Source: Alishewanella aestuarii B11 (lineage in GTDB: Bacteria > Pseudomonadota > Gammaproteobacteria > Enterobacterales > Alteromonadaceae). Taken from it: a stretch of 64,000 bases of DNA. The DNA lies in contig NZ_ALAB01000010.1 of NCBI RefSeq assembly GCF_000280055.1, positions 1-64,000 on the forward strand, read 5' to 3'. A program made the translations under genes and the position numbers. How positions within the stretch are numbered: position 1 is the first letter of the stretch; each line of letters starts with the position of its first letter. Below the pieces are notes generated by a model, which worked only from the letters and a program-made list of their open reading frames with translations, was not told the origin of the DNA and ran no database searches. Positions 1 to 64,000 of this stretch are shown here, piece by piece.

Positions 1-409
1 TTGTAGACAAGATGAGCCTGAAATTACTGCTGAACTTCAGGCCTACGGGGTGTAAGAGTGCTAACAAGGCAATCAAAAAGAAATTTGCTGCGGTGCTGCC
101 CACGCGGTTTATCGCAACGTTAACGACCGCTTTTCGCTCATTCTCGCCAGTAGATCTCGGCTGCCTGGCGGCTAAGTGCCATTTTCGGTCGTTGGTGTTT
201 GGTAGTTTGGATGGCAGCTTTTTAGGTAAAGCGGGCTTTGGGTGGTAAAGCAATTCGGATCCGCTTCGGACAATTTTGGGGTATGTAAAGCTGGTATAAA
301 AGGCAGAATTAGCTAAGTGAAATGCGGGATTATGGTTGGCTTGATAACTTGAGATTACTTTTTTTATCTGTATAAATAATATGTAGACACTATCAAGGAA
401 ATACATCCA
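1..409. other. Non-coding stretch at left edge
   Basis: I see no credible gene here. A 78-codon open frame at 12-248 has no ribosome binding site and runs through the dispersed repeat at 134-180. An 8-bp inverted repeat (AACGACCG at 122-129, CGGTCGTT at 186-193) brackets that repeat. The stretch looks like intergenic island debris. Confidence 0.5.
134..180 (+). repeat. 47-bp dispersed repeat, copy 1
   Basis: This block matches 2251-2297 at 41 of 47 positions, in the same orientation and without gaps. The two copies bracket the two-gene segment 410-2188. The family of the repeat is not recognised. Confidence 0.7.
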
Positions 410-1006
410 ATGCGAAAGTCATGGCTAGAAATGCAAACAGATGAAGAAGTATGGAATAAAGCGCATCAGTTTGCTACAGAAAGTCGCAATGCCATTCATA
501 ATGGTATTGGAGAGTTCTGGGCTGACACCATTAAAAAGTATCACGATGACCCAGACAAGCGCCTTACAATAGCTCTCGATAACCTACCCTTACCGGGCGC
601 TTTTCGCGAGGCAAAGATTGCTCTCAGAGCCACGATACGTAGTAAACGGAAGTCAAAGCAAGACTACGCCGACGAACTAGAACTAATTTATCGGTTAGCC
701 GTAATTGAATCATTTAGTATCCCTTACAGTAAACGTTTAAAAATGCCCGGTTATAATGTCATTGAGCATACACCGGGAGGAAAATTAAATTCTCTCCCGT
801 TTAACTACCAGAACACTGGATATAACAAACTAGATCTCACTAAAACAGACATCAAGTGGATTGTAGAGCAATGGGGTGAACCCAAGCGACACTCAACACT
901 TCACAAGGATTATCATGACCTTTGGGTGGAGCAGGAAGATAAATTCTCTTCTAACTTTGATCGAAAGCTAAAAGAGCTTTCAGTGTTGGCAGGGTTTGCC
1001 AAATAG
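410..1006 (+). CDS. Hypothetical protein, 198 aa
   Basis: I do not recognise a family for this soluble, charged protein. It has no signal peptide or membrane segment. The N-terminal part is helix-like and acidic; the middle (about residues 85-105) is basic with a run of Arg/Lys/Ser; the C-terminal part is rich in Lys, His, Trp and Asp. The start is ATG at 410 with an AAGGAAA ribosome binding site 9 bases upstream. It lies 54 bases before the DUF4238 gene on the same strand, so the two are probably co-transcribed. Both sit between two direct repeats in A+T-rich island DNA, which suggests recent acquisition. An accessory or defence role is possible, but nothing in the sequence proves it. Confidence 0.7.
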   Translation: MRKSWLEMQTDEEVWNKAHQFATESRNAIHNGIGEFWADTIKKYHDDPDKRLTIALDNLPLPGAFREAKIALRATIRSKRKSKQDYADELELIYRLAVIESFSIPYSKRLKMPGYNVIEHTPGGKLNSLPFNYQNTGYNKLDLTKTDIKWIVEQWGEPKRHSTLHKDYHDLWVEQEDKFSSNFDRKLKELSVLAGFAK

Positions 1007-1060
1007 CTTTTTAAAAAGAGTACACCTTCTTAGAAGCATTGCCTTTAATGGATAAAAAGT

Positions 1061-2188
1061 ATGGCAAAAAAACGTGATCAGCACATCGTGCCGAGGTGCT
1101 ACCTAAAACACTTCGTAGATAGCTCTTCCTCTGTAAATAACAAAAAATATGAAGCTGGTGTATACGTAAACACTTCTGCTCTTGATAGAGCTTGGAAAAT
1201 GAAAGGACTAAGAAACAATATCTTTACTAAAACTAGATTTTATAACTTAAAATCTGATGATCCTGATAAGCCCTTAGTCGAAGAACATCTTGCCAAAATA
1301 GAAAGCTTTTACAGTAAGGGGATTACAAAACTACTTAATGGAGAGTTTTCAAATGAGATTCTTTCGATATTCACACTTTTTGTAGTTACTCAATTTTTTA
1401 GAACCGAGAAAGTCCTTAAAACCCACCAAAAATCATGGGATAGAGTGGCATTGTATGCAGACATGTTTGAAGGAGGGAATAGCAACAGAAATATTTATGA
1501 TGAAATATCAAAACAGCAGATTTTGTATTTAGCTACACCTGAGGCTCTAAACCCAATTCATAGAAAATCTGGGATAATTATTAACTGCACTCAAATCCCC
1601 TTTCTTACATCTGACAAGCCCGTAATAAAGGAGTTTTTTAATCAAGAAGACATATCGAGAATTTTTCACCCATTACAGCAAAAAAAATATATAGATGATC
1701 ATTTTGAATCACTTTTCTACTTTATGCCTTTAACTCCGTGGCTAGCATATGTATCTCATAGTAGTTTTGAAGGTGAAACGAAAGGATACGAATGTTCACA
1801 CGAAAGCGTAATTTCGCAGTTAAATAACATGATGCTATTAAATGCCAGTGAACATATATACTCCTCTATGGATAATCCCGTCACTAGCCTACCAGTCAAA
1901 ATTAAACAGGAAGGTAATCTTAACTTTCTTGCCAAGATTTTTACCGGTTCGAGAAGGCTAATTTTAACGGTGAAAAGTTATCATCGCGATAACTCACTAC
2001 TAACGTTGACTAGCGAAGATGTATGTGTGAGCGATGAACTTTTTGAAAAGCAGAAAGTGCATTCCGTTGAAGTGTTTGACACAAATTTTAGCAATATTAT
2101 TGGGGTTGTCCGTAGCAGAGACTGCACTGTCAAAGCCATCGATAAATTAAGTGGAAAGATTGTTTTTGAAACTAAACATGGCTTATAG
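1061..2188 (+). CDS. DUF4238 domain-containing protein
   Basis: The N-terminus carries the QHIVPRCYLKHF signature (residues 7-18) typical of DUF4238 proteins, followed by a 375-residue soluble chain, a normal length for that family. DUF4238 has no settled biochemical function that I can name. The family is scattered among bacteria and often sits in variable regions. There is no signal peptide or membrane helix. Start ATG at 1061; A+T content is higher than in the core genes of this window, consistent with transfer. It follows the 198-aa gene closely and is followed at 2251 by the second copy of a 47-bp repeat. The family assignment is fairly sure; a role in defence or DNA processing would be speculation. 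Confidence 0.75.
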   Translation: MAKKRDQHIVPRCYLKHFVDSSSSVNNKKYEAGVYVNTSALDRAWKMKGLRNNIFTKTRFYNLKSDDPDKPLVEEHLAKIESFYSKGITKLLNGEFSNEILSIFTLFVVTQFFRTEKVLKTHQKSWDRVALYADMFEGGNSNRNIYDEISKQQILYLATPEALNPIHRKSGIIINCTQIPFLTSDKPVIKEFFNQEDISRIFHPLQQKKYIDDHFESLFYFMPLTPWLAYVSHSSFEGETKGYECSHESVISQLNNMMLLNASEHIYSSMDNPVTSLPVKIKQEGNLNFLAKIFTGSRRLILTVKSYHRDNSLLTLTSEDVCVSDELFEKQKVHSVEVFDTNFSNIIGVVRSRDCTVKAIDKLSGKIVFETKHGL

Positions 2189-2250
2189 CTGGGATGTCCG
2201 CTGTTTGTCTGTAGCGGACTATTCCGAGCTAACTATCAGATATCCGCAAA

Positions 2251-2297
2251 TCGCTCATTCCCGACAGTAGACCTCGGTTGCCAGGCAGCTAAGTGCC
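2251..2297 (+). repeat. 47-bp dispersed repeat, copy 2
   Basis: Second copy of the block at 134-180, 41 of 47 identical, same orientation. It starts 62 bases after the DUF4238 stop codon and closes the two-gene segment. Confidence 0.7.
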
Positions 2298-2443
2298 AAA
2301 AGCAGACGTTTGTTGTGTTCGATTTTATGTTGTATTGGTTGATTTCTCATCTGTTACACCACATATCGGTTATTTTGAACTGGTATTTATTTTCTTAGTG
2401 GCTCAAGTGAGTCTAACGTTTGAACGCAATTAAGGGCGACATT

Positions 2444-3202
2444 TTGAGCGACGAAAAGAAGCCTAGAAGCGAGATTATAACCTTTGAAACTAAAGGTACG
2501 GTGTCTAAAATAACTGTTGTTTATGACTCGGTGCATGGAGTATTTCATTTTCCAGAAGCTGAACCAAAATCCCTTTTCTTGGAAAGAAGTTACCAAAGAA
2601 ACTCAGGAAAGCCTAAAGTGTTAACCTCTATGGCCGCGCGCAGTAACAACGCATCGTTTGATCCTGATAAATTTTTGCAAAATAATTACGACTACGCGAT
2701 TAGCATTGATACTAATACCAAACAATATAAGGGACATAAGATCAGTATATGTACGTGCTATCACGTCCCCAAAAGATTGAGTGCGTATGGTAGTGATATA
2801 CCGTTCTCTCATTTGGTGAGTTATGTAATTTTATCACCAATAGATGGAGTTAACCCGGAGCAGATAGGATGGTCTTTAGTTATCGAAAATAATATTCGAC
2901 CTGCCAAGAATCCTTCTAGAATAGCCGTGATTGTAGATAGCGAGAAAGACGCGTTGCCCAACTATAATCTTCGAGAAAAGCCATATTTTGCTGAATATTA
3001 TTTGCCTGACAATACAACAATGCATTATGCCTCGGATAAAGACAGAGATTCCTTGGCAGGTCAGATGTTGAAGATGTGTCACAATGCTGCGAATCAATTA
3101 CATAACTACATGTTAGTTAATGAACTTTCAATGCCATTGTTACAAAATGCTTGTGAATACCATAAAGGCTACTTTCGAGTGAGGGTAAGTCAATATAAAT
3201 AA
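2444..3202 (+). CDS. Hypothetical protein, about 252 aa
   Basis: I do not recognise this protein. It is soluble, with no signal peptide. The open frame begins after an in-frame stop at 2414, and no ATG occurs before residue about 70. The best start is TTG at 2444, which has a TAAGGG ribosome binding site at 2431-2436; the alternative TTG at 2420 has none. Two segments, about residues 85-105 (AISIDTNTKQYKGHKI) and about 155-175 (IAVIVDSEKDALPNY), alternate hydrophobic and acidic residues in a way that could suit an RNase H-like fold. That is only an impression. It is A+T-rich like its neighbours. The gene is followed by an ISAs1 insertion. Confidence 0.6.
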   Translation: MSDEKKPRSEIITFETKGTVSKITVVYDSVHGVFHFPEAEPKSLFLERSYQRNSGKPKVLTSMAARSNNASFDPDKFLQNNYDYAISIDTNTKQYKGHKISICTCYHVPKRLSAYGSDIPFSHLVSYVILSPIDGVNPEQIGWSLVIENNIRPAKNPSRIAVIVDSEKDALPNYNLREKPYFAEYYLPDNTTMHYASDKDRDSLAGQMLKMCHNAANQLHNYMLVNELSMPLLQNACEYHKGYFRVRVSQYK

Positions 3203-3358
3203 CATCTACTAGCTCACAAAAGCGCATAGCTGAATGCTTTTAGTTGTTGAGCCTGAATTTAAACGTTGTGGTGCGAAATAATTGCAACGAGTGGTAAGGT
3301 CGGCCACAAAACTAGTCATAAATGTGGATGATCTTATACAGCTAAGGTTAAAATATAA

Positions 3359-3368
3359 TGTTTTAGCC
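3359..3368. repeat. Target-site duplication of ISAs1 element, left
   Basis: TGTTTTAGCC directly abuts the left inverted repeat and is repeated exactly at 4613-4622. A length of 10 bp fits the ISAs1 family. Confidence 0.9.
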
Positions 3369-4612
3369 CAGGGTAAGATTACGAGTGGTCATTTAATAAC
3401 CACGCTCATTCCAGCTTCAAGCACCGCATCCAGATAAGCCTCATTCATCAATGCCTGACGCTGCTTTCTTCTGATACTCATTTTTCGCTTCTCAGCGCGT
3501 AACATATTCAAACCAAAGTGTCGCATCGTGGCAAGATTAGTCGCTGCATTACCACGATATATCTGGCACGCATCCTCACCTAAACTCACATCCAGCACCC
3601 AGTGTAACTGGTTTTCGATACTCCAATGCTCGCGAACTGCGCTGGATAGCCGCTCGGCACTAAGCGCGGCTGAGCTGATAAAATAACGTTGTTCTAATAC
3701 TGCTCGCTTGTCCTTTTCCACCCGATAGGTGGTTGCCATGCCCAAGGTTGTCAGCGCAGGCCACGCAGCTTTGAGTTTTTCCGGTAATTCACTGGCATCA
3801 CATACCTGGAATTCTCGGTACTCCAAGCGCCCACGGTTCTTTTCCAGTGACTGCGCTGCAGTGTCTTTGTGCGCTTTACCCGCAAAGACTTGTTTTACTG
3901 CATCATGCAACTGCCCTTGGTTGCCTTTAACCGTCAACAGGTAGTCAGCTTCTTTATCTACTATCTGCTGCGCTATCTCTTTCTGGCATCCCATGGCATC
4001 CAAACTGACCAAGCATCCTTTAAGCTCCAGCAAGTTAAGTAGCTGAGGTATCGCCGTAATTTCGTTGCTCTTCTCGTCCGTTTTAACCTGGCCCATTACC
4101 ACGCCATTGGCACTGGCAAAAGCGCTAACCATATGAATAGAAGAGCAGCGGTCTTCGCGGTTGTAAGAGCTGCGCAACGTTTTGCCGTCAATCGCTACCA
4201 CCTGACCATCAGTAAGCTCTGTACAAGCCTGCATCCAACTGGCAAAGCAACGCTGTAAAGCTTCGCTGTCCAGCAATGACATCACCCGTGCGATAGTGTC
4301 GTGTACCGGCAAGCCCAGTTTGAAAAAACCATGTTCTTGCAACCAGTCAAAGCGGTTTTCACCGAAATCTTCAATATCTTCCCAGCCCTCACAGCCTGCG
4401 ATAACGGCACACAGCGTTAAAAATACCACGTCAAACAAGGGGTAAACGACCTTAGATGCTTGCCTTGGGTCTTCTAATTCTGAAAAGTGCTCTGCAAAAA
4501 TATCGATGTTCATAAACTGGCTCCGCGTAAAAGCCAGTATCTGATCACAACGGAAGATCGCGGTCAATCAGTTATGTTAAAGTGCGCGTTAAATGTTCGT
4601 GATCTTGCCCTG
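3369..4612 (-). mobile_element. Complete ISAs1-family insertion sequence (1,244 bp)
   Basis: The ends are a 16-bp imperfect inverted repeat: CAGGGTAAGATTACGA at 3369-3384 and TCGTGATCTTGCCCTG at 4597-4612, 14 of 16 matching. Perfect 10-bp direct repeats flank it. The single transposase gene fills nearly the whole element and is intact. Intact ends, matching duplications and a full-length gene point to a fairly recent insertion. It landed just 5 bases beyond the 3' end of the lipoprotein gene at 4628-5299, so no neighbour is broken. Confidence 0.93.
3389..4513 (-). CDS. ISAs1-family DDE transposase
   Basis: This is the transposase of the element at 3369-4612, of the H-repeat-associated/ISAs1 type. 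It catalyses cut-and-paste movement of its own element. An N-terminal helical DDE-associated region (about residues 1-95) is followed by the DDE core: Asp in VVAIDGKTLRS, Asp in VSLDAMGCQ and Glu in IENQLHWVLDVS. The usual start is the internal ATG at 4513 (MNIDIFAEHF), giving 374 residues, a normal length; the open frame extends 18 codons further upstream to 4567, but this extension is not typical. No frameshift or stop interrupts it, so it is probably functional. Confidence 0.92.
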   Translation of the reverse strand: MNIDIFAEHFSELEDPRQASKVVYPLFDVVFLTLCAVIAGCEGWEDIEDFGENRFDWLQEHGFFKLGLPVHDTIARVMSLLDSEALQRCFASWMQACTELTDGQVVAIDGKTLRSSYNREDRCSSIHMVSAFASANGVVMGQVKTDEKSNEITAIPQLLNLLELKGCLVSLDAMGCQKEIAQQIVDKEADYLLTVKGNQGQLHDAVKQVFAGKAHKDTAAQSLEKNRGRLEYREFQVCDASELPEKLKAAWPALTTLGMATTYRVEKDKRAVLEQRYFISSAALSAERLSSAVREHWSIENQLHWVLDVSLGEDACQIYRGNAATNLATMRHFGLNMLRAEKRKMSIRRKQRQALMNEAYLDAVLEAGMSVVIK

Positions 4613-4622
4613 TGTTTTAGCC
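4613..4622. repeat. Target-site duplication of ISAs1 element, right
   Basis: TGTTTTAGCC, identical to 3359-3368, abuts the right inverted repeat of the element. Confidence 0.9.
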
Positions 4623-4627
4623 CTCGA

Positions 4628-5299
4628 TCAGCGTTCACTAAAATGCTTCAAAACTTTGTAAGTGATTTCCGTATTTGTTGCACTGATTACTTCCAAACGA
4701 GCTCCAGCATAACCTATGATGTTACTTTCGTTTAGGTCATATTCGACATCGGTACTAAAAGCAGCTCTAGCCATATCATTGCTAAATTCGCGGTAGCTGA
4801 TTTTTAGTTTATTACCGACTTTTCCGCTGTATAAAAGTGTTCGCCTGAAACTATCATTTGTGAAAACGGTTTCTTTTGAGCGTGTGAAGTTTACTTTCCC
4901 GCAAACTGTTATGTCGGCAGGCCTATTAACGCAGAATTCGCCTGTATTTTTCTTAATTTGAACTGTAGCGTGAGGTTGAGGTGTGACCGCTATTAGTCCA
5001 GCATGAATAACATATCCGGCAAGTAGGTCTTGAACGAAGAACTCGGATTTTTCATCTTCGCCAATTTTAGATAGCTTTCCCTTTTTAATATCATAAGCAG
5101 AAATTTCTGCCTCTTCAGTCACTTCAATTATATCTCTTTTAACAACTCGGCCCTGATCCATTAAGGGTTCACCTAATCCTACCGACACAACAGTTTCTGG
5201 TTCTGGTATCGAGAAGCGGCTAGACTCAGGAGTGTAGTTATATTTTACAGTGCTACAAGAAGTTAAGGTTAAACAAAATAGTAGACCGATGTATTTCAT
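4628..5299 (-). CDS. Putative lipoprotein, 223 aa
   Basis: The N-terminus (MKYIGLLFCLTLTSC) is a lipoprotein signal peptide with a lipobox ending at Cys15, so the mature protein should be anchored in a membrane, probably the outer one. The rest is predicted to be mostly beta strand and contains two Cys (near residues 123 and 132, in FCVNRP and ITVCGK) that could form a disulphide. I do not recognise a family. Start ATG at 5299, with a possible AAGGAATT ribosome binding site just upstream. The gene is monocistronic between an ISAs1 element and umuC, which is on the same strand but 279 bases further upstream. Confidence 0.75.
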   Translation of the reverse strand: MKYIGLLFCLTLTSCSTVKYNYTPESSRFSIPEPETVVSVGLGEPLMDQGRVVKRDIIEVTEEAEISAYDIKKGKLSKIGEDEKSEFFVQDLLAGYVIHAGLIAVTPQPHATVQIKKNTGEFCVNRPADITVCGKVNFTRSKETVFTNDSFRRTLLYSGKVGNKLKISYREFSNDMARAAFSTDVEYDLNESNIIGYAGARLEVISATNTEITYKVLKHFSER

Positions 5300-5578
5300 C
5301 GTAATTCCTTTTAAAACATGTTGCCAATTTCGTGTATGTGGTTTTTAACCTGAATGACCCAAAATTTGGAACGAGATAGGTTAGTCTAGAAGAATTTCTG
5401 ATCAATTGCATTTTATTTACCATCTGATTGCAGCAACTGCTTACCACCAGCAGCAAATCTATGTCTCCAATGGTGGTAAAGGACTTACCAGAGAATAGTT
5501 ATCCTCAGTTCGTAGCTCTGGGCAAAATCTAGGGCTGATCCTGCTGTGTGCGTTATGTCCGCTTTTCGCTCAAAGCGG

Positions 5579-6859
5579 CTATTTAGCTTTCGGTAAATCC
5601 ACCCAACTGGTCGTGTACAGCGGTGATAGCATACCGCGTTTCATTGACCAGTCTTGCTTTATACCTTGGCTAGCAAACCAGATCTTGCCTTTGCCACTGC
5701 CGTTTAGTTTATCGATTACAGTCATCAGCGCTTTGCTTTGATAGCTTGGCGGTTCAGGTTCAAACAGGCAGCCTTGATGCACACCTTCATCATAAAAATC
5801 TGACAGCATCACTCCGGCCTTGGCGTAGCGATATCCGTCACGCCAGATCTTATCAAGTAGGTTGATTGCAAGACTGATGAAATCACGAGTGTCAGCGCTT
5901 GGCGTTACAAGCGAGGTACTTATACTATTTGAATAGTACGGGTCACGTTCTTTATCGCTAAATGGGCTGGTTCGTAGAAAAACACTCAATTGCTTGGCTA
6001 CTTGTTGCTCTTTACGCAATTTTTGGCAAGCACGACTAACATACTCACTTATGGCCTCCTGCATCTGCTGTTTGCAGGTGATCCTTTCACCGAATGAGCG
6101 AGAACTCACAATCTCTTTTTTGGTTGGTGCTACCTGTTCCAGCTCCAGGCACGACTCGCCATTGAGCTCCTGCACAATACGCGATACCACTATAGAAAAT
6201 TGCTGGCGCATAAAAGCAGGTTCTGCATCAGCTAGGTCAAGAGCAGTATTGATCCCGAGTTTGTTAAGTTTTGCCGTTAATTTGCCACCAATTCCCCATA
6301 CTTCACTAACAGGCAGCAAGCTCATTAACTTGCGTTGTCGTTCTTTATTTGTCAGATCAACAACACCGCCTGCTTTAGTCCATTTCTTAGCTGCATGATT
6401 TGCTAACTTAGCCAGTGTTTTAGTCGGTGCGATGCCAACACATACGGTAATGCCGAGCCACTTTTGGATTTTACTGCGTACTTGCTGACCAAATTGAGTT
6501 AGGTCAAGACAATGACTCACGCCCGTTAGATCAAGAAATGCTTCATCAATAGAGTAAACTTCAACAGCTGGCGCGAGTTGCTCTAGTGTTGTCATCACTC
6601 GCGCTGATAAATCAGCATACAGTGCGTAGTTAGAGGAGAAAGCCAGCAACTTACCGTTCTCTATGAGCTCACGTATCTGAAAAGCGGGGACACCCATTTT
6701 AATGCCGAGTGCTTTAGCTTCTTTTGAACGCGCTACAACACAGCCATCATTATTCGATAGCACTACAACAGCAGCATCTTTAATGTCCGGTCGGAATAGC
6801 TTCTCGCAGCTGGCGTAAAAGTTATTGCAGTCAACAAGAGCGAAAGTTTTCGTTGTCAT
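5579..6859 (-). CDS. umuC: UmuC, Y-family DNA polymerase V catalytic subunit
   Basis: This is the error-prone translesion polymerase that works with UmuD' after DNA damage. The palm begins with FALVDCNNFYASCE (catalytic Asp10) and includes VYSIDEAFLDL with the Asp-Glu pair around residue 103. A helix-hairpin-helix/little-finger region follows, and the C-terminal UmuC-specific tail is present. The length of 426 residues is close to E. coli UmuC (422). The start ATG at 6859 overlaps the umuD stop by 4 bases, so the two are translationally coupled. The operon sits inside the tRNA-linked island; mobile umuDC copies of this kind are common on plasmids and islands. Confidence 0.95.
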   Translation of the reverse strand: MTTKTFALVDCNNFYASCEKLFRPDIKDAAVVVLSNNDGCVVARSKEAKALGIKMGVPAFQIRELIENGKLLAFSSNYALYADLSARVMTTLEQLAPAVEVYSIDEAFLDLTGVSHCLDLTQFGQQVRSKIQKWLGITVCVGIAPTKTLAKLANHAAKKWTKAGGVVDLTNKERQRKLMSLLPVSEVWGIGGKLTAKLNKLGINTALDLADAEPAFMRQQFSIVVSRIVQELNGESCLELEQVAPTKKEIVSSRSFGERITCKQQMQEAISEYVSRACQKLRKEQQVAKQLSVFLRTSPFSDKERDPYYSNSISTSLVTPSADTRDFISLAINLLDKIWRDGYRYAKAGVMLSDFYDEGVHQGCLFEPEPPSYQSKALMTVIDKLNGSGKGKIWFASQGIKQDWSMKRGMLSPLYTTSWVDLPKAK

Positions 6860-7287
6860 GGCCTTCGTATTTTTCGTACCACGTTAGTCACCACACCAAA
6901 AATTTCTAACTCGTTATCTGAGGTAATCTCAATCGCTTGATACTTCGGGTTGTGTGGTAACAATCTGATAGTCGGTTTTAAGCATAATTCTTTAACTGTG
7001 AACTCATTGCTCAGTGCAGCGACGACAATATCTCCATGTTTAGCCTCAAGGGCACGATCCACTACCAGAATATCACTGTCATATATACCGGCGTTCTGCA
7101 TCGAATCGCCACTAACCTTAACGAAAAACGTAGCCGCAGGATGCCTAACACAAAGCTCGTTTAGGTCTAGCGTTTTCTCAACGTAATCTTGTGCTGGAGA
7201 AGGGAACCCAGCTGACACCCGATTGTTGAAAAGTGGCAGCAGAATAGCATTGCATAACGATGCTTGACCGAGTACTTCAACTGTCAT
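6856..7287 (-). CDS. umuD: UmuD, self-cleaving subunit of DNA polymerase V
   Basis: LexA-like peptidase S24 protein whose RecA-stimulated cleavage yields UmuD', the partner of UmuC. Counting from ATG 7287 (143 residues), the cleavage site is Ala26-Gly27 in SAGFPSP, and the Ser62 (GDSMQNAG) and Lys99 (FTVKEL) dyad is intact. I chose the start at 7287 because a GAGGTG ribosome binding site lies just upstream and because the longer frame, starting at 7302, would begin inside the LexA operator. The gene is first in the umuDC operon and is controlled by the SOS box at 7301-7320. Confidence 0.94.
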   Translation of the reverse strand: MTVEVLGQASLCNAILLPLFNNRVSAGFPSPAQDYVEKTLDLNELCVRHPAATFFVKVSGDSMQNAGIYDSDILVVDRALEAKHGDIVVAALSNEFTVKELCLKPTIRLLPHNPKYQAIEITSDNELEIFGVVTNVVRKIRRP

Positions 7288-7300
7288 ATCACACCTCGTC

Positions 7301-7320
7301 ATATGTATATATATACAGTA
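7301..7320 (-). promoter_or_regulatory. LexA (SOS) box of umuDC
   Basis: On the minus strand the sequence reads TACTGTATATATATACATAT, matching the gammaproteobacterial LexA consensus CTGT-N8-ACAG at all but one conserved position and with the preferred alternating TA core. It lies 13 bases upstream of the umuD start codon. Confidence 0.93.
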
Positions 7321-7432
7321 TATAGCCGATAAAACAAAAGCGGTAGTGTAAGTGTTATTTGGATTATCGTTTGAAAAGTAGGTTAGATTTATCTACATTT
7401 ATGTAACGTAAAATTTAAGGTGGGTTCTTAGT

Positions 7433-7666
7433 ATGGAAACGTTAGAGGTTAATGAAGCGCAATTTAGGCAGCAGCTGTGGAGATGGAAATCTGTCGGTCG
7501 AACTCTCTTCAACCTTCCGAAAATTGAAATACGAAATCACAAACTTAGAATTTCTGTTGTTAGCGTCGACAATATAGCGTGCTACACACTTAAGAAATCG
7601 TTTGATAGTTATCAGCAGTTACTGAACTGGTATGGGAGTTTGCTCGATGAATTGGAGCCGTGTTAG
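7433..7666 (+). CDS. Small hypothetical protein, 77 aa
   Basis: A short soluble protein with several Trp and Arg residues in the N-terminal half (FRQQLWRWKSVGR) and an alternating hydrophobic pattern in the middle that suggests a small alpha/beta fold. I recognise no family. ATG at 7433 has an AAGGTGGG sequence upstream as a possible ribosome binding site. It is transcribed divergently from umuD and its last 4 bases overlap the 3' end of the HAD gene on the other strand. It could be an SOS-linked accessory gene, since the divergent promoter region of about 110 bases also carries the LexA box, but that is inference. Confidence 0.5.
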   Translation: METLEVNEAQFRQQLWRWKSVGRTLFNLPKIEIRNHKLRISVVSVDNIACYTLKKSFDSYQQLLNWYGSLLDELEPC

Positions 7667-8142
7667 CTTCCAGTAGCCATTCGGTGTAACAACGCAACGA
7701 AATGGCGTTTAACACTAGCCCAGTTAGGAAATTCAGCACTCCCATAGTGAATCAGTTGCCCTTGAAAATCCTCCTGACCAAATCCTGCAGTTTTATCGTC
7801 AATCAAATAGTCGCCCCTGGAAAGACCTTTGTGAGCGCTGATAATCAGCCGGTGGCAATGTTCAAATCCAAAATGGCGCTCAACCCAGAGCCGTTTTTCG
7901 GTATAGCAGAGCGGGTTATGTACTGACGGCGCGGTTAGCAGCAACACCAAAAACTCAGGTTGCTCAAACAACCAACTAGCAGTCTCGATCGCATACTCAT
8001 AGGGTGGTAGATTCAGAAAAAATCCCTCCTGACTCTGAGGATAGAGAATATCTGGCCTCAAGCTCCTAGCCGCATCGTAACTACTTTTGTAATCGCACAG
8101 TGTATCGTCTAAATCAATGTAAATTATGTGTTTCACTTTCAA
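7663..8142 (-). CDS. HAD-superfamily 5'-nucleotidase-like phosphatase
   Basis: The protein begins with HAD motif I (YIDLDDTLCDY, Asp10 nucleophile and Asp12 acid/base), has a Thr in LLLLTAPS as motif II, a Lys in SAHKGLSRGD as motif III candidate and DYLIDDK as motif IV. At 159 residues it matches the short 5'(3')-deoxyribonucleotidase (NT5C) type, cytoplasmic enzymes that dephosphorylate nucleoside monophosphates. The family call is firm; the substrate is inference. Start ATG at 8142. It stands alone on the minus strand and overlaps the small gene 7433-7666 tail to tail by 4 bases. In an island such an enzyme could affect nucleotide pools, but that is speculation. Confidence 0.8.
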   Translation of the reverse strand: MKVKHIIYIDLDDTLCDYKSSYDAARSLRPDILYPQSQEGFFLNLPPYEYAIETASWLFEQPEFLVLLLTAPSVHNPLCYTEKRLWVERHFGFEHCHRLIISAHKGLSRGDYLIDDKTAGFGQEDFQGQLIHYGSAEFPNWASVKRHFVALLHRMATGS

Positions 8143-8253
8143 TTTGCCCGAATTTCAGTTCACCTCAATCAGTTTAGCTAATTTAATCGACGTGAACCAC
8201 CGGAGGTAAGGTACTGTTATGGTGTGTATACGATGCATTTCACACTAATTCAA

Positions 8254-8272
8254 AGTTGGGCTATGCTCAACT
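8254..8272. promoter_or_regulatory. Palindrome upstream of AbrB-like gene, possible operator
   Basis: AGTTGGGCTATGCTCAACT is an inverted repeat with 7 of 8 arm pairs matching. It ends 26 bases before the ATG of the AbrB-like gene. DNA-binding proteins of this kind usually repress their own operon, so this could be the operator. Confidence 0.35.
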
Positions 8273-8298
8273 CTGCCGGGGCGTATTCGGGAGGACGC

Positions 8299-8523
8299 AT
8301 GAGTTATCGGGTAAAAATTGGTCGTCATAATGAGGTAGAACTGCCAGATACCCTGTGCCAGGAATTAGGGGTTAAAATCGGTGATATTATGGTTTTCGAG
8401 GCATCACCTGATTCTCAGGCACTCACAATAACCAAACACAATGATCAAACGCTTACCGATGATCAAATTGCGGCTGCAAGAAATCTCTCGCGGATAATCC
8501 CGTACCCTCTAGAGCACGAATAA
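8299..8523 (+). CDS. AbrB/MazE-like DNA-binding protein (possible antitoxin)
   Basis: A 74-residue protein with the swapped-hairpin AbrB/MazE/SpoVT pattern: YRVKIGRHNEVELPDTLCQELGVKIGDIMVFE in pattern, that is, a beta strand, a strand ending in ELP, then LG-x(3)-GD and a further strand (residues 3-34). Such proteins bind operator DNA and often serve as antitoxins. I placed the start at ATG 8299, preceded by GGGAGGAC; the open frame reaches back to 8224 without a ribosome binding site. The gene is followed after one base by a 53-codon gene, so the two are almost certainly co-transcribed. No toxin of a known family is visible beside it. Confidence 0.75.
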   Translation: MSYRVKIGRHNEVELPDTLCQELGVKIGDIMVFEASPDSQALTITKHNDQTLTDDQIAAARNLSRIIPYPLEHE

Positions 8524-8524
8524 C

Positions 8525-8686
8525 ATGAGCAGACCACCAATAGCAAATGATCAAGAACTTGAAGAAGTGCTAAGTGCCATCGAATTGTTGTTAGAAGCCG
8601 AGCCTGGCACACCAGAAGATGATGAATTACAGGCTTTAAGCATATTAGTCGATGAATACGAGGATATTCATTACCCAATGGGCTAA
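8525..8686 (+). CDS. 53-aa protein resembling the N-terminal part of HigA antitoxins
   Basis: The short frame ATG 8525 to TAA 8684-8686 encodes a very acidic peptide. Its middle (EAEPGTPEDDELQALSILV) and its end (DEYEDIHYPMG) match the conserved segment that precedes the helix-turn-helix in HigA-type antitoxins. The DNA-binding half is missing: the frame stops right after HYPMG, and I found no helix-turn-helix in any frame downstream to 8806. It is therefore either a stand-alone domain protein co-translated with the AbrB-like gene or a decayed remnant. The spacing of one base to the preceding stop argues for an intact two-gene unit. The function is unknown. Confidence 0.55.
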   Translation: MSRPPIANDQELEEVLSAIELLLEAEPGTPEDDELQALSILVDEYEDIHYPMG

Positions 8687-8805
8687 TCATTAAAAGTCAC
8701 AAAGGCATCGCCTGGTTGTTCAAGTTACCCATATTTCGATCGTCCTCATCTTATAGTTGTATCATAGAGATAGGCGTTTCTAAAGTTTTAGGGAAGGTCT
8801 AGGGC

Positions 8806-9492
8806 ATGAACCGATATACTAAGGATTTGAGAAAATTTTTATGGAAAGAGTTCCATAAAAATCCTAAATATTTTAACGATTTAGCTAAAAAATATAAAGA
8901 CTATACATTAGGTAAGTGGCCTAAAAAGTTTGTTGATTGCGTTTTCCAATATGACTTCCACCATTTTGTAGATATTTTTGATATTTACATACTAGCTTAT
9001 ATTACAACGCTGTTAAGGCATCCAAATCGTAAGCTAGCGGTTTTTCAATTGCCCGTAGGGGCAGAGCCGTATCCAGACAAAGAAATAGAGTTAAACCAAC
9101 AGCAGCTAAACATGTTAAAAGAACCCTTTAGCGGAGAATTTTGGGGGGGAAAGCAAGGTGAAGATGGCTATGTAAAGTGGTCTAGACCTATTCACTGTTT
9201 AGCACGCGAAAACGAGGGTCAGCTTGCATGGGTGGTTATTGAGGCTAATAAAGCACCACTTGAAGTTGGATATAACGATAGCGGTAAATTTTATCGGTAT
9301 TTGATCGAAAATGGTATCTGCGCTCGTTGGCCTTATGGGCAGTCTTACATAACAGTATTTGTTAACCTTGAATTAATTAAATTTTACTCTACTAATTCAA
9401 ACAACTTTAAAGAAGTATTAGAGAGATCTGGTGAATCTATCGAAGTTTGTCTTGAGTTAGAACGAAACCCATTAGAAAACTGGAAAATCTAG
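8806..9492 (+). CDS. Hypothetical protein, 228 aa
   Basis: An A+T-rich gene with no family I recognise. The N-terminal third is basic and rich in Lys, Phe and Tyr. The middle contains Trp/Gly-rich stretches (EFWGGKQGEDGYVKWSRP) and a strand-like segment WVVIEANKAP. There is no signal peptide; the hydrophobic run FDIYILAYITTLL (about residues 58-70) is too short and interrupted to be a confident membrane helix. Start ATG at 8806, with AGGGAAGG a little upstream. It is the last gene of the island before the repeat and attachment-site region, a position where cargo genes are often found. Confidence 0.65.
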   Translation: MNRYTKDLRKFLWKEFHKNPKYFNDLAKKYKDYTLGKWPKKFVDCVFQYDFHHFVDIFDIYILAYITTLLRHPNRKLAVFQLPVGAEPYPDKEIELNQQQLNMLKEPFSGEFWGGKQGEDGYVKWSRPIHCLARENEGQLAWVVIEANKAPLEVGYNDSGKFYRYLIENGICARWPYGQSYITVFVNLELIKFYSTNSNNFKEVLERSGESIEVCLELERNPLENWKI

Positions 9493-9512
9493 TACTTGAA
9501 ATATTTGTAAGC

Positions 9513-9638
9513 TAGTGGGCTGTAAAATGTAAAAATAACTAAATCCATAATGCTGCGCATTTCTTTCCTCGATTGTGAAACGATAGCAGCCTATACATAG
9601 GCATTGCCTACTAAACAGGGCATTTTAGTAGCCCACTA
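9513..9638. repeat. MITE-like element with 17/18-bp terminal inverted repeats
   Basis: TAGTGGGCTGTAAAATG at 9513-9529 is mirrored by CATTTTAGTAGCCCACTA at 9621-9638, with one extra base and two changes. The 126-bp unit codes for nothing. This is the form of a miniature inverted-repeat element, or of a large RNA hairpin after the 228-aa gene. Confidence 0.55.
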
Positions 9639-9703
9639 AAAATTAGTTTAATCTTGGGCAGTTTTTCACAAACACCCTAAATGCATAACTATGCTCAAAA
9701 AAA

Positions 9704-9828
9704 CGATGCACTGAATATGCACCATATAGCTAGAATACATTATTTTATAAAAATTTACGGTGCACAGTAGGTGCATCGAAAAAAGTTGTTGCACAACTTA
9801 AAGAGAATAAGTAAAGTGCGCACCACTT
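9704..9828. other. Palindrome-rich end of the island
   Basis: Two 20-bp sites in opposite orientation, at 9704-9723 and 9759-9778, share CGATGCAC-N6-TGCACC. Further palindromes follow at 9783-9799 (AAGTTGT-TGC-ACAACTT) and 9814-9828 (AAGTG-N5-CACTT). They lie just inside the attachment-site remnant, where integrase arm or excisionase sites would be expected. The gap between the 228-aa gene and tRNA-His (9493-9942) holds these sites, the MITE-like element and the tRNA fragment, and no gene. Confidence 0.4.
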
Positions 9829-9892
9829 AAGGGATGAGAGCGGACTGGCTAGTCACTCACTCACTCACTTAGTATAAATCAGCCTGATATAA

Positions 9893-9918
9893 AGGTTCGA
9901 ATCCTATCGGGCGCGCCA
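9893..9918 (+). other. tRNA-Arg 3' fragment: island attachment site (attR)
   Basis: The block AGGTTCGAATCCTATCGGGC followed by GCGCCA is the T arm, acceptor 3' strand, discriminator and CCA of a tRNA-Arg. The anticodon and D arms are missing: the bases upstream do not fold into them. It lies 24 bases before tRNA-His, the place where tRNA-Arg precedes tRNA-His in the conserved Arg-His-Leu-Pro arrangement of gammaproteobacteria. This is what an integrase leaves at the far end of an island inserted into the 3' end of a tRNA gene. Confidence 0.75.
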
Positions 9919-9942
9919 TTTGGCGAAAAGTTTCTAAAATGT

Positions 9943-10019
9943 GGTGGTTGTAGCTCAGTTGGTAGAGCCCCGGATTGTGATTCCGGTTGTCGTGGGTTCG
10001 AGCCCCATCATCCACCCCA
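9943..10019 (+). tRNA. tRNA-His (GTG anticodon)
   Basis: It has the extra 5' G(-1) paired opposite C73, a D arm GCTC/GAGC, anticodon GTG in a CCGGA/TCCGG stem, T arm GTGGG-TTCGAGC-CCCAT and an encoded CCA. The acceptor stem is GTGGTTG against CATCCAC, which leaves a U5-U68 mismatch. It is followed after 13 bases by tRNA-Pro. Confidence 0.95.
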
Positions 10020-10032
10020 TCCCCCTTTAAGT

Positions 10033-10109
10033 CGGTGATTGGCGCAGCTTGGTAGCGCACTTGGTTTGGGTCCAAGGGGTCGCAGGTTCAAATCCTGCAT
10101 CACCGACCA
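10033..10109 (+). tRNA. tRNA-Pro (TGG anticodon)
   Basis: A complete 77-base cloverleaf with an encoded CCA: acceptor CGGTGAT/ATCACCG, D arm GCGC/GCGC, anticodon loop with TGG, and T arm GCAGG-TTCAAAT-CCTGC. It has the usual C at position 1. It is probably co-transcribed with tRNA-His. No tRNA-Leu lies between the two. Confidence 0.95.
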
Positions 10110-10219
10110 CTTTATCTTCCCACAGCATTACTAAATCTACAGTTAGCTCAGAGCATTATTGAATCGTCGCATTCGTTTTATTGCCGTTTATAAAATTTAA
10201 ATTCCGTATTTCCAGTGTC

Positions 10220-10470
10220 CGGATGCACCGAGTTAGGTATGCGTAACGATGAGCAATAGTAGCGTTGAGATTGGGGCAGCGCCCTTAGCAGGGTAGTAAT
10301 TTTCTCCACCGGCTTCAAGGATCACATCCCTGTGCCCTTTCAGCCTCCGCAGCATCCCTGCTGCTGTTACGAAAATTCTACCGCAGCTAAGGGCTTAAAG
10401 AGCATCGGTTAGGCATCACGACAATATACTATTGGCGGCACGATCGTGAACGAGGCGGTAAATGCAGAGT
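10220..10470 (+). repeat. Intergenic repeat of about 250 bp, copy A
   Basis: Closely related to 10571-10679 plus 12033-12160 (copy B). It can fold into a long imperfect hairpin: GCCCTTAGCAGGGTAG and following bases (10281-10304) pair with 10371-10394, ending in CTAAGGGC. No coding potential. The interval 10110-10679 contains only this copy, a second palindrome and the left part of copy B. Confidence 0.75.
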
Positions 10471-10554
10471 ACACTTTTCTGGGGACGTCTTTCGCATGGA
10501 TGCGAAAGGGGAGCCCCCAGGGATGGGTTCACGGCGTGCCCCAGGAAAGTTGTA
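10469..10554. repeat. Palindromic intergenic repeat between copies A and B
   Basis: Outer arms GTACACTTTTCTGGGG (10469-10484) and CCCCAGGAAAGTTGTAC (10539-10555) pair with one bulge and one mismatch. Inside lies a perfect hairpin CTTTCGCAT/ATGCGAAAG (10489-10508). It resembles the REP-like palindromic units common between gammaproteobacterial genes. Confidence 0.6.
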
Positions 10555-10570
10555 CGGCGCGTTTAGCCGA

Positions 10571-10679
10571 CGGATGCACCGAGATAGAACCTGCGTAACG
10601 ATGAGCACCAGTAGCGTTGAGATTGGGGCAGCGCACTTAGCTGGGTAGCAATTTTCTCCACCGGCTTCAAGGATCACAT
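10571..10679 (+). repeat. Intergenic repeat copy B, left part
   Basis: Matches the start of copy A (CGGATGCACCGAG onward) up to GGATCACAT, where the IS110-family element interrupts it. The repeat resumes at 12033. Confidence 0.75.
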
Positions 10680-10694
10680 ATATGTACACCTCAA

Positions 10695-10930
10695 AAAAGT
10701 CCACCGTTTGGCATGCAATTTTAATGTATTAACGGATTAAGCTGCCTACGTATATCCGGCCTTTTTATTGAAGATATCTTTAGCTCTTCTGGCCCAAATG
10801 AGAACCGCGCCTCTGCTGCTTATCGTCCCTACGGAGTTTAAACTCCTGCGTGATCATCAGCGTTTGCAAAGGCCGGTTTAACCTGTTAATTCATTTTCAT
10901 TACTTGCCTGGTGGTGTGAACTCGTTTGTT
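10695..10930 (-). ncRNA. Candidate bridge RNA region of the IS110-family element
   Basis: IS110-family recombinases use a structured bridge RNA transcribed from a non-coding end of the element. In the IS1111 group it lies downstream of the recombinase gene. This stretch is the only long non-coding part of the element and contains several inverted repeats, such as CGGAGTTTAAACTCCTG near 10831. I could not identify the two guide loops by eye, so this is an inference from family knowledge and layout. Confidence 0.4.
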
Positions 10931-11944
10931 TTAGCCTGGTTGATACTCTTGCTGGTGATAAAGTACGGACCAGATAATTCGAGCGAGCTTGTTGGCTATA
11001 GCAACAACTGCTTTGTGCTTACCGCGACGTTCAGTTACTCTTCTCGCCCAGCTTGATAGCCTATCGTTATTGTTGTCGGCATTACGCAGAACGCTCCAGG
11101 CCCCTTGAATCAGCATATTGCGTAAATAGGCATTACCACGTTTGGTTATGCCTGCCAATTTTTGCTTCCCTCCGCTGGAGTGCTCTTTAGGGACTAATCC
11201 AAGATTAGCCGAAAAGTGCCGACCATTTTTGTAAGCTTTACCATCACCCGCAAATGCGAGAGCTGTCGTAGCCGTCTTTTCACCTACACCACGAATGGTC
11301 ATCAATCTCTTGGCATTGGGGTTGGTTTGGGCCTGAGTTTTAATATGTTTATCTAACCGGTCAATAACCGCATCTAGTGATGCCCATTCTTGTTGGATAT
11401 CACAGATAAGTGCTCGTGCCGCGCTAGTAAGGCCATTTTCTGCATCTTCCAATAAATCAGACAACGCATTTTTTAACGACGTTCTGTCGGTTGCGAAGAT
11501 AATGCCATATTCATTTAACAAGCCGCGCAGTTGATTTATCAAAGCCGTGCGAGCATCCACCCGACGTTTCCGGAGTTTATGCACTATCATCATATCGGTT
11601 TGCTCAAGACTACGGGGTCTGACGAAGTGCATATTGGGGCGCCTTGCCGCTTCAGTAATCGCGAAAGCATCATTACGGTCATTTTTGTTGCCTTTGACAA
11701 AAGGCTTTACATGAATAGGCGGGATAAGTAACACCTTAAAGCCAAGCGCTTCTAAAGTGCGCCCCCAGTAATTTGAACCAGAGCAGGCTTCCATTGCAAA
11801 GGTTGCATCTGGGTAATCAGCTAATAAGGCCAGCAAATCCTTACGTTTAATCGTACGATTAAAAACGGCTTTACCTGCCTGATTGACGCCACAGAGCTGA
11901 AAAATACTTTTTGCTAAATCGATTCCAATTAGTGTAACTTTCAT
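10931..11944 (-). CDS. IS110-family recombinase (DEDD transposase)
   Basis: An intact 337-residue protein. The N-terminal RuvC-like DEDD domain shows Asp9 in IGIDLAKS, Glu in FAMEACSGSNYWG and the acidic pair in KGNKNDRNDAFAI. A helical middle region follows, then the C-terminal Transposase_20 domain with the catalytic-serine segment NLGLVPKEHSSGGK. I start it at ATG 11944, preceded by GAGGTGT; the frame could begin at GTG 11953, but that would overlap the ribosome binding site. It moves its element without hairpins or classical terminal repeats. No sign of decay. Confidence 0.92.
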   Translation of the reverse strand: MKVTLIGIDLAKSIFQLCGVNQAGKAVFNRTIKRKDLLALLADYPDATFAMEACSGSNYWGRTLEALGFKVLLIPPIHVKPFVKGNKNDRNDAFAITEAARRPNMHFVRPRSLEQTDMMIVHKLRKRRVDARTALINQLRGLLNEYGIIFATDRTSLKNALSDLLEDAENGLTSAARALICDIQQEWASLDAVIDRLDKHIKTQAQTNPNAKRLMTIRGVGEKTATTALAFAGDGKAYKNGRHFSANLGLVPKEHSSGGKQKLAGITKRGNAYLRNMLIQGAWSVLRNADNNNDRLSSWARRVTERRGKHKAVVAIANKLARIIWSVLYHQQEYQPG

Positions 11945-12032
11945 GTTGGACACCTCATGTAAACTTATTGACGGTTAACACATCAATAATGGCGCATTGT
12001 GACGCCGATTTCACTTGAGGTGTCCATCTCAT

Positions 12033-12160
12033 CATCCCTGTGCCCTTTCAGCCTCCGCAGCATCCCTGCTGCTGTTACGAAAATTCTACCGCAGCTAAGG
12101 GCTTAACTAATATCGGTGAGTCATGACGACTCTCAGAAATCGAACGAGGTGGTAAGCATT
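12033..12160 (+). repeat. Intergenic repeat copy B, right part
   Basis: Continues copy B after the insertion, with the right hairpin arm ending CTAAGGGC and a degenerate tail matching copy A up to about 12160. From there to proB (12161-12451) I see only the probable proB promoter/leader DNA and no gene. Confidence 0.7.
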
Positions 12161-12451
12161 CCGTTGATCCACACCGCTATACCCAACATTTCGCAAATCA
12201 ATACCAGACTAAGCTGCCCACCGATCCTAGGCGGCACTCAAGCCGCAACATAGCCACTAAATTTGTAATTTAATTACAGTTTTCGCTATTTTTTATCGTC
12301 TATTAAAGCAGCAAGGTTTTTGTGGTTTGATGCTAAATTTATGAATAATAATGCTTATGTTGAAACGTGAACGCGATGCAAATTGTAACCAAGGTGGTGC
12401 CGGGTTACAGTTTTTGCTAGAATAGCCAGCGGAACAACCAATGGAGGAGTT

Positions 12452-13573
12452 ATGCTTAAGCCATCCTGGCGCAGGGTAGTACTGAAAGTCGGCAGTGCCC
12501 TGATTGCGCCGGACCAAGATGGATGCAGCGAAAGATATTTGCGTCCTATTGCCGAATTTATTCAACAATGTCGTCAACTTAACCGGGAAGTGATCCTGGT
12601 TTCTTCAGGTAGCGTCGCTGCCGGTCGCCATCATTTTCAGTTTCAACATCAGCGGGTGCCAATCGCACTGAAACGGGCTATGGCTGCTGTTGGTCAAACC
12701 GAAATGATGAATTTCTGGAGCCGCTGCTTCGATTTCCCCTGTGCCCAGGTATTACTGACCCATGGCGATCTCAGTGATCGGGTGCGGCATATTAATGTTA
12801 AAAATACCCTGAAGCGGCTGTTAGATCATGGTGTTTTACCGATCGTTAATGAAAACGATACTATCGCTACCGATGAGCTGAAAGTCGGTGATAACGATAA
12901 CCTGGCTGCGATGGTCGCCAGTGTGGTTCAGGCTGATGCCTTAATTATTTGCTCAGATGTGAATGGTTTATATACCGCCGATCCAAACAAAGATCCCGCC
13001 GCCAAACTGATCCCGGAAGTAAGGCAAATTACCCCGGAGATCTATGCGTTGGCAGGTGGCGCCAGCTCGCGGGTCGGTACCGGCGGTATGCGCACCAAAA
13101 TTGAAGCGGCAGAAAAGGCCACCGCTCAGGGGGTGGATACTCTGATTGTCGATGGTCATCAGGCAGCAACCTTTCAGTGTCTTTTAGCGGGTAACAATCC
13201 GGGCACTATTTTCTATGGTCAGAAAATACCCTTACCGGCTAAAAAACATTGGGTTAGACATACCCTGCGTGCCAAAGGCGAAATTTGGGTTGATGACGGC
13301 TGTGTTGATGCGTTGTGCCAGCATGGCGCTTCATTATTGAGCAGTGGTATAGTGCGGGTGACGGGCGATTTCGCGCCGGGCGATGCAGTGATTGTGCGTT
13401 GTTCAGTTAGCAAGCGCTCGATTGCCAAAGGGGTTAGCCGTTTTAGTGCCAGCCAGTTATTTTCGATCAAAGGCCAGCACAGTGAAAAAATTGCCTCTTG
13501 CCTGGGTTTTTGCCCCAATGGCAGTAATGCGGTGATCCACCGCAGTGAAATGATGTTACTGGAGAAATTATGA
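12452..13573 (+). CDS. proB: Glutamate 5-kinase
   Basis: First enzyme of proline synthesis: phosphorylates glutamate to gamma-glutamyl phosphate in the cytoplasm. The amino acid kinase domain covers about residues 8-255 (KVGSALI, VSSGSVAAG, NENDTIATDELKVGDND, GTGGMRTKIEAA), followed by a C-terminal PUA domain (about 275-370). The length of 373 residues is typical. ATG at 12452 follows a strong GGAGG. Its last 4 bases overlap proA. ProB is usually feedback-inhibited by proline through the kinase domain. It lies downstream of the repeat cluster. Confidence 0.97.
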   Translation: MLKPSWRRVVLKVGSALIAPDQDGCSERYLRPIAEFIQQCRQLNREVILVSSGSVAAGRHHFQFQHQRVPIALKRAMAAVGQTEMMNFWSRCFDFPCAQVLLTHGDLSDRVRHINVKNTLKRLLDHGVLPIVNENDTIATDELKVGDNDNLAAMVASVVQADALIICSDVNGLYTADPNKDPAAKLIPEVRQITPEIYALAGGASSRVGTGGMRTKIEAAEKATAQGVDTLIVDGHQAATFQCLLAGNNPGTIFYGQKIPLPAKKHWVRHTLRAKGEIWVDDGCVDALCQHGASLLSSGIVRVTGDFAPGDAVIVRCSVSKRSIAKGVSRFSASQLFSIKGQHSEKIASCLGFCPNGSNAVIHRSEMMLLEKL

Positions 13574-14823
13574 TTAGCGATGTTGCGGCCAGTTTAGCCG
13601 CCGGTGCCGCTCAGGCCGCCAAAGCGGTTGCGACCTTGAGCACCGCTGAAAAAAATACGGTATTACAAGCTTTTGCCGACAAGATCCGCCTGGCTACGCC
13701 TACCATTCTGGCAGAAAACCGGGCTGAAGTTGCCGAAGCGGCGGCGAATGGCACCAGTGCAGCCATGCTGGACCGTCTGACCTTGACCGCAGAACGTATT
13801 GAAGCCATGGCGGCGGCCATTGAGCAAATTATTCAGTTGCCGGACCCGGTCGGGCAAAGCCGCTTTATCGAGCAGCGGCCAAATGGTATTCAGATTAGTA
13901 AGCGCCGTATTCCGCTGGGCGTAATTTGTATGATTTATGAAGCCCGGCCGAATGTCACGGCCGATGCCGGGGCCTTGTGCTTTAAAGCCGGTAATGCGGT
14001 GATCCTGCGTTGTGGCCGTGAGGCGATTAAAACCAGTCTGGCGATTGCCGGTGCGATGCGTCAGGCATTAACCGAGCATCAGTTGCCGCCCGAGGTGTTG
14101 ACGATAGTGCCGGATCCAGATCGTAACCTGCTGTTAGCCTTGTTAAAGCAGGAAGAGTATATCGATTTAGTGATCCCGCGCGGTGGTGAGGGCCTGATCC
14201 GCTTTGTTACCGAGCAGAGCCGCATTCCGGTGATCCAACATTTTAAAGGTGTCTGTCATCTGTATGTTGATAAGGCCGCCGATCCGGCCATGGCGCTGAA
14301 ACTGCTGTTAAACGGCAAGGTGCAACGTCCCGGCGTCTGTAATGCGCTTGAGGGGTTGTTAGTGCATCAGGCGATTGCGGCCGACTTCTTACCATTGGCT
14401 GCGCAGGCACTGGCCGAACATCAGGTTAAGGTGCATGCCTGTCAGCGCAGTTTGCCTTACTTTAATGGTGCTTCGCCGATTGCTGATGACGAATTTGGTC
14501 AGGAGTATCTGGCACCGGAGATTGCAGTACGGGTAGTGGATGATTTGACTGCGGCTCTGGCACATATTGATCGCTTTGGCAGTCAGCATACTGAAGTGAT
14601 TTGCACCGCTGATCAGGCCGCAGCTGACCGCTTCCTCGCCAGTGTAGATACTGCTGTAGTCATGCATAATGCGTCGTCGCGTTTTTCTGATGGTGGTGAG
14701 CTGGGGCTGGGCGCAGAGATTGGCATCTCTACCAGTAAATTACATGCCTATGGCCCGATGGGACTGGAAGCCTTGACCACTGAAAAATTTGTGGTCCAGG
14801 GGGAGGGGCAGACGCGCGGCTAA
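13570..14823 (+). CDS. proA: Gamma-glutamyl phosphate reductase
   Basis: Second step of proline synthesis: NADPH-dependent reduction of gamma-glutamyl phosphate to glutamate semialdehyde, taking the labile intermediate from ProB. An aldehyde-dehydrogenase fold of 417 residues, with the catalytic Cys in QRPGVCNALEGLL and the conserved IYEARPNVTADAG segment. ATG overlaps the proB stop (ATGA), so the two are translationally coupled. An intrinsic terminator follows at 14865-14902 and closes the operon. No proC is in the window. Confidence 0.97.
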   Translation: MISDVAASLAAGAAQAAKAVATLSTAEKNTVLQAFADKIRLATPTILAENRAEVAEAAANGTSAAMLDRLTLTAERIEAMAAAIEQIIQLPDPVGQSRFIEQRPNGIQISKRRIPLGVICMIYEARPNVTADAGALCFKAGNAVILRCGREAIKTSLAIAGAMRQALTEHQLPPEVLTIVPDPDRNLLLALLKQEEYIDLVIPRGGEGLIRFVTEQSRIPVIQHFKGVCHLYVDKAADPAMALKLLLNGKVQRPGVCNALEGLLVHQAIAADFLPLAAQALAEHQVKVHACQRSLPYFNGASPIADDEFGQEYLAPEIAVRVVDDLTAALAHIDRFGSQHTEVICTADQAAADRFLASVDTAVVMHNASSRFSDGGELGLGAEIGISTSKLHAYGPMGLEALTTEKFVVQGEGQTRG

Positions 14824-14864
14824 CGGATCGAAATAAATCTGACTTGTTGTCGCAAAAAATGCAG

Positions 14865-14902
14865 AAAAAACGGGCTTTTCGTTTAACGAAAGCCCGTTTT
14901 TT
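14865..14902 (+). terminator. Intrinsic terminator after proA
   Basis: ACGGGCTTTTCG and CGAAAGCCCGT pair around TTTAA with a one-base bulge, flanked by an A run on the left and a T run on the right. It could act in both directions. Confidence 0.9.
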
Positions 14903-14943
14903 ATTAGCTCTTACAAACACTTAAAGACTGTAAATTGAAGGGC

Positions 14944-14972
14944 TCGACTCGCGGCTTCTAGCCCGCTATAAT
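14944..14972 (+). promoter_or_regulatory. Candidate sigma-70 promoter of tig
   Basis: TCGACT, a 17-base spacer, then a perfect TATAAT at 14967-14972. It leaves a leader of about 100 bases before the tig start codon. Confidence 0.55.
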
Positions 14973-15078
14973 GCCGCGTCCAATTATTAACAGGTCAGGT
15001 TCATCCTAAGTTTGTCGACACCCGGCCAAGACAAAACGGCGTATCCAAGGCGCCTGACATTGAATTTGAGGTAAAACG

Positions 15079-16389
15079 ATGCAAGTTTCTGTTGAAACCA
15101 CCCAGGGTTTAGAGCGCCGTGTAAATATTACTGTGCCGGCTGCAACATTAGATAACGAAGTAAAAAGCCGCCTGCGTGACGTAGCAAAACGTCAGCGTAT
15201 CGATGGCTTCCGTCCTGGTAAAGCGCCTATTTCAATCATCCAAAAACGTTTTGGCCTAGCGGTACTGCAGGAAGTGGCGTCTGAGCAAATGCAGCGCGCT
15301 TTTTACGAAGCCATTATCGAACACAAATTAACCCCAGCTGGCGCGCCAACCTTTGCACCAGAAGCGCTGGAAAGCGGTAAAGATTTGGCTTTCACTGCCA
15401 CCTTCGAAGTGTATCCGGAAGTGACTGTTGCTGCACTGGATAAAGTGGAAGTGACTAAGCCAGTGGTTGAGATCTCTGAAGACGATCTGAGCAAGATGCT
15501 GGAAACGCTGCGCAAGCAACACGCCAAGTGGGAAGCCTCTGACGCCGCTGCTGCTGCCGGTGATCGCGTAACGATTGATTTCGTTGGTTCTATCGACGGT
15601 GAAGAGTTTGAAGGCGGTAAGGCCTCTAACTTCGTACTGGAGTTAGGTCAGGGCCGGATGATTCCAGGCTTTGAAGATGACATCATCGGCAAAAAAGCCG
15701 GTGAAGCGGTAACTGTTAACGTGACTTTCCCAGAAGAGTACCACGCTGAAAACCTGAAAGGTAAAGCTGCCAGCTTCGCCGTAACGGTAAACAAAGTTGA
15801 GCAACAAGTACTGCCTGAACTGAACGACGAGTTCGCAGCGCTGTTTGGTTTAACTGAAGCCACTGTTGACGCACTGAAAGCTGAAGTGCGTAAAAACATG
15901 GAACGCGAGCTGAAGCAAACCATCAAAGGTAAAGTGAAAGAGCAAGTTATCAAAGGCTTACTGGCAACTAACGAAGTTGAAGTACCAAAAGCCCTGATCG
16001 CCAGCGAAGTTGACGTACTGCGTCAGCAAGCGATGCAGCGTTTTGGTCAGAATGTAAATCCAAAGCAATTACCAGAGCTGCCCGCTTCTCTGTTCGAAGA
16101 GCAGGCGAAAGATCGCGTTAAAGTCGGTCTGTTATTGGGCGAAATCATCAAGACTAACAGCCTGAAAGTTGACGAAGCTAAGGTACAAGAGCTGATCGAT
16201 AACGTCGCTTCTGCCTACGAAGATCCGGCTGAAGTTGTGGCTTACTACAAAGGCAACAAAGAGCTGATGCAAAGCATGCGTAACGTGGCTTTAGAAGAGC
16301 AGGCGATCGAAGTGGTGCTGGCAGCTGCTAAAGTAACTGAACAAGCTGCTGCTTTCGATGAGATTATGAACCCGAAGGCCGCTAACTAA
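15079..16389 (+). CDS. tig: Trigger factor, ribosome-associated chaperone
   Basis: Binds the ribosome at the nascent-chain exit and assists folding; it also has peptidyl-prolyl isomerase activity. The N-terminal ribosome-binding domain contains GFRPGKAP (residues 43-50). The FKBP-type domain is at about residues 155-245 ([20 protein letters not shown]). The helical C-terminal domain forms the chaperone cradle. 436 residues, near E. coli's 432. ATG at 15079 follows TTGAGGTAAAACG. It precedes clpP, clpX and lon in the conserved order, but a terminator separates it from clpP. Confidence 0.97.
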
Positions 16390-16420
16390 GATTGACTTCT
16401 TAGGCTGGCACGGTTTTAAT

Positions 16421-16450
16421 GGCTCGGACACCTGTTCGGGCCATTTTATT
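16421..16450 (+). terminator. Intrinsic terminator after tig
   Basis: GGCTCGGACA and TGTTCGGGCC form a 10-pair stem (with G-U pairs) around CC, followed by ATTTTATTTT. Confidence 0.8.
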
Positions 16451-16504
16451 TTGTGGCACCGCTATTTTCGACACCTTACAGCTTTAGAGAAGGGATCCCA
16501 GATT

Positions 16505-17128
16505 ATGCCAATGTCTCGTGACATGAATGAGATTGTCAACGCCTTAGTACCCATCGTCATTGAACAAACCGCCAAGGGTGAACGCTCTTTTGATATTTAC
16601 TCGCGTCTGTTAAAAGAGCGGGTAATATTCCTGACTGGTCAGGTTGAAGACCATATGGCGAATCTGATTGTCGCCCAATTATTGTTCCTTGAATCTGAAA
16701 ATCCGGAAAAAGACATCTATATTTATATCAATTCACCGGGCGGTTCGGTCACGGCGGGTTTATCGATTTATGATACGATGCGTTATATCAAGCCGGATAT
16801 CGCTACTGTGTGTGTTGGTCAGGCAGCCAGTATGGGCGCTTTCCTGTTATCCGGTGGTACCAAGGGTAAACGTTACTGTTTACCTAATGCCCGGGTGATG
16901 ATTCACCAGCCGTTAGGGGGCTTCCAGGGCCAGGCAACGGATTTTGAGATCCATGCCCGGGAGATTTTAAGTATCAAAGAGAAGCTAAACCGCTTAATGG
17001 CGGAACACTCAGGCAAGAGCTATGAGCAAGTGTGCAAGGATACCGAGCGCGATAACTTCTTAAGCGCGCAGCAAGCCTTGGACTATGGCCTGATCGATGC
17101 CATATTAACGCAGCGGGATGCGAAATAA
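16505..17128 (+). CDS. clpP: ClpP, ATP-dependent protease proteolytic subunit
   Basis: Serine peptidase that forms the two-ring tetradecamer chamber degrading proteins fed by ClpX or ClpA. With the start at ATG 16505 (MPMSRDMNE) it has 207 residues, exactly the E. coli length. The catalytic triad is Ser109 (GQAASMGAF), His134 (MIHQPLGG) and Asp183 (TERDNF). A GTG at 16451 in the same frame lies inside the tig terminator region and is unlikely. AGAAGGGA is the ribosome binding site. clpX follows after 50 bases, and the pair is probably one transcript. Confidence 0.97.
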
Positions 17129-17178
17129 TTTAAAGCAGGCCGGGTTTTGGCCCGGCTGGTTGAACAAGAGGTAGTTAC

Positions 17179-18459
17179 ATGTCTGATCACCGCACTGACG
17201 GCGATAAGAGCGGCAAATTACTGTACTGCTCTTTTTGTGGCAAATCACAGCATGAAGTGCGTAAGTTGATCGCAGGGCCACAAGTTTATATTTGTGATGA
17301 ATGCGTTGACCTATGCAACGATATCATTCGGGAAGAGATTAAAGATATCTCGCCGAAGCGTGATACCGAGAAGTTGCCGACGCCGCGCGAGATCCGCAAA
17401 CATCTGGACGATTATGTGATCGGTCAGGAGCATGCGAAGAAAGTTCTGGCGGTAGCGGTTTATAACCACTACAAACGCCTGCGTAGCATCCAGCAAAAGC
17501 AGGATGTGGAACTGGGTAAGAGTAATATTCTATTGATCGGTCCTACCGGTAGCGGTAAAACGCTGCTGGCTGAAACCCTGGCGCGTTTACTGGATGTGCC
17601 TTTTACCATGGCCGACGCCACCACATTAACCGAAGCTGGTTATGTTGGTGAAGACGTGGAAAATATCATTCAGAAACTGCTGCAAAAATGCGATTACGAC
17701 GTCGAAAAAGCGCAGCGCGGTATTGTCTATATCGATGAAATCGACAAGATCTCCCGCAAGTCTGATAACCCGTCTATTACCCGTGATGTGTCCGGTGAGG
17801 GGGTACAGCAGGCGCTGTTAAAGCTGATTGAAGGCACCATTGCTTCGGTACCACCACAAGGTGGTCGTAAGCACCCACAGCAGGAGTTTTTGCAGGTTGA
17901 TACCTCTAAAATTCTGTTTATCTGCGGTGGCGCTTTCGCAGGTCTGGATAAAGTGATTGAACAACGGTTAGCTAAAGGCTCAGGTATTGGTTTTGGCGCT
18001 GAAGTGAAAAGCAAAGAAAGTAGCCGCAGCCTGACCGAAAGCTTCCGCGATGTAGAACCGGAAGACTTAGTGAAATACGGCCTGATCCCGGAATTTATTG
18101 GCCGTCTGCCGGTAGTTGCTACATTGACCGAGCTGGACCTGGATGCGCTGATGCAGATCCTGAGTCAGCCAAAGAATGCGCTGATCAAGCAGTTTGCTGC
18201 CTTGTTCGCGATGGAAGAGGTCGATCTGGAGTTTCGCGATGATGCCTTAAAAGCCATCGCGCAAAAAGCCATGGACCGTAAGACCGGCGCCCGGGGTTTA
18301 CGCTCTATCGTCGAAGGCGTGTTGCTGGATACCATGTACGAATTACCGTCGATGCAGGATGTCAGCAAGGTTGTTATCGACGAGACAGTGATCCGCGGTG
18401 AGAGTCAGCCCATACTTATCTACGAGAGCAGTGAGCCGGCGGTAGCCGAATCGCATTAA
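17179..18459 (+). CDS. clpX: ClpX, ATP-dependent unfoldase subunit
   Basis: AAA+ unfoldase that selects tagged substrates and threads them into ClpP. The N-terminal zinc-binding domain has Cys17/Cys20 (CSFC) and Cys39/Cys42 (CDEC). Walker A is GPTGSGKT, Walker B is IVYIDEIDK, and the pore loop GYVGEDV is present. The RKH-type loop for substrate recognition reads GGRKHP. 426 residues, as in relatives (E. coli 424). A short GCCGGG/CCCGGC stem without a T run lies between clpP and clpX and may tune expression. An intrinsic terminator follows the gene. Confidence 0.97.
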
Positions 18460-18463
18460 AAAA

Positions 18464-18486
18464 GGGAGCTGCAAAGCTCCTTTTTT
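18464..18486 (+). terminator. Intrinsic terminator after clpX
   Basis: GGAGCT-GCAA-AGCTCC followed by TTTTTT. Confidence 0.9.
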
Positions 18487-18496
18487 ATCTGATGAA

Positions 18497-18521
18497 TTGA
18501 AGTTTCCGGAAAAAGCCCCAT
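18497..18521 (+). promoter_or_regulatory. Heat-shock (sigma-32) promoter of lon
   Basis: TTGAAG at 18497-18502, a 13-base spacer, and CCCCAT at 18516-18521 (continuing ATA) match the sigma-32 consensus CTTGAAA-N13-CCCCATNT closely. It lies 46 bases upstream of the lon start codon and after the clpX terminator, so lon has its own heat-inducible start. Confidence 0.8.
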
Positions 18522-18567
18522 ATACTGGCTTATATCGCCTGCAGTTATTAATTTCGAGAGCTATTTC

Positions 18568-20964
18568 ATGACCACAGAACACCAAGAAACCTTGCATATG
18601 CCGGTATTGGCATTGCGGGATGTCGTTGTTTACCCGCATATGGTGATCCCACTTTTTGTTGGCCGGGCGAAGTCTATTAAGTGTTTAGATGCGGCGATGG
18701 ACAATGATAAGCAGATCTTTTTAGTGGCACAAAAAGACGCCACTCTGGATGATCCTACCGAAAAAGATTTGTATCAGATCGGTACCGTTGCCACTATTCT
18801 GCAACTGTTAAAACTACCGGATGGCACCGTTAAGGTGTTAGTTGAAGGCGGTAAGCGCGCAAAACTGAGTAAATTTACTGAGACCAAAAACAGCTTTGCG
18901 GCCTTTGTCGAGCTGGTGCCAACTCAGGACATCGATAGCCGTGAGCAGGAAGTATTCCTGCGTTCGGCAATTAACCAGTTTGAAGGCTATATCAAGCTAA
19001 ATAAAAAGATCCCGCCTGAGGTACTCACTGCGCTAAGTGGTATCGATGATGCGGCCCGTCTGGCTGATACTATGGCGGCGCATATGCCGCTGAAAGTCGA
19101 AGATAAGCAAAAGGTACTGGAGCTGACGGACGTGACCGAACGGCTGGAGTATCTGATGGCGATGATGGAGAGCGAGATCGATATTCTGCAGGTCGAGCGC
19201 CGCATCCGCAGCCGGGTGAAAAAGCAGATGGAGAAAAGCCAGCGCGAGTACTATCTGAACGAACAAATGAAAGCAATCCAGCGCGAGCTCGGTGAGCTGG
19301 AAGATGCGCCGGATGAGTTTGAAACCCTGTCGAAAAAAATTGCTGAGGCGAAAATGCCGGCTGAAGCAGAAGCCAAGGCTAAGGCTGAGCTGCAAAAGCT
19401 GAAAATGATGTCACCGATGTCGGCAGAGGCTACAGTGGTGCGCAGCTATATTGACTGGTTAACTCAGGTGCCGTGGCAGACACGCTCTAAGGTAAAGAAA
19501 AACCTGGCTGCCGCTGAGCAAATCCTGAATGCCGATCACTATGGCCTGGAGAAGGTCAAAGAGCGGATCATGGAATATCTGGCAGTGCAGCAGCGGGTTA
19601 ACAAGTTAAAAGGGCCCATTCTGTGTTTAGTTGGTCCGCCGGGTGTCGGTAAAACGTCACTGGGGCAATCGGTTGCCAAGGCAACCGGCCGCAAATATGT
19701 GCGGATGGCCTTAGGCGGGGTGCGGGATGAAGCGGAAATCCGTGGTCACCGCCGTACTTATATCGGCTCGATGCCAGGCAAGATTATCCAGAAGATGGCA
19801 AAAGTTGGAGTGCGTAACCCATTGTTCCTGCTGGATGAAATTGACAAGATGGCATCGGATTTCCGCGGTGATCCGGCAGCGGCGTTGTTAGAGGTACTGG
19901 ATCCGGAGCAGAATGGCGCCTTTAGCGATCATTACCTGGAAGTTGACTACGATCTGTCTGATGTGATGTTTTTCGCCACCTCTAACAGCCTGAATATTCC
20001 GCCGGCTCTGCTGGATCGGATGGAAGTCATCCGCTTATCGGGTTATACCGAGGATGAAAAGCTGAATATCGCCAAACAGCATTTGGTGCCGAAGCAAGTC
20101 AGCCGTAATGGTTTGAAGCCGTCAGAAGTGCTGATTGAGGATAGCGCCATTATCGGCATTATCCGTTACTACACCCGTGAAGCCGGGGTGCGCAGCTTAG
20201 AGCGGGAAATTTCGAAACTTTGCCGCAAGGCAGTGAAGCAAATTCTGCTAAGCAAAGGTTTAAAGCAAGTCGTGATTAACGACGCTAATCTGGAAGAGTT
20301 CTTAGGTGTACACCGCTTTGACTACGGTAAAGCCGAAGACAGCAACCGCATCGGTCAGGTGACCGGCCTGGCCTGGACCGAAGTGGGGGGCGATTTACTA
20401 ACCATTGAAGCGGCGGCTGTCGTGGGTAAAGGGAAGTTGACCTATACCGGTTCACTCGGTGATGTGATGAAAGAATCCATTCAGGCGGCGATGACGGTGG
20501 TACGCAGCCGTGCTGAGGGACTGCGGATTAACGAAGACTTCTACGAGAAACGTGATATCCATGTGCATGTACCGGAAGGCGCAACGCCAAAGGATGGCCC
20601 CAGTGCCGGTATTGCGATGGTCACAGCGCTGGTGTCGAGCCTAACCGGTAATCCGGTGCGGGCAGATGTCGCTATGACCGGTGAAATTACGCTGCGCGGT
20701 GAAGTGTTACCGATTGGTGGCTTAAAAGAGAAGTTACTGGCCGCACATCGAGGCGGCATCAAGCGGGTATTAATACCTTTTGATAATGTCCGCGACCTGA
20801 AAGAAATTCCGGAAAACGTGAAAAGTGCGTTGCAAATCACGCCGGTAAAATGGATTGAAGAGGTGCTGGAAGCCGCATTGCAAGAGCCTTTGGCACGGGT
20901 AACAGTGCCAAATACGGCAAAAAATGCAGCAAAAAGCAAAAAAACCGAAAAAAATCCGGTTTAG
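18568..20964 (+). CDS. lon: Lon protease (La)
   Basis: Homo-oligomeric ATP-dependent serine protease that removes misfolded and certain regulatory proteins. The LON substrate-binding domain (about residues 10-200) is followed by a coiled-coil region, the AAA+ module (Walker A GPPGVGKT, Walker [11 protein letters not shown]) and the protease domain with Ser in [10 protein letters not shown] and Lys in [10 protein letters not shown]. 798 residues (E. coli 784), with a Lys-rich tail. Start ATG at 18568. It is transcribed from a heat-shock-type promoter and lies upstream of hupB, the usual order. Confidence 0.97.
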
Positions 20965-21174
20965 GGGCTTTTCATTCCCGTTGGCTGTGCTAAGTTATGG
21001 ACAGTTTCGGCTAAGCCCTTGTGTTGCAAGGGCTACAGCCTAAGCCAAAAAAGATTAGTTTTAATGTTTCTGCTGCTTGCAAGCAATGTCTTTGCTTGTT
21101 ATAACAAGCAGGCAAGGATTAAACCTAATAGCTTGTAGTTGTAGAAAATAATAACAATTGAAGGGGATGATATT

Positions 21175-21447
21175 GTGAACAAGTCTCAACTGATCGACAA
21201 AATTGCTGCGAATGCAGATATCTCTAAGGCCGCAGCAGGTCGTGCTTTAGACGCGTTCATCGACGCTGTTACCGAAGCTCTTAAGGAAGGCGACTCAGTA
21301 GCTTTAGTTGGTTTTGGTACTTACAGCGTACGTGAGCGTGCAGCCCGTACTGGCCGTAACCCACAAACCGGCGCTACTATCCAAATCGCTTCTGCGAAAA
21401 TTCCTTCTTTCAAGCCGGGTAAAGCGTTAAAAGACGCAGTTAACTAA
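21175..21447 (+). CDS. hupB: DNA-binding protein HU-beta
   Basis: Small nucleoid protein that bends and compacts DNA as HU dimers. 90 residues, the standard length, with the DNA-binding arm segment [20 protein letters not shown] in place. It starts with GTG at 21175 after AAGGGGATG, and the protein begins [10 protein letters not shown] like E. coli HupB. The 210-base gap after lon holds two stem-loops (AGCCCTTG/CAAGGGCT at 21014-21034 and GCTTGTTATAACAAGC at 21096-21111), so it probably has its own promoters. An intrinsic terminator follows. Confidence 0.97.
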
Positions 21448-21516
21448 TAGAATTTCCGACCGGCGCGCCGGGGGAGTTCCACAAGCCGGTAGCTTAGCTC
21501 AGGCTTCTATAAAAAA

Positions 21517-21548
21517 GGCGCATCTGTTAAGATGCGCTTTTTTTTTAA
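21517..21548 (+). terminator. Intrinsic terminator after hupB
   Basis: GGCGCATCT-GTTA-AGATGCGC followed by nine T residues. Confidence 0.92.
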
Positions 21549-21588
21549 CACAACTTTTGTGTCACGACATAACAGAGAAAGCGCAACG

Positions 21589-23496
21589 ATGTTAGAACGA
21601 ATCAGAGAAGGCTCACAGGGTATGACCGCCAAGATCATTCTTGGCCTGGTGATCCTGACATTTGCATTGGCAGGCGTCGGCGGTTACCTCAGCTCACCCC
21701 GTGAGGCGATAGTCGCCGTGGTGAACGGCGAAGAAATCAGTCAGGCACGCTTCGAGCAAGCACTGCAAAGTGAACGCTCGCGGATGCAGCAGCAGTTTGG
21801 TGAAATGTACGACATGCTGGCCGCTGACCCGGGTTATATGGCCAATTTTCGTAGCGAAGTGTTAGAGCGGCTGATTGACGACACCTTGCAAAAGCAGTTT
21901 GCCCGTCGTTTGGGTTTGCGGGTTGGCGATGATCAGGTGCGTGCTGCGGTGGTGAATCTGCCGGAATTCCAGGTCGATGGCGTCTTTAACAATGACCGTT
22001 TTATTGCCATTCTGCGTCAAGCGGGCTATCAACCAGCCGAGTTCCGTGAACTGATCCGCGAAGATCTGTCAGGCAGTCAGTTGATGCAAGGTCTGCTGGG
22101 CAGTGAGTTTGGTCTAGCCGGTGAGATTAATCAGTTACTCGCTCTGCAACAGCAAACCCGCGACATTCGCTACCTGACGATACCGGCTGAGCGTTTCCGT
22201 AGCCAGTTAAACCTGAGCGAAGAACAAATACAAAGCTATTATCAGCAGCAAATTGCGCGTTTCATGACGCCCGAGCAAGTGGCGGTTGAGTATGTGGAGT
22301 TATCAGCAGCGGCTCTGGTAGCGGATATCGAAGTGACGGAGCAGCAGGTGGCTGACTACTATCAGGCTAATCAGGCGCGCTTTGGTAGCGCCGAGCGGCG
22401 CGAAGTCGCGCATATCATGTTGGAAACCGAGCAGGACGACAGTGCGATCGAGCAGCAGGCTCAAGCGTTATTAGCTGAGTTAAAAGCGGGCGCAGATTTC
22501 GCTGCCCTGGCGCAGCAGCACTCAGCTGATACCTTCTCAGCCCAAAACGGCGGTGAATTGGGTCCGCTGGTTGCCGGCCAGATGGATGCGGCCTTTGAAG
22601 CGGCGGCGATGGCATTAGCGGCAGAAGGTGAGCTGTCGGGTGTGGTACGTAGCGAGTTTGGTTATCATATTATCAAACTCAGTAAATTTACCCCTGCGAC
22701 AACCAAGACCCTAGCTGAGGTAGCAACTGAAATCCGTAATCAGTTACAGGCCGACCAGGCAACAGCACTGTTTTACGACTTGCAGCAGCGATTGGCGCAA
22801 ACCGCTTTCGAACAGCCGGATAACCTGGAAGATGCAGCCGAAGCTATCGGCGTGAAGGTCCAGCACACGACCTTATTTAGCCGCGACACTGCACCTGCCT
22901 TATTGGCGCAGCCCGCCATATTAAGTCGCTTGTTTAATCCGACCTTTATTGCTGAGCGTTTAAACAGTGATGTGATTGAACTGGCGCGGGATCAGGTGTT
23001 GGTCGTGCGGGTGAAAGAGCATCAGGTTGCCCGCACCCTGCCACTGGATGAAGTACGCCCAGAAGTTGAAGCAGCGGTACAACAGCAAGAGCTGGCCAGA
23101 TTAACCGCGGCCTATGCAGCTGAGTTACTTGCGGCGAAAACGGATCTGGACAGTCTGGCAACTCAGGTTGCGGTAACCATTAATGACCATCCAGCAACAC
23201 CGCGTTTTGGTGGCGCTCTGGGTACTGAGATCCGTGCCAAAGCTTTCGCTATGCCAAGACCAGAGAGTGGCGTTACCAGCCTGGATTCAGTGCAACTCGC
23301 CAATGGCGATGTCGTTCTGGTAGCGGTATCGGCAGTAACGGACGCTGAGATCAGCAGCGTACCGGATGCTGGTCAGTTGGAAGCTATTGCCCGTCAGCAA
23401 GCGGAGCAAAATTATCAGGCGTTATTGGCAGTACTGCGGGCTGATGCGAAAATCAGCCGTCAATTGCGCAATACTACCCAACCTGACGATATTTAA
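21589..23496 (+). CDS. ppiD: PpiD, membrane-anchored periplasmic folding factor
   Basis: A SurA/PpiC-type protein that assists newly exported proteins at the Sec translocon. One N-terminal transmembrane helix (about residues 14-33) anchors it, then a SurA-like N domain (about 35-200), a parvulin domain (about 265-360: REVAHIMLETEQ ... GYHIIKL) and a C-terminal chaperone-like part. The start is ATG 21589 (MLERIREGSQG), the standard N-terminus, giving 635 residues; the frame extends upstream into the hupB terminator. Position after hupB is conserved in gammaproteobacteria. Confidence 0.95.
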   Translation: MLERIREGSQGMTAKIILGLVILTFALAGVGGYLSSPREAIVAVVNGEEISQARFEQALQSERSRMQQQFGEMYDMLAADPGYMANFRSEVLERLIDDTLQKQFARRLGLRVGDDQVRAAVVNLPEFQVDGVFNNDRFIAILRQAGYQPAEFRELIREDLSGSQLMQGLLGSEFGLAGEINQLLALQQQTRDIRYLTIPAERFRSQLNLSEEQIQSYYQQQIARFMTPEQVAVEYVELSAAALVADIEVTEQQVADYYQANQARFGSAERREVAHIMLETEQDDSAIEQQAQALLAELKAGADFAALAQQHSADTFSAQNGGELGPLVAGQMDAAFEAAAMALAAEGELSGVVRSEFGYHIIKLSKFTPATTKTLAEVATEIRNQLQADQATALFYDLQQRLAQTAFEQPDNLEDAAEAIGVKVQHTTLFSRDTAPALLAQPAILSRLFNPTFIAERLNSDVIELARDQVLVVRVKEHQVARTLPLDEVRPEVEAAVQQQELARLTAAYAAELLAAKTDLDSLATQVAVTINDHPATPRFGGALGTEIRAKAFAMPRPESGVTSLDSVQLANGDVVLVAVSAVTDAEISSVPDAGQLEAIARQQAEQNYQALLAVLRADAKISRQLRNTTQPDDI

Positions 23497-23512
23497 ATCT
23501 CAGCTAGTACAA

Positions 23513-23538
23513 GCCCCGGATATCCGGGGCTTTTTTTT
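23513..23538 (+). terminator. Intrinsic terminator after ppiD
   Basis: GCCCCGGATATCCGGGGC followed by eight T residues. Confidence 0.92.
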
Positions 23539-23554
23539 GCTATCACACACTCTG

Positions 23555-24748
23555 CTATTGAGTGTCGCAGCTGCCGATACTATCACCGTTTAGTTGGCAA
23601 TACTGCAGACTAGTTTCAACATCCAGTCCCAGAGTAAGGACGCCAAGCTGACGGCCATCAGCAGCGATTACCGGGATACTGAGCTGGGTCAGAAAGCGTG
23701 CGGTTGAGGCATCAAACTGTACCTCATCCAGAAAGTAGCTTTGCTTAGTGCCGAAGACTTGCTGATATTTCGCTTCGTCACCCTGCCAGAAATCTGAGGT
23801 GATCTCGCTGATGGCGACATTACGCCCCTGCACATCCATCAGGATAATCTCCGCAATCTGCCCGGCAAAACTGTGTTGGAACTGTTGTAGTTGCAAGGAA
23901 AGTGGGCTTAGTAACATTTGCTTTGCCAGGGTCGCGATACCCAGTTCCACTTCTTCGATCCATTGTTGATCCTGTTGCAGGATCTGCTGTTCGGTCCACA
24001 GCTGCTGCTTGGCAGCGCCTAATGCCTGCTGCACATCCTGACGGCGGCTAAGTGCCTGCGCCTGCGGCAAAAAGCGTTGCAGTATTAACTGCTGTTCCTG
24101 CGGTGAGAGCGCAAAACTCTGTTGGCTGCAGCCCGCGATCAGGGCGTTAAAGCGGTTGAGAAACTGTGGTCTGAGTTGCAAAAACTGATTTGAGAAATAA
24201 ACCCCCAACGGCACATAACGGAAAAAGCTTAGCTGGTAGTCGCTCTGATTCAGACCCAGGCGTTCAGCGTTTAACTGAAATGCCTCTAAATCCATCAGGA
24301 TCCGATCGACGCGCTTTAATTGCAGCAGGCGGACCAGTTCCTCATCGGTATTGACTTCGGTAGTAACGGTTTCTGCCATCAGTTGAAACCATTTTTGCTG
24401 GTGACTGCCGCGCACCGCCCCCAGCGCCTTTTCCTGACCGGCCAGTTTTACCGACTGAAGATGTTCAATCCAGTACCAGTTTTCCAGATACAGCGGCGCT
24501 GAGAGTTCGCCAAAGGGTTCCATTTCGCTGAGCAGAATAGCGCTAAAATAGCCGTCAAGGCGATTTAGCCGGACTTCCTGCCGCGCTCTGAGCCAGGGTA
24601 AACTTACTAGCTGGTAGGATTGTTGCAATCGTTGGAAAATGCAGTCGATCTGCCGCCGGCTGGCATCCTGATTGTCCAGTGGCATATTGGTGGCCATTTG
24701 CGCCGGCGTTATGGTCTGGATGCTGAGAATGAAAAGTGCTGTAAGCAT
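23555..24748 (-). CDS. Periplasmic solute-binding-like protein with C-terminal Cache/PDC-like region
   Basis: A signal peptide (MLTALFILSIQTITPAQMA) precedes about 378 residues. The first part has the look of a polar-amino-acid-type extracellular binding protein: CIFQRLQQSYQL ... RQEVRLNRLDGYFSAILLSE, and a later ERLGLNQSDYQLSFFRYVPLGVYFS segment. The last 130 residues (LQQFQHSFAGQIAEIILMDVQGRNVAISEITSDFW ... VLTLGLDVE, in pattern) resemble a PDC/Cache sensor domain. No transmembrane helix or output domain follows, so it is a soluble periplasmic protein. I start at ATG 24748; the frame extends 25 codons upstream through part of a palindrome. Its ligand is unknown. Confidence 0.6.
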   Translation of the reverse strand: MLTALFILSIQTITPAQMATNMPLDNQDASRRQIDCIFQRLQQSYQLVSLPWLRARQEVRLNRLDGYFSAILLSEMEPFGELSAPLYLENWYWIEHLQSVKLAGQEKALGAVRGSHQQKWFQLMAETVTTEVNTDEELVRLLQLKRVDRILMDLEAFQLNAERLGLNQSDYQLSFFRYVPLGVYFSNQFLQLRPQFLNRFNALIAGCSQQSFALSPQEQQLILQRFLPQAQALSRRQDVQQALGAAKQQLWTEQQILQQDQQWIEEVELGIATLAKQMLLSPLSLQLQQFQHSFAGQIAEIILMDVQGRNVAISEITSDFWQGDEAKYQQVFGTKQSYFLDEVQFDASTARFLTQLSIPVIAADGRQLGVLTLGLDVETSLQYCQLNGDSIGSCDTQ

Positions 24749-24785
24749 AAAGTATCCTGCAAGCGCAACTATCCCTGAGTTGTAG

Positions 24786-24839
24786 TAGGGCGTGTTAACG
24801 TTTGCTGCTTGTTTTTGCAGCAATCGTTAACACGCCCTA
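24786..24839. repeat. 54-bp near-perfect palindrome after sapF
   Basis: Two 23-base arms beginning TAGGGCGTGTTAACG and ending CGTTAACACGCCCTA match at 22 of 23 positions around an 8-base T-rich loop. It lies 14 bases beyond the sapF stop codon and 37 bases upstream of the binding-protein start. There is no T run on the minus strand after it, so it is not a classical terminator. Confidence 0.75.
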
Positions 24840-24853
24840 ATTATAGCCGTACT

Positions 24854-25618
24854 TTAGAGCAAGCTATTAAGTAATTTACGGGTGTAGTCATGGCGCGGCG
24901 CACGAAAAACCTCGGCCGTGGGGCCATAATCCGTTGTTTCGCCTTCTGACAATACCAACATATCATCACTCAGATGCTGTACCAGCTGCAGGTTATTGGT
25001 AATCAGCAGATAGGCCAGATCGTTTTTTTGCTGTAATTCCAGCAGCAGATTAACGATTTGGGCGCGCAGGGATGGGTCCAGTGCCGACAGGGCCTGATCA
25101 AGAATTAACAGCTTGGGATCGAGGATCAGGGCTCTGGCCAGTGCGACCCGTTGTAGCTGCCCGCCGGAAAACATATGTGGATAAAACTCCGCATGTTCGT
25201 CTAATAAACCAAGCTGACGCAGTGTCTGGCGGATCTTGGTGCGGCGTTGCGTCGGGTCGAGAATGGTGCTGAACCGCAGTACATCTTCCAGCATCTGACC
25301 GACTTTCTGCAATGGGTTCAGTGATTGACTGGCATCCTGAAAAATAAAGCGGATCACATGGTTATATTTTTTATAATGGCTGATCTCCACCGGCTCGCCA
25401 GCCAGGCGGATCACCCCGCTATCCGGTTTTTCGATCCCAACCAGTAACTTCGCCAGGGTACTTTTACCCGAGCCGGTTTCGCCGACTATTGCCAGGGTTT
25501 TGCCAGACTGCAAACTAAAGCTGATATCGTGTAACGCCTGGATCCGTTTACGCCGGAATAAACCTAAATGCTTGACGTAGGTTTTAGACAGCTGTTCAAC
25601 TTCGAGTAAGTTACTCAT
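24854..25618 (-). CDS. sapF: Peptide/polyamine ABC transporter ATP-binding protein SapF
   Basis: Second nucleotide-binding subunit of the Sap transporter, linked to resistance to antimicrobial peptides and to putrescine export in enterobacteria. Walker A GETGSGKSTLAK (about residue 45), signature FSGGQLQRVALARAL, and Walker B LLILDQALSALDP, with Gln in place of the usual Glu after the Asp, as often seen in SapF-type proteins. 254 residues. ATG overlaps the sapD stop by 4 bases. It is the last gene of pspF-sapABCDF. Confidence 0.93.
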   Translation of the reverse strand: MSNLLEVEQLSKTYVKHLGLFRRKRIQALHDISFSLQSGKTLAIVGETGSGKSTLAKLLVGIEKPDSGVIRLAGEPVEISHYKKYNHVIRFIFQDASQSLNPLQKVGQMLEDVLRFSTILDPTQRRTKIRQTLRQLGLLDEHAEFYPHMFSGGQLQRVALARALILDPKLLILDQALSALDPSLRAQIVNLLLELQQKNDLAYLLITNNLQLVQHLSDDMLVLSEGETTDYGPTAEVFRAPRHDYTRKLLNSLL

Positions 25619-26610
25619 TTATCACCTTTACCCTGCAGCGGAAAATGACAGCTAAAAAAATGATTTTGTAAGCGTTCCTGCTGCGGTGTCTTTACACATT
25701 CCTTGCGGGCATTCGGACAGCGGGGGCCGAGCCGACAACCGATAGGCAAATGCTGTAACGTTGGAATGCTGCCATGTAGGGCATAGAGCGGACTTTTGGG
25801 GGCCAGCTCGGGTTGAAACTCCGGTACGCTTTTAATCAGGGCGTCGGTATAGGGATGCAAAGGCTGTTGCAGCAAGCTGGCAGTGTCACCACTTTCAACC
25901 AGCTGCCCGCAATACAGGACGCTTAAATTTTGGGTATAACGGGCAACGCTTTCCAGTTCATGACTGATCAGCAGCACTGCCATACCTTTTAACTGATTAA
26001 AACTGGCCAGTAACCGAAATAGCTGTGCCTGGGTGGTGCTCTCCAGTGCCGTGGTGGGTTCATCGGCAATTAATAGTTTCGGGTTTTTCGCAATCGCCAT
26101 CGCGATCATAATTTTTTGACACACCCCTTCTGATAACTGAAACGGATAACTTTGCATCACATTTTGGTGATCGCGGATCCCGACTTTGTGCAGTAGGGCA
26201 ATAGCGCGTTTTTTACGCTCAAAGGGTCTTTGCCACCAACGACTCTCCAGCAGATGGCTTGGAATCGCCTCTTCCAGCTGCTCACCGATTTCTGCGGTCG
26301 GATCCAGGCTGCGGCTTGGCTCCTGATAAATCATCGCGATGTCGCGGCCGATAATCTGTCGCCGCTGCTCGCTGCTGATCCTGAGTAAGTCTTGCCCTAA
26401 CCAGTTAAAACGGTCAGCATGCACATGCCAGCGCCGGTTTAACACGCCGACAATGGCCTTGGCCACCAGACTTTTTCCCGAGCCGGACTCACCGACCAGG
26501 CCACGGGTTTCGCCCTCTTTTAATGATAGACTGACCCGGTCAACAGCCCGGATCAAACCATCCGGGGTCTCCAGCTCTATGGTCAGGTTTTTAATATCCA
26601 GTAGTAGCAT
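25615..26610 (-). CDS. sapD: Peptide ABC transporter ATP-binding protein SapD
   Basis: Oligopeptide-type ATPase of 331 residues with Walker A GESGSGKSLVAK, Walker B LLIADEPTTALE and a C-terminal Cys-rich oligo/dipeptide tail (CRLGPRCPNARKEC). The signature motif deviates from LSGGQ and reads LSEGVCQKIMIA, much like E. coli SapD, which supports the call over generic Dpp/Opp subunits. In E. coli SapD also stimulates Trk potassium uptake. It overlaps sapC by one base and sapF by four. Confidence 0.93.
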   Translation of the reverse strand: MLLLDIKNLTIELETPDGLIRAVDRVSLSLKEGETRGLVGESGSGKSLVAKAIVGVLNRRWHVHADRFNWLGQDLLRISSEQRRQIIGRDIAMIYQEPSRSLDPTAEIGEQLEEAIPSHLLESRWWQRPFERKKRAIALLHKVGIRDHQNVMQSYPFQLSEGVCQKIMIAMAIAKNPKLLIADEPTTALESTTQAQLFRLLASFNQLKGMAVLLISHELESVARYTQNLSVLYCGQLVESGDTASLLQQPLHPYTDALIKSVPEFQPELAPKSPLYALHGSIPTLQHLPIGCRLGPRCPNARKECVKTPQQERLQNHFFSCHFPLQGKGDK

Positions 26611-27503
26611 CAGCCTTCCCGCCTGCGTTGCATCGCGATTTTCAGGCCATCGCCGACCAGATTAACGGAGAGTACAGCAGTAAAAATCAATAAGCCTGGG
26701 ATCGCAACGCTGGCTGGTGCCAGATAAATCAGATCCAGCGAGTCATTGATCATCGCCCCCCATTCCGCAGTTGGCGCCTGGGCGCCCAGGCTGAGAAAGC
26801 CCAGCGCCGCGATATCTAGAATGGCGGTGGATAAGGCCATCGAACACATAATGGTGACTTTCTCCCAAATATTCGGGATCACCAACCGGGTCAGAACCTG
26901 CCAGTTATTGGCGCCGTCCAGCCGGTAGGCGGTAACATAGTCCTGCTTTAGTTGTTCAGCAATAGCATTACGAATGCCGTGCACAAATTGTGGCAGTAGC
27001 GCCAGACTAACAGCCCAGGCGGTGTTCGCCAGGCCGGGGCCTAATACCGCGACAATAATAATCGCCAATAGTAGCGACGGGATGGTCAGGATTAAATCAA
27101 GTAAATGATTAAAAAAGCTTGATTTAACGCCACGGCTCATTCCTGCCAGTGCGCCCAGTGCCAGACCGGCGATTAAGGCTCCCAGCACCGTGACCAGTGC
27201 CAGACCGAAGGTATAGGTGGTGCCTTTGAGCATTCTGGACAGCAAATCCCGCCCCAGATCATCGGTACCAAAGGGATACTGCACCAGACCTTGTTCTGAC
27301 CAGGACGGCGGTAACAGTAATAAATGGTCAGCCTGTAGATAGGGGTCATGCGGTGTCAGCAGCGGCGCCAGAATACTCAATAACAAAAAACCGGCAAACA
27401 AGGCCAGACCAAACAGGGCACTGTGCTGGCGCGCAAATTCACGCCACAGCTGCACCAGAGGGGAGCGGTTATTTTCTTCAAAATACAAGCGAAACTTCTG
27501 CAT
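26610..27503 (-). CDS. sapC: Peptide ABC transporter permease SapC
   Basis: Inner-membrane permease of the Sap system, 297 residues. An N-terminal cytoplasmic segment precedes the first helix (HSALFGLALFAGFLLLSIL), then five further helices with the binding-protein-dependent-transport EAA-type loop around YRLDGANNWQVLTRLVIPN. The DPYLQADHLLLLPPS periplasmic segment and FGTDDLGRDLLSR are typical of OppC/SapC permeases. It forms a heterodimer with SapB. The start lies one base from the sapB stop. Confidence 0.93.
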   Translation of the reverse strand: MQKFRLYFEENNRSPLVQLWREFARQHSALFGLALFAGFLLLSILAPLLTPHDPYLQADHLLLLPPSWSEQGLVQYPFGTDDLGRDLLSRMLKGTTYTFGLALVTVLGALIAGLALGALAGMSRGVKSSFFNHLLDLILTIPSLLLAIIIVAVLGPGLANTAWAVSLALLPQFVHGIRNAIAEQLKQDYVTAYRLDGANNWQVLTRLVIPNIWEKVTIMCSMALSTAILDIAALGFLSLGAQAPTAEWGAMINDSLDLIYLAPASVAIPGLLIFTAVLSVNLVGDGLKIAMQRRREG

Positions 27504-27504
27504 C

Positions 27505-28521
27505 TTAACGCTTCCTGGCCAGCGGGTTAAAGAACGTATGCAGGATTTCGGTCAGCATATTAACCGTAATCACCAGTACCGAAATAATCATTAATCCGGC
27601 CTGGATCGCCGGGAAATTGCGCTGATAGATGCTGTCGATCAGCCAGCGGCCAATACCAGGCCAGGAGAAGATCACTTCGGTTAGCATGGCAAGTGTGATC
27701 AGGGTGCTAAACTGCAGGCCGATTTGCCGGATCACCGGTAACAGGGCATTGCGCAGACCATGGCGGTACAGCACCTGCAAGCGGCTTAACCCCTTGGCTT
27801 TTGCGGTTTTAATATAGCTTTGCTCCCAGACATCCAGCATCGCATCGCGCACAAAGCGGATCATCACAGTGGTTGGAAAGGTCGCCAGCGCTAGTGTGGG
27901 TAACAGCAAATGCCGCAAGGCATCCTGCAGCGCCGCCTGGCGGTAGCTGACATCGGACAACAGAATATCGATCAGCATAAAACCGGTTTGCGGCGGGATC
28001 TCGTAGAGCACGCCAAGGCGGCCACCGGATGGAAACCAGCCCAGACCCACTGCAAATACCATAATCAGCAACAACCCCCACCAGAATATGGGCAGCGAAT
28101 AGCCGGTAATGGCGATAGCCGAGATCGCTTTACCGATCACACCATCTGGTTTGATTGCTGCCAGAATACCAAGCGGTATGCCGACAAAAAAGGATACCAG
28201 CAGGGCGTAACTGGTTAACTCCAACGTTGCCGGTAATACCTGCCTGATCTCAGTTAACAGCGGTTGCTGGCTGGCGAGAGAGAGTCCCCAATCGCCGTGC
28301 CAGAGACGCTGAATAAAAGCCAGATACTGCTGTAAATAGGAGCCGTCGAGCCGGTATGCCAGGGTCAGCTGTTCACGTGTGCTGTCATCCAGATAGCGTA
28401 AACCGGAGAAGTTTTGCAATGGCTCGCCGGGAAACAGGTAGCCGAGGCTAAAGGCGAAAATACTTAAACCCAGTAATACGGTGCCAAGTAAAAACAGCCG
28501 GCGCAGCAGGTAAATGGTCAT
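27505..28521 (-). CDS. sapB: Peptide ABC transporter permease SapB
   Basis: DppB/OppB-type permease, 338 residues, with an N-terminal helix (LLRRLFLLGTVLLGLSIFAF), a long periplasmic loop and five more helices. The cytoplasmic coupling loop is AKAKGLSRLQVLYRHGLRNA. It contains the SapB-like insert around DILLSDVSYRQAALQDALRHLLLP. It overlaps sapA by 4 bases, so expression is coupled. Partner of SapC in the membrane channel. Confidence 0.93.
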   Translation of the reverse strand: MTIYLLRRLFLLGTVLLGLSIFAFSLGYLFPGEPLQNFSGLRYLDDSTREQLTLAYRLDGSYLQQYLAFIQRLWHGDWGLSLASQQPLLTEIRQVLPATLELTSYALLVSFFVGIPLGILAAIKPDGVIGKAISAIAITGYSLPIFWWGLLLIMVFAVGLGWFPSGGRLGVLYEIPPQTGFMLIDILLSDVSYRQAALQDALRHLLLPTLALATFPTTVMIRFVRDAMLDVWEQSYIKTAKAKGLSRLQVLYRHGLRNALLPVIRQIGLQFSTLITLAMLTEVIFSWPGIGRWLIDSIYQRNFPAIQAGLMIISVLVITVNMLTEILHTFFNPLARKR

Positions 28522-30128
28522 GGTTGCACCCGTCTGGCCTGAAATAAGGCAATACCACCATAGGGGTTAATGCTGACGCCCTCTACCTGCGAGTTCAGCG
28601 CCTGGATCCGCTGCGAATGCGCCATAGCAACCAGAGGGAGCTCGTTATGCAGATATTGTTGGGCTGCCAGGTAGTAACTACGTCTTTGCTGCTGATCACT
28701 GGTTAGCAGCGCCTGATTAATCATGCGATCAAAGACCGGATCACACCACAGGGCACGATTAGAGCCGCTGTCTGCGGCGGCACAGCTAAGCAGTGGCCGG
28801 AAAAAGTTATCCGGATCGGCATTGTCCGCGGCCCAGCCAATCAATACGGAATCATGCTCGCCCTGGCTTAGCCGGCGGCGGAAAGCATTCCACTCGTAGC
28901 TGACAATACTGGCATTAACTCCGATCTGCGCCAGGTCGGCCTGCAGCAATTCAGCCATTTTCAGCGCATTGGGGTTGTACAAACGTTGTACCGGCATCGC
29001 CCAGATGTTCATATTAAAGCCATTGCCATAACCGGCCTCGGCCAGCAGCTCGCGTGCCCGTTGTGGGTTATATTCATGCAACGGAATTTGCGGGTTAAAG
29101 GCCCAGGAAGTCGGCGGCAGCACGGAGCGGGCGGCGGTGGCCTGATTAAAATACACGGCTTGCAAAATCGCCCGTTGATTAATCGCCAGCGATAGCGCCT
29201 GGCGCACCTTAACATTGTCAAAGGGCGCTTTACGGGTATTAAAGGCCCAGAAACCGACATTCATACTGGTGCTTTCCTGCACCCGGACATCAGGCCGTTC
29301 GGTGATCAGCGCCAGCTCGGCCAGTCGCGGATAGGCAATAATGTCGCACTCATGGGTTAACAGCTTGGCCATTCGTCGGGCGTTATTCGGCACTATATCA
29401 AATACCAGCTGTGCCATCGCCGCTTCACCGCGCCAGTAGTTGGCATGCCGGTAAAAGCGTACCAGAACATCTTTTTGGTACTCGCGGAAGAAAAACGGCC
29501 CTGTACCAACCGGCAAACTATCAATTTGTGCCGGCCGGCCGCTGGCCAGTAATTGCCCGGCATATTCAGCCGACAGAATAGCGGCAAAATCCGTAGCCAG
29601 ATTAGACAGGAAAGAGCTGTCAGGCCGGCTAAGCTGAAACTGCACGGTAAGCGGGCCTGTTGCCCGCACTTCGGTTACCAGAGCTGTCCAGTCAACACTC
29701 TGAAAATAGGGATAGACAGCACCGCCGACAGCATGGAAGGGATGGTCTGGCTGTAAAATACGATTAAAAGTAAAGACCACATCGGCTGCCTGCAATGGTC
29801 TGCTGGGGGTAAAATAATGTGTCTGATGAAACTGCACATCGGGCCTTAGCTGAAACTCATAGGTTCTGCCGTCGGCAGAGCGCTGCCAGCTGCTGGCCAG
29901 AGCCGGCAGCAGATCGCCACTTTGCGGGTCAATATCCAGCAGCCGGTCGTACAGTTGCTGGCTGATAATATCAATGGTGGTGCCAGAGGTCACCCGCTGT
30001 GGATTAAAATGTTCCGGTGAGCCCTCTGCGCAATAGACTAAACCGCCCTCACGCAGCGGGCCCTGATCCCGGCTGCAGCCGCCGAGCAGGGCAACACAAA
30101 GCAGGCTTAAACAAGACAGATATTTCAC
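28518..30128 (-). CDS. sapA: Periplasmic peptide-binding protein SapA (lipoprotein)
   Basis: Substrate-binding component, SBP_bac_5 (DppA/OppA) family, 536 residues. The signal peptide ends with lipobox LLGGC (Cys18), so it should be a lipoprotein; many SapA proteins have a cleaved signal instead. The family signature region VTFNRIL ... FQLSRPDSSFLSNLATDFAAILS is present. Gene order with sapBCDF supports the name. Its ligand (cationic peptides, haem or polyamine) cannot be read from the sequence. The start overlaps the pspF stop by 4 bases. Confidence 0.92.
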   Translation of the reverse strand: MKYLSCLSLLCVALLGGCSRDQGPLREGGLVYCAEGSPEHFNPQRVTSGTTIDIISQQLYDRLLDIDPQSGDLLPALASSWQRSADGRTYEFQLRPDVQFHQTHYFTPSRPLQAADVVFTFNRILQPDHPFHAVGGAVYPYFQSVDWTALVTEVRATGPLTVQFQLSRPDSSFLSNLATDFAAILSAEYAGQLLASGRPAQIDSLPVGTGPFFFREYQKDVLVRFYRHANYWRGEAAMAQLVFDIVPNNARRMAKLLTHECDIIAYPRLAELALITERPDVRVQESTSMNVGFWAFNTRKAPFDNVKVRQALSLAINQRAILQAVYFNQATAARSVLPPTSWAFNPQIPLHEYNPQRARELLAEAGYGNGFNMNIWAMPVQRLYNPNALKMAELLQADLAQIGVNASIVSYEWNAFRRRLSQGEHDSVLIGWAADNADPDNFFRPLLSCAAADSGSNRALWCDPVFDRMINQALLTSDQQQRRSYYLAAQQYLHNELPLVAMAHSQRIQALNSQVEGVSINPYGGIALFQARRVQP

Positions 30129-31216
30129 TGCTGACTATCCAGTAACTGATATTTTTTCATATACCCCCTGAGCTGATGATAGGTCAGTCCCAGCACATCG
30201 GCGGTTTTTTTCTGATTATACTGACAAGCTGCCAGTGCTTGCTTAATTAAGCGCACCTCAAAGTCCTGCGACAGCGTTTTAAAATCCAGGTTGCCGGAAA
30301 AATCAAACTCTGCGGCAACGCCTTGTACTGCCGCCGAGCCGGGCTGTAGGGCCGATGCCAGGGGCTGCGTTGCCTGCGGTAGCGGCTCAGATAGCACCCG
30401 GCTCACTGGTGCTTTGATCCTTTTCTGTGGCCGGTAGGCTGATTCAAAGGGGTCGAGCTGAATAGTATGTACCGGCACATAGCCATTATTGTTGCGGTAT
30501 ACGGCGCGCTCAACCACGTTTTTCAACTCCCGTACATTACCGGGCCAGTCGTAGTCCAGCAGCGTTTTCTTAGCTTTTTCAGTAAAGCCGCTGAATAACT
30601 CCAGCCCCAGCTCGCGTGCCATATTGATCGCAAAGTGCTCCGCCAGCAGCAGAATATCCTCCCGGCGCTCGCGCATCGGCGGCAGAGTGATCACATCAAA
30701 CGCCAGACGGTCCAGTAAATCTGCCCGAAATTCGCCTTGTTCTGCCATCGAGGGCAGATCTTCATTGGTGGCGCAGACCAGGCGCACATCCACCCGCACC
30801 GGCCGGCTGCCACCAACCCGCTCAAATTCGCCATATTCAATAACCCGCAGCAATTTTTCCTGCACCATGGCCGGGGTATTGGCCAATTCGTCCAAAAACA
30901 GGGTGCCGCCATTGGCGCGCTCAAAGCGGCCCTCATGGCGTTTACTGGCGCCGGTAAAGGCTCCGGCTTCATGCCCGAACAGTTCGCTTTCTAATAAATT
31001 TTCGTTTAAGGCAGCACAGTTCAGCGTAAGATATTGTTGATCCCAGCGCTGCGACAGAAAGTGCAGACGGGCTGCAATCAGTTCTTTACCGGTACCGCGC
31101 TCGCCAATGATCAGCACCGGCTTATCCAGCGGCGCCAGTTGTGACACCTGATCCAGCACGTTTAAAAAACTGTTGGCCTGGCCTAGCAGGTTATCTTGTT
31201 GGAACTTCCTATTCAT
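30125..31216 (-). CDS. pspF: PspF, sigma-54-dependent activator of the phage shock operon
   Basis: Enhancer-binding protein without a receiver domain: the AAA+ domain starts almost at once (Walker A GERGTGKE, residues 38-45), has the sigma-54 contact loop GAFTGA and Walker B GGTLFLDEL, and ends in a Fis-type helix-turn-helix (KKTADVLGLTYHQLRGYMKK). 363 residues, longer than E. coli PspF (325) by a Pro/Gln-rich linker of about residues 255-310. It is divergent from pspA, its main target, and is normally held inactive by PspA. Here it is also the first gene of the sap operon. Confidence 0.95.
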   Translation of the reverse strand: MNRKFQQDNLLGQANSFLNVLDQVSQLAPLDKPVLIIGERGTGKELIAARLHFLSQRWDQQYLTLNCAALNENLLESELFGHEAGAFTGASKRHEGRFERANGGTLFLDELANTPAMVQEKLLRVIEYGEFERVGGSRPVRVDVRLVCATNEDLPSMAEQGEFRADLLDRLAFDVITLPPMRERREDILLLAEHFAINMARELGLELFSGFTEKAKKTLLDYDWPGNVRELKNVVERAVYRNNNGYVPVHTIQLDPFESAYRPQKRIKAPVSRVLSEPLPQATQPLASALQPGSAAVQGVAAEFDFSGNLDFKTLSQDFEVRLIKQALAACQYNQKKTADVLGLTYHQLRGYMKKYQLLDSQQ

Positions 31217-31339
31217 GAGCAGCCATAAGTTAGCGAAAATTACTAATAAATAGTGTATTTCATAACGTGACTAAGCGATAGTTGAATTTTAAAATAAAAA
31301 ATAATGTTTAATTTCAATTGATTAATCTGATTTTGCAAG

Positions 31340-31357
31340 TTGGCAAGAAACCTGAAT
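31340..31357 (+). promoter_or_regulatory. Possible sigma-54 promoter of pspA
   Basis: TTGGCAAGAAACCTGAAT has the -24 GG element and roughly the right spacing, but the -12 element reads GA, not GC. It is suggested mainly because PspF-controlled psp operons use sigma-54. It is 47 bases before pspA. Confidence 0.35.
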
Positions 31358-31403
31358 AACAAAAGGTGTCGATGTCAGTCATCATTAAACAGAGGTAATT
31401 ATT

Positions 31404-32069
31404 ATGGGTATTTTTTCACGCTTCTCCGATATCGTGAACTCCAATATCAACGCTTTACTGGATAAAGCGGAAGATCCGGAGAAAATGGTCCGCCTGATTA
31501 TTCAGGAAATGGAAGATACACTGGTCGAAGTTCGCTCTTCTTCAGCGAAAACCATCGCGGAGAAAAAAGAGTTACAACGCCTGATCAACCGGCTGCAGGA
31601 AGAAGCCGCAGACTGGCAGGCGAAGGCCGAACTGGCATTGTCAAAGGAACGTGACGATCTGGCACGCTCTGCCCTGATTGAACGGGAGAAAGCCAGCGAA
31701 CAAGCCGATGCAGTTGCCCGTGACATTGCTAATCTGGATGAGCATATCAGCAAGTTACAGGACGAAGTCGCCCAGTTACAGGAAAAGCTGGCCGATGCCA
31801 AAGCACGGCAAAAGAGCATGTTAATGCGCCGTCAGACCGTTGCTAACCGTCTGGAAGTGAAGAAAACACTGGATAGCAACAAAATTAACGATGCGATGTA
31901 CAAATTTGAGCGTTACGAGCAGAAAATTGATACGCTGGAAGCTCAGGTTGAAGCCTATGATTTAGGTAAGAAATCGTTAAAAGACGAATTTGCTGAGCTG
32001 GCTGCGCAAGACAAAATTGACCAGGAACTGGCTGCTCTGAAAGCCAAAATGCAGAACAAAGACGCCTGA
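31404..32069 (+). CDS. pspA: Phage shock protein A
   Basis: Peripheral inner-membrane protein of the IM30/ESCRT-III type, 221 residues, almost entirely coiled coil (about residues 25-185). It begins with the amphipathic helix MGIFSRFSDIVNSNINALLD that binds stressed membranes. It inhibits PspF when free and protects the membrane against loss of proton motive force when assembled. ATG follows GAGGTAA. First gene of pspABC. A hairpin with a T run overlaps its stop codon and probably makes pspA the most strongly expressed gene. Confidence 0.97.
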   Translation: MGIFSRFSDIVNSNINALLDKAEDPEKMVRLIIQEMEDTLVEVRSSSAKTIAEKKELQRLINRLQEEAADWQAKAELALSKERDDLARSALIEREKASEQADAVARDIANLDEHISKLQDEVAQLQEKLADAKARQKSMLMRRQTVANRLEVKKTLDSNKINDAMYKFERYEQKIDTLEAQVEAYDLGKKSLKDEFAELAAQDKIDQELAALKAKMQNKDA

Positions 32070-32086
32070 GTACAGGCGTCCTTTTT
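32061..32086 (+). terminator. Partial terminator between pspA and pspB
   Basis: GACGCCT-GAGTAC-AGGCGTC followed by CTTTTT. It includes the pspA stop codon. As pspB and pspC have no visible promoter, it probably attenuates rather than ends transcription. Confidence 0.7.
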
Positions 32087-32099
32087 GAAGGACTAACGA

Positions 32100-32339
32100 A
32101 TGGATATTCATGAGATTATTTTTGTGCCACTGATCCTGTTTATGATCTTTGTGGCACCGCTGTGGGTGATTATGCACTACCGCAGTAAAAATAAGATTAA
32201 ACAGGGCCTGAGTGATGCTGAGTTGAACCAGTTGAACGAGTTGACCGTCAGAGCTGAGAAAATGGCCGAGCGGATCAAAACCCTGGAAGCCATTTTAGAT
32301 GCCGACAGCCCAAGATGGAGGAATCAGCATGGTCAGTAA
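32100..32339 (+). CDS. pspB: Phage shock protein B
   Basis: A 79-residue inner-membrane protein: one N-terminal transmembrane helix (IIFVPLILFMIFVAPLWVIMH) followed by a cytoplasmic coiled-coil with the leucine-rich segment ELNQLNELTVRAEKMAERI. With PspC it senses envelope stress and draws PspA away from PspF. Its 3' end overlaps pspC by 11 bases, so the two are translationally coupled and likely made in equal amounts. Confidence 0.95.
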   Translation: MDIHEIIFVPLILFMIFVAPLWVIMHYRSKNKIKQGLSDAELNQLNELTVRAEKMAERIKTLEAILDADSPRWRNQHGQ

Positions 32340-32745
32340 AAAGCGTGAACTGTTACGGGACGACGAGAACGGCAAAATCGCCGGGGTCTGCGCCGGTATT
32401 GCGGATTACTTCGGCTGGGAATTGTGGCTGGTGCGGATCATTACTGTCTCGGCGTTCTTCCTCGGCGGTGGTGGCATTGTACTGGTGCTCTATATTGCGG
32501 CCTGGGTGGTGCTGGAAAAAAAGTCGAAAGCGGCTTTTGCCGCCGGCTCGACTGAGGCTAGCCAGGATTATGCCAATAAGCCGGTGGAGTTAAAAACCCG
32601 GGTTTGGCAGCGAGGTGAGTCACCACGTCAGGCGTTGCAACACCTGAATCATCAGTTTAACAGCATGGAGCTGAAATTGCGGGATATGGAGCGGCATGTC
32701 ACATCCAGCCGCTTTCAGCTGAACCGTGAATTTAATAACCTGTAA
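32329..32745 (+). CDS. pspC: Phage shock protein C
   Basis: Start ATG 32329 (MVSKKRELLRDDENGK) with GGAGG upstream; 138 residues. The PspC domain (about residues 5-65) includes GKIAGVCAGIADYFGWELWLVRI and a hydrophobic helix ITVSAFFLGGGGIVLVLYIAAWVVL in pattern. The C-terminal cytoplasmic part contains a short coiled coil that contacts PspA. There is no pspD or pspE after it; the next gene is ycjX. Confidence 0.95.
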   Translation: MVSKKRELLRDDENGKIAGVCAGIADYFGWELWLVRIITVSAFFLGGGGIVLVLYIAAWVVLEKKSKAAFAAGSTEASQDYANKPVELKTRVWQRGESPRQALQHLNHQFNSMELKLRDMERHVTSSRFQLNREFNNL

Positions 32746-32766
32746 CCCCTGACTGTCGGACTGCGC

Positions 32767-34152
32767 ATGAGTTGGTTGGAAAGTATTCAGTATCACGGCC
32801 GGCAACTTGGCCATCGCACTCTGGACCGGCACCTGCGGCTTGGCGTTACCGGGCTGAGCGGTGCCGGCAAAACCGCCTTTATCAGTTCACTGGTGCATCA
32901 GTTGACTATCGGCGACCAAACAGCGCATCTGCCTTTTTTTAGCGTGCTACAACAGGGGCGTTATCTCGGTGGCCGGCTGGCACAAAACCAGCCGCTGGCG
33001 ATCCCCCGCTTTCCGTATGAGCAGAATTTACGCTATCTGAGCGCTGAGCCAGCGCAATGGCCACCGTCAACCACCGGCTGGAGCCAGCTTAACCTGAGCT
33101 TGCGCTACCGCCCGCAGGGCGCTATTCGGTCACGGTTGCAGCAACATAGCGAGCTGCAGCTGGAAATTATTGATTACCCGGGAGAATGGCTGCTCGATTT
33201 GCCGCTGCTACAGCAGGATTACCGGCAATGGTCAACATTTTGCTGGCAACTGTTTCAACAGCCACACCGTCAGGCCAGCAGTGTGGCGTTTAAAGCACTT
33301 TTGCAGCAGTGTGATTTACAGAGCCTGTCTGAGGTACAACTGCAAGAGCTGACAGAGAGTTACCGCAGCCTGCTGCTGCAATACAGTCAGCAGAGCGGTT
33401 GTTATCTGCAGCAACCCGGTCGGTTACTGATCCCCGGTGAACTGGCCGGCGCGCCGATGCTACAACTGTTTCCGTTATTGCCGGAGCAACTGGAAACAGA
33501 TTCGCCGCTATTGCGTCGCATGACCGAGCATTATCAAAGCTACTGTGATTATGTGATCAAGCCTTTTTACCGGCAGCATTTTTCAAGGCTCGACCGTCAG
33601 GTGGTGCTGGTGGACTGTCTGGCTGCATTAAACGCCGGTTACAGTGCGGTACAGGAGTTACAGCAGGCACTCGGCTTGATAATGCAAAGCTTTCGCTATG
33701 GCCCGGCCAGCTTGCTAAGCCGGTTATTTCAGCCGCAGATCAGCAAGGTACTGTTTGCCGCCAGTAAGGCGGATCATGTGACGCCGGACCAGCATAAGGC
33801 CCTGACGTTATTGCTGCAGCAGTTGTTGCAGCAACCGATCAAACAAAGCGTCTATGCCAGTGCGGCCACTGAAGCGATGGCGATTGCAGCTGTGCGCGCC
33901 AGTCAGGCTGGCTTTGTGTTGCAGCAGGGGCAACGCCAGCCTTGTATCAGCGGCCGTGATCTGGCAACTGGCGAGCCGGTGACCCTGTATCCGGGCGAAG
34001 TGCCGGCGCAGATCCCGCCGGCCGGTTTGTATCAGCAACATCAGTTTCAATTTCCAGCCTTATTGCCGACAACGCAGGCCGCCGCCTTACCTTTACCCCA
34101 TGTCCGGATGGATCATGTGCTGGAATTTTTGCTCGGAGACAAACTACGATGA
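32767..34152 (+). CDS. ycjX: YcjX, P-loop GTPase-like protein of the Psp regulon
   Basis: DUF463 family, 461 residues. The P-loop is GLSGAGKTAF (about residues 30-39), and a second nucleotide-binding feature EIIDYPGEWLLDLP matches the family's D-x-P-G-E motif. It is rich in Gln and Leu. In E. coli ycjX is induced with the psp genes; its exact role is not established. It starts 21 bases after pspC and its last 4 bases overlap ycjF, so pspABC-ycjXF probably forms one PspF-driven operon. Confidence 0.93.
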   Translation: MSWLESIQYHGRQLGHRTLDRHLRLGVTGLSGAGKTAFISSLVHQLTIGDQTAHLPFFSVLQQGRYLGGRLAQNQPLAIPRFPYEQNLRYLSAEPAQWPPSTTGWSQLNLSLRYRPQGAIRSRLQQHSELQLEIIDYPGEWLLDLPLLQQDYRQWSTFCWQLFQQPHRQASSVAFKALLQQCDLQSLSEVQLQELTESYRSLLLQYSQQSGCYLQQPGRLLIPGELAGAPMLQLFPLLPEQLETDSPLLRRMTEHYQSYCDYVIKPFYRQHFSRLDRQVVLVDCLAALNAGYSAVQELQQALGLIMQSFRYGPASLLSRLFQPQISKVLFAASKADHVTPDQHKALTLLLQQLLQQPIKQSVYASAATEAMAIAAVRASQAGFVLQQGQRQPCISGRDLATGEPVTLYPGEVPAQIPPAGLYQQHQFQFPALLPTTQAAALPLPHVRMDHVLEFLLGDKLR

Positions 34153-35159
34153 AACCCTTAAAGTCGGCCCAGCATTTTAGCCAGGAGCAGATAGCTGCAG
34201 TGGAAATCCCGAAAGCCCGTCAGCAGTTAGAACCTCAGCCGCTGTTACCGCTGGATGACATGGCGCCGCCAGAGCCTTCCGCCTCCAGCCGGTTCAGTGC
34301 GTTATGGCTGGCGGCACTGTGCGCGTTGCTGGCGTTAATCTCACTGGGGCTTTGGCAGTGGACAGCCTGGCTGACACAGCAATGGCAGCAAAGCCTGCTG
34401 GCCGGTACTCTGGTTAGCCTGTTTACCGGCGCTGTGCTGACCATCCTGCTGGTGCTGTGTTACCGCGAGTGGCGCTTGTGGCGGCAGCTGCAACGTAATC
34501 AGCAGTGGCAGCAACAGGCGCAGCGCATTGCGGCGAATGTGCAATTTGGAGAGGCCTTACCGCTTTGCGATGCCATTTTGCGCGCTTTGCCGCCGGATGC
34601 GCTGACGCAAACTGCAATAGCTGACTGGCGTGCTGCGATCAAGCCTGAACACAGCGATACCGAGATCCTGACCTTATTTGAGCAGCAACTGCTGCAACCC
34701 TTGGATCGGCAGGCGCAACAGCTGATCTGGCGCGGTGCCACCGACAGCAGTCTGGCTGTCGCGATCAGCCCGTTCGCGCTGGCGGATATGTTACTGGTGC
34801 TGTGGCGCAGCAGCCGGATGTTACGCCAGCTGGCCAGGCTCTACGGCGCACCTGTTGGCCAGTTGCGTAGTCTGGTATTAATCAAGCAGGCGATAGCAAC
34901 CTTACTTTGGGCCGGCAGCTCAGAATTGGCGCTCGACATGGCGGCGGATGTGTTAAGCAGTGAATTAACGGCAAAACTCTCTGCCCGGGCCGGGCAAGGC
35001 GTGGTTGCCGGTTTATTGGTGGCGCGGCTGGGCAATATCGCCATGATGCAATTACGGCCTTTACCCTTAGCGCAAAGTCAGAAAATTCAGCCCGCACAGC
35101 TGGCAAAAGCCCTGGTTGGACGTTTTAGCCCGGCTGAGCCGACTGCCAACAAAAGCTGA
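34149..35159 (+). CDS. ycjF: YcjF, TIGR01620-family inner membrane protein
   Basis: 336 residues with two adjacent transmembrane helices (SALWLAALCALLALISLGLW and LVSLFTGAVLTILLVLCY) after a cytoplasmic N-terminal segment, then a DUF697-like C-terminal domain with a further hydrophobic stretch (GQGVVAGLLVARLGNIAMM). Partner of YcjX in the Psp regulon; function not established. A 22-base direct duplication (CTGCCAACAAAAGCTGA and following bases at 35143 and 35169) spans its stop codon. Confidence 0.92.
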   Translation: MKPLKSAQHFSQEQIAAVEIPKARQQLEPQPLLPLDDMAPPEPSASSRFSALWLAALCALLALISLGLWQWTAWLTQQWQQSLLAGTLVSLFTGAVLTILLVLCYREWRLWRQLQRNQQWQQQAQRIAANVQFGEALPLCDAILRALPPDALTQTAIADWRAAIKPEHSDTEILTLFEQQLLQPLDRQAQQLIWRGATDSSLAVAISPFALADMLLVLWRSSRMLRQLARLYGAPVGQLRSLVLIKQAIATLLWAGSSELALDMAADVLSSELTAKLSARAGQGVVAGLLVARLGNIAMMQLRPLPLAQSQKIQPAQLAKALVGRFSPAEPTANKS

Positions 35160-35221
35160 TAGCGCCGTCTGCCAACAAAAGCTGACAGCGGGCACTGGTC
35201 AGAGTTTTTATTACTTCAGAC

Positions 35222-35250
35222 AGCAAGCCGTCTGGCTTGCTTCCCATTTT
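35222..35250 (+). terminator. Possible terminator after ycjF
   Basis: AGCAAGCC-GTCT-GGCTTGCT, a perfect 8-bp stem, but the following T run is broken (TCCCATTTT). Confidence 0.5.
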
Positions 35251-35302
35251 AGCGTTTTCTGTTAATGCTGAATAAAGTTGCAGTCATTAGCAGAACACCC
35301 TT

Positions 35303-36556
35303 ATGAAAAATAATAATAAACATGCTGAAACCCTGTGTATCCATGCCGGCAAAACCAAACAGCCGTATGGCGCGCTCAGTACACCGATTTACCAAACCTC
35401 GACCTTCGTGTTTGACAATGCCGAGCAGGGCGCAGCCCGTTTCGCCGGTGAGCAGGACGGTTATATTTATACCCGCTTAGGTAACCCGACTACCCGTGAG
35501 CTGGAGCTTAAGGTGGCAGCACTGGAAGGCATGGCAGATGCTGCAGCGACGGCGACCGGTATGGGCGCCGTGGCAGCCGCGACACTGGCGTTTTTACAGC
35601 AGGGTGATCACCTGATTGCCAGTAAAGCCATTTATGGCTGCAGTTTTGCGCTGTTTAGTCATCAGTTTGCCCGCTATGGTATTGAAGTCAGTTTTGTTGA
35701 TATGACCGACCATGCGGCGGTGGTGGCGGCCATTAAGCCTAATACCAAAATGCTGTTTGCCGAAACGCCGATTAACCCGCATTTGGTGGTATTGGATCTG
35801 GCTTTCTTATGTGGTCTGTGCCGGCAACATAATATCCTGTCGGTGATTGATAATACCTTCCTGACGCCACTGTTACAGCAGCCGGCGAAATTTGGCGCTG
35901 ATATTATTATCCATAGCGCGACTAAATATCTGAATGGCCATGGTGATGTAGTGGCCGGCATTATTGTCTCGGATGAAGAAAAAATCCGCACCATCAAATT
36001 GACCACGCTAAAAGATATGGGCGCCACTATCAGCCCACACGATGCCTGGCTGATTATCCGTGGTTTAAAAACGTTATCGGTACGGTTAGAGCGGCATTGC
36101 AGTAATGCGCAAAAGGTCGCCGAATATCTGGCGGCGCACCCGGCGGTAGCTGTGGTGCATTATCCGGGCCTGCCTGGTCATCCGGGCTATCGCTTCCTTG
36201 GTACGCAGATGCAGGCCGCAGGTGGCGTGCTGGCGTTTGAGCTCAACGCTAGTCTGGAGCAAAGCCGGGAGATGATTAACCGTTGCCGTTTGCTTAGTCT
36301 GGCAGTCAGTCTGGGCGATGCCGAGTCGTTAATTCAGCATCCGGCCTCGATGACCCATAGTCCCTATACTGCAGAAGAGCGGGCCGCCGCCGGGATCAGC
36401 GATGGCTTGATCCGGATCTCTGTCGGTCTGGAGCATGTTGACGATATTTTGGCCGATTTGGAGCAGGCACTGGCGCCGTTAACGCAACAAAGCACAAAAG
36501 TTAAGCCAAAGCTTGCGTTAAATCCAAAACAGGAACCGGAAAGCTGCTATAACTAA
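35303..36556 (+). CDS. megL: Methionine gamma-lyase
   Basis: A PLP enzyme of the Cys/Met metabolism family, 417 residues. The PLP lysine is Lys208 (SATKYLNGHGD). Cys113 in AIYGCSFALF matches the active-site Cys that marks methionine gamma-lyases among these enzymes, which supports this call over cystathionine lyases or synthases. The reaction splits methionine to methanethiol, ammonia and 2-oxobutyrate. The last 25 residues (KVKPKLALNPKQEPE) are an unusual extension. Monocistronic, followed by cheV after 32 bases. Substrate preference is inferred from the Cys. Confidence 0.85.
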   Translation: MKNNNKHAETLCIHAGKTKQPYGALSTPIYQTSTFVFDNAEQGAARFAGEQDGYIYTRLGNPTTRELELKVAALEGMADAAATATGMGAVAAATLAFLQQGDHLIASKAIYGCSFALFSHQFARYGIEVSFVDMTDHAAVVAAIKPNTKMLFAETPINPHLVVLDLAFLCGLCRQHNILSVIDNTFLTPLLQQPAKFGADIIIHSATKYLNGHGDVVAGIIVSDEEKIRTIKLTTLKDMGATISPHDAWLIIRGLKTLSVRLERHCSNAQKVAEYLAAHPAVAVVHYPGLPGHPGYRFLGTQMQAAGGVLAFELNASLEQSREMINRCRLLSLAVSLGDAESLIQHPASMTHSPYTAEERAAAGISDGLIRISVGLEHVDDILADLEQALAPLTQQSTKVKPKLALNPKQEPESCYN

Positions 36557-36588
36557 CATGAGTGTCAAGTTATTGCAGGGAAATATCG

Positions 36589-37524
36589 ATGAGCAATTTG
36601 CTGAATGCGGTAAATCAGCGTACCAATCTGGCCGGGCAGAATCGTTTCGAGTTGTTACTGTTCCGGCTCAATGGCCCGCAGCCTTTCGGAATTAATGTCT
36701 TTAAAGTACGAGAGGTCATTCAGTGCCCACAGTTGACTGAAATGCCTGGCTCGCATCCCTGTGTTAAAGGTATTGCGCATTTGCGGGGTGAACCGGTGAT
36801 GGTGCTGGACTTAGCCGAAGCGACCACCGGCAAGGGCATAGGTAAAACCGAAAATGCCTTTGTGATTGTTACCGAGTACAACCGCAGTGTGCAGGGGTTT
36901 CTGGTATCCAGTGTCGATAAGATCGTGAACATGACCTGGGAGCAAATTAAACCGCCACCACAAGGTGCTGGTAAATCACATTATCTGACTGCGGTTACTG
37001 AGATAGAAAATAAACTGGTGCAAATTATTGATGTTGAAAAAGTTTATGCTGAAATTATGCCCGTTGATGAAGAGGTTAGTGATGATACCAAGGCCAAATC
37101 GCAGGGTTTAGCCTTGGATAAAATCCTGGTACTGGTAGCGGACGACTCCGCTGTAGCGCGTAATCAGATCAAAAGAGCGCTGGACAGTATTCAGGTTAAA
37201 TCCGAGTTGGTTAAGGATGGTCAGGAAGCACTTGATTGGTTACGTAACAAAGCCAAAGAGTGGGGCGATGACGTCATCCGGCGCGTACCGCTGTTGATTT
37301 CAGACATAGAAATGCCACGGATGGATGGTTATACCCTGGCGGCAGAAATTAAAGCTGAGCCGGCACTGCGCCCGATCCATATTATTTTGCACTCTTCGTT
37401 AAGCGGTGTGTTCAACGAGGCGATGGTGAAAAAAGTCGGCGCCGATCAATTTATTGCCAAGTTTCACCCGGATGAATTATTGACTGCCGTCAATCATTGG
37501 TTAACAGCAAGTCAGCACGCTTAG
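36589..37524 (+). CDS. cheV: Chemotaxis coupling protein CheV
   Basis: A CheW-like domain (about residues 15-160: RFELLLFRLNGPQPFGINVFKVRE in pattern) fused to a receiver domain (about 180-305) with the phospho-acceptor Asp in LLISDIEMPRMDG, and Thr/Ser and Lys at the usual switch positions (LHSSLSG, AKFHPDEL). This is the CheV architecture: it couples chemoreceptors to CheA and may serve adaptation. I start at ATG 36589 with a GCAGGGA site; GTG 36562 is an alternative. No other chemotaxis genes lie near, so it is an orphan cheV. Confidence 0.93.
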   Translation: MSNLLNAVNQRTNLAGQNRFELLLFRLNGPQPFGINVFKVREVIQCPQLTEMPGSHPCVKGIAHLRGEPVMVLDLAEATTGKGIGKTENAFVIVTEYNRSVQGFLVSSVDKIVNMTWEQIKPPPQGAGKSHYLTAVTEIENKLVQIIDVEKVYAEIMPVDEEVSDDTKAKSQGLALDKILVLVADDSAVARNQIKRALDSIQVKSELVKDGQEALDWLRNKAKEWGDDVIRRVPLLISDIEMPRMDGYTLAAEIKAEPALRPIHIILHSSLSGVFNEAMVKKVGADQFIAKFHPDELLTAVNHWLTASQHA

Positions 37525-37573
37525 TCCTGCGGGGCTGCATTGCCCCCGTCATCACCGTGAAAAGCGATTAGGG

Positions 37574-37591
37574 TGTAATGCTTTTGTTACA
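37574..37591 (+). promoter_or_regulatory. TyrR-box-like site upstream of phhA
   Basis: TGTAATGCTTTTGTTACA fits the TyrR/PhhR box TGTAAA-N6-TTTACA, with the key G and C in place 14 bases apart. It is 145 bases upstream of phhA; tyrR itself is two genes downstream. Confidence 0.65.
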
Positions 37592-37735
37592 CTTTAGCCG
37601 TGGCTTTTTCCGGGACCAAAGATTAACACCGTCGTCACTATCGTCTAGTATCCGCTGCATCGGCTCCCTTTTATAAAAATCAAAATACTGAGCCAGCAGC
37701 CCTGTGCTGTTAACGATCAAGACAACAGGTAGTGT

Positions 37736-38536
37736 ATGACTAAGACCAGTAAATATGTGTCGCGCCAATCGGATGCCAACGGCATTATCCATTGGAGTGA
37801 CGAAGAAAATCAGATTTGGCACGAGTTGATCACCCGGCAGCTGGGTGTGATCGAAGGTAAAGCCTGTGATGAATATATGGCGGGGCTGCAACGCCTGAAT
37901 TTACCCACTGATCGCATTCCGCAATTGGAGGAAGTCAGTAAGGTATTGCGTGCAACCACTGGCTGGGAATGCGCTGAGGTGCCGGCATTGATTAGCTTTG
38001 ATCGCTTTTTTGAGTTGCTGGCCAATAAGCAATTTCCGGTAGCGACCTTTATCCGGAGCCGCGAAGAATTCGACTATCTGCAAGAGCCGGATATATTCCA
38101 TGAAATTTTTGGCCACTGCGCGATGTTAACCAACCCGGCCTTTGCAGAGTTTACCCATATTTATGGTCAGCTGGGTTTAGCGGCGAATAAGCAGGATCGG
38201 GTGTATCTGGCCAGACTGTACTGGTTTACCATTGAGTTCGGTTTGCTGCAAACGCCGGACGGGCTTCGCATTTACGGTGGCGGTATTCTGTCATCGCCGG
38301 GTGAAACCCGTTATGCGCTGCAATCCGAGCTGCCAGAGCGTAAGCCGTTTGATGCCTTGGATGTACTGCGTACACCGTACCGAATCGATATTATGCAGCC
38401 GATTTATTTTATGATTAACCGCATCGATGATCTGTTTGATATCGCCCATCTGGATCTGATGGCGCTGGTTGAACAGGCGCGCGCTCTGGGTTTACATGCC
38501 CCGAAATTCCCACCTAAAGAAAAGCAAGCAAGCTAG
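37736..38536 (+). CDS. phhA: Phenylalanine 4-hydroxylase
   Basis: Converts phenylalanine to tyrosine with tetrahydrobiopterin, oxygen and Fe(II). The iron ligands are His122, His127 ([10 protein letters not shown]) and Glu167 (WFTIEFGLL). 266 residues, the bacterial single-domain length, without the regulatory ACT domain of animal enzymes. It is followed after 10 bases by phhB, which recycles the pterin cofactor. A TyrR-box-like site precedes it, so aromatic amino acids probably induce it through TyrR. Confidence 0.96.
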
Positions 38537-38546
38537 GAAACCAAGC

Positions 38547-38888
38547 ATGACCGAATTAACTGCAATGAAATGTGAAGCCTGCCGTGCTGATGCACCAAAA
38601 GTATCAGAGGCCGAGTTGCCGGAATTAATGCGCCAGATCCCGGATTGGACGCCTGTGGTCCGTGACGGTATCTTACAGCTGGAACGCGAGTACAAATTTA
38701 AAAACTTCAAACAAGCCTGGGCCTTTCATAACAAAGTGGCCGAAATGGCGGAAGCAGAAGGCCATCATCCGGCGCTGCTGCTGGAGTGGGGCAAGCTGAC
38801 CGTAACCTGGTGGTCGCACTCGATCAAAGGCCTGCACAAGAATGATTTTATTTGTGCGGCTAAGACGGATGCGCTGCTGGCAGCCTAA
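38547..38888 (+). CDS. phhB: Pterin-4a-carbinolamine dehydratase
   Basis: Regenerates the pterin cofactor after phenylalanine hydroxylation by dehydrating 4a-hydroxytetrahydrobiopterin. The family pattern of FxFxxFxxAxxFxxxVAxxAExxxHHP is present ([20 protein letters not shown] then EGHHPAL), and WWSH near the C-terminus is conserved. 113 residues from ATG 38547 ([12 protein letters not shown]); the frame extends back into phhA. An N-terminal pair of Cys (CEAC) is present. Terminator follows. Confidence 0.95.
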
Positions 38889-38908
38889 GCCTACTGTCTT
38901 ATTGTAAC

Positions 38909-38932
38909 AGGACGCCCGGTGCGTCCTTTTTT
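38909..38932 (+). terminator. Intrinsic terminator after phhB
   Basis: AGGACGC-CCGGT-GCGTCCT followed by TTTTT. Confidence 0.88.
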
Positions 38933-39020
38933 GTTCATAATTCTTTACAAAAAAACTGGTCTGTCTGCTTTAATTTACCGTATGATGCAGCATCGGTCAG
39001 GCCAGAGGTGTAAGGCGGCT

Positions 39021-40583
39021 ATGCGTTTAGAAATACAGTGTCAAAATCGATTAGGGCTGGCGCAAGATGTCCTCAATGTGCTGGTTAGCTATCAGTTGGA
39101 TCTGCGCGGTATCGAAGTCGATCCGTCGTTAAACAAGATCTATGTGTCTTTCCCAACCGTGAATTTTGAGCAGTTTCAGGAATTGATGGCCAGGATGCGC
39201 CGCATCCAGGGTGTGGAGGATGTGAAAACTACCGCCTTTATGCCGTCTGAGCGTGAACATAACGAAGTGATGACGCTGCTGCGCACCTTGCCCGATGGTT
39301 TGATTGCCATTGACCTGAAAGCCAATGTTACTGTTATCAATGAGGCAGCATTAGAAGCCTTGTCGGTGAGCTACGACGCTATCATCGGTCAGTCATTACA
39401 AGGTATGGTGAAAGGCTTTAATTTCCAGCGTTGGCTGGAGGGCGAGGATGTACTGGCGCAAACCCGACGTTTAGAAATTCATGGCAAACGCTTTATCGCC
39501 GATATTTTGCCGGTATTGGTGCCGGATGAAACCGGCCAGGACATTTTAGCCGGAGCGGTAATTAACCTGAAATCGGAAAGCCGGCTCGGTCAGCATATGA
39601 TTGCCTTTAAAAAAGGCGATGCTGAGAGTTTTAACAGTATACAGGCCAGCAGCAATACCATGCGCAAGGTGGTACGGGAAGCGCGGCGCATGGCGCAGCT
39701 GGATGCCCCCATTTTAATCGTCGGCGAAACCGGTACCGGTAAAGAATTGTTAGCGCGGGCCTGTCATGCTGCTGGTGGCCGCAATGGCAAACCCTTTTTA
39801 ACGGTACCCTGTGCCTCGATGCCGGATAATGTGGCCGAGTCTGAGCTGTTTGGTTATGGACCTAATGCCTTCCCCGGCACCGCTGAGGGCAAGAAAGGGA
39901 TCTTTGAACAAGCCAATGGCGGCACGGTGTTTCTCGATGAAGTCGGTGAGATGTCACCGCAACTGCAAACCAAATTACTGCGCTTTTTGCAGGATGGCAG
40001 TTTCCGCCGGGTGGCAGAAGAAAAAGAAGTGCGGGTTGATGTGCGGGTGATCTGTACTACCCAGAAAGATTTGCCGGCGATGGTGCAGGAAGGCAAATTC
40101 CGTGAAGATCTGTTTTATCGTCTGAATGTGCTGACACTAAGCATACCGCCGCTACGTGAGCGCAAACAGGATGTCCTGCCGCTGGCGGAGTTCTTTATTG
40201 CCCGCTACGCGGCACGACTCGGGCGCAAAGCCCCGAAACTGACCGATAATTGCAGCCAGTTTTTGCAGCAGTATCCGTGGCCGGGAAATGTACGGCAGCT
40301 GGAAAACGCGCTGTATCGGGCCGTTACCCTGCTGGATGGTAATGAGCTGGAAAAGCAACATCTGCAGCTGCCAAGCTATACCAATGACTTTGGCTATCTG
40401 GAGCAGGATTTTGATGGCACCCTGGATGAAGCGGTAAAACGTTTTGAGGCCAATCTGCTACGTAAGCTGTTTCCGGCTTACCCCAGCTCACGGCAGCTGG
40501 CGAAAAAGCTCGGTTTAAGCCATACCGCTGTGGCGAATAAATTGCGGGACTATGGTATTAATCGCAAGACTGTAAAAATTTAA
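39021..40583 (+). CDS. tyrR: TyrR, aromatic amino acid-responsive regulator
   Basis: 520 residues from ATG 39021 (MRLEIQCQNRLG). Order: ACT domain (1-70), PAS domain (about 78-185), AAA+ domain (Walker A GETGTGKE; Walker B GGTVFLDEV) and a C-terminal helix-turn-helix (SSRQLAKKLGLSHTAVANKLRDYG in pattern). The sigma-54 contact loop GAFTGA is replaced by NAFPGT, as expected for TyrR, which works with sigma-70. Flanked by phhAB and hpd, whose upstream regions carry TyrR-box-like sites, so it is likely the local regulator of phenylalanine/tyrosine breakdown. Confidence 0.95.
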   Translation: MRLEIQCQNRLGLAQDVLNVLVSYQLDLRGIEVDPSLNKIYVSFPTVNFEQFQELMARMRRIQGVEDVKTTAFMPSEREHNEVMTLLRTLPDGLIAIDLKANVTVINEAALEALSVSYDAIIGQSLQGMVKGFNFQRWLEGEDVLAQTRRLEIHGKRFIADILPVLVPDETGQDILAGAVINLKSESRLGQHMIAFKKGDAESFNSIQASSNTMRKVVREARRMAQLDAPILIVGETGTGKELLARACHAAGGRNGKPFLTVPCASMPDNVAESELFGYGPNAFPGTAEGKKGIFEQANGGTVFLDEVGEMSPQLQTKLLRFLQDGSFRRVAEEKEVRVDVRVICTTQKDLPAMVQEGKFREDLFYRLNVLTLSIPPLRERKQDVLPLAEFFIARYAARLGRKAPKLTDNCSQFLQQYPWPGNVRQLENALYRAVTLLDGNELEKQHLQLPSYTNDFGYLEQDFDGTLDEAVKRFEANLLRKLFPAYPSSRQLAKKLGLSHTAVANKLRDYGINRKTVKI

Positions 40584-40616
40584 TTACGCTTTGTTTTGGC
40601 TTTTGTACGCCATTTT

Positions 40617-40645
40617 GGCCGTCGCTGCACAACGACGGCCTTTCC
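40617..40645 (+). terminator. Intrinsic terminator after tyrR
   Basis: GGCCGTCG-CTGCACAA-CGACGGCC followed by a short TTTCC. Confidence 0.65.
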
Positions 40646-40674
40646 ATTCATGTTGCTGCCGCTAAATTAGCCAC

Positions 40675-40692
40675 TGTATCACTAATTTTACA
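40675..40692 (+). promoter_or_regulatory. TyrR-box-like site upstream of hpd
   Basis: TGTATCACTAATTTTACA fits TGTAAA-N6-TTTACA with a perfect right half and the key G and C 14 bases apart. It lies 117 bases before the hpd start codon. Confidence 0.65.
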
Positions 40693-40808
40693 CTTGCCAG
40701 GCCAGCACCTGATATCGCAACAATAATGCCGCCTCTTCCTTTTTTTTGGCGCTACCGCATGATAGCGCTCAAGCGCATGGCGCCAATGATAAAGATAGGA
40801 GTAGACAC

Positions 40809-41882
40809 ATGACCGATATGATTAATCCACTGGGTACCGATGGTTTTGAATTTGTGGAATATACCGCAGCCGATGCCGAGGGTATTCAGAAGCTGAAAGA
40901 CTTATTCAGTTCACTCGGTTTTACTGAAGTGGCGAAACATCGCTCGAAAGAAGCCTGGTTGTATAAGCAGGGCGATATCAATTTTATTATCAATGCCGAA
41001 CCGAATTCACAGGCGGAAGAATTCGCCCGTAAACACGGCCCGTCAGTCTGTGCAATGGCATTTCGGGTAAAAGATGCGGCGGCGGCACTGAAACATGCTT
41101 TAGCTAACGGTGCCAAAGAATATAAAAATCAGATTGGCCCGATGGAGCTGAATATTCCGGCCGTGTATGGCATCGGCAGTAGCCTGCTGTACTTTGTTGA
41201 TCGCTATGGTGCCAGCTCAGTTTATGATATTGACTTCAAATATTATGATAACTGGCAGGTCGAGATGGCCAAACATGGCGTGGGTCTGGAGGTGCTGGAC
41301 CACTTAACGCATAACGTGATGCGCGGCAATATGAACCTGTGGGCCGGTTTCTATGAGAAGATCGGTAACTTCCGTGAAATCCGCTACTTTGATATTGAAG
41401 GCAAGCTGACCGGCCTGGTATCTCGGGCGATGACTGCACCTTGTGGCAAGATCCGCATTCCAATTAACGAATCCTCTGATGATAAGTCACAGATTGAAGA
41501 ATTTATCCGCGAATACAAAGGTGAGGGTATTCAGCATATCGCCCTGACTACCGATGATATCTATCAGACGGTACGTACCTTACGTGAGCGCGGCATGGAC
41601 TTTATGCCAACGCCGGATACCTACTATGCCAAGGTCAATGAGCGGGTTGAAGGCCATACTGAAGATCTGGAACAGTTAAAAGAACTGCGTATTTTGATTG
41701 ACGGCGCACCGATGAAAGACGGTATTTTGTTGCAGATCTTTACCAAGACGGTCATTGGCCCGGTGTTTTTCGAGATTATTCAGCGTAAAGGCAACGAAGG
41801 CTTTGGCGAAGGTAACTTTAAAGCCTTGTTCGAGTCGATCGAAGAAGATCAGATCCAGCGCGGAGTGCTAAGCAATGCGTAA
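40809..41882 (+). CDS. hpd: 4-Hydroxyphenylpyruvate dioxygenase
   Basis: Fe(II) enzyme turning 4-hydroxyphenylpyruvate into homogentisate. It has two vicinal-oxygen-chelate domains; the iron ligands are the His in LDHLTHNV, the His in GIQHIALTTDD and the Glu in VFFEIIQRKG. 357 residues from ATG 40809; the frame extends upstream but MTDMINPLGTDGFEFVEY is the expected N-terminus. First gene of hpd-hmgA-fah-maiA; it overlaps hmgA by 8 bases. Accumulated homogentisate can yield brown pyomelanin. Confidence 0.96.
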   Translation: MTDMINPLGTDGFEFVEYTAADAEGIQKLKDLFSSLGFTEVAKHRSKEAWLYKQGDINFIINAEPNSQAEEFARKHGPSVCAMAFRVKDAAAALKHALANGAKEYKNQIGPMELNIPAVYGIGSSLLYFVDRYGASSVYDIDFKYYDNWQVEMAKHGVGLEVLDHLTHNVMRGNMNLWAGFYEKIGNFREIRYFDIEGKLTGLVSRAMTAPCGKIRIPINESSDDKSQIEEFIREYKGEGIQHIALTTDDIYQTVRTLRERGMDFMPTPDTYYAKVNERVEGHTEDLEQLKELRILIDGAPMKDGILLQIFTKTVIGPVFFEIIQRKGNEGFGEGNFKALFESIEEDQIQRGVLSNA

Positions 41883-43005
41883 ATGGGCGTCCTTTCCATT
41901 AAAAGAAGGTGATGTATCACGTCAGGCGCATGCCGATTTACCCGAGCAAGCGATTTACGAGCGCGAAACCGGCCGTAGTGGCTTTTTCGGCCCGGCTACA
42001 CACTTCCATCACCGCCATGCACCAACCGGTTGGAGTGACTGGCAGGGCCCATTACGGCCTCGCTTGTTTGATTTTAACAACCTGGAAGTGAGTACCGACT
42101 CACCCTGGGCAGTCCCTTTGCTGCTACATAATGCGCATTGTAAATTCCGCACCTGGCGCTTGAGCGATAAGATGACCCGGCTGGTGCGTAATGCTGATGG
42201 CGATGAATTATTGTTTATCCATGAGGGCAGTGCCGAGCTGTATTGCGATTATGGTCATCTGACCCTGCGCGATGGCGACTATGTAGTCATTCCACGCTCC
42301 ACCATGTGGCGGTTAGAGCCGCTAGAGCCGTTGTATGTGGTGCTGATTGAGGCCACTAACGACAGCTATCAGTTGCCGGAAAAAGGCCTGGTTGGCAATC
42401 ATGCGATCTTTGATCCGGCGATGCTGGATACCCCGAAAATCGATGCTGCCTTCAAAGCTCAGTACAGTGAAGAGAGCTGGCAGGTTGAGGTAAAACGCCA
42501 TGGCCAGGTGTCAGTGATTACTTACCCCTATAATCCACTGGATGCCATTGGCTGGCATGGTGATTTAGCCGTGATGCGGATTAACTGGCGAGATATCCGG
42601 CCCTTAATGAGCCACCGCTATCATTTACCGCCATCAGCTCATACGACTTTTGTCGCGCAGCGCTTTGTGGTCTGTACCTTTGTACCCCGGCCAATTGAAA
42701 GCGACCCGGGCGCCTTAAAGGTGCCGTTTTATCACAATAATGATGATTACGATGAAGTGCTGTTCTATCATGCCGGCGATTTCTTCAGTCGCGATAATAT
42801 CGAAAAAGGCATGGTCACCTTCCATCCGGCCGGTTTCACCCATGGTCCGCATCCGAAAGCCTTTCAGGCGGGTTTAGAGTACCGGAAAAAGTTTACCGAT
42901 GAAGTTGCAGTGATGCTGGATACCCGGGATGCGCTGGAAGTCGGTGAGGCGGCCTTGGCTACCGAAAACCCGGAATATGTGAATAGCTGGAAAGTTAAAG
43001 CCTGA
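41875..43005 (+). CDS. hmgA: Homogentisate 1,2-dioxygenase
   Basis: Opens the ring of homogentisate to maleylacetoacetate. It is a cupin-fold protein of 376 residues, the shorter form found in marine gammaproteobacteria, compared with about 430-445 in the classical enzymes. The metal region is VTFHPAGFTHGPHPKAF near residues 320-335, with an acidic residue in FYHNNDDYDEVLFY as a further ligand candidate. ATG overlaps hpd by 8 bases. Identity rests on both family resemblance and its position between hpd and the fumarylacetoacetase gene. Confidence 0.92.
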   Translation: MRKWASFPLKEGDVSRQAHADLPEQAIYERETGRSGFFGPATHFHHRHAPTGWSDWQGPLRPRLFDFNNLEVSTDSPWAVPLLLHNAHCKFRTWRLSDKMTRLVRNADGDELLFIHEGSAELYCDYGHLTLRDGDYVVIPRSTMWRLEPLEPLYVVLIEATNDSYQLPEKGLVGNHAIFDPAMLDTPKIDAAFKAQYSEESWQVEVKRHGQVSVITYPYNPLDAIGWHGDLAVMRINWRDIRPLMSHRYHLPPSAHTTFVAQRFVVCTFVPRPIESDPGALKVPFYHNNDDYDEVLFYHAGDFFSRDNIEKGMVTFHPAGFTHGPHPKAFQAGLEYRKKFTDEVAVMLDTRDALEVGEAALATENPEYVNSWKVKA

Positions 43006-43026
43006 GCGCTCAGTTAAGGAATTGAG

Positions 43027-44046
43027 ATGAAGTTCGCAACGTTAAAAAATCAGACCCGTGATGGGCAGTTAGTGGTAGTAAGCCGAGATCTGAGCCGCTG
43101 TATTGCTATTCCGCATATCGCCGCCACCATGCAGCAATTATTAGATCATTGGTCCAGCCTGGCGCCGAAGGCGGCTGAAATTTATCAGGCATTAAATGCC
43201 GGCACAGTACCGGGTGAGCAACGTTTTGTGCAGGCCGACTGTGAGTCGCCACTGCCACGTGCTTATCAGTGGGCAGACGGCAGTGCCTATGTTAACCACG
43301 TCGAGCTGGTGCGTAAGGCGCGTAACGCCGAGATGCCGGAAACCTTCTGGACGGATCCGCTGATGTATCAGGGCGGCTCGGATGATTTTATCGGCCCGCG
43401 CGATCCTATTGCTGCCGTCAGTGAGCAGCACGGGATCGACTTTGAAGGTGAAGTGGCCGTGGTGACGGATGATGTCCCTATGGGCATCAGTGCCGAACAG
43501 GCATTAAGCCGGATCCGGTTACTGATGCTGGTCAACGACGTATCGCTGCGCGGTTTGATCCCAAATGAACTGGCCAAGGGCTTTGGTTTTTTCCAATCCA
43601 AGCCGGCATCCAGCTTTAGCCCGGTGGCCGTGACGCCGGATGAATTGGGTAAATACTGGCAGGGGGGGCGCTTGCATCTACCACTGCTGTCGCATTACAA
43701 CGGCATTGCTTTTGGTAAACCTAATGCTGGCCTTGATATGACCTTCCACTTTGGCGAGTTGGTAGCGCATGCGGCGAAAACCCGCAATCTGGGCGCCGGT
43801 GCTATTATTGGTTCGGGTACGGTATCGAATAAGCAAGGTACTGCCTATGGTACTTCTATTGAAGAAGGTGGCGTCGGTTATAGCTGTATCGCCGAAATCC
43901 GGATGATTGAAACCATTCGGGATGGCAAACCCAGTACCAACTTTATGCGCTTTGGCGATAGTATCCGCTTGGAAATGCTGGATGAGCAAGGCCAGAGTAT
44001 TTTTGGCGCCATTGACCAGCAAGTGGTGGAGTATCAGGGGCAATGA
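43027..44046 (+). CDS. fahA: Fumarylacetoacetase (FAH-family hydrolase)
   Basis: Last step of the pathway: hydrolyses fumarylacetoacetate to fumarate and acetoacetate. 339 residues with an N-terminal FAH_N_2-like domain and the catalytic FAH domain (FYQ/metal region around GIDFEGEVAVVTDDVP, with acidic ligands, and GFFQSKPASSFSPVAV). The family also has other hydrolases, but the context between hmgA and maiA makes this role likely. Its stop overlaps the maiA start by 4 bases. Confidence 0.92.
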   Translation: MKFATLKNQTRDGQLVVVSRDLSRCIAIPHIAATMQQLLDHWSSLAPKAAEIYQALNAGTVPGEQRFVQADCESPLPRAYQWADGSAYVNHVELVRKARNAEMPETFWTDPLMYQGGSDDFIGPRDPIAAVSEQHGIDFEGEVAVVTDDVPMGISAEQALSRIRLLMLVNDVSLRGLIPNELAKGFGFFQSKPASSFSPVAVTPDELGKYWQGGRLHLPLLSHYNGIAFGKPNAGLDMTFHFGELVAHAAKTRNLGAGAIIGSGTVSNKQGTAYGTSIEEGGVGYSCIAEIRMIETIRDGKPSTNFMRFGDSIRLEMLDEQGQSIFGAIDQQVVEYQGQ

Positions 44047-44684
44047 AACTCTACAGCTACTGGCGATCTTCTGCCGCTTATCGGGTGCGGATCGCCCTGA
44101 ATCTGAAGCAGCTGAGCTTTGAAACCATTCCGGTGCATCTGCTCAAAGACGGTGGTCAGCAGCATAGCAGCGCCTATCAGGCGCTAAATCCGGCTGAGCT
44201 GGTACCAACCCTGGTCGATGAGCAAGGTAGCCTGAGTCAGTCACTGGCGATTATCGAGTATCTGGATGAAACCTATCCCGAGCCGCGCCTGTTGCCGCAA
44301 GAGCCGTTTGCCCGTGCTAAAGTGCGGGCACTGGCGCTGGATATTGCTTGCGATCTGCATCCGTTAAATAATCTACGGGTGCTGCAGTATCTGACCGGGG
44401 AGCTGGCGTTGGATGAAGCGCAAAAGCTGCGCTGGATCCAACATTGGCTGACACTGGGCTTTAATGCGCTGGAGCAAAAGCTACAGCAAACGGCAGGTCA
44501 GTATTGCTATGGTGATGACGTTAGTCTGGCGGATCTGTGCCTGGTACCTCAGGTTTATAACGCGCTGCGTTTTAACCTGGATCTGAGCCGCTATCCGCTG
44601 ATCAGCCGTATTTATCAGCATTGTCTGCAACTTGCTGCCTTTGCGTTGGCGGCTCCCGAACAACAGCCTGACGCACAACTTTAA
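44043..44684 (+). CDS. maiA: Maleylacetoacetate isomerase
   Basis: Glutathione S-transferase zeta-class enzyme that isomerises maleylacetoacetate to fumarylacetoacetate with glutathione. The zeta signature SSAAYRVRIALN is at residues 9-20; the thioredoxin-like N domain is followed by an all-helical C domain. 213 residues. In most zeta enzymes the signature reads SSCxxRVRIAL; here Ala replaces the Cys, which is common in bacteria and not essential. A long perfect terminator overlaps the stop codon and ends the operon. Confidence 0.94.
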   Translation: MKLYSYWRSSAAYRVRIALNLKQLSFETIPVHLLKDGGQQHSSAYQALNPAELVPTLVDEQGSLSQSLAIIEYLDETYPEPRLLPQEPFARAKVRALALDIACDLHPLNNLRVLQYLTGELALDEAQKLRWIQHWLTLGFNALEQKLQQTAGQYCYGDDVSLADLCLVPQVYNALRFNLDLSRYPLISRIYQHCLQLAAFALAAPEQQPDAQL

Positions 44685-44718
44685 AAGCTGGCGCCCGGTA
44701 TGGGCGCCAGCTTTTATC
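44683..44718 (+). terminator. Intrinsic terminator after maiA
   Basis: AAAAGCTGGCGCCC and GGGCGCCAGCTTTT form a perfect 14-bp stem around GGTAT; the T run is part of the right arm. Symmetric, so it may work both ways. Confidence 0.9.
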
Positions 44719-44918
44719 TATCACATTGCAGACCTATTCTGAAAGCTACTGCAAACATATTGCCGCCGATTGTGTCCCGCACCGGGATCCGCTAAGCTGT
44801 GGTGTGGCTGTCATCTGCGCTGTGTGGCAAAATTCAGCCCGGTATGCCACAACCTGGTTACCGCAGTCAGTCTATTGCAGTTGTCATTTCTGAACAGGCA
44901 AGGAGTTACTAGTCACGG

Positions 44919-45761
44919 ATGTCAATTATGGATCACTTTAGCTGGTGGCGTCAGGCGCCCTTTGCCAGTGCGCTGTTTCAGGATCTGCCCGCCAGTACCA
45001 CGCAGAATCATTGTATCGCTGCCAATGCAGTATTTAAAATTGTTACCGGGCTGGATGAGCAGCAACTGGCGCAGGCGCCGGCTGAAAACTTCAATGTCCG
45101 GGCAGTATTTTATTCGGCAAACACCCATCTTTATTATCAGGTAAACAGCTTTGCGCCTGAGCCGGGCTATCAGTTAGTCACCTTACACCAGTTGCCGGAG
45201 TTACCGGTCAGCCGTCAGGCTAGCATTCAACCTGACGCGGCTCGCCTTAGTGCCACCTTATTGGAAATTACCGAGCGTTTTATCGGTTTGCAGCCTGCTG
45301 CTGTGCCGGCAATGCTGCAACTGACGTTACAGCAGTTAGGCGAAGTGGTGCGGGCTGACCGGGCCTATTTGTTTGATTACGATTTTATCCGGCAAAGCTG
45401 CTCCAACACCTTTGAATGGTGTGCACCTGGTATTGCGCCCGAAATTCAGACATTACAACAAGTACCGCTGGCGGCCATTCCTCAGTGGCTAAATACCCAC
45501 CGACATGGCCGGGAGATGTATCTGCCAGATGTACCCTCTTTGCCCGATGACGATGCACTAAAGCAGCTATTGCAACCGCAGGGGATAAAAAGTTTATTGA
45601 CGATACCTATTGCTGATGAGCAGCAGTTATATGGTTTTGTCGGTTTTGATTCTGTTCGTCAGTATCACTACTATACTGAACAGGAGAGGTTGTTGTTAGG
45701 GATGTTTGCCCGCATTTTGGTTAAGCTGAAACACCAGGCCGCTGCTTTAGGGGAGGAGTGA
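44919..45761 (+). CDS. PAS-like/GAF sensory protein without output domain
   Basis: 280 residues, no membrane segment. Residues about 20-95 resemble a PAS domain (CIAANAVFKIVTGLDEQQL ... VNSFAPEPGYQLVTLHQL), and about 120-270 form a GAF domain (LGEVVRADRAYLFDYDF ... IKSLLTIPIADEQQLYGFVGFDSVR in pattern). No kinase, GGDEF or DNA-binding part follows, so it must pass its signal to a partner. The next gene, for a small membrane protein, begins two bases after its stop. The ATG at 44919 has only a modest site; an ATG at 44928 in the same frame is possible. Confidence 0.7.
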   Translation: MSIMDHFSWWRQAPFASALFQDLPASTTQNHCIAANAVFKIVTGLDEQQLAQAPAENFNVRAVFYSANTHLYYQVNSFAPEPGYQLVTLHQLPELPVSRQASIQPDAARLSATLLEITERFIGLQPAAVPAMLQLTLQQLGEVVRADRAYLFDYDFIRQSCSNTFEWCAPGIAPEIQTLQQVPLAAIPQWLNTHRHGREMYLPDVPSLPDDDALKQLLQPQGIKSLLTIPIADEQQLYGFVGFDSVRQYHYYTEQERLLLGMFARILVKLKHQAAALGEE

Positions 45762-45763
45762 CG

Positions 45764-45970
45764 ATGCTAAGATTTCCACAACGTTGGTTAAACCGGCTGT
45801 TATGTTACGTTGGCTTGTTTGGGGTGCTGTTTCAGCTCACTGCCGCCTTGCATGCCTGGTGGCATCAGATCCCGTTACCCCATTTCTGGTTGTTGCTAGT
45901 GGCGCCGTTGTTATGCCTGGTGTCCGGACTCTGGTCGCCATTACAGCCACAGCAAGAGCCGCAGTCGTAA
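45764..45970 (+). CDS. Small membrane protein, 68 aa
   Basis: Two hydrophobic helices (LLCYVGLFGVLFQLTAALHAWW and FWLLLVAPLLCLVSGLW) separated by a short turn, with a basic N-terminus and a Gln-rich C-terminal tail. I recognise no family. ATG 45764 is preceded by GGGAGGAG inside the end of the PAS/GAF gene; GTG 45758 is less likely. Tight coupling to the sensor gene suggests the two work together, perhaps by tethering the sensor to the membrane, but this is inference. Confidence 0.6.
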   Translation: MLRFPQRWLNRLLCYVGLFGVLFQLTAALHAWWHQIPLPHFWLLLVAPLLCLVSGLWSPLQPQQEPQS

Positions 45971-45974
45971 TAAT

Positions 45975-46454
45975 TCAGCGTCGGGGTTTAAACATACCCT
46001 GGACGGTCACATCCTTTACTCCGTTCTGGTCGAAAATAAAGTTAATTTGTCCCGGGCCACGGCTGAAATAAAATATCTCACCATCCAGCTTTAACACATA
46101 GCGACCACGTGCGGTGCGGGCCAGTGGATCCCGGCTAACTTCAAGCCGGCGCTCAGCAATCTCCAGGGTAAAGGCACGTAATGGCTGCTGACTGAAATCA
46201 GTGACAAAAAGATCCTCATCATTTTGCAAAATAATATAGAGCGAATATTTTTGCGGTGGCGCCGGCAGCCGGGTTTGTTGCTCGCCGATACTAAACAGGT
46301 AACTGCCCTCTTCCCGAAACAGCGTTAACGGGAAGGTTTTTTGTATTTTCTGACCATCAGCCTGTTCAAGTTTGAGTTTGCCTTCAATCACAAAGTCTGC
46401 TGCTGCGCTAAAGCTCAGTAATATCGCCATTAACGCCAACAGAACTCTGATCAT
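45975..46454 (-). CDS. Hypothetical exported protein
   Basis: A signal peptide (MIRVLLALMAILLSFSAAA) precedes about 140 residues with a mostly beta pattern and no Cys; no lipobox. I recognise no family. I start at ATG 46454; ATG 46472 is in frame but adds a polar segment before the signal peptide. It lies 18 bases after mltD on the same strand and may be the last gene of a gloB-mltD transcript. It ends 4 bases from the convergent small membrane protein gene. Confidence 0.65.
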   Translation of the reverse strand: MIRVLLALMAILLSFSAAADFVIEGKLKLEQADGQKIQKTFPLTLFREEGSYLFSIGEQQTRLPAPPQKYSLYIILQNDEDLFVTDFSQQPLRAFTLEIAERRLEVSRDPLARTARGRYVLKLDGEIFYFSRGPGQINFIFDQNGVKDVTVQGMFKPRR

Positions 46455-46472
46455 GGGGCTTGACCTCAACAA

Positions 46473-48059
46473 TTAGACAGCACCAGCGTCGACTAACAAG
46501 GTGAGTTGTTGGCCAGGCTGTAGAAAGTTTTCTGTATTAATATTATTCCACTTTACAATATCTGCCACTGATACGCTGAATCTTTGCGCGATTTTCGATA
46601 ACGAGTCGCCAGGCCTGACCCGATAATTGAGCGTGCGGGTTGTCGCCAGCACCAGAGGTTGCTGCTTGCTGTAAATGGTGAGCTGCTGACCTTCACGAAG
46701 GGGCGCGCCAGCGGCAAGCTTATTCCACTCCCGGATCTGGGCTACGGTCACGTCATATTTTCGGCTCAGATCCCACAGCGTATCACCGCGTTGGATCTGA
46801 TGCTTAACTGCCGTTGCCGGGGTCTGACCGCTGGTATTTGCCAATTGTGTCTGTTGCTCAGTATCAATGTTGTTGCCTCTTGGAAGCAACAGATTCTGGC
46901 CAATTCGGATATTGTTGTTTGTCAGATTATTCAGTTTCTGTATCGCTGCGACACTGATGCCATAACGTTTGGCGATCGCACCGAGGGTATCGCCGCTTTT
47001 AACCTGATACGGCTGCCACTGCATCATTTTTTCTACCGGCGTTTGGGCTAGCTGGGCAGAGAAATGTTCGGCTTTTTCTACCGGTAATACCAGTTGGTGT
47101 GGTCCTTCCGGTGCGGTTGCCCACTGGCTGTAGCCGGGATTTAACGCCTGTAAATCGGCAATACTAATGCCAGCCAGCTCCGCGGCGACGACCAGATCCA
47201 ATTGCCGGCCGGCATCGACTATTGCAATCTTGGGTTCGTTAGCAATAAATTTCCAGACAATTTCAAACTCTTCCGGTCGCTTTAGAATGTCAACCAGTGC
47301 CAGTAATTTTGGGATATAGGCGGTAGTTTCAGCGGGTAAGTCAAGCGACCAGAAGTCTGTCGGTAAGCGCCGCTTTTTGTTAGCCTGGATCGCCCGCATA
47401 ATACGACCTTCACCGGCGTTATATGCGGCAATAGCGTTGAGCCAGTCATGCTCCAGGGTGTTATACAGATACTCTAAATAATCTAACGCCGCCCGGGTAG
47501 ATTGCACCACATCTTTACGGCCATCGTACCAACTATTTTGCGCTAAACCAAAACGCTTAGCGGTGGCCGGCATAAACTGCCACATACCGGCAGCACGTGA
47601 TGGCGATTGGGCGTAAGGGTCAAAGGCACTCTCAACGATAGGCAATAACGCCAGTTCGAGTGGCATTTGCCGTTTTTCCAGCTCTTCGACGATAAAAAAC
47701 AAAAAGGGTTGCGCCCGACCGGCAATCCGATCCAGATAACCCTGGTTATCGGCATAAAAATTACGTTGCTCAATAATAGGGCGCGTTTGCGGAACTTTAA
47801 AAGATAACTGCGCCTGGATCCGTTGCCAGAGGTCTTCCAGCTCGGATGCCTCCAACAATTGCTCCTCACTGAGGCCGGCACTCCACAAGCGTTCAGCAAT
47901 CAATTCGGCAGATGCAGTATCTTTATGAAAATCAGTGGTTTTGGGTTTTACTGCAGGCTGAACCGCAGTAACAGCCGTGTTATCAGAGTTAGACCCTGTC
48001 GTGCTGACACAGCCAGTAAGCAGTGCCAGCAATACAACGGCAGAGATTCTTACAGTCAT
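46473..48059 (-). CDS. mltD: MltD, membrane-bound lytic murein transglycosylase D
   Basis: Cuts peptidoglycan glycan strands with formation of 1,6-anhydro ends. A lipoprotein signal (MTVRISAVVLLALLTGC, Cys17) starts the 528-residue protein. The SLT domain has the catalytic Glu in LPIVESAFDPYAQSPSRAAG and the conserved GMWQFMPAT. Three LysM domains follow near residues 345-390, 420-465 and 480-525, for peptidoglycan binding. I start at ATG 48059; the frame extends 18 codons further. gloB lies 55 bases upstream on the same strand, as in E. coli where mltD and gloB are neighbours. Confidence 0.95.
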   Translation of the reverse strand: MTVRISAVVLLALLTGCVSTTGSNSDNTAVTAVQPAVKPKTTDFHKDTASAELIAERLWSAGLSEEQLLEASELEDLWQRIQAQLSFKVPQTRPIIEQRNFYADNQGYLDRIAGRAQPFLFFIVEELEKRQMPLELALLPIVESAFDPYAQSPSRAAGMWQFMPATAKRFGLAQNSWYDGRKDVVQSTRAALDYLEYLYNTLEHDWLNAIAAYNAGEGRIMRAIQANKKRRLPTDFWSLDLPAETTAYIPKLLALVDILKRPEEFEIVWKFIANEPKIAIVDAGRQLDLVVAAELAGISIADLQALNPGYSQWATAPEGPHQLVLPVEKAEHFSAQLAQTPVEKMMQWQPYQVKSGDTLGAIAKRYGISVAAIQKLNNLTNNNIRIGQNLLLPRGNNIDTEQQTQLANTSGQTPATAVKHQIQRGDTLWDLSRKYDVTVAQIREWNKLAAGAPLREGQQLTIYSKQQPLVLATTRTLNYRVRPGDSLSKIAQRFSVSVADIVKWNNINTENFLQPGQQLTLLVDAGAV

Positions 48060-48114
48060 AACATGGTTCCAAATGTAAAAAGACGATATTACCTGTCTGA
48101 CCAGACATTGCAAG

Positions 48115-48882
48115 TCAGGATTTAAACTGATCTTTGGCTTGTCTTAAGTAAGTAAACAAAGCCAAAGCCGAGTTTTGATTAAATTTCCGTTGTAGCCTAC
48201 TGTTTTCGCAGCGTAAAAACGGATTAACTTTTCTCTCAGTCGCCAATAGCGCTGGCAGGGTAGGCTCAGATAACTGACGTTTTTGCTGGCAATGCTTTAG
48301 GTGCAGCTGCAAATCAGAGTTATCTGGCTCTATGCTCAGGGCAAAGGCTATATTGGCAAGGGTATATTCGTGAGTACAGCAGATTAGCGTATCGTCCGGC
48401 AGTGCCGCCAGGGATTGCAAAGACTGATACAGCTGCTCTGCGGTCCCCTCAAATAAGCGGCCACAACCAACGCTAAACAGCGTATCACCACAAAACAGAA
48501 CGGGCGCTGAATAAAAACCAATATGACCTGCGGTATGGCCGGGAAGGTCGAACACCTGGCACTGCCAGTTTAGCTCAGGTACACTTAACAGGTCTCCGCC
48601 GGACACTAGCTGTTCAAGTCCTTGAATTCTGGATTCTTCTGCAGCGGGGCCGATAATCCGACAAGCTGGGTAGTGTTGTTTTAATTGCCGGATACCGCCG
48701 GTATGATCGGCATGATGATGAGTAATGAGGATCGCCGCAGGTATTTTTTGCTGTTGCTGCAGAAACGGGATCACGGCTTCAGCATCACCCGGATCGACAA
48801 CCAGGCAGTAGGGGTTGTGTTGCTCGGTCAGAACCCAGATATAATTATCATTAAAGGCAGGTAGCGGGATCAGTTCTGGCAT
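48115..48882 (-). CDS. gloB: Hydroxyacylglutathione hydrolase (glyoxalase II)
   Basis: Hydrolyses S-lactoylglutathione to lactate and glutathione, the second step of methylglyoxal detoxification. Metallo-beta-lactamase fold with the metal motif THHHADHTGG (His55, His57, Asp59, His60) and later ligands His in LPGHTAGHIG, Asp in FCGDTLFSVGCGRL and His in CTHEYTL. 255 residues from ATG 48882 (MPELIPLPAFNDNY). Divergent from the methyltransferase gene with only 40 bases between the starts. Confidence 0.96.
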   Translation of the reverse strand: MPELIPLPAFNDNYIWVLTEQHNPYCLVVDPGDAEAVIPFLQQQQKIPAAILITHHHADHTGGIRQLKQHYPACRIIGPAAEESRIQGLEQLVSGGDLLSVPELNWQCQVFDLPGHTAGHIGFYSAPVLFCGDTLFSVGCGRLFEGTAEQLYQSLQSLAALPDDTLICCTHEYTLANIAFALSIEPDNSDLQLHLKHCQQKRQLSEPTLPALLATERKVNPFLRCENSRLQRKFNQNSALALFTYLRQAKDQFKS

Positions 48883-48922
48883 TTGAAGGCTCCATGCATC
48901 GCAAAGAAGGCTGCACCTTAAC

Positions 48923-49654
48923 ATGAAACCGGCATTACGTGAAAATCAGCTGCAAGCGCCGAAACACTGGCAAAGTTTCCGGCAGGGACCGGCCTTGGCC
49001 GCAGCATTAGAACAGCAATTGGCACCCTGGTGGCAGCAAATCTTTGGCTATTATTTGTTAAAAGTTGGGGATCTCAGCTGCCAACTGAGCACGCCGGAAT
49101 GCCGGGTGCGTTATCAGTTACGGCTGGGCTCTGCCAGTATTACCCCTGATGTTGTGGCAGAGCCGGATGCGTTGCCGATCGCTTGTAGTAGTGTCGATGC
49201 GGTATTGCTCAGCCACTGCCTGGAGTTTCAGAATGATCCGCATCATGTGATCCGTGAAGCACACCGGGTGCTGGTTGCGGACGGCTATTTGTTGCTCAGT
49301 GGCTTTAACCCACATAGCTGGTTAGGGTTATGGCGCTGTTTACCGGCGTATCAGCAGCAATTGCCCTGGCAAGGACACTTTTTTAGTGCAGCCCGGATCA
49401 AAGATTGGCTACACCTGATCGGTTTTGAAGTCATGGCTGAACAGCGATTTTTTTGCAGCGCCATGCTGGCACAAGAGTTTCGGCAGAGTAGCTGGCAGAA
49501 GTTTAATGAACGCTTTCTAAACCTGTTTGCGTCCAGTTACTTATTAGTGGCGCGCAAACGAGAATTACCGCTGACTCCGATCCGTCCGAAGTGGCGGGTA
49601 CAAAGTAGTTTTAGCCCGGCGCAGCAGGGCATCCGCGCCAGAGAAAAACTCTAG
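48923..49654 (+). CDS. SAM-dependent methyltransferase, YafS-like
   Basis: 243 residues with a class I methyltransferase C-terminal half: SSVDAVLLSHCLEFQNDPHHVIREAHRVLVADGYLLLSGFNP in pattern, that is, motifs II and III of type 11 methyltransferases. The glycine-rich motif I is weak. A divergent gloB neighbour is also found with E. coli yafS, so I take it as a YafS-type enzyme; the substrate is not known. The start ATG at 48923 is close to the divergent gloB start. A hairpin ACGCCCGC/GCGGGCGT follows. Confidence 0.8.
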   Translation: MKPALRENQLQAPKHWQSFRQGPALAAALEQQLAPWWQQIFGYYLLKVGDLSCQLSTPECRVRYQLRLGSASITPDVVAEPDALPIACSSVDAVLLSHCLEFQNDPHHVIREAHRVLVADGYLLLSGFNPHSWLGLWRCLPAYQQQLPWQGHFFSAARIKDWLHLIGFEVMAEQRFFCSAMLAQEFRQSSWQKFNERFLNLFASSYLLVARKRELPLTPIRPKWRVQSSFSPAQQGIRAREKL

Positions 49655-49669
49655 CCAACGCCTAAAGCT

Positions 49670-49689
49670 ACGCCCGCAATAGCGGGCGT
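49670..49689. terminator. Bidirectional hairpin between convergent genes
   Basis: ACGCCCGC-AATA-GCGGGCGT, a perfect 8-bp stem between the methyltransferase and the TraB/GumN gene. No clear T run on either side, so its strength is uncertain. Confidence 0.5.
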
Positions 49690-49714
49690 GCTCTGGAGAT
49701 GAGAGGGTTCTGAT

Positions 49715-50572
49715 TTATTCCGTCAGTTGTGTCAACTGATATCCCTGATCAGCGAGTAACTTCAATAAGCCGTCTTTGCCTGCCAGGTGCAAAGCGCCAA
49801 CCAGTACCATTACGTTGTTTTCTTCCAACGCCGTCAGCGTTTTCATCCAGGCGTGGTTGCGATCAGTTAGTAGTATGGCTTCCAATTCAGGATATTGCTG
49901 CATATCTTTTAAGAATAGCGTTTCGAGCTGGCCAACATCGCCCTTTACCCAGGCCGTTTTCATCTCACCTAACATCCCCTCCAGCTTATCCAGATCGTTT
50001 AAGGTCGAGCTGATCACCAGATTCGCATCGAGTTGATTCATGGCGTTTAACACGGCAAGGTGCTCATCAAGGGTTTCCAGACCGGCCAGCGTCTTATTTT
50101 GTTGCTGTCCCAACTGCCAGTAATGCATATCAACGCCGGTACCGGCGGCTCCCAGCCGTTGCAATTCCAGTACTGACATGGTCATTGACGCAAAGGCAGG
50201 TTTAAATTGCTCTAACGAGGTCAGTGGCCATTGCCGCTTTTCGGCTTCGGCTTTTAATTTGGCATAGACTTCCGCTGATAAGACTTGTTGCAGACTTTGC
50301 CCCGGGGCAAAGGTATTCTGCGACATTAGTTGCATCATGCCTTGCGGCTGGGTCATGGCGCCAAGATCGGTCTCAAACAGCAGCTTAGAGCTGGCATTAA
50401 AAGCGGTATCGTAGGCTTTGGGCAGCGGAAAATCACTTTCACTAAGTAGATGTACTGTACCTGCCAGATAAAAGGTTTTCTCACCCTTGCTGACTTGCCA
50501 AACCGACGCGGCAAATAGTGACTGGCTGAGGAATAGACCTATCAGCAGGCTAAACTGGATTAAAAACCGCAT
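49715..50572 (-). CDS. TraB/GumN family protein
   Basis: 285 residues with a signal peptide (MRFLIQFSLLIGLFLSQSLFAA), so periplasmic. The family's conserved elements are present: FYLAGTVHLL near residue 36 and MVLVGALHLAGKDGLL near the C-terminus, each with the GxxH motif thought to bind metal. Some TraB/Tiki relatives are metalloproteases, but the bacterial members of this group lack an assigned substrate. Start ATG at 50572. Monocistronic by spacing. Confidence 0.88.
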   Translation of the reverse strand: MRFLIQFSLLIGLFLSQSLFAASVWQVSKGEKTFYLAGTVHLLSESDFPLPKAYDTAFNASSKLLFETDLGAMTQPQGMMQLMSQNTFAPGQSLQQVLSAEVYAKLKAEAEKRQWPLTSLEQFKPAFASMTMSVLELQRLGAAGTGVDMHYWQLGQQQNKTLAGLETLDEHLAVLNAMNQLDANLVISSTLNDLDKLEGMLGEMKTAWVKGDVGQLETLFLKDMQQYPELEAILLTDRNHAWMKTLTALEENNVMVLVGALHLAGKDGLLKLLADQGYQLTQLTE

Positions 50573-50612
50573 ACTCTTGCTCCTTCTGTTAGCGGTACCT
50601 TTGAACTGATGT

Positions 50613-51152
50613 TTACCACATCAGATCATCAGGGATTTGGTAAGCAGCATAGGGATCGTCCTCTGCTGCTACCGCGTGGTCCTGGCGGTTGTTCAATAGC
50701 ACTACACTCTCGGGTTGACGCTGTTGAATTTTTTCAGCGATTTGTGCCGGGACTAATGCATAGTGTTCACCCAGCCGGGCAATGGCTAGTAAACCACGGG
50801 TTAATTCACTATGCAACTTATCATTAACGTAAAGCCGTTTCACCAGCTTGCCATCGGTAAAGTTAAACACCACTTCACCACTCATCTTAATCTGATTGGT
50901 TTCGATCAGCTGTTTCACCTGGGCGGCGATGGCTTTTTTCTGCAGTTCAGCCTGCTTTTGCCGGTTTAGCTCCTGATCCCGGGCGACCTGTTCCTGCCGA
51001 CGTTGCTCGGCCAGAATACTGGCTTCATTAACCACTTTTTGATTTTTCGGCGCCTGCACCCGTTGTTGATGCTGCTGTTTTTTTACGGTTTTTAGTTTCT
51101 TGGCATCGGCCAGGCCAGCTTTTAACAGTTGTTCTTTCAGAGCATTACTCAT
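50613..51152 (-). CDS. DUF2058 family protein (YaiL-like)
   Basis: 179 residues. A long, highly charged helical N-terminal half (MSNALKEQLLKAGLADAKKLK ... RDQELNRQKQAELQKKA), followed by a compact C-terminal part with NFTDGKLVKRLYVNDKLHSEL, typical for DUF2058. Relatives are annotated as nucleoprotein or polynucleotide-associated, but no activity is established. Cytoplasmic. ATG at 51152. It is divergent from the DEAD-box gene, with about 100 bases between the starts. Confidence 0.9.
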   Translation of the reverse strand: MSNALKEQLLKAGLADAKKLKTVKKQQHQQRVQAPKNQKVVNEASILAEQRRQEQVARDQELNRQKQAELQKKAIAAQVKQLIETNQIKMSGEVVFNFTDGKLVKRLYVNDKLHSELTRGLLAIARLGEHYALVPAQIAEKIQQRQPESVVLLNNRQDHAVAAEDDPYAAYQIPDDLMW

Positions 51153-51256
51153 CGTTAATTCATCACAGTAGTGCGTAAGGTGACGCTATACTAGCGCGAT
51201 GGGCGGTGGCAGACAATTAGGGTATACTGGACACCAGATTTTTGGAGACAGATATT

Positions 51257-52591
51257 TTGCAATTTCAGGATATGGGGCTGGACCCGCGTTTGCTGCGGTC
51301 TGTTCAACATTTAGGCTTTGCCCGACCTACCGAGATCCAACAGGAAGCCATACCCGCAGTGATGGTGGGGCGCGATCTGCTGGTATCGTCAAAAACCGGC
51401 TCGGGTAAAACGCTGGCTTATTTGCTGCCGATGATGCAACGGTTGTTAAAAAGCCGGGCCTTGTCGAAACAGGATGCGCGGGCGCTGATTTTAACGCCGA
51501 CCCGCGAGCTGGCAAAACAAGTCTATGCCCAGTTACGCCTGTTTGTAGCCAATACCCCGGTGACTGCCGTGCTGCTGGTGGGGGGCGAGAATTTTAATGA
51601 TCAGGAAAAACTGCTGAAACGCCAGCCTGATATTATTGTGGCCACGCCCGGCCGCTTTGTTGATCACCTCGAGCATAAGTCGGTATTTTTACAGGGCCTT
51701 GAAATGCTGATTCTGGATGAAGCGGATCGGATGCTGGATCTGGGTTTCTTACCGCAACTGACCATCATTAATAAAGCCGCCGATCATCGCTTACGGCAGA
51801 CCTTGTTGTTTTCTGCCACGCTGGAGCATACCGACTTAGATGCGTTATCACTGGCGCTGTTAAAAAATCCGTTTCGGGTTAGTGTAAATAGCGGGCACGA
51901 GCTACACAGTGATATCAGCCAGCGCTTCTATTTTGCTGATCATTTAACGCACAAAGAAGCGCTGCTAGCGAAGTTGTTACAGCAGGAAAGCCTGAAGCAA
52001 TTGATTATCTTTACCGCAACCCGCGACGATGCCGGCCGGCTGGCCGAGTTTTGTCAGCAAGCCGCTTTGCCCGCTATCGGGCTAAGTGCGCGTTTAAATC
52101 AGGCACAGCGTAATAAAGTGATGCAGGATTTCGCCAGCGGCAAGTATCAGGTGTTGGTAACGACTGATTTGGCCTCCCGTGGTCTGGACCTGTTGCAAGT
52201 ATCACATGTCATCAATTTTGACCTGCCGAAACATCCGGAAGAATATGTACACCGCATCGGCCGTACCGGCCGTGCCGGTGCCAAGGGTACCGCAATCTCG
52301 CTGGTGGGTCCAAAGGATTGGCAGGCACTGCAAAAAATCGAAGCCTTCTTACGACGGCCGGCAGAATTCAGTACCCTGGAGGGGCTTACAGCGCGCTTTA
52401 ATGGTCAGCCGGTAGTGAAAGTGGCGCCGAAGAAAGCCGCACAAACTAAGCTGACTAAGCCAGGTGCTGGCAAGGCAACACGGGTAGTGGCAAAACCTGA
52501 AACCAGCCCAACTGCAACAGCCAAACGTTTCTTTCAGGGCGGCGACGATGGCAGTGCACCGGTGCGGCGGAAAAAAATTCAGCCAGAGTGA
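51257..52591 (+). CDS. DEAD-box ATP-dependent RNA helicase (SrmB-like)
   Basis: All DEAD-box motifs are present: Q motif RPTEIQQEAIP, I SSKTGSGKT, Ia TPTRELA, II DEADRMLD, III FSATL, V TTDLASRGLD and VI HRIGRTGR. A basic C-terminal tail (about residues 385-444) should bind RNA. Closest in outline to SrmB, which helps early 50S subunit assembly, but RhlE-type is possible. The start is probably TTG at 51257 (MQFQDMGLDP), with GGAG 9 bases upstream; TTG 51242 lies ahead of that site and no ATG exists before residue 6. Confidence 0.9.
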   Translation: MQFQDMGLDPRLLRSVQHLGFARPTEIQQEAIPAVMVGRDLLVSSKTGSGKTLAYLLPMMQRLLKSRALSKQDARALILTPTRELAKQVYAQLRLFVANTPVTAVLLVGGENFNDQEKLLKRQPDIIVATPGRFVDHLEHKSVFLQGLEMLILDEADRMLDLGFLPQLTIINKAADHRLRQTLLFSATLEHTDLDALSLALLKNPFRVSVNSGHELHSDISQRFYFADHLTHKEALLAKLLQQESLKQLIIFTATRDDAGRLAEFCQQAALPAIGLSARLNQAQRNKVMQDFASGKYQVLVTTDLASRGLDLLQVSHVINFDLPKHPEEYVHRIGRTGRAGAKGTAISLVGPKDWQALQKIEAFLRRPAEFSTLEGLTARFNGQPVVKVAPKKAAQTKLTKPGAGKATRVVAKPETSPTATAKRFFQGGDDGSAPVRRKKIQPE

Positions 52592-52820
52592 TTATTTTTT
52601 CAACATCTGCTGCTACACTCAAAAAGTGACATAGCAAAACTTGCCATGTCGCCGGTACGGCCTGTGCAGCAACGAAAGTTCTGTTCGCTCCGGTATTTAT
52701 GTTGACCACAACATCAGCGCCACTGATAATGCGGTTGAATATCTATCAGCTCGATTACCTGGCCGGTAATATTTAAGACGCCGGAGCTCCGGCAAACTTT
52801 TGTTTAAGTAAGAGAATGTT

Positions 52821-53033
52821 ATGTCACAGTTAATTTCTGGTACAGTGAAGTGGTTCAACGAGGAAAAAGGTTTTGGTTTTATCGCCCGTGACGGCGGCAA
52901 AGACGTGTTTGTACACTTCCGCGCCATCAACGGCACTGGTCGTAAAACGCTGGTTGAAGGCCAGAAAGTAACTTTCGAAGTTACTGAAGGTCAAAAAGGC
53001 CCACAGGCTGAAAACGTCACTGTTACCGGTTAA
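52821..53033 (+). CDS. Cold-shock protein (CspA family)
   Basis: 70 residues, a single OB-fold cold-shock domain with RNP1 KGFGFI and RNP2 VFVHF. It binds single-stranded nucleic acid and melts RNA structure. ATG 52821 follows AAGAGAATGTT. The 229-base space before it has no gene; it holds a GCCGGAGCTCCGGC palindrome (52783-52796) and could contain a long structured leader as in cold-inducible csp genes. The position after a DEAD-box helicase fits an RNA-remodelling theme. Confidence 0.95.
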
Positions 53034-53053
53034 TTAGTCTCGTTTTTGTAAAA

Positions 53054-53077
53054 GAGCCGGCCTAGCGCCGGCTTTTT
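53054..53077 (+). terminator. Intrinsic terminator after the cold-shock gene
   Basis: AGCCGGC-CTAGC-GCCGGCT followed by TTTT. Confidence 0.88.
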
Positions 53078-53138
53078 ATTGCAGCCGACTTTATTGCCGG
53101 TTTAGTTGGCACTGCTGCTATGCTTTAAACCTGCTGGC

Positions 53139-54272
53139 TTAACCAGGCAGACAGACTGCACTATTATTAAATTCATTAGGATGCGTTAGCGCCACCTCAA
53201 ATGGCAGGCTTAACTGCTCTTCGCACTGTGTTTTAAAGCCCAATTGCAATCCCAACAGGCGAATACCCTGATCCGCGCGTCTTTGCCAGGCCTGTGTTAA
53301 CAGCTCGTTTAGTAATACCGGATCCAGATGCTGGCTTTGCGTCTCGACTGTGGTCAGCCGAAAATCACTAAACTTTAATTTCACGCCGATTTTGGCCAGT
53401 AAATGCGCCTTGCCGCTTTGCTCGAGCCGGCGTTGTAAATCCGGCAATAACTGTTGCAGCATCTGCTGGGCGTCGGTCAGCTGGTGTAAATCGCTGGCCA
53501 GGGTCCGCTCCACCGCAACCGATTTACGCTCCCGGCTCGGTTGCACCTCGCGCAGATCGATACCCTGACAGCGTTCTAACAAACTGGCGGTTTGACTGCC
53601 GAACTCCTTGAGTAGGGCGCTTAGTAACGGCAGCGGCACTTCACCACCCGGCGGTACAATATCGCGGCAAAATTGTAGTCCCAGCCTGGCCAGCTTCTCC
53701 GCTGCCTTCGGGCCGACGCCGGGAATTTTGCGCAGCGGTAGAGCGGCGACAAAGTCGGCTACCTTAGCCGGCGTTAACACAAAGAGCCCATCCGGCTTAT
53801 TTTCATCACTGGCAATTTTCGCCAGAAATTTATTTGGTGCCACCCCGGCGGAGACGGTCAGACCGGTTTCCGCTAATACGCTACGGCGGATATCTTCAGC
53901 AATCAACGTGGCGCTGCCGGCAAAATGTGGGCTAGCACTGACATCAAGATAGGCTTCATCAAGAGATAGGGGTTCGACTAACGGTGTGTAGCGCAAAAAG
54001 ATCTGGCGGATCTGCTTACTGACCGCCTGATATTTATCCATATTGCCGCGGACAAAAGTCAGCTGCGGGCAACGCTTTAATGCCTCATGACTCGACATCG
54101 CGGAGCGCACACCAAAGGCCCGCGCCGGATAATTACAGGTGGCGACAACACCCCGTTTACCGTCACTGCCGATGGCGAGCGGAATATCACGCAGCCGCGG
54201 ATTATCGCGCATCTCCACGGCGGCGAAGAAGCAGTCCATATCCAGATGAATAATTTTCCGCGTCGAAGTCAT
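53139..54272 (-). CDS. dinB: DNA polymerase IV
   Basis: Y-family translesion polymerase, 377 residues (E. coli 351). The palm has IHLDMDCFFAAVEMRDNP (catalytic Asp11) and SLDEAYLDVS with the Asp-Glu pair near residue 106; the helix-hairpin-helix IPGVGPKAAEKL is in place, then the little-finger domain. The C-terminal beta-clamp binding peptide is probably the QLSLPFE segment near residue 356. ATG 54272. An imperfect LexA box lies 15 bases upstream. It is the second Y-family polymerase in the window besides umuC. Confidence 0.95.
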   Translation of the reverse strand: MTSTRKIIHLDMDCFFAAVEMRDNPRLRDIPLAIGSDGKRGVVATCNYPARAFGVRSAMSSHEALKRCPQLTFVRGNMDKYQAVSKQIRQIFLRYTPLVEPLSLDEAYLDVSASPHFAGSATLIAEDIRRSVLAETGLTVSAGVAPNKFLAKIASDENKPDGLFVLTPAKVADFVAALPLRKIPGVGPKAAEKLARLGLQFCRDIVPPGGEVPLPLLSALLKEFGSQTASLLERCQGIDLREVQPSRERKSVAVERTLASDLHQLTDAQQMLQQLLPDLQRRLEQSGKAHLLAKIGVKLKFSDFRLTTVETQSQHLDPVLLNELLTQAWQRRADQGIRLLGLQLGFKTQCEEQLSLPFEVALTHPNEFNNSAVCLPG

Positions 54273-54286
54273 CGCTAATCAAGGCG

Positions 54287-54302
54287 CTGTATGAATAACC
54301 AG
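54287..54302 (-). promoter_or_regulatory. Possible LexA box of dinB
   Basis: CTGTATGAATAACCAG (read on the plus strand) matches CTGT-N8-ACAG except for one conserved base. It is 15 bases upstream of the dinB start, where an operator would block transcription. Confidence 0.55.
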
Positions 54303-54504
54303 TAATGTAGCTGATGGCTGCGGCTTTGGCAACTTTGCTGCACATTTTTAGCCTGGTAAAAACGGTGCGGGTGGCAGATTTTGTTTTGTAGAAGTCTGGA
54401 CGGCTGTTTTTTCGGTGCAACAATTTTTATTTCAGGGTAGAATAGCCGCCAGTTTTTCAAACTGTCGTTAACGTTAAGCGTGATAGCCGCGCCCAGGAGA
54501 AAGC

Positions 54505-55758
54505 ATGTTAAAGCGTGATATGAATATTGCGGATTTTGATCCGGAATTATGGCAATCCATGGTTCAGGAAACTGAGCGGCAGGAGGCTCACATTGAGCTG
54601 ATCGCGTCAGAAAACTATGCCAGCCCCCGGGTGTTGCAGGCGCAAGGTTCACAATTAACCAATAAATATGCTGAAGGTTATCCGCACAAACGTTACTACG
54701 GCGGCTGTGAATATGTGGATATCGCGGAAGATTTAGCCATTGCCCGCGCAAAAGAATTATTTGGTGCTGACTACGCCAACGTGCAACCGCACTCAGGTTC
54801 GCAGGCGAACTCTGCGGTATTCCTGGCCTTATTAAATGCTGGCGATACCATTCTGGGCATGAGTTTGGCCCATGGCGGTCACCTGACGCACGGTGCCACA
54901 GTAAGCGCCTCTGGTAAGCTATATCATGCGGTACAGTACGGTCTGCATCCTGAAACCGGTGTGATTGATTATGATCAGGCTGAAGCCCTTGCCTTAGAGC
55001 ACAAGCCGAAGCTGATTATTGCCGGCTTCTCGGCTTACTCAGGTATTGTTGACTGGCAGCGCTTCCGTGATATCGCGGATAAAGTCGGTGCCTACCTGAT
55101 GGTGGATATGGCGCACGTTGCTGGTCTGGTGGCGGCAGGTCTTTATCCAAACCCGGTACCTATCGCCGATGTGGTGACCACCACCACCCATAAAACCCTG
55201 GCCGGCCCACGTGGTGGTCTGATCCTGGCCCGAAAGAACGAAGCCATTGAGAAGAAACTGAACTCAGCGGTGTTCCCGGGCGGACAGGGTGGCCCGTTAA
55301 TGCATGTCATCGCGGCGAAAGCGGTAGCCTTTAAAGAAGCGCTGCAGCCGGAATTTAAAGTTTATCAGCAGCAGGTGCTAGTGAATGCGAAAGCCATGTG
55401 TGCTGAGATGATCAGCCGTGGCTATAAGATTGTATCCGGTGGTACCGAGAACCATCTGTTCCTGATGGATCTGATTGATAAAGATATCACCGGTAAAGAT
55501 GCCGATGCCTGGTTAGGGCAGGCGCATATTACGGTAAACAAAAACTCAGTACCGAACGACCCGCGTTCGCCATTTGTTACCAGCGGTCTGCGCATCGGTA
55601 CCCCGGCCATTACCCGCCGTGGTTTTAAAGAAGCCGAAGCGCGTCTGGTTGCCAGCCTGATTTGTGATGTGCTGGATAGCCGTGGTGACGAGGCGGTAAT
55701 TGCCAAGGTTCGGGCTCAGGTGGCTGAAGTCTGTGGCCGCTTCCCGGTTTATGCCTAA
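54505..55758 (+). CDS. glyA: Serine hydroxymethyltransferase
   Basis: PLP enzyme interconverting serine and glycine with tetrahydrofolate, the main source of one-carbon units. 417 residues, identical in length to E. coli GlyA. The PLP lysine lies in [14 protein letters not shown] (about residue 229), and [12 protein letters not shown] and GGCEYVD are the typical N-terminal elements. ATG 54505 follows AGGAGAAAGC. A -10-like TAGAAT at 54438-54443 may be its promoter. A terminator follows before nrdR. Confidence 0.97.
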
Positions 55759-55782
55759 GGCATAACTCGTGCTATGCTGTGA

Positions 55783-55807
55783 TGGCCGCTAATGCGGCCA
55801 TTCTTTT
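55783..55807 (+). terminator. Intrinsic terminator after glyA
   Basis: TGGCCGC-TAAT-GCGGCCA followed by TTCTTTT. Confidence 0.8.
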
Positions 55808-55878
55808 ATGCAAAGCGCCGGCTAAACAGGCTGTTAGCGCCTTGTCCTGAACAGTTAGCTAGGGGGTAAAAGGTCAGT

Positions 55879-56331
55879 ATGTATTGTCCCTTTTGTAATG
55901 CCGATGATACCAAGGTCATTGACTCGCGTCTGGTCGCCGATGGTCATCAGGTACGCCGTCGTCGCGAGTGCCTGGCTTGCCACGAACGCTTTACTACCTT
56001 TGAAGCGGCAGAGCTGGTGATGCCACGAATTATTAAACGTGACGGCTCCCGCGAACCCTTTAATGAAGATAAGTTACGCAGCGGTTTATTACGCTCGCTG
56101 GAAAAGCGACCGGTGGCGACTGAACAAATTGAGCAACTGATTAATAAAATTAAATCTCAGCTCCGGGCCACCGGTGAACGTGAAGTCGCCAGTAATTTGC
56201 TGGGCAATCTGATTATGGATGAGCTGGTGAAAGTTGATAAAGTTGCTTATGTGCGCTTTGCCTCGGTGTACCGCTCCTTTAAAGATATCCGCGAATTTGG
56301 TGAAGAAATTGCCCGTCTCGGAGAGCAATAA
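55879..56331 (+). CDS. nrdR: NrdR, repressor of ribonucleotide reductase genes
   Basis: 150 residues: an N-terminal zinc ribbon (CPFC at residues 3-6 and CLAC at about 31-34) and an ATP-cone domain ([20 protein letters not shown] onward). It binds NrdR boxes and represses nrd operons in response to ATP/dATP. First gene of the operon nrdR-ribD-ribE-ribBX-ribH-nusB-thiL-pgpA, an order widespread in gammaproteobacteria. ribD starts one base after its stop. Confidence 0.97.
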
Positions 56332-56332
56332 G

Positions 56333-57481
56333 GTGAGTTTTAGTCAGGCCGATTATGCTTTTATGCGCCGCGCGCTGGCGCTGGCAGCACAGGGCCGTTT
56401 TACTACTGATCCCAACCCCAATGTGGGAGCGCTGGTGGTTAAAGATGGCCAGGTGCTCGGCGAAGGCTTTCATCAGCAAGCCGGCGGCCCACATGCTGAA
56501 GTCTTTGCCTTGCAACAAGCCGATAGCGCCGCCCGGGGCGCGACCTGTTACGTGACGCTGGAGCCATGCGCCCACTATGGTCGCACGCCACCTTGTGCGG
56601 AAGCCCTGGTAAAAGCCGGTGTCGCCCGGGTGGTGATTGCGATGCTGGATCCGAATCCGCTGGTCGCCGGTAAGGGCGTCGCCATATTGCAACAAGCTGG
56701 CATTAGCGTTGCGCACGGTTTATTAACTGAGGAAGCCAGAGCGCTTAATCCGGGTTTTTTAAGCCGGATGGAGCGGCAGCGGCCTTATCTGTATCTGAAA
56801 CTGGCGGCCAGTCTGGATGGGCGTACTGCCCTGGCGAATGGCCAGAGTCAATGGCTAACCAGTGACGCCGCACGCGCTGACGTGCAGCTATGGCGGGCGC
56901 AGGTTAGCGCGATTTTATCCACTGCCAGTACCGTACTCGCCGATGCGGCACGTTTAACGGTACGGCAAAGTAGCGATGCCGCTGCAGAGCCGGCAGCCTT
57001 GATCCGGCCGCTCGCCGATGGCAGTTTACGCCAGCCACTGCGGGTGATTCTGGACCGGCAGCAGCGGTTAAGCGGCAACGAGCCGCTATTCAATGAAGGT
57101 GGTCCGGTGCTGCTGTGTTATGCCGCTGACGCCGCGCCGCGTAAGTTAGCTGTGACAAAGGTCACAGTGGAACAACTGCCGCTGGCGTTAAGCGCTGACG
57201 GTCAGTTGGACCTGGTTCAGCTACTAACACGACTCGCAGCGCGACAGATTAATAGTCTGTGGACCGAAGCCGGCGCGATATTAGCGGGCAGTTTGCTAAA
57301 AGCTGGCTTAGTCGATGAATTACTGCTGTATCAGGCCCCGCTGCTGCTGGGCGAACAAGGCCGGCCATTGGCGGTACTGGGTGATTTTCAGCAACTGGCG
57401 CAGACGCCAAAACTGGCGTTTAATGAGGTTATTAGTCTGGGGCCGGACCTGCGCCTGCGCGCCGGCCTTAGCGAGGAATAA
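56333..57481 (+). CDS. ribD: Bifunctional riboflavin deaminase/reductase RibD
   Basis: Performs deamination and reduction steps 2 and 3 of riboflavin synthesis. The N-terminal deaminase has the zinc site PHAEVFAL and PCAHYGRTPPC; the C-terminal reductase domain begins about residue 150 (YLYLKLAASLDGRTAL). 382 residues (E. coli 367). I start at GTG 56333, one base after nrdR, because the conserved VSFSQADYAFMRRAL N-terminus begins there; the open frame runs further back inside nrdR. ribE follows after one base. Confidence 0.95.
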   Translation: MSFSQADYAFMRRALALAAQGRFTTDPNPNVGALVVKDGQVLGEGFHQQAGGPHAEVFALQQADSAARGATCYVTLEPCAHYGRTPPCAEALVKAGVARVVIAMLDPNPLVAGKGVAILQQAGISVAHGLLTEEARALNPGFLSRMERQRPYLYLKLAASLDGRTALANGQSQWLTSDAARADVQLWRAQVSAILSTASTVLADAARLTVRQSSDAAAEPAALIRPLADGSLRQPLRVILDRQQRLSGNEPLFNEGGPVLLCYAADAAPRKLAVTKVTVEQLPLALSADGQLDLVQLLTRLAARQINSLWTEAGAILAGSLLKAGLVDELLLYQAPLLLGEQGRPLAVLGDFQQLAQTPKLAFNEVISLGPDLRLRAGLSEE

Positions 57482-57482
57482 G

Positions 57483-58133
57483 ATGTTTACCGGTATTATT
57501 GAAGCCACTGGCACCCTGAGCCGGCTTAGCCCTAAAGGCGGTGATCTCAGTGTCACCATCCAGAGCAGTAGTCTGGATTTTAGCGACGTCAAATTGGGTG
57601 ACAGTATCGCGACGAATGGCGTCTGTCTGACGGTCACTGCGCTGGGTAGCCAGTCTTTTAGTGCCGACTTGTCGGCTGAAACCTTAACCCTGACCCGCTT
57701 TGGTGAATATAAGGTCGGGCAGTTGCTGAATCTGGAGAAGGCACTGCTGGCAACCGGGCGTCTCGGCGGGCATCTGGTAAGTGGTCATGTCGATGGGGTG
57801 ACGTCTTTGCTGGCCATGGAACAAAGCGCCCGTGCCTGGCAGCTGTGGTTTGCGCTGCCGGCAGAACTGGCGCCCTTTATTGCCCACAAAGGCTCGGTGA
57901 CTATCGATGGCATTAGTCTGACCGTAAATGAAGTGCTGACTGACCGTTTTCGCTTAACCATAGTGCCGCATACGGCAGCACAAACTACCTTACTGACCTT
58001 GCAAAAAGGCAGTCGGGTGCATATAGAGGTGGATCTGTTAGCCCGCTATATCCAGCGGCTGTTAACCACACCGGTTGCGGCGCCTAAGGGCGGTGTTGAT
58101 TTGGCGTTGCTGGCGCAGCGCGGCTTTTTATAA
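57483..58133 (+). CDS. ribE: Riboflavin synthase, alpha subunit
   Basis: Catalyses dismutation of two 6,7-dimethyl-8-ribityllumazine molecules to riboflavin, the last step. 216 residues in two similar beta-barrel domains: [12 protein letters not shown] starts the first and a second repeat begins near residue 97 ([12 protein letters not shown]). The start ATG 57483 lies one base after the ribD stop; the open frame extends back inside ribD. In E. coli the same enzyme is also called ribC. Confidence 0.96.
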
Positions 58134-58144
58134 GAAGGTTAGTT

Positions 58145-59254
58145 ATGCAACTGAATACCCCCGCTGAAATTATTGAAGATATCCGTCAGGGCAAGATGGT
58201 GATCCTGATGGATGATGAAGATCGTGAGAATGAAGGCGATCTGGTGATGGCGGCCGAATATGTCACGCCGGAAGCCATTAACTTTATGGCCAAATATGGC
58301 CGCGGTCTGATTTGTTTAACCCTGACCAAAAAGCGCTGCAAGCAGCTTAATCTGGCGTTAATGGTTGATGCCAACAAATCGCCGTTTTCGACCAATTTTA
58401 CCGTATCGATTGAAGCCGCCGAAGGCGTTACCACCGGTATTTCGGCGGCAGACCGCGCCCGCACTGTGAAAGCGGCGGTAGCTCGTGATGCCAGCCCGGC
58501 AGATATCGTGCAGCCCGGCCATATTTTTCCGTTAATGGCGCAGGACGGCGGTGTGCTGGTGCGGGCTGGGCATACCGAAGCCGGTTGTGACTTAGCGCGT
58601 CTGGCTGGCCTGGAACCGGCCGCTGTGATTGTCGAGATCCTGAATGATGACGGTACCATGGCGCGGCGTCCGGATCTGGAAGTCTTTGCCAAGCAACATA
58701 ATATTAAGATTGGCACCATTGCCGATCTGATTGAATACCGTAACCTGAATGAAACCACTATCGAAAAAGTGGCAACCTGCCAGCTGCCAACGGAGATGGG
58801 CGAGTTTGAACTGGTGACCTTTAAAGATACTATCGATAATCAGCTGCATTTTGCGCTGGTCAAAGGCGAGATTACGCCAGAACAACCAACCTTGGTGCGG
58901 GTACATTTACATAATACCTTCAGTGATTTATTACTGAGCAACCGTGGCGCTAATCTGAGTTTCCCATTGCACACTGCCATGCAGCGTATTGCTGACGAGG
59001 GCGGGGTGCTCGTGCTACTGGGTAAGCACGAGTCGACTGACGAGCTGGTGCAAATGGTGCAGAATTTCCAGGCCGAAGATAAAGGTGAAAAACCCCGCTC
59101 CGCGCCCTGGAAAGGTACCTCCCGTAATGTTGGCGTTGGCTCGCAAATTCTGGCCAGCCTTGGTGTGCGGAAAATGCGGCTGTTAAGCCAACCGAAAAAG
59201 TATCATGCGCTGTCGGGTTTTGGCCTGGAAGTGGTGGATTACGTTTCTGAATAA
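58145..59254 (+). CDS. ribB: RibBX: DHBP synthase with degenerate GTP cyclohydrolase II domain
   Basis: Residues 1-200 are a complete 3,4-dihydroxy-2-butanone 4-phosphate synthase, with the metal/substrate motif [10 protein letters not shown] (23-32) and HTEAGCDL (143-150), which makes the four-carbon unit of riboflavin. Residues about 208-369 have the GTP cyclohydrolase II fold but not its zinc site: where RibA has a Cys-rich stretch, this protein reads [20 protein letters not shown] with no Cys. It thus fits the RibBX type known from Shewanella and relatives. The organism must then have a real ribA elsewhere. Confidence 0.92.
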
Positions 59255-59330
59255 GCCTCTGCCAGAACGTCGCAAACTATGCTATTATGCGCGGCTGATT
59301 TTAGTGGCAGTTAACAAGTAAGGACTGGCA

Positions 59331-59795
59331 ATGCAGGTGATTGAAGCAGGCTATGCTGCAACAGGTAAAAAGATCGCGATCGTGGTCGCGCGCTTTAACA
59401 GTTTTATCGTCGAAAGTTTGCTTAGCGGCGCCGTAGATACTTTACAGCGTGTCGGCAATATCGCCGCTGAAGATATTACCGTGGTACGCATTCCCGGTGC
59501 CTTCGAACTGCCATTAGCGGTGCAGCGGGTTGCTGCCAGCAAAAAATATGACGCTATCGTTGCGCTGGGCGCGGTGATCCGCGGTGGCACGCCGCACTTT
59601 GAATATGTATCCGGCGAATGTGTGAAAGGTATCGCTCAGGTCGCGATGCAGTTTGACCTGCCGGTTGCATTTGGCGTGCTGACGGTCGACAGTATCGAGC
59701 AGGCGATCGAGCGTGCCGGTACCAAGGCAGGCAATAAAGGCGGTGAAGCAGCGATGTCGGCACTGGAAATGATTAATGTGCTTGAGCAGCTGTAA
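59331..59795 (+). CDS. ribH: 6,7-Dimethyl-8-ribityllumazine synthase
   Basis: Condenses the RibD/RibA-derived pyrimidine with DHBP to lumazine and forms icosahedral or pentameric assemblies. 154 residues; [16 protein letters not shown] and the catalytic His in [11 protein letters not shown] are present. ATG 59331 follows AAGGACTGGC. The 76-base gap after ribBX is the largest in the rib part of the operon and could hold an internal promoter (TATTAT near 59282). nusB follows after 12 bases. Confidence 0.96.
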
Positions 59796-59807
59796 CAGGA
59801 AACCGGC

Positions 59808-60221
59808 ATGAAACCAAATGTGCGTCGTCAGTCCCGCTCGTTAGCGGTACAAGGTATCTACAGCTGGCAAGTCAGTCAGAATCCAATTGCCGATATTGAA
59901 CAGCAGCTGTTGCTGGAAAACAATGTCAAACATCTGGATGTGCCTTACTTCCAGGATATTCTGCGTGGCGTGGTGTTACATCACAGTAAGCTCGATGAAG
60001 CCATTAAACCCTTTCTGGAACGGCCGTTTGAAGATATCGATCTGGTCGAGAAAGCGGTGTTACGGGTATCGGCTTATGAGCTGAAGTACCGCCTGGATGT
60101 GCCCTATAAGGTTGTCATTAATGAGGCGATCGAACTGGCCAAAGCCTTCGCCGCGGATGACAGCCACAAATTCGTCAATGGTATCCTGGACAAAGCCGTC
60201 CGGGTATTACGACCAGCATAA
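59808..60221 (+). CDS. nusB: Transcription antitermination factor NusB
   Basis: All-helical RNA-binding protein of 137 residues that, with NusE/S10, binds boxA of rRNA leader transcripts and prevents early termination. The N-terminal Arg-rich segment [16 protein letters not shown] binds RNA. The C-terminal [27 protein letters not shown] is highly typical. It follows ribH, the usual neighbour. A terminator lies between it and thiL. Confidence 0.97.
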
Positions 60222-60235
60222 CCTGCTTTATGGAG

Positions 60236-60258
60236 GCCGACGTAAGTCGGCTTTTTAA
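60236..60258 (+). terminator. Terminator between nusB and thiL
   Basis: GCCGAC-GTAA-GTCGGC followed by TTTTT. The thiL start comes 6 bases later, so it probably reduces rather than stops thiL transcription, or thiL is read from a separate promoter. Confidence 0.75.
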
Positions 60259-60263
60259 TCTGT

Positions 60264-61223
60264 ATGGGTGAATTTGATTTAATTGCCCGGTACTTTAGTC
60301 AGGCCGGGGCGAAACGCGCTGATACCCAAGTGGGGATCGGTGACGACGGTGCTGTACTGCAGGTGCGGGATGGCTTTGATCTGGTGATCACTACCGATAC
60401 TATGGTCTGTGGCACCCATTTCTTTGCCGATGTGGATCCCAGAGCCCTCGGTCATAAGCTGGTGGCGGTTAACGTCAGTGATTTAGCAGCGATGGGTGCG
60501 GAACCTGCCTGGTTGTCGCTAGCCCTTACGTTACCGGAAGTTAACGAAGACTGGCTGGCGGAATTTGCTGCCGGTTTACATGAAACCGCCGATTATTATC
60601 ACTGCCAGCTGATCGGTGGCGATACCACCCGCGGACCACTTAGTCTGACCATGATTGCCAAGGGGTTGGTGCCGCATGGTAAGGCCATTACCCGCAGCGG
60701 GGCCAAGGTCGGTGATTATATCTATGTTACCGGCACTTTGGGCGATGCCGCGCTTGGTTTAAAGTTGGTGCAGGGCCAACATCAGGTCAGTAAAAAGCAT
60801 CAGGCCCACCTGCTGCAACGCTTTCATTATCCATCAGCCCGGGTCGCCCTGGGGCAGGCGCTGCGCAATCTGGCAAGCAGTGCGATGGATATCTCTGATG
60901 GTCTGGCCGGTGATTTGCCGCATATTCTGCGCCGCTCTGGCGTTGGCGCCTTTATTGATGTCAATCGCATTCCGATGTCACAGGCATTAAAAGACAGCTG
61001 CGATCAGGCCGAAGCCTTACAGTTAGCTTTATCCGGTGGTGAGGACTATGAGCTGCTGTTTACGGTACCTGAGAGTCGTCGTGGTGCCCTTGATGTGCTG
61101 TTAAGCCCCTATGGCGTGCCCGTTACCTGTATCGGCCGTATTACCGGCGCCAGTGGCAAACTGGAATTAAAAGCTGGGGAACAGGCCATTAGTTATCAAC
61201 ATACCGGCTTTGTCCATTTCTGA
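60264..61223 (+). CDS. thiL: Thiamine-monophosphate kinase
   Basis: Phosphorylates thiamine monophosphate to the active diphosphate. PurM/AIRS-like fold, 319 residues, with the metal-binding Asp in VGIGDDGAVL, VITTDTMVCGTHF, and GGDTTRGP. ATG 60264 (MGEFDLIARYF) lies close after the nusB terminator, with little room for a ribosome binding site, so readthrough from nusB is plausible. Its stop overlaps the pgpA start by one base. Confidence 0.96.
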   Translation: MGEFDLIARYFSQAGAKRADTQVGIGDDGAVLQVRDGFDLVITTDTMVCGTHFFADVDPRALGHKLVAVNVSDLAAMGAEPAWLSLALTLPEVNEDWLAEFAAGLHETADYYHCQLIGGDTTRGPLSLTMIAKGLVPHGKAITRSGAKVGDYIYVTGTLGDAALGLKLVQGQHQVSKKHQAHLLQRFHYPSARVALGQALRNLASSAMDISDGLAGDLPHILRRSGVGAFIDVNRIPMSQALKDSCDQAEALQLALSGGEDYELLFTVPESRRGALDVLLSPYGVPVTCIGRITGASGKLELKAGEQAISYQHTGFVHF

Positions 61224-61699
61224 TGCAAAACACAAAATTTCAGCTGTCTAAATGGCAGCATTTCTTAGCCCTGGGTTTTGGCAGTGGTTTAGCGCCAAAA
61301 GCACCCGGCACCTTTGGTACCTTAGCTGCGGTGCCACTGATCTTATTATTCAGCCAGTTAGGCACGCTGTGGTACGGGCTGTTTTTGCTATTTGGCACCG
61401 CACTGGGTTGCTATATTTGTGGCAAGGCTGCATCTGATGCCGGCGAGCATGATCACGGTGCCATTGTCTGGGATGAGATTATCGGCTTTATGCTAACAAT
61501 GCTGCTGGTGCCGATTTCGGTGAGCAGTCTGTTAGTGGGCTTTGTATTATTCCGCTTCTTTGATATTGTCAAACCCTGGCCGATCCGTTGGTTTGATCAG
61601 CGCGTGCATGGAGGAGTTGGCATTATGCTGGACGACCTGTTGGCAGCAATACCGGCCTTACTGATTATGCACGCCTTGCTGAAGCAGGGTTGGTTATAA
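61223..61699 (+). CDS. pgpA: Phosphatidylglycerophosphatase A
   Basis: Integral inner-membrane enzyme removing phosphate from phosphatidylglycerophosphate to give phosphatidylglycerol. 158 residues, with GSGLAPKAPGTFGTLAAVP in the N-terminal part, the acidic VWDEIIGF and the C-terminal FDIVKPWPIRWFDQ ... GIMLDDLLAA metal-binding region, between three to four hydrophobic helices. Start overlaps the thiL stop (TGATG). Last gene of the operon. Confidence 0.96.
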   Translation: MQNTKFQLSKWQHFLALGFGSGLAPKAPGTFGTLAAVPLILLFSQLGTLWYGLFLLFGTALGCYICGKAASDAGEHDHGAIVWDEIIGFMLTMLLVPISVSSLLVGFVLFRFFDIVKPWPIRWFDQRVHGGVGIMLDDLLAAIPALLIMHALLKQGWL

Positions 61700-61723
61700 G
61701 GACACCTAATCTACGGAGGGGAG

Positions 61724-64000
61724 ATGCGACTACTCTGCATGTTACTGGCGTTGTGCTATTTGTTGCCCGTGCAGGCCGCCACCTCTTCGGTGTTCGATTA
61801 CGATATTAAACACTGGACCAGTGCCAACGGTCTGGCCAGTAACTCAGTACGTACCATCACGCAAGACCAGCAAGGTTATTTATGGTTCGGCACCCTCTAC
61901 GGCTTGCATCGCTTCGATGGCCAGCAATTTGAAATCTTCACCACTGAAACTCATCCTCAGCTGGCCAGTAATGCGATTACCCAGCTACTAACCGATAAAG
62001 AAGGCCGGATTTGGGTCGGTACCAAAGCCGGTTTATCGGTGTTCCATCCGCAACAATGGCAATTTCAGCGTTTACCGCTCTACAACGAAGTCACGTCATT
62101 ACTCGAGCTGGATAACGGTGAAATCTGGGTTGCTGCCGACCAACTGTTCAGTGTCAGTCAGGGCCAGGTGAAACGGGTGGAACATATCAAAGCCGTTGTC
62201 AGCCAGCTAACGTATTTTCAGCAACAGCTGTGGGTTGCCGCGGCGGAATATTTGTATCAGCGGACCCCTGAGGGCGAGTGGTTACAACATGCGTTGCCAA
62301 CAGAATTAATGCAAACCCCACTCTACGATCTCAGTGGTACCGATGAGGGCTTATTTCTGGCCAGTGAATCCGGGCTATACCGGCTGACTGAGCAGGGGGT
62401 CAGAGCGCAGGCTCTGCCAGATGGCAGCGTGGCGCCGGTGTATCAGGTGTTGCAGGATGCCCATGGTGCAACCTGGATCTCAGCCTACCGCAAGTTGTTC
62501 TACCGTTTTGGCCAGGAGCATTGGCAAACTGTTACGCTGGAGGAGTTAGGCAGTTCGCCATGGTTTAGCGCGCTGTATCAGGATCAACAACAACATCTGT
62601 GGCTAAGCAGTTTTAGCGACGGTGTGTTTCGCGCCAGCCTGGCGCAGATCCGGCGATTACTGCCCGGTCATGAGCCGGTGGTACGTAGCCTCGGGTTGAC
62701 ACCACAAGGACAATTGCTGATAGCGGCCCAGACTGAGTTAGGTATTCTCGATAAGGCCGGCTTCTACCGGCAATTACTGGCGGAAGAGGCGTTGCAGGCG
62801 CAAACAGTCCATGACATGTTCTGGCCGGATGGTCAGACGCTGTGGTTGGCCATGGAGCGCGGATTGTATCAGCTGGATGAGGAGCAGGCGCGTTTACTGC
62901 CGGTATTCCCGCAGTTACAGGGACAAACGGTGAGGGCTATTTTGCCGGATCAGCAGGGACAGATTTGGATCGCGGCCTTGCAGGGCCTGTATCAGGTTAT
63001 TGATGGCGAACTCCATTTCTCAGAGCTGAATCAGCAGCTTGAATCACGTCAGATCACCACCCTGAATCGTAACGAGCGGCAGCTATTATTGGGTACCAGT
63101 CGCGGTTTGTACCGCTGGCAGAATAACAGATTAAGCCGGCAGGGCTCAGGCACTGCGCTCTACAACGCCTATATACTGGCGGCGCTGCTACTACCGGATG
63201 ATACTATGCTGGTCAGTACTCTGGATGACGGGATCTTTATTATGTTACCAGGGCAGAGCTGGCAGCATTTGCACGGTGGTAATGGCCTGGTGCATGGTCC
63301 GGCAGTGAGTTTTTACTATCATCAACATAGTGGCTGGATTTGGGTTAGTACCCACAAGGGTATCTTTCGTTTGCAACGCGCCAGTCTGGAAGCCGCCCGC
63401 ACTGAGGGCTACCGGCTGGAAGAGATTTTATCGCCATTTGATCGGCAAATGGGCTCGCTGTCGAGTCGATGCTGCAATGGCGCTGGTGCAGCCAAGGTCG
63501 TCTACTGGCAGCAACAGCTTTGGTATCCGACGTTAAAAGGCGTCGTCAGTGTGCCTGAGCTGCCGGCAGTCAGTGCGTTACCAGAGCCAAGGCCGCACCT
63601 GAAATCGGTTAATGCGCAGCATTTTTACCCGGTTGCCGCCACGCAGCGTAGTGTGGTGCTGGAGCAATATGAGCGCAATATGCAGCTTAACTTTACCGCG
63701 CTGGAGTTTGACCGGCCGGAAAGTCTGGTATTTCGCTATAAGTTAGAGGGTTTTGATCAGGATTGGCAAGTCAGCCCGCTGCGCCGCGAAGCGGTGTACA
63801 CTAACCTGCCGCCGGGTAATTTTGAATTCTTATTGCAGGTAAAGTACCGGCATCAGCAATGGCAGGATGCGGCACAGACACAACTGCAGCTGGTGATCCC
63901 ACGCCGTTTTGATGAGACGCTGCTCTATCGTCTACTCTGGTTATTGCTATTTATCAGCACCCTTTACGGCTTGTTCTGGTTATACCGGCAGAACGCTCTG
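61724..64000 (+). CDS. Reg_prop/Y_Y_Y sensor protein, truncated by the window edge
   Basis: An uninterrupted frame from ATG 61724 (GGAGGGGAG upstream) to the last base: 759 codons without a stop. A signal peptide (MRLLCMLLALCYLLPVQA) leads into repeated two-component-regulator-propeller blades (DQQGYLWFGTLYGLHRFDG, DKEGRIWVGTKAGLSVF and similar), a Y_Y_Y domain (about residues 645-725) and a transmembrane helix (LYRLLWLLLFISTLYGLFW) at the very end. A cytoplasmic output domain must follow outside the window: histidine kinase, GGDEF or helix-turn-helix. Sugar or other periplasmic ligands are typical for the family; none can be named here. Confidence 0.88.
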   Translation, partial: MRLLCMLLALCYLLPVQAATSSVFDYDIKHWTSANGLASNSVRTITQDQQGYLWFGTLYGLHRFDGQQFEIFTTETHPQLASNAITQLLTDKEGRIWVGTKAGLSVFHPQQWQFQRLPLYNEVTSLLELDNGEIWVAADQLFSVSQGQVKRVEHIKAVVSQLTYFQQQLWVAAAEYLYQRTPEGEWLQHALPTELMQTPLYDLSGTDEGLFLASESGLYRLTEQGVRAQALPDGSVAPVYQVLQDAHGATWISAYRKLFYRFGQEHWQTVTLEELGSSPWFSALYQDQQQHLWLSSFSDGVFRASLAQIRRLLPGHEPVVRSLGLTPQGQLLIAAQTELGILDKAGFYRQLLAEEALQAQTVHDMFWPDGQTLWLAMERGLYQLDEEQARLLPVFPQLQGQTVRAILPDQQGQIWIAALQGLYQVIDGELHFSELNQQLESRQITTLNRNERQLLLGTSRGLYRWQNNRLSRQGSGTALYNAYILAALLLPDDTMLVSTLDDGIFIMLPGQSWQHLHGGNGLVHGPAVSFYYHQHSGWIWVSTHKGIFRLQRASLEAARTEGYRLEEILSPFDRQMGSLSSRCCNGAGAAKVVYWQQQLWYPTLKGVVSVPELPAVSALPEPRPHLKSVNAQHFYPVAATQRSVVLEQYERNMQLNFTALEFDRPESLVFRYKLEGFDQDWQVSPLRREAVYTNLPPGNFEFLLQVKYRHQQWQDAAQTQLQLVIPRRFDETLLYRLLWLLLFISTLYGLFWLYRQNAL

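Follow-up and report, generated by a model that had tools for sequence, protein, structure and literature searches.

The split tRNA gene and the two junctions of the island

The window, which is the whole stretch of 64,000 nucleotides analysed from Alishewanella aestuarii B11, begins at base 1 of contig C10 (216,465 bp) in a draft genome of 43 contigs and 3.59 Mb, and the features of interest are collected in Table 1. Positions 9893-9918 read AGGTTCGAATCCTATCGGGCGCGCCA, corresponding to the 3' strand of a T arm, the 3' strand of an acceptor stem and CCA, and no 5' part of a tRNA lies ahead of them. The GC content is 34-45% to the left of this fragment and about 50% to its right. Among the examined congeners, the tRNA cluster is ordered tRNA-Pro, tRNA-Arg(TCT), tRNA-His, tRNA-Pro, and for nearly all of these congeners position 9893 is where the BLAST match of the locus starts; the fragment is therefore not a product of chance. 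In two congeners (G004 and G016), identity is 100% from 9893 onward and an intact, intron-free tRNA-Arg lies upstream, which represents the empty site. A 25-mer of the fragment has no further exact copy anywhere in the genome. Directly 3' of the downstream tRNA-Pro, a block that is repeated and starts GGATGCACCGAG was noticed, as was an ORF for an IS110-like transposase (10210-10680, 10931-11953), and farther on an antisense RNA of Vibrio, V_AS9, gave an Rfam match outside Vibrio (59.7 bits, 58242-58345, minus strand).

Because the window begins at the first base of C10, the left end of the island was sought on other contigs. On contig C8, after a tRNA-Pro, a host tRNA-Arg (C8:40817-40873) runs from GCGCCCGTAGC to GGGTCATAGGTTC, up to the T loop, and then passes into TTATTTCAGGTTAG. 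This tRNA ends at ATAGGTTC and has the six bases AGGTTC in common with the right end. The empty site reads GGGTCATAGGTTCGAATCC, versus GGGTCATAGGTTC followed by TTATTTC at the left junction and CTGATATAA followed by AGGTTCGAATCC at the right, which places the break of argU in the T arm, between GGTTC and GAATCC. Since both junctions share AGGTTC relative to the empty site, the host tRNA was split and not rebuilt, and its being cut at GGTTC means that integration destroyed the host tRNA-Arg. When the C8 and C10 flanks were joined in silico, tRNA-Arg(TCT) was restored.

Table 1. Features of the island's right-hand part and of the interrupted tRNA cluster (positions in the window)
Feature	Position	Strand	Basis or remark
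Island, right-hand part (cargo)	1..9892		left part on C8 (40874-47178) and, very probably, C9 (4302 bp)
Uncharacterised protein, 198 aa, cargo	410..1006	+	no NCBIfam, Pfam, PADLOC or PHROGs match
DUF4238 protein, 375 aa, 10 AGA codons, cargo	1061..2188	+	Pfam PF14022, 85.8 bits
Uncharacterised protein, cargo	2420..3202	+	profile searches
ISAs1-family transposase, inserted in island	3389..4567	-	97.7% to Klebsiella plasmid copy
umuC	5579..6859	-	NF002955, 638 bits
umuD-like, directly upstream of umuC	6856..7302	-	matching plasmid homologues annotated umuD
Uncharacterised protein, cargo, adjoins right end	8806..9492	+	profile searches, no family match
TCAC tandem repeat, just inside right end, recurrent in these elements	9853..9869	+	pattern-located right ends, 6/10 genomes
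Right terminal inverted repeat, reads TTATATCAGGCTGATTTATACT (left end TTATTTCAGGTTAGATTTTAGT)	9871..9892	-	comparison of element ends
AGGTTC, 6 bp common to both island junctions (crossover/overlap)	9893..9898	+	empty site vs both junctions
argU (tRNA-Arg(UCU)), split host gene, 3' part, 26 nt	9893..9918	+	onset of congener identity; joined to C8 flank gives intact tRNA
tRNA-His, host, downstream in interrupted cluster	9944..10019	+	tRNA call
tRNA-Pro, host, downstream in interrupted cluster	10033..10109	+	tRNA call

A preliminary description made from the window had recognised a lone 26-base tRNA-Arg 3' end before tRNA-His and tRNA-Pro as the attachment site at the right end of an integrated island, with accessory DNA (an IS element, umuDC and uncharacterised genes) to its left, an integrase beyond that and an empty site to be looked for in relatives. 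The composition of the DNA, the alignment to congeners, the core common to both junctions, the empty sites and a tyrosine recombinase gene at the island's far (left) end, on C8, all bear this out. The intact host tRNA-Arg with the same 26 bases that had been expected at the left is absent, and in its place stands the host gene cut at GGTTC. A conventional island, which would have entered at the 3' end of the tRNA, rebuilt it and left a 26-nt repeat distally, would fit the fragment at the right end and the tyrosine recombinase at the left end, but the copy at the left junction stops at GGTTC and continues into TTATTTCAGG, and a tRNA combining the host exons with the GAATCCTATCGGGCGCGCCA end was not found elsewhere in the genome; this explanation is considered extremely unlikely. 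Likewise, the draft state of the genome and the position of the island across contig ends could suggest that unrelated pieces were joined by misassembly or contamination. The two flanks are exact matches to congeners, however, and the same architecture lies on very large contigs in three other genomes (G391, G1000 and G143), so that an artefact can practically be dismissed.

The tRNA-Arg(CCG) on contig C31 and a fragment on C29 were considered as partners of the 26-mer and rejected, as they represent another tRNA with a GCACCCG acceptor, probably of another island. The C29 fragment is a tRNA-Arg(CCG) 3' part of about 50 bases at C29:41811, beside HTH/HipA-like genes, and the intact gene at C31:5680-5756 has the same downstream flank; the pair is probably another island-like scar in this genome.

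The island appears to be spread over the three contigs C8, C9 and C10. A 481-aa tyrosine recombinase, a 1105-aa protein, a 202-aa protein and, at the contig end, a VPA1267-family protein are encoded on C8 adjoining the left-end tRNA described below. C9 (4302 bp) starts with a RecD2-like helicase that is 69% identical to the product of the gene following VPA1267 in Vibrio renipiscarius, and thus C9 very probably continues C8; if it sits between C8 and C10, the island measures at least about 20.5 kb. The ends of the elements compared carry inverted repeats starting TTATNT, with the TCAC repeat at the right end. A motif like GGTGCAATG or AGTGCATC, seen by eye, recurs near both element ends and upstream of the recombinase gene, and could be a set of candidate arm-type sites for the recombinase or sites for a regulator. 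The ISAs1 copy in the cargo, whose 97.7% match is to a Klebsiella pneumoniae plasmid, is about 91.5% identical to copies in Rheinheimera phages, and these identities point to wide recent transfer of the insertion sequence.

The 481-aa recombinase matches PF00589 (54.9 bits) and its catalytic residues R, K, HxxRH, H and Y are invariant in eight homologues. No family was assigned to the 1105-aa and 202-aa proteins. In the family of the 1105-aa protein, R587, K626, H769xxR772 and Y803 are invariant, and it may be a second tyrosine recombinase. Neither the profile comparison with the 481-aa recombinase nor the comparison with PDB sequences gave a real match, so the putative assignment derives only from these residues; the AlphaFold model of a 1114-aa homologue had a mean pLDDT of 37 and was discarded. 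The recombinases would catalyse both integration and excision. No relative of the 1105-aa protein was found on plasmids or, except in A. aestuarii B11 itself, among 369 gammaproteobacterial genomes of a class-wide sample.

The substitute tRNA-Arg(UCU) and its intron

About 90 bp inside the left end of the island, on the strand of the host gene, lies a second complete tRNA-Arg(TCT) gene (C8:40965-41272), here called the substitute. Its anticodon loop holds an insert of 231 nt that was identified by Rfam as a group I intron (RF00028, Intron_gpI; 76.0 bits, E 6.5e-19, gathering score 50, model positions 1-253 of 253). Removal of the insert in silico after U36 leaves a perfect 77-nt tRNA-Arg(TCT). 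The 5' exon ends in U and the intron in G, as group I introns do. Across the six intron-bearing tRNAs available for comparison, which are few sequences, 28 of 98 predicted pairs show a compensatory change, as would be expected of a functional RNA, and the substitute is predicted to self-splice to the 77-nt tRNA. The search for a tRNA-Arg to the left, which had been proposed in the preliminary description, thus did arrive at a tRNA-Arg(UCU), though a different gene from the one foreseen, borne by the island and interrupted by an intron.

No uninterrupted TCT tRNA was found among the Rfam tRNA matches of the genome, a draft assembly rated 100% complete, in which the other arginine anticodons are ACG (two genes), CCG and CCT; despite that rating, a second UCU tRNA may have been lost from the assembly. 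AGA codons, which are decoded by tRNA-Arg(UCU) in such bacteria, are in use, for example in the DUF4238 gene of the island. A terminator-like hairpin lies 3' of the substitute, and the stretch from the split host gene to the substitute yielded no such hairpin, so that read-through from the promoter of the host tRNAs would be possible; a search for a promoter consensus ahead of the substitute found none.

Group I introns were also observed in tRNA-Arg(UCU) genes of three genomes (G153, G357 and G055) without this recombinase module, and in the two of them that were spliced in silico (G153 and G357) the intron sits two bases earlier, after U34; for these introns another carrier may exist. In G160, a group I intron similar to the UCU introns interrupts a tRNA-Arg(CCU) on a short contig, tRNA-Arg(CCU) being a classic known location of such introns. 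Part of the intron core matches Escherichia coli plasmids at 76.7% identity, for example at NZ_CP023816.1:123627-123723, where no feature is annotated, and this match is perhaps an unannotated group I intron. Of the 655 places matched by this part of the intron core, 576 are on plasmids, and the matches fall in 625 of 5426 genomes.

Elements with the same plan in other genomes

A search of 394 genomes from the order, together with 247 Vibrionaceae, revealed nine further elements with a homologous recombinase module and a left-end tRNA, which makes ten with that of A. aestuarii B11; their hosts are Vibrionaceae, Aeromonas, Alteromonas and others, and their sizes range from about 15 to 48 kb. 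A split UCU gene is accompanied by a UCU substitute with a group I intron in G187 (Vibrio renipiscarius), G391, G1000, G809 and the first insertion of G143. A split CCU gene is accompanied by an intron-free CCU substitute in G154 (Alteromonas sp. C1M14), G320 (Aeromonas bivalvium) and G223 (Aeromonas fluvialis), and the T arm of these three substitutes is recoded to GTGGGATCGTGCCCCAC. In G409 (Vibrio sp. 10N.286.49.B1), a split CAU tRNA, from its sequence likely tRNA-Ile2, is accompanied by a CAU substitute with a group I intron (98.9 bits). An intron is thus present in the substitutes of seven of the ten elements, and the anticodon of the substitute is that of the split gene in every element. 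The split site is in the T arm and the break is always GTTC followed by TTAT in the elements compared, the strictly shared core being only 4 bp (GTTC) in G187 and G154. Among the cargo of the Vibrio elements are genes for defence systems of the type I restriction-modification, Qat and PD-Lambda-1 kinds. Because their left end is without a tRNA, the more distant relatives (G921, G970, G959, G984, G897, G882, Pseudomonas loci and L135) were not counted in the class.

A pattern for the right end was built from four elements and gave one match each in two more genomes, at the other end of the element; the reversed pattern, used as a control, gave one match in all, in G409. The right ends of the elements in G809, G320, G223 and G409 were not found. 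For all six elements with both ends located, joining of the flanks restored a tRNA with the expected anticodon.

The substitute exons are identical in G391, G1000 and G809, and the host tRNAs differ from the substitute at 2, 5 and 12 positions, respectively; by this comparison, the substitute would belong to the element and not to the host. The same observation bears on the reading that the intron-bearing tRNA was a long-standing gene of the host next to the insertion and that the island broke a redundant neighbour. The clustering of tRNA genes at the locus and the differently placed introns of tRNA-Arg(UCU) genes without the recombinase (G153, G357 and G055) would suit such a history. It is nevertheless very unlikely, given the single intron-free tRNA-Arg at the locus in congeners, the place of the substitute immediately within the left end of ten elements from different families, its identity in three species with differing host tRNAs, and an anticodon that is always that of the split gene. 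The evidence argues instead, with high confidence, that the island was inserted into the T arm of argU by a tyrosine recombinase, split the gene and carried with it the intron-bearing substitute tRNA-Arg(UCU).

Two related genomes bear on the history of such elements in one lineage. In G143, the intron-bearing substitute of the first element is itself split, at GGTTC followed by TTATATTAG, by a second element, which carries an intron-free UCU substitute and holds the missing 3' half at its right end. In G240, which is congeneric with G143, the same intron-bearing tRNA is whole, with tRNA-His directly after it and the older split half in front, and G240 therefore represents the empty site of the second element of G143. 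From this arrangement of sequences, it also appears to be a relic left by deletion of the first element, of which the intron-bearing tRNA was kept, and such relics would be a route to the fixation of intron-bearing tRNAs in hosts.

The suggestion that the intron shields the substitute from targeting is weakened by the splitting of an intron-bearing substitute in G143. The intron may be a passenger or a mark that separates the substitute from the target, and G143 speaks against absolute protection. That the intron is only a hitch-hiker, tRNA substitution sufficing by itself, is compatible with the insertion and replacement of argU proposed above, and we lean slightly towards it: the substitutes of the three CCU-type elements and of the second G143 element are intron-free, and the intron-bearing substitute of G143 was still a target. 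Against it stand the presence of the intron in all six UCU-type first insertions and in the CAU-type element, and the lack of the GGTTC target in the intron-free CCU substitutes (T arm GGGATCG), which hints that marking may matter.

Comparison with known systems and proposed mechanism

Gamma-mobile-trio (GMT) elements (GmtY/GmtZ/GmtX) reportedly occur in Vibrionaceae and have a three-gene module at one end. The elements studied here resemble that layout in their one-end module of proteins of about 480, 1100 and 200 aa, and also in the type I restriction-modification, Qat and PD-Lambda-1 cargo carried by relatives, but differ in the tRNA target and the substitute tRNA. The GmtY profile scored 28.7 bits on the recombinase, far below its cut-off of 340; for GmtZ and GmtX, the 1105-aa protein gave no match at E 1 and the 202-aa protein none at 0.001, GmtZ being matched weakly (16 bits) only by a distant relative. 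The element was therefore not filed under the gamma-mobile-trio. With tRNA islands, ICEs and prophages, including those at argU, it shares the tRNA target, the T-arm crossover, the tyrosine recombinase and the distal fragment. Conventional members of these groups rebuild the tRNA from attP, whereas this element leaves the host gene split and carries a whole substitute gene.

Bacterial tRNA genes with group I introns include those for tRNA-Arg(CCU), tRNA-Ile(CAU), tRNA-fMet and tRNA-Leu(UAA). Such introns have been described for several tRNAs of bacteria (PMC3984707), and tRNA-Ile2 introns of this kind were reported in Acidovorax and Burkholderia (PMC8450103). Like those, the intron of the substitute is small, belongs to group I and lies in the anticodon loop, but the known introns sit in resident genes and this one in a tRNA-Arg(UCU) on a mobile island. 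Tycheposons (PMC10872708) have a tRNA gene at one end, a tyrosine recombinase and cargo, as the present element does, but the recombinase module is another one and no group I intron is described in the texts consulted on them. In IStrons, a group I intron is joined to a transposon (PMC4227781). In both cases a group I intron is paired with mobile DNA, but here the intron, which at 231 nt is too short for a transposase gene, lies in a tRNA that makes good the loss caused by the element itself. In the open-access literature searched, which leaves out most subscription papers, we came across no description of a tRNA-splitting element that brings an intron-bearing replacement.

The following course of events is proposed. 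An attP built as IR-(A)GGTTC-IR would recombine with the T arm of the tRNA, by which argU is split and a complete substitute, in the orientation of argU, is supplied a short way in from the left end. The substitute would be transcribed from the promoter of the tRNA operon, and the intron would splice itself out to give the 77-nt tRNA. AGA decoding would then depend on the island, and for this reason any loss other than precise excision would be lethal, the tRNA being a hostage that stabilises the island. The elements would spread intron-bearing tRNA genes and at times leave the tRNA alone behind.

It is plausible that related islands are a vehicle for the spreading of tRNA introns. More tentatively, and as a view that we hold to be possible though somewhat short of probable, these islands may form a distinct class of elements that take a single-copy tRNA hostage: they would always destroy the target and always supply a substitute of the same anticodon marked as different, either through a self-splicing intron or through recoding of the T arm, and their deletion would fix the intron-bearing tRNA, which could explain in part why group I introns are so patchily distributed among the tRNA-Arg and tRNA-Ile2 genes of bacteria. 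For the host, an island that broke the sole AGA-reading gene and supplied its sole replacement would be hard to lose, and tRNA annotation pipelines may report such genomes as being without tRNA-Arg(UCU). To our knowledge, the small group I introns of tRNA genes have had no obvious carrier; here, introns of this scattered kind lie on islands with their own recombinases and would cross between bacterial families together with the tRNA.
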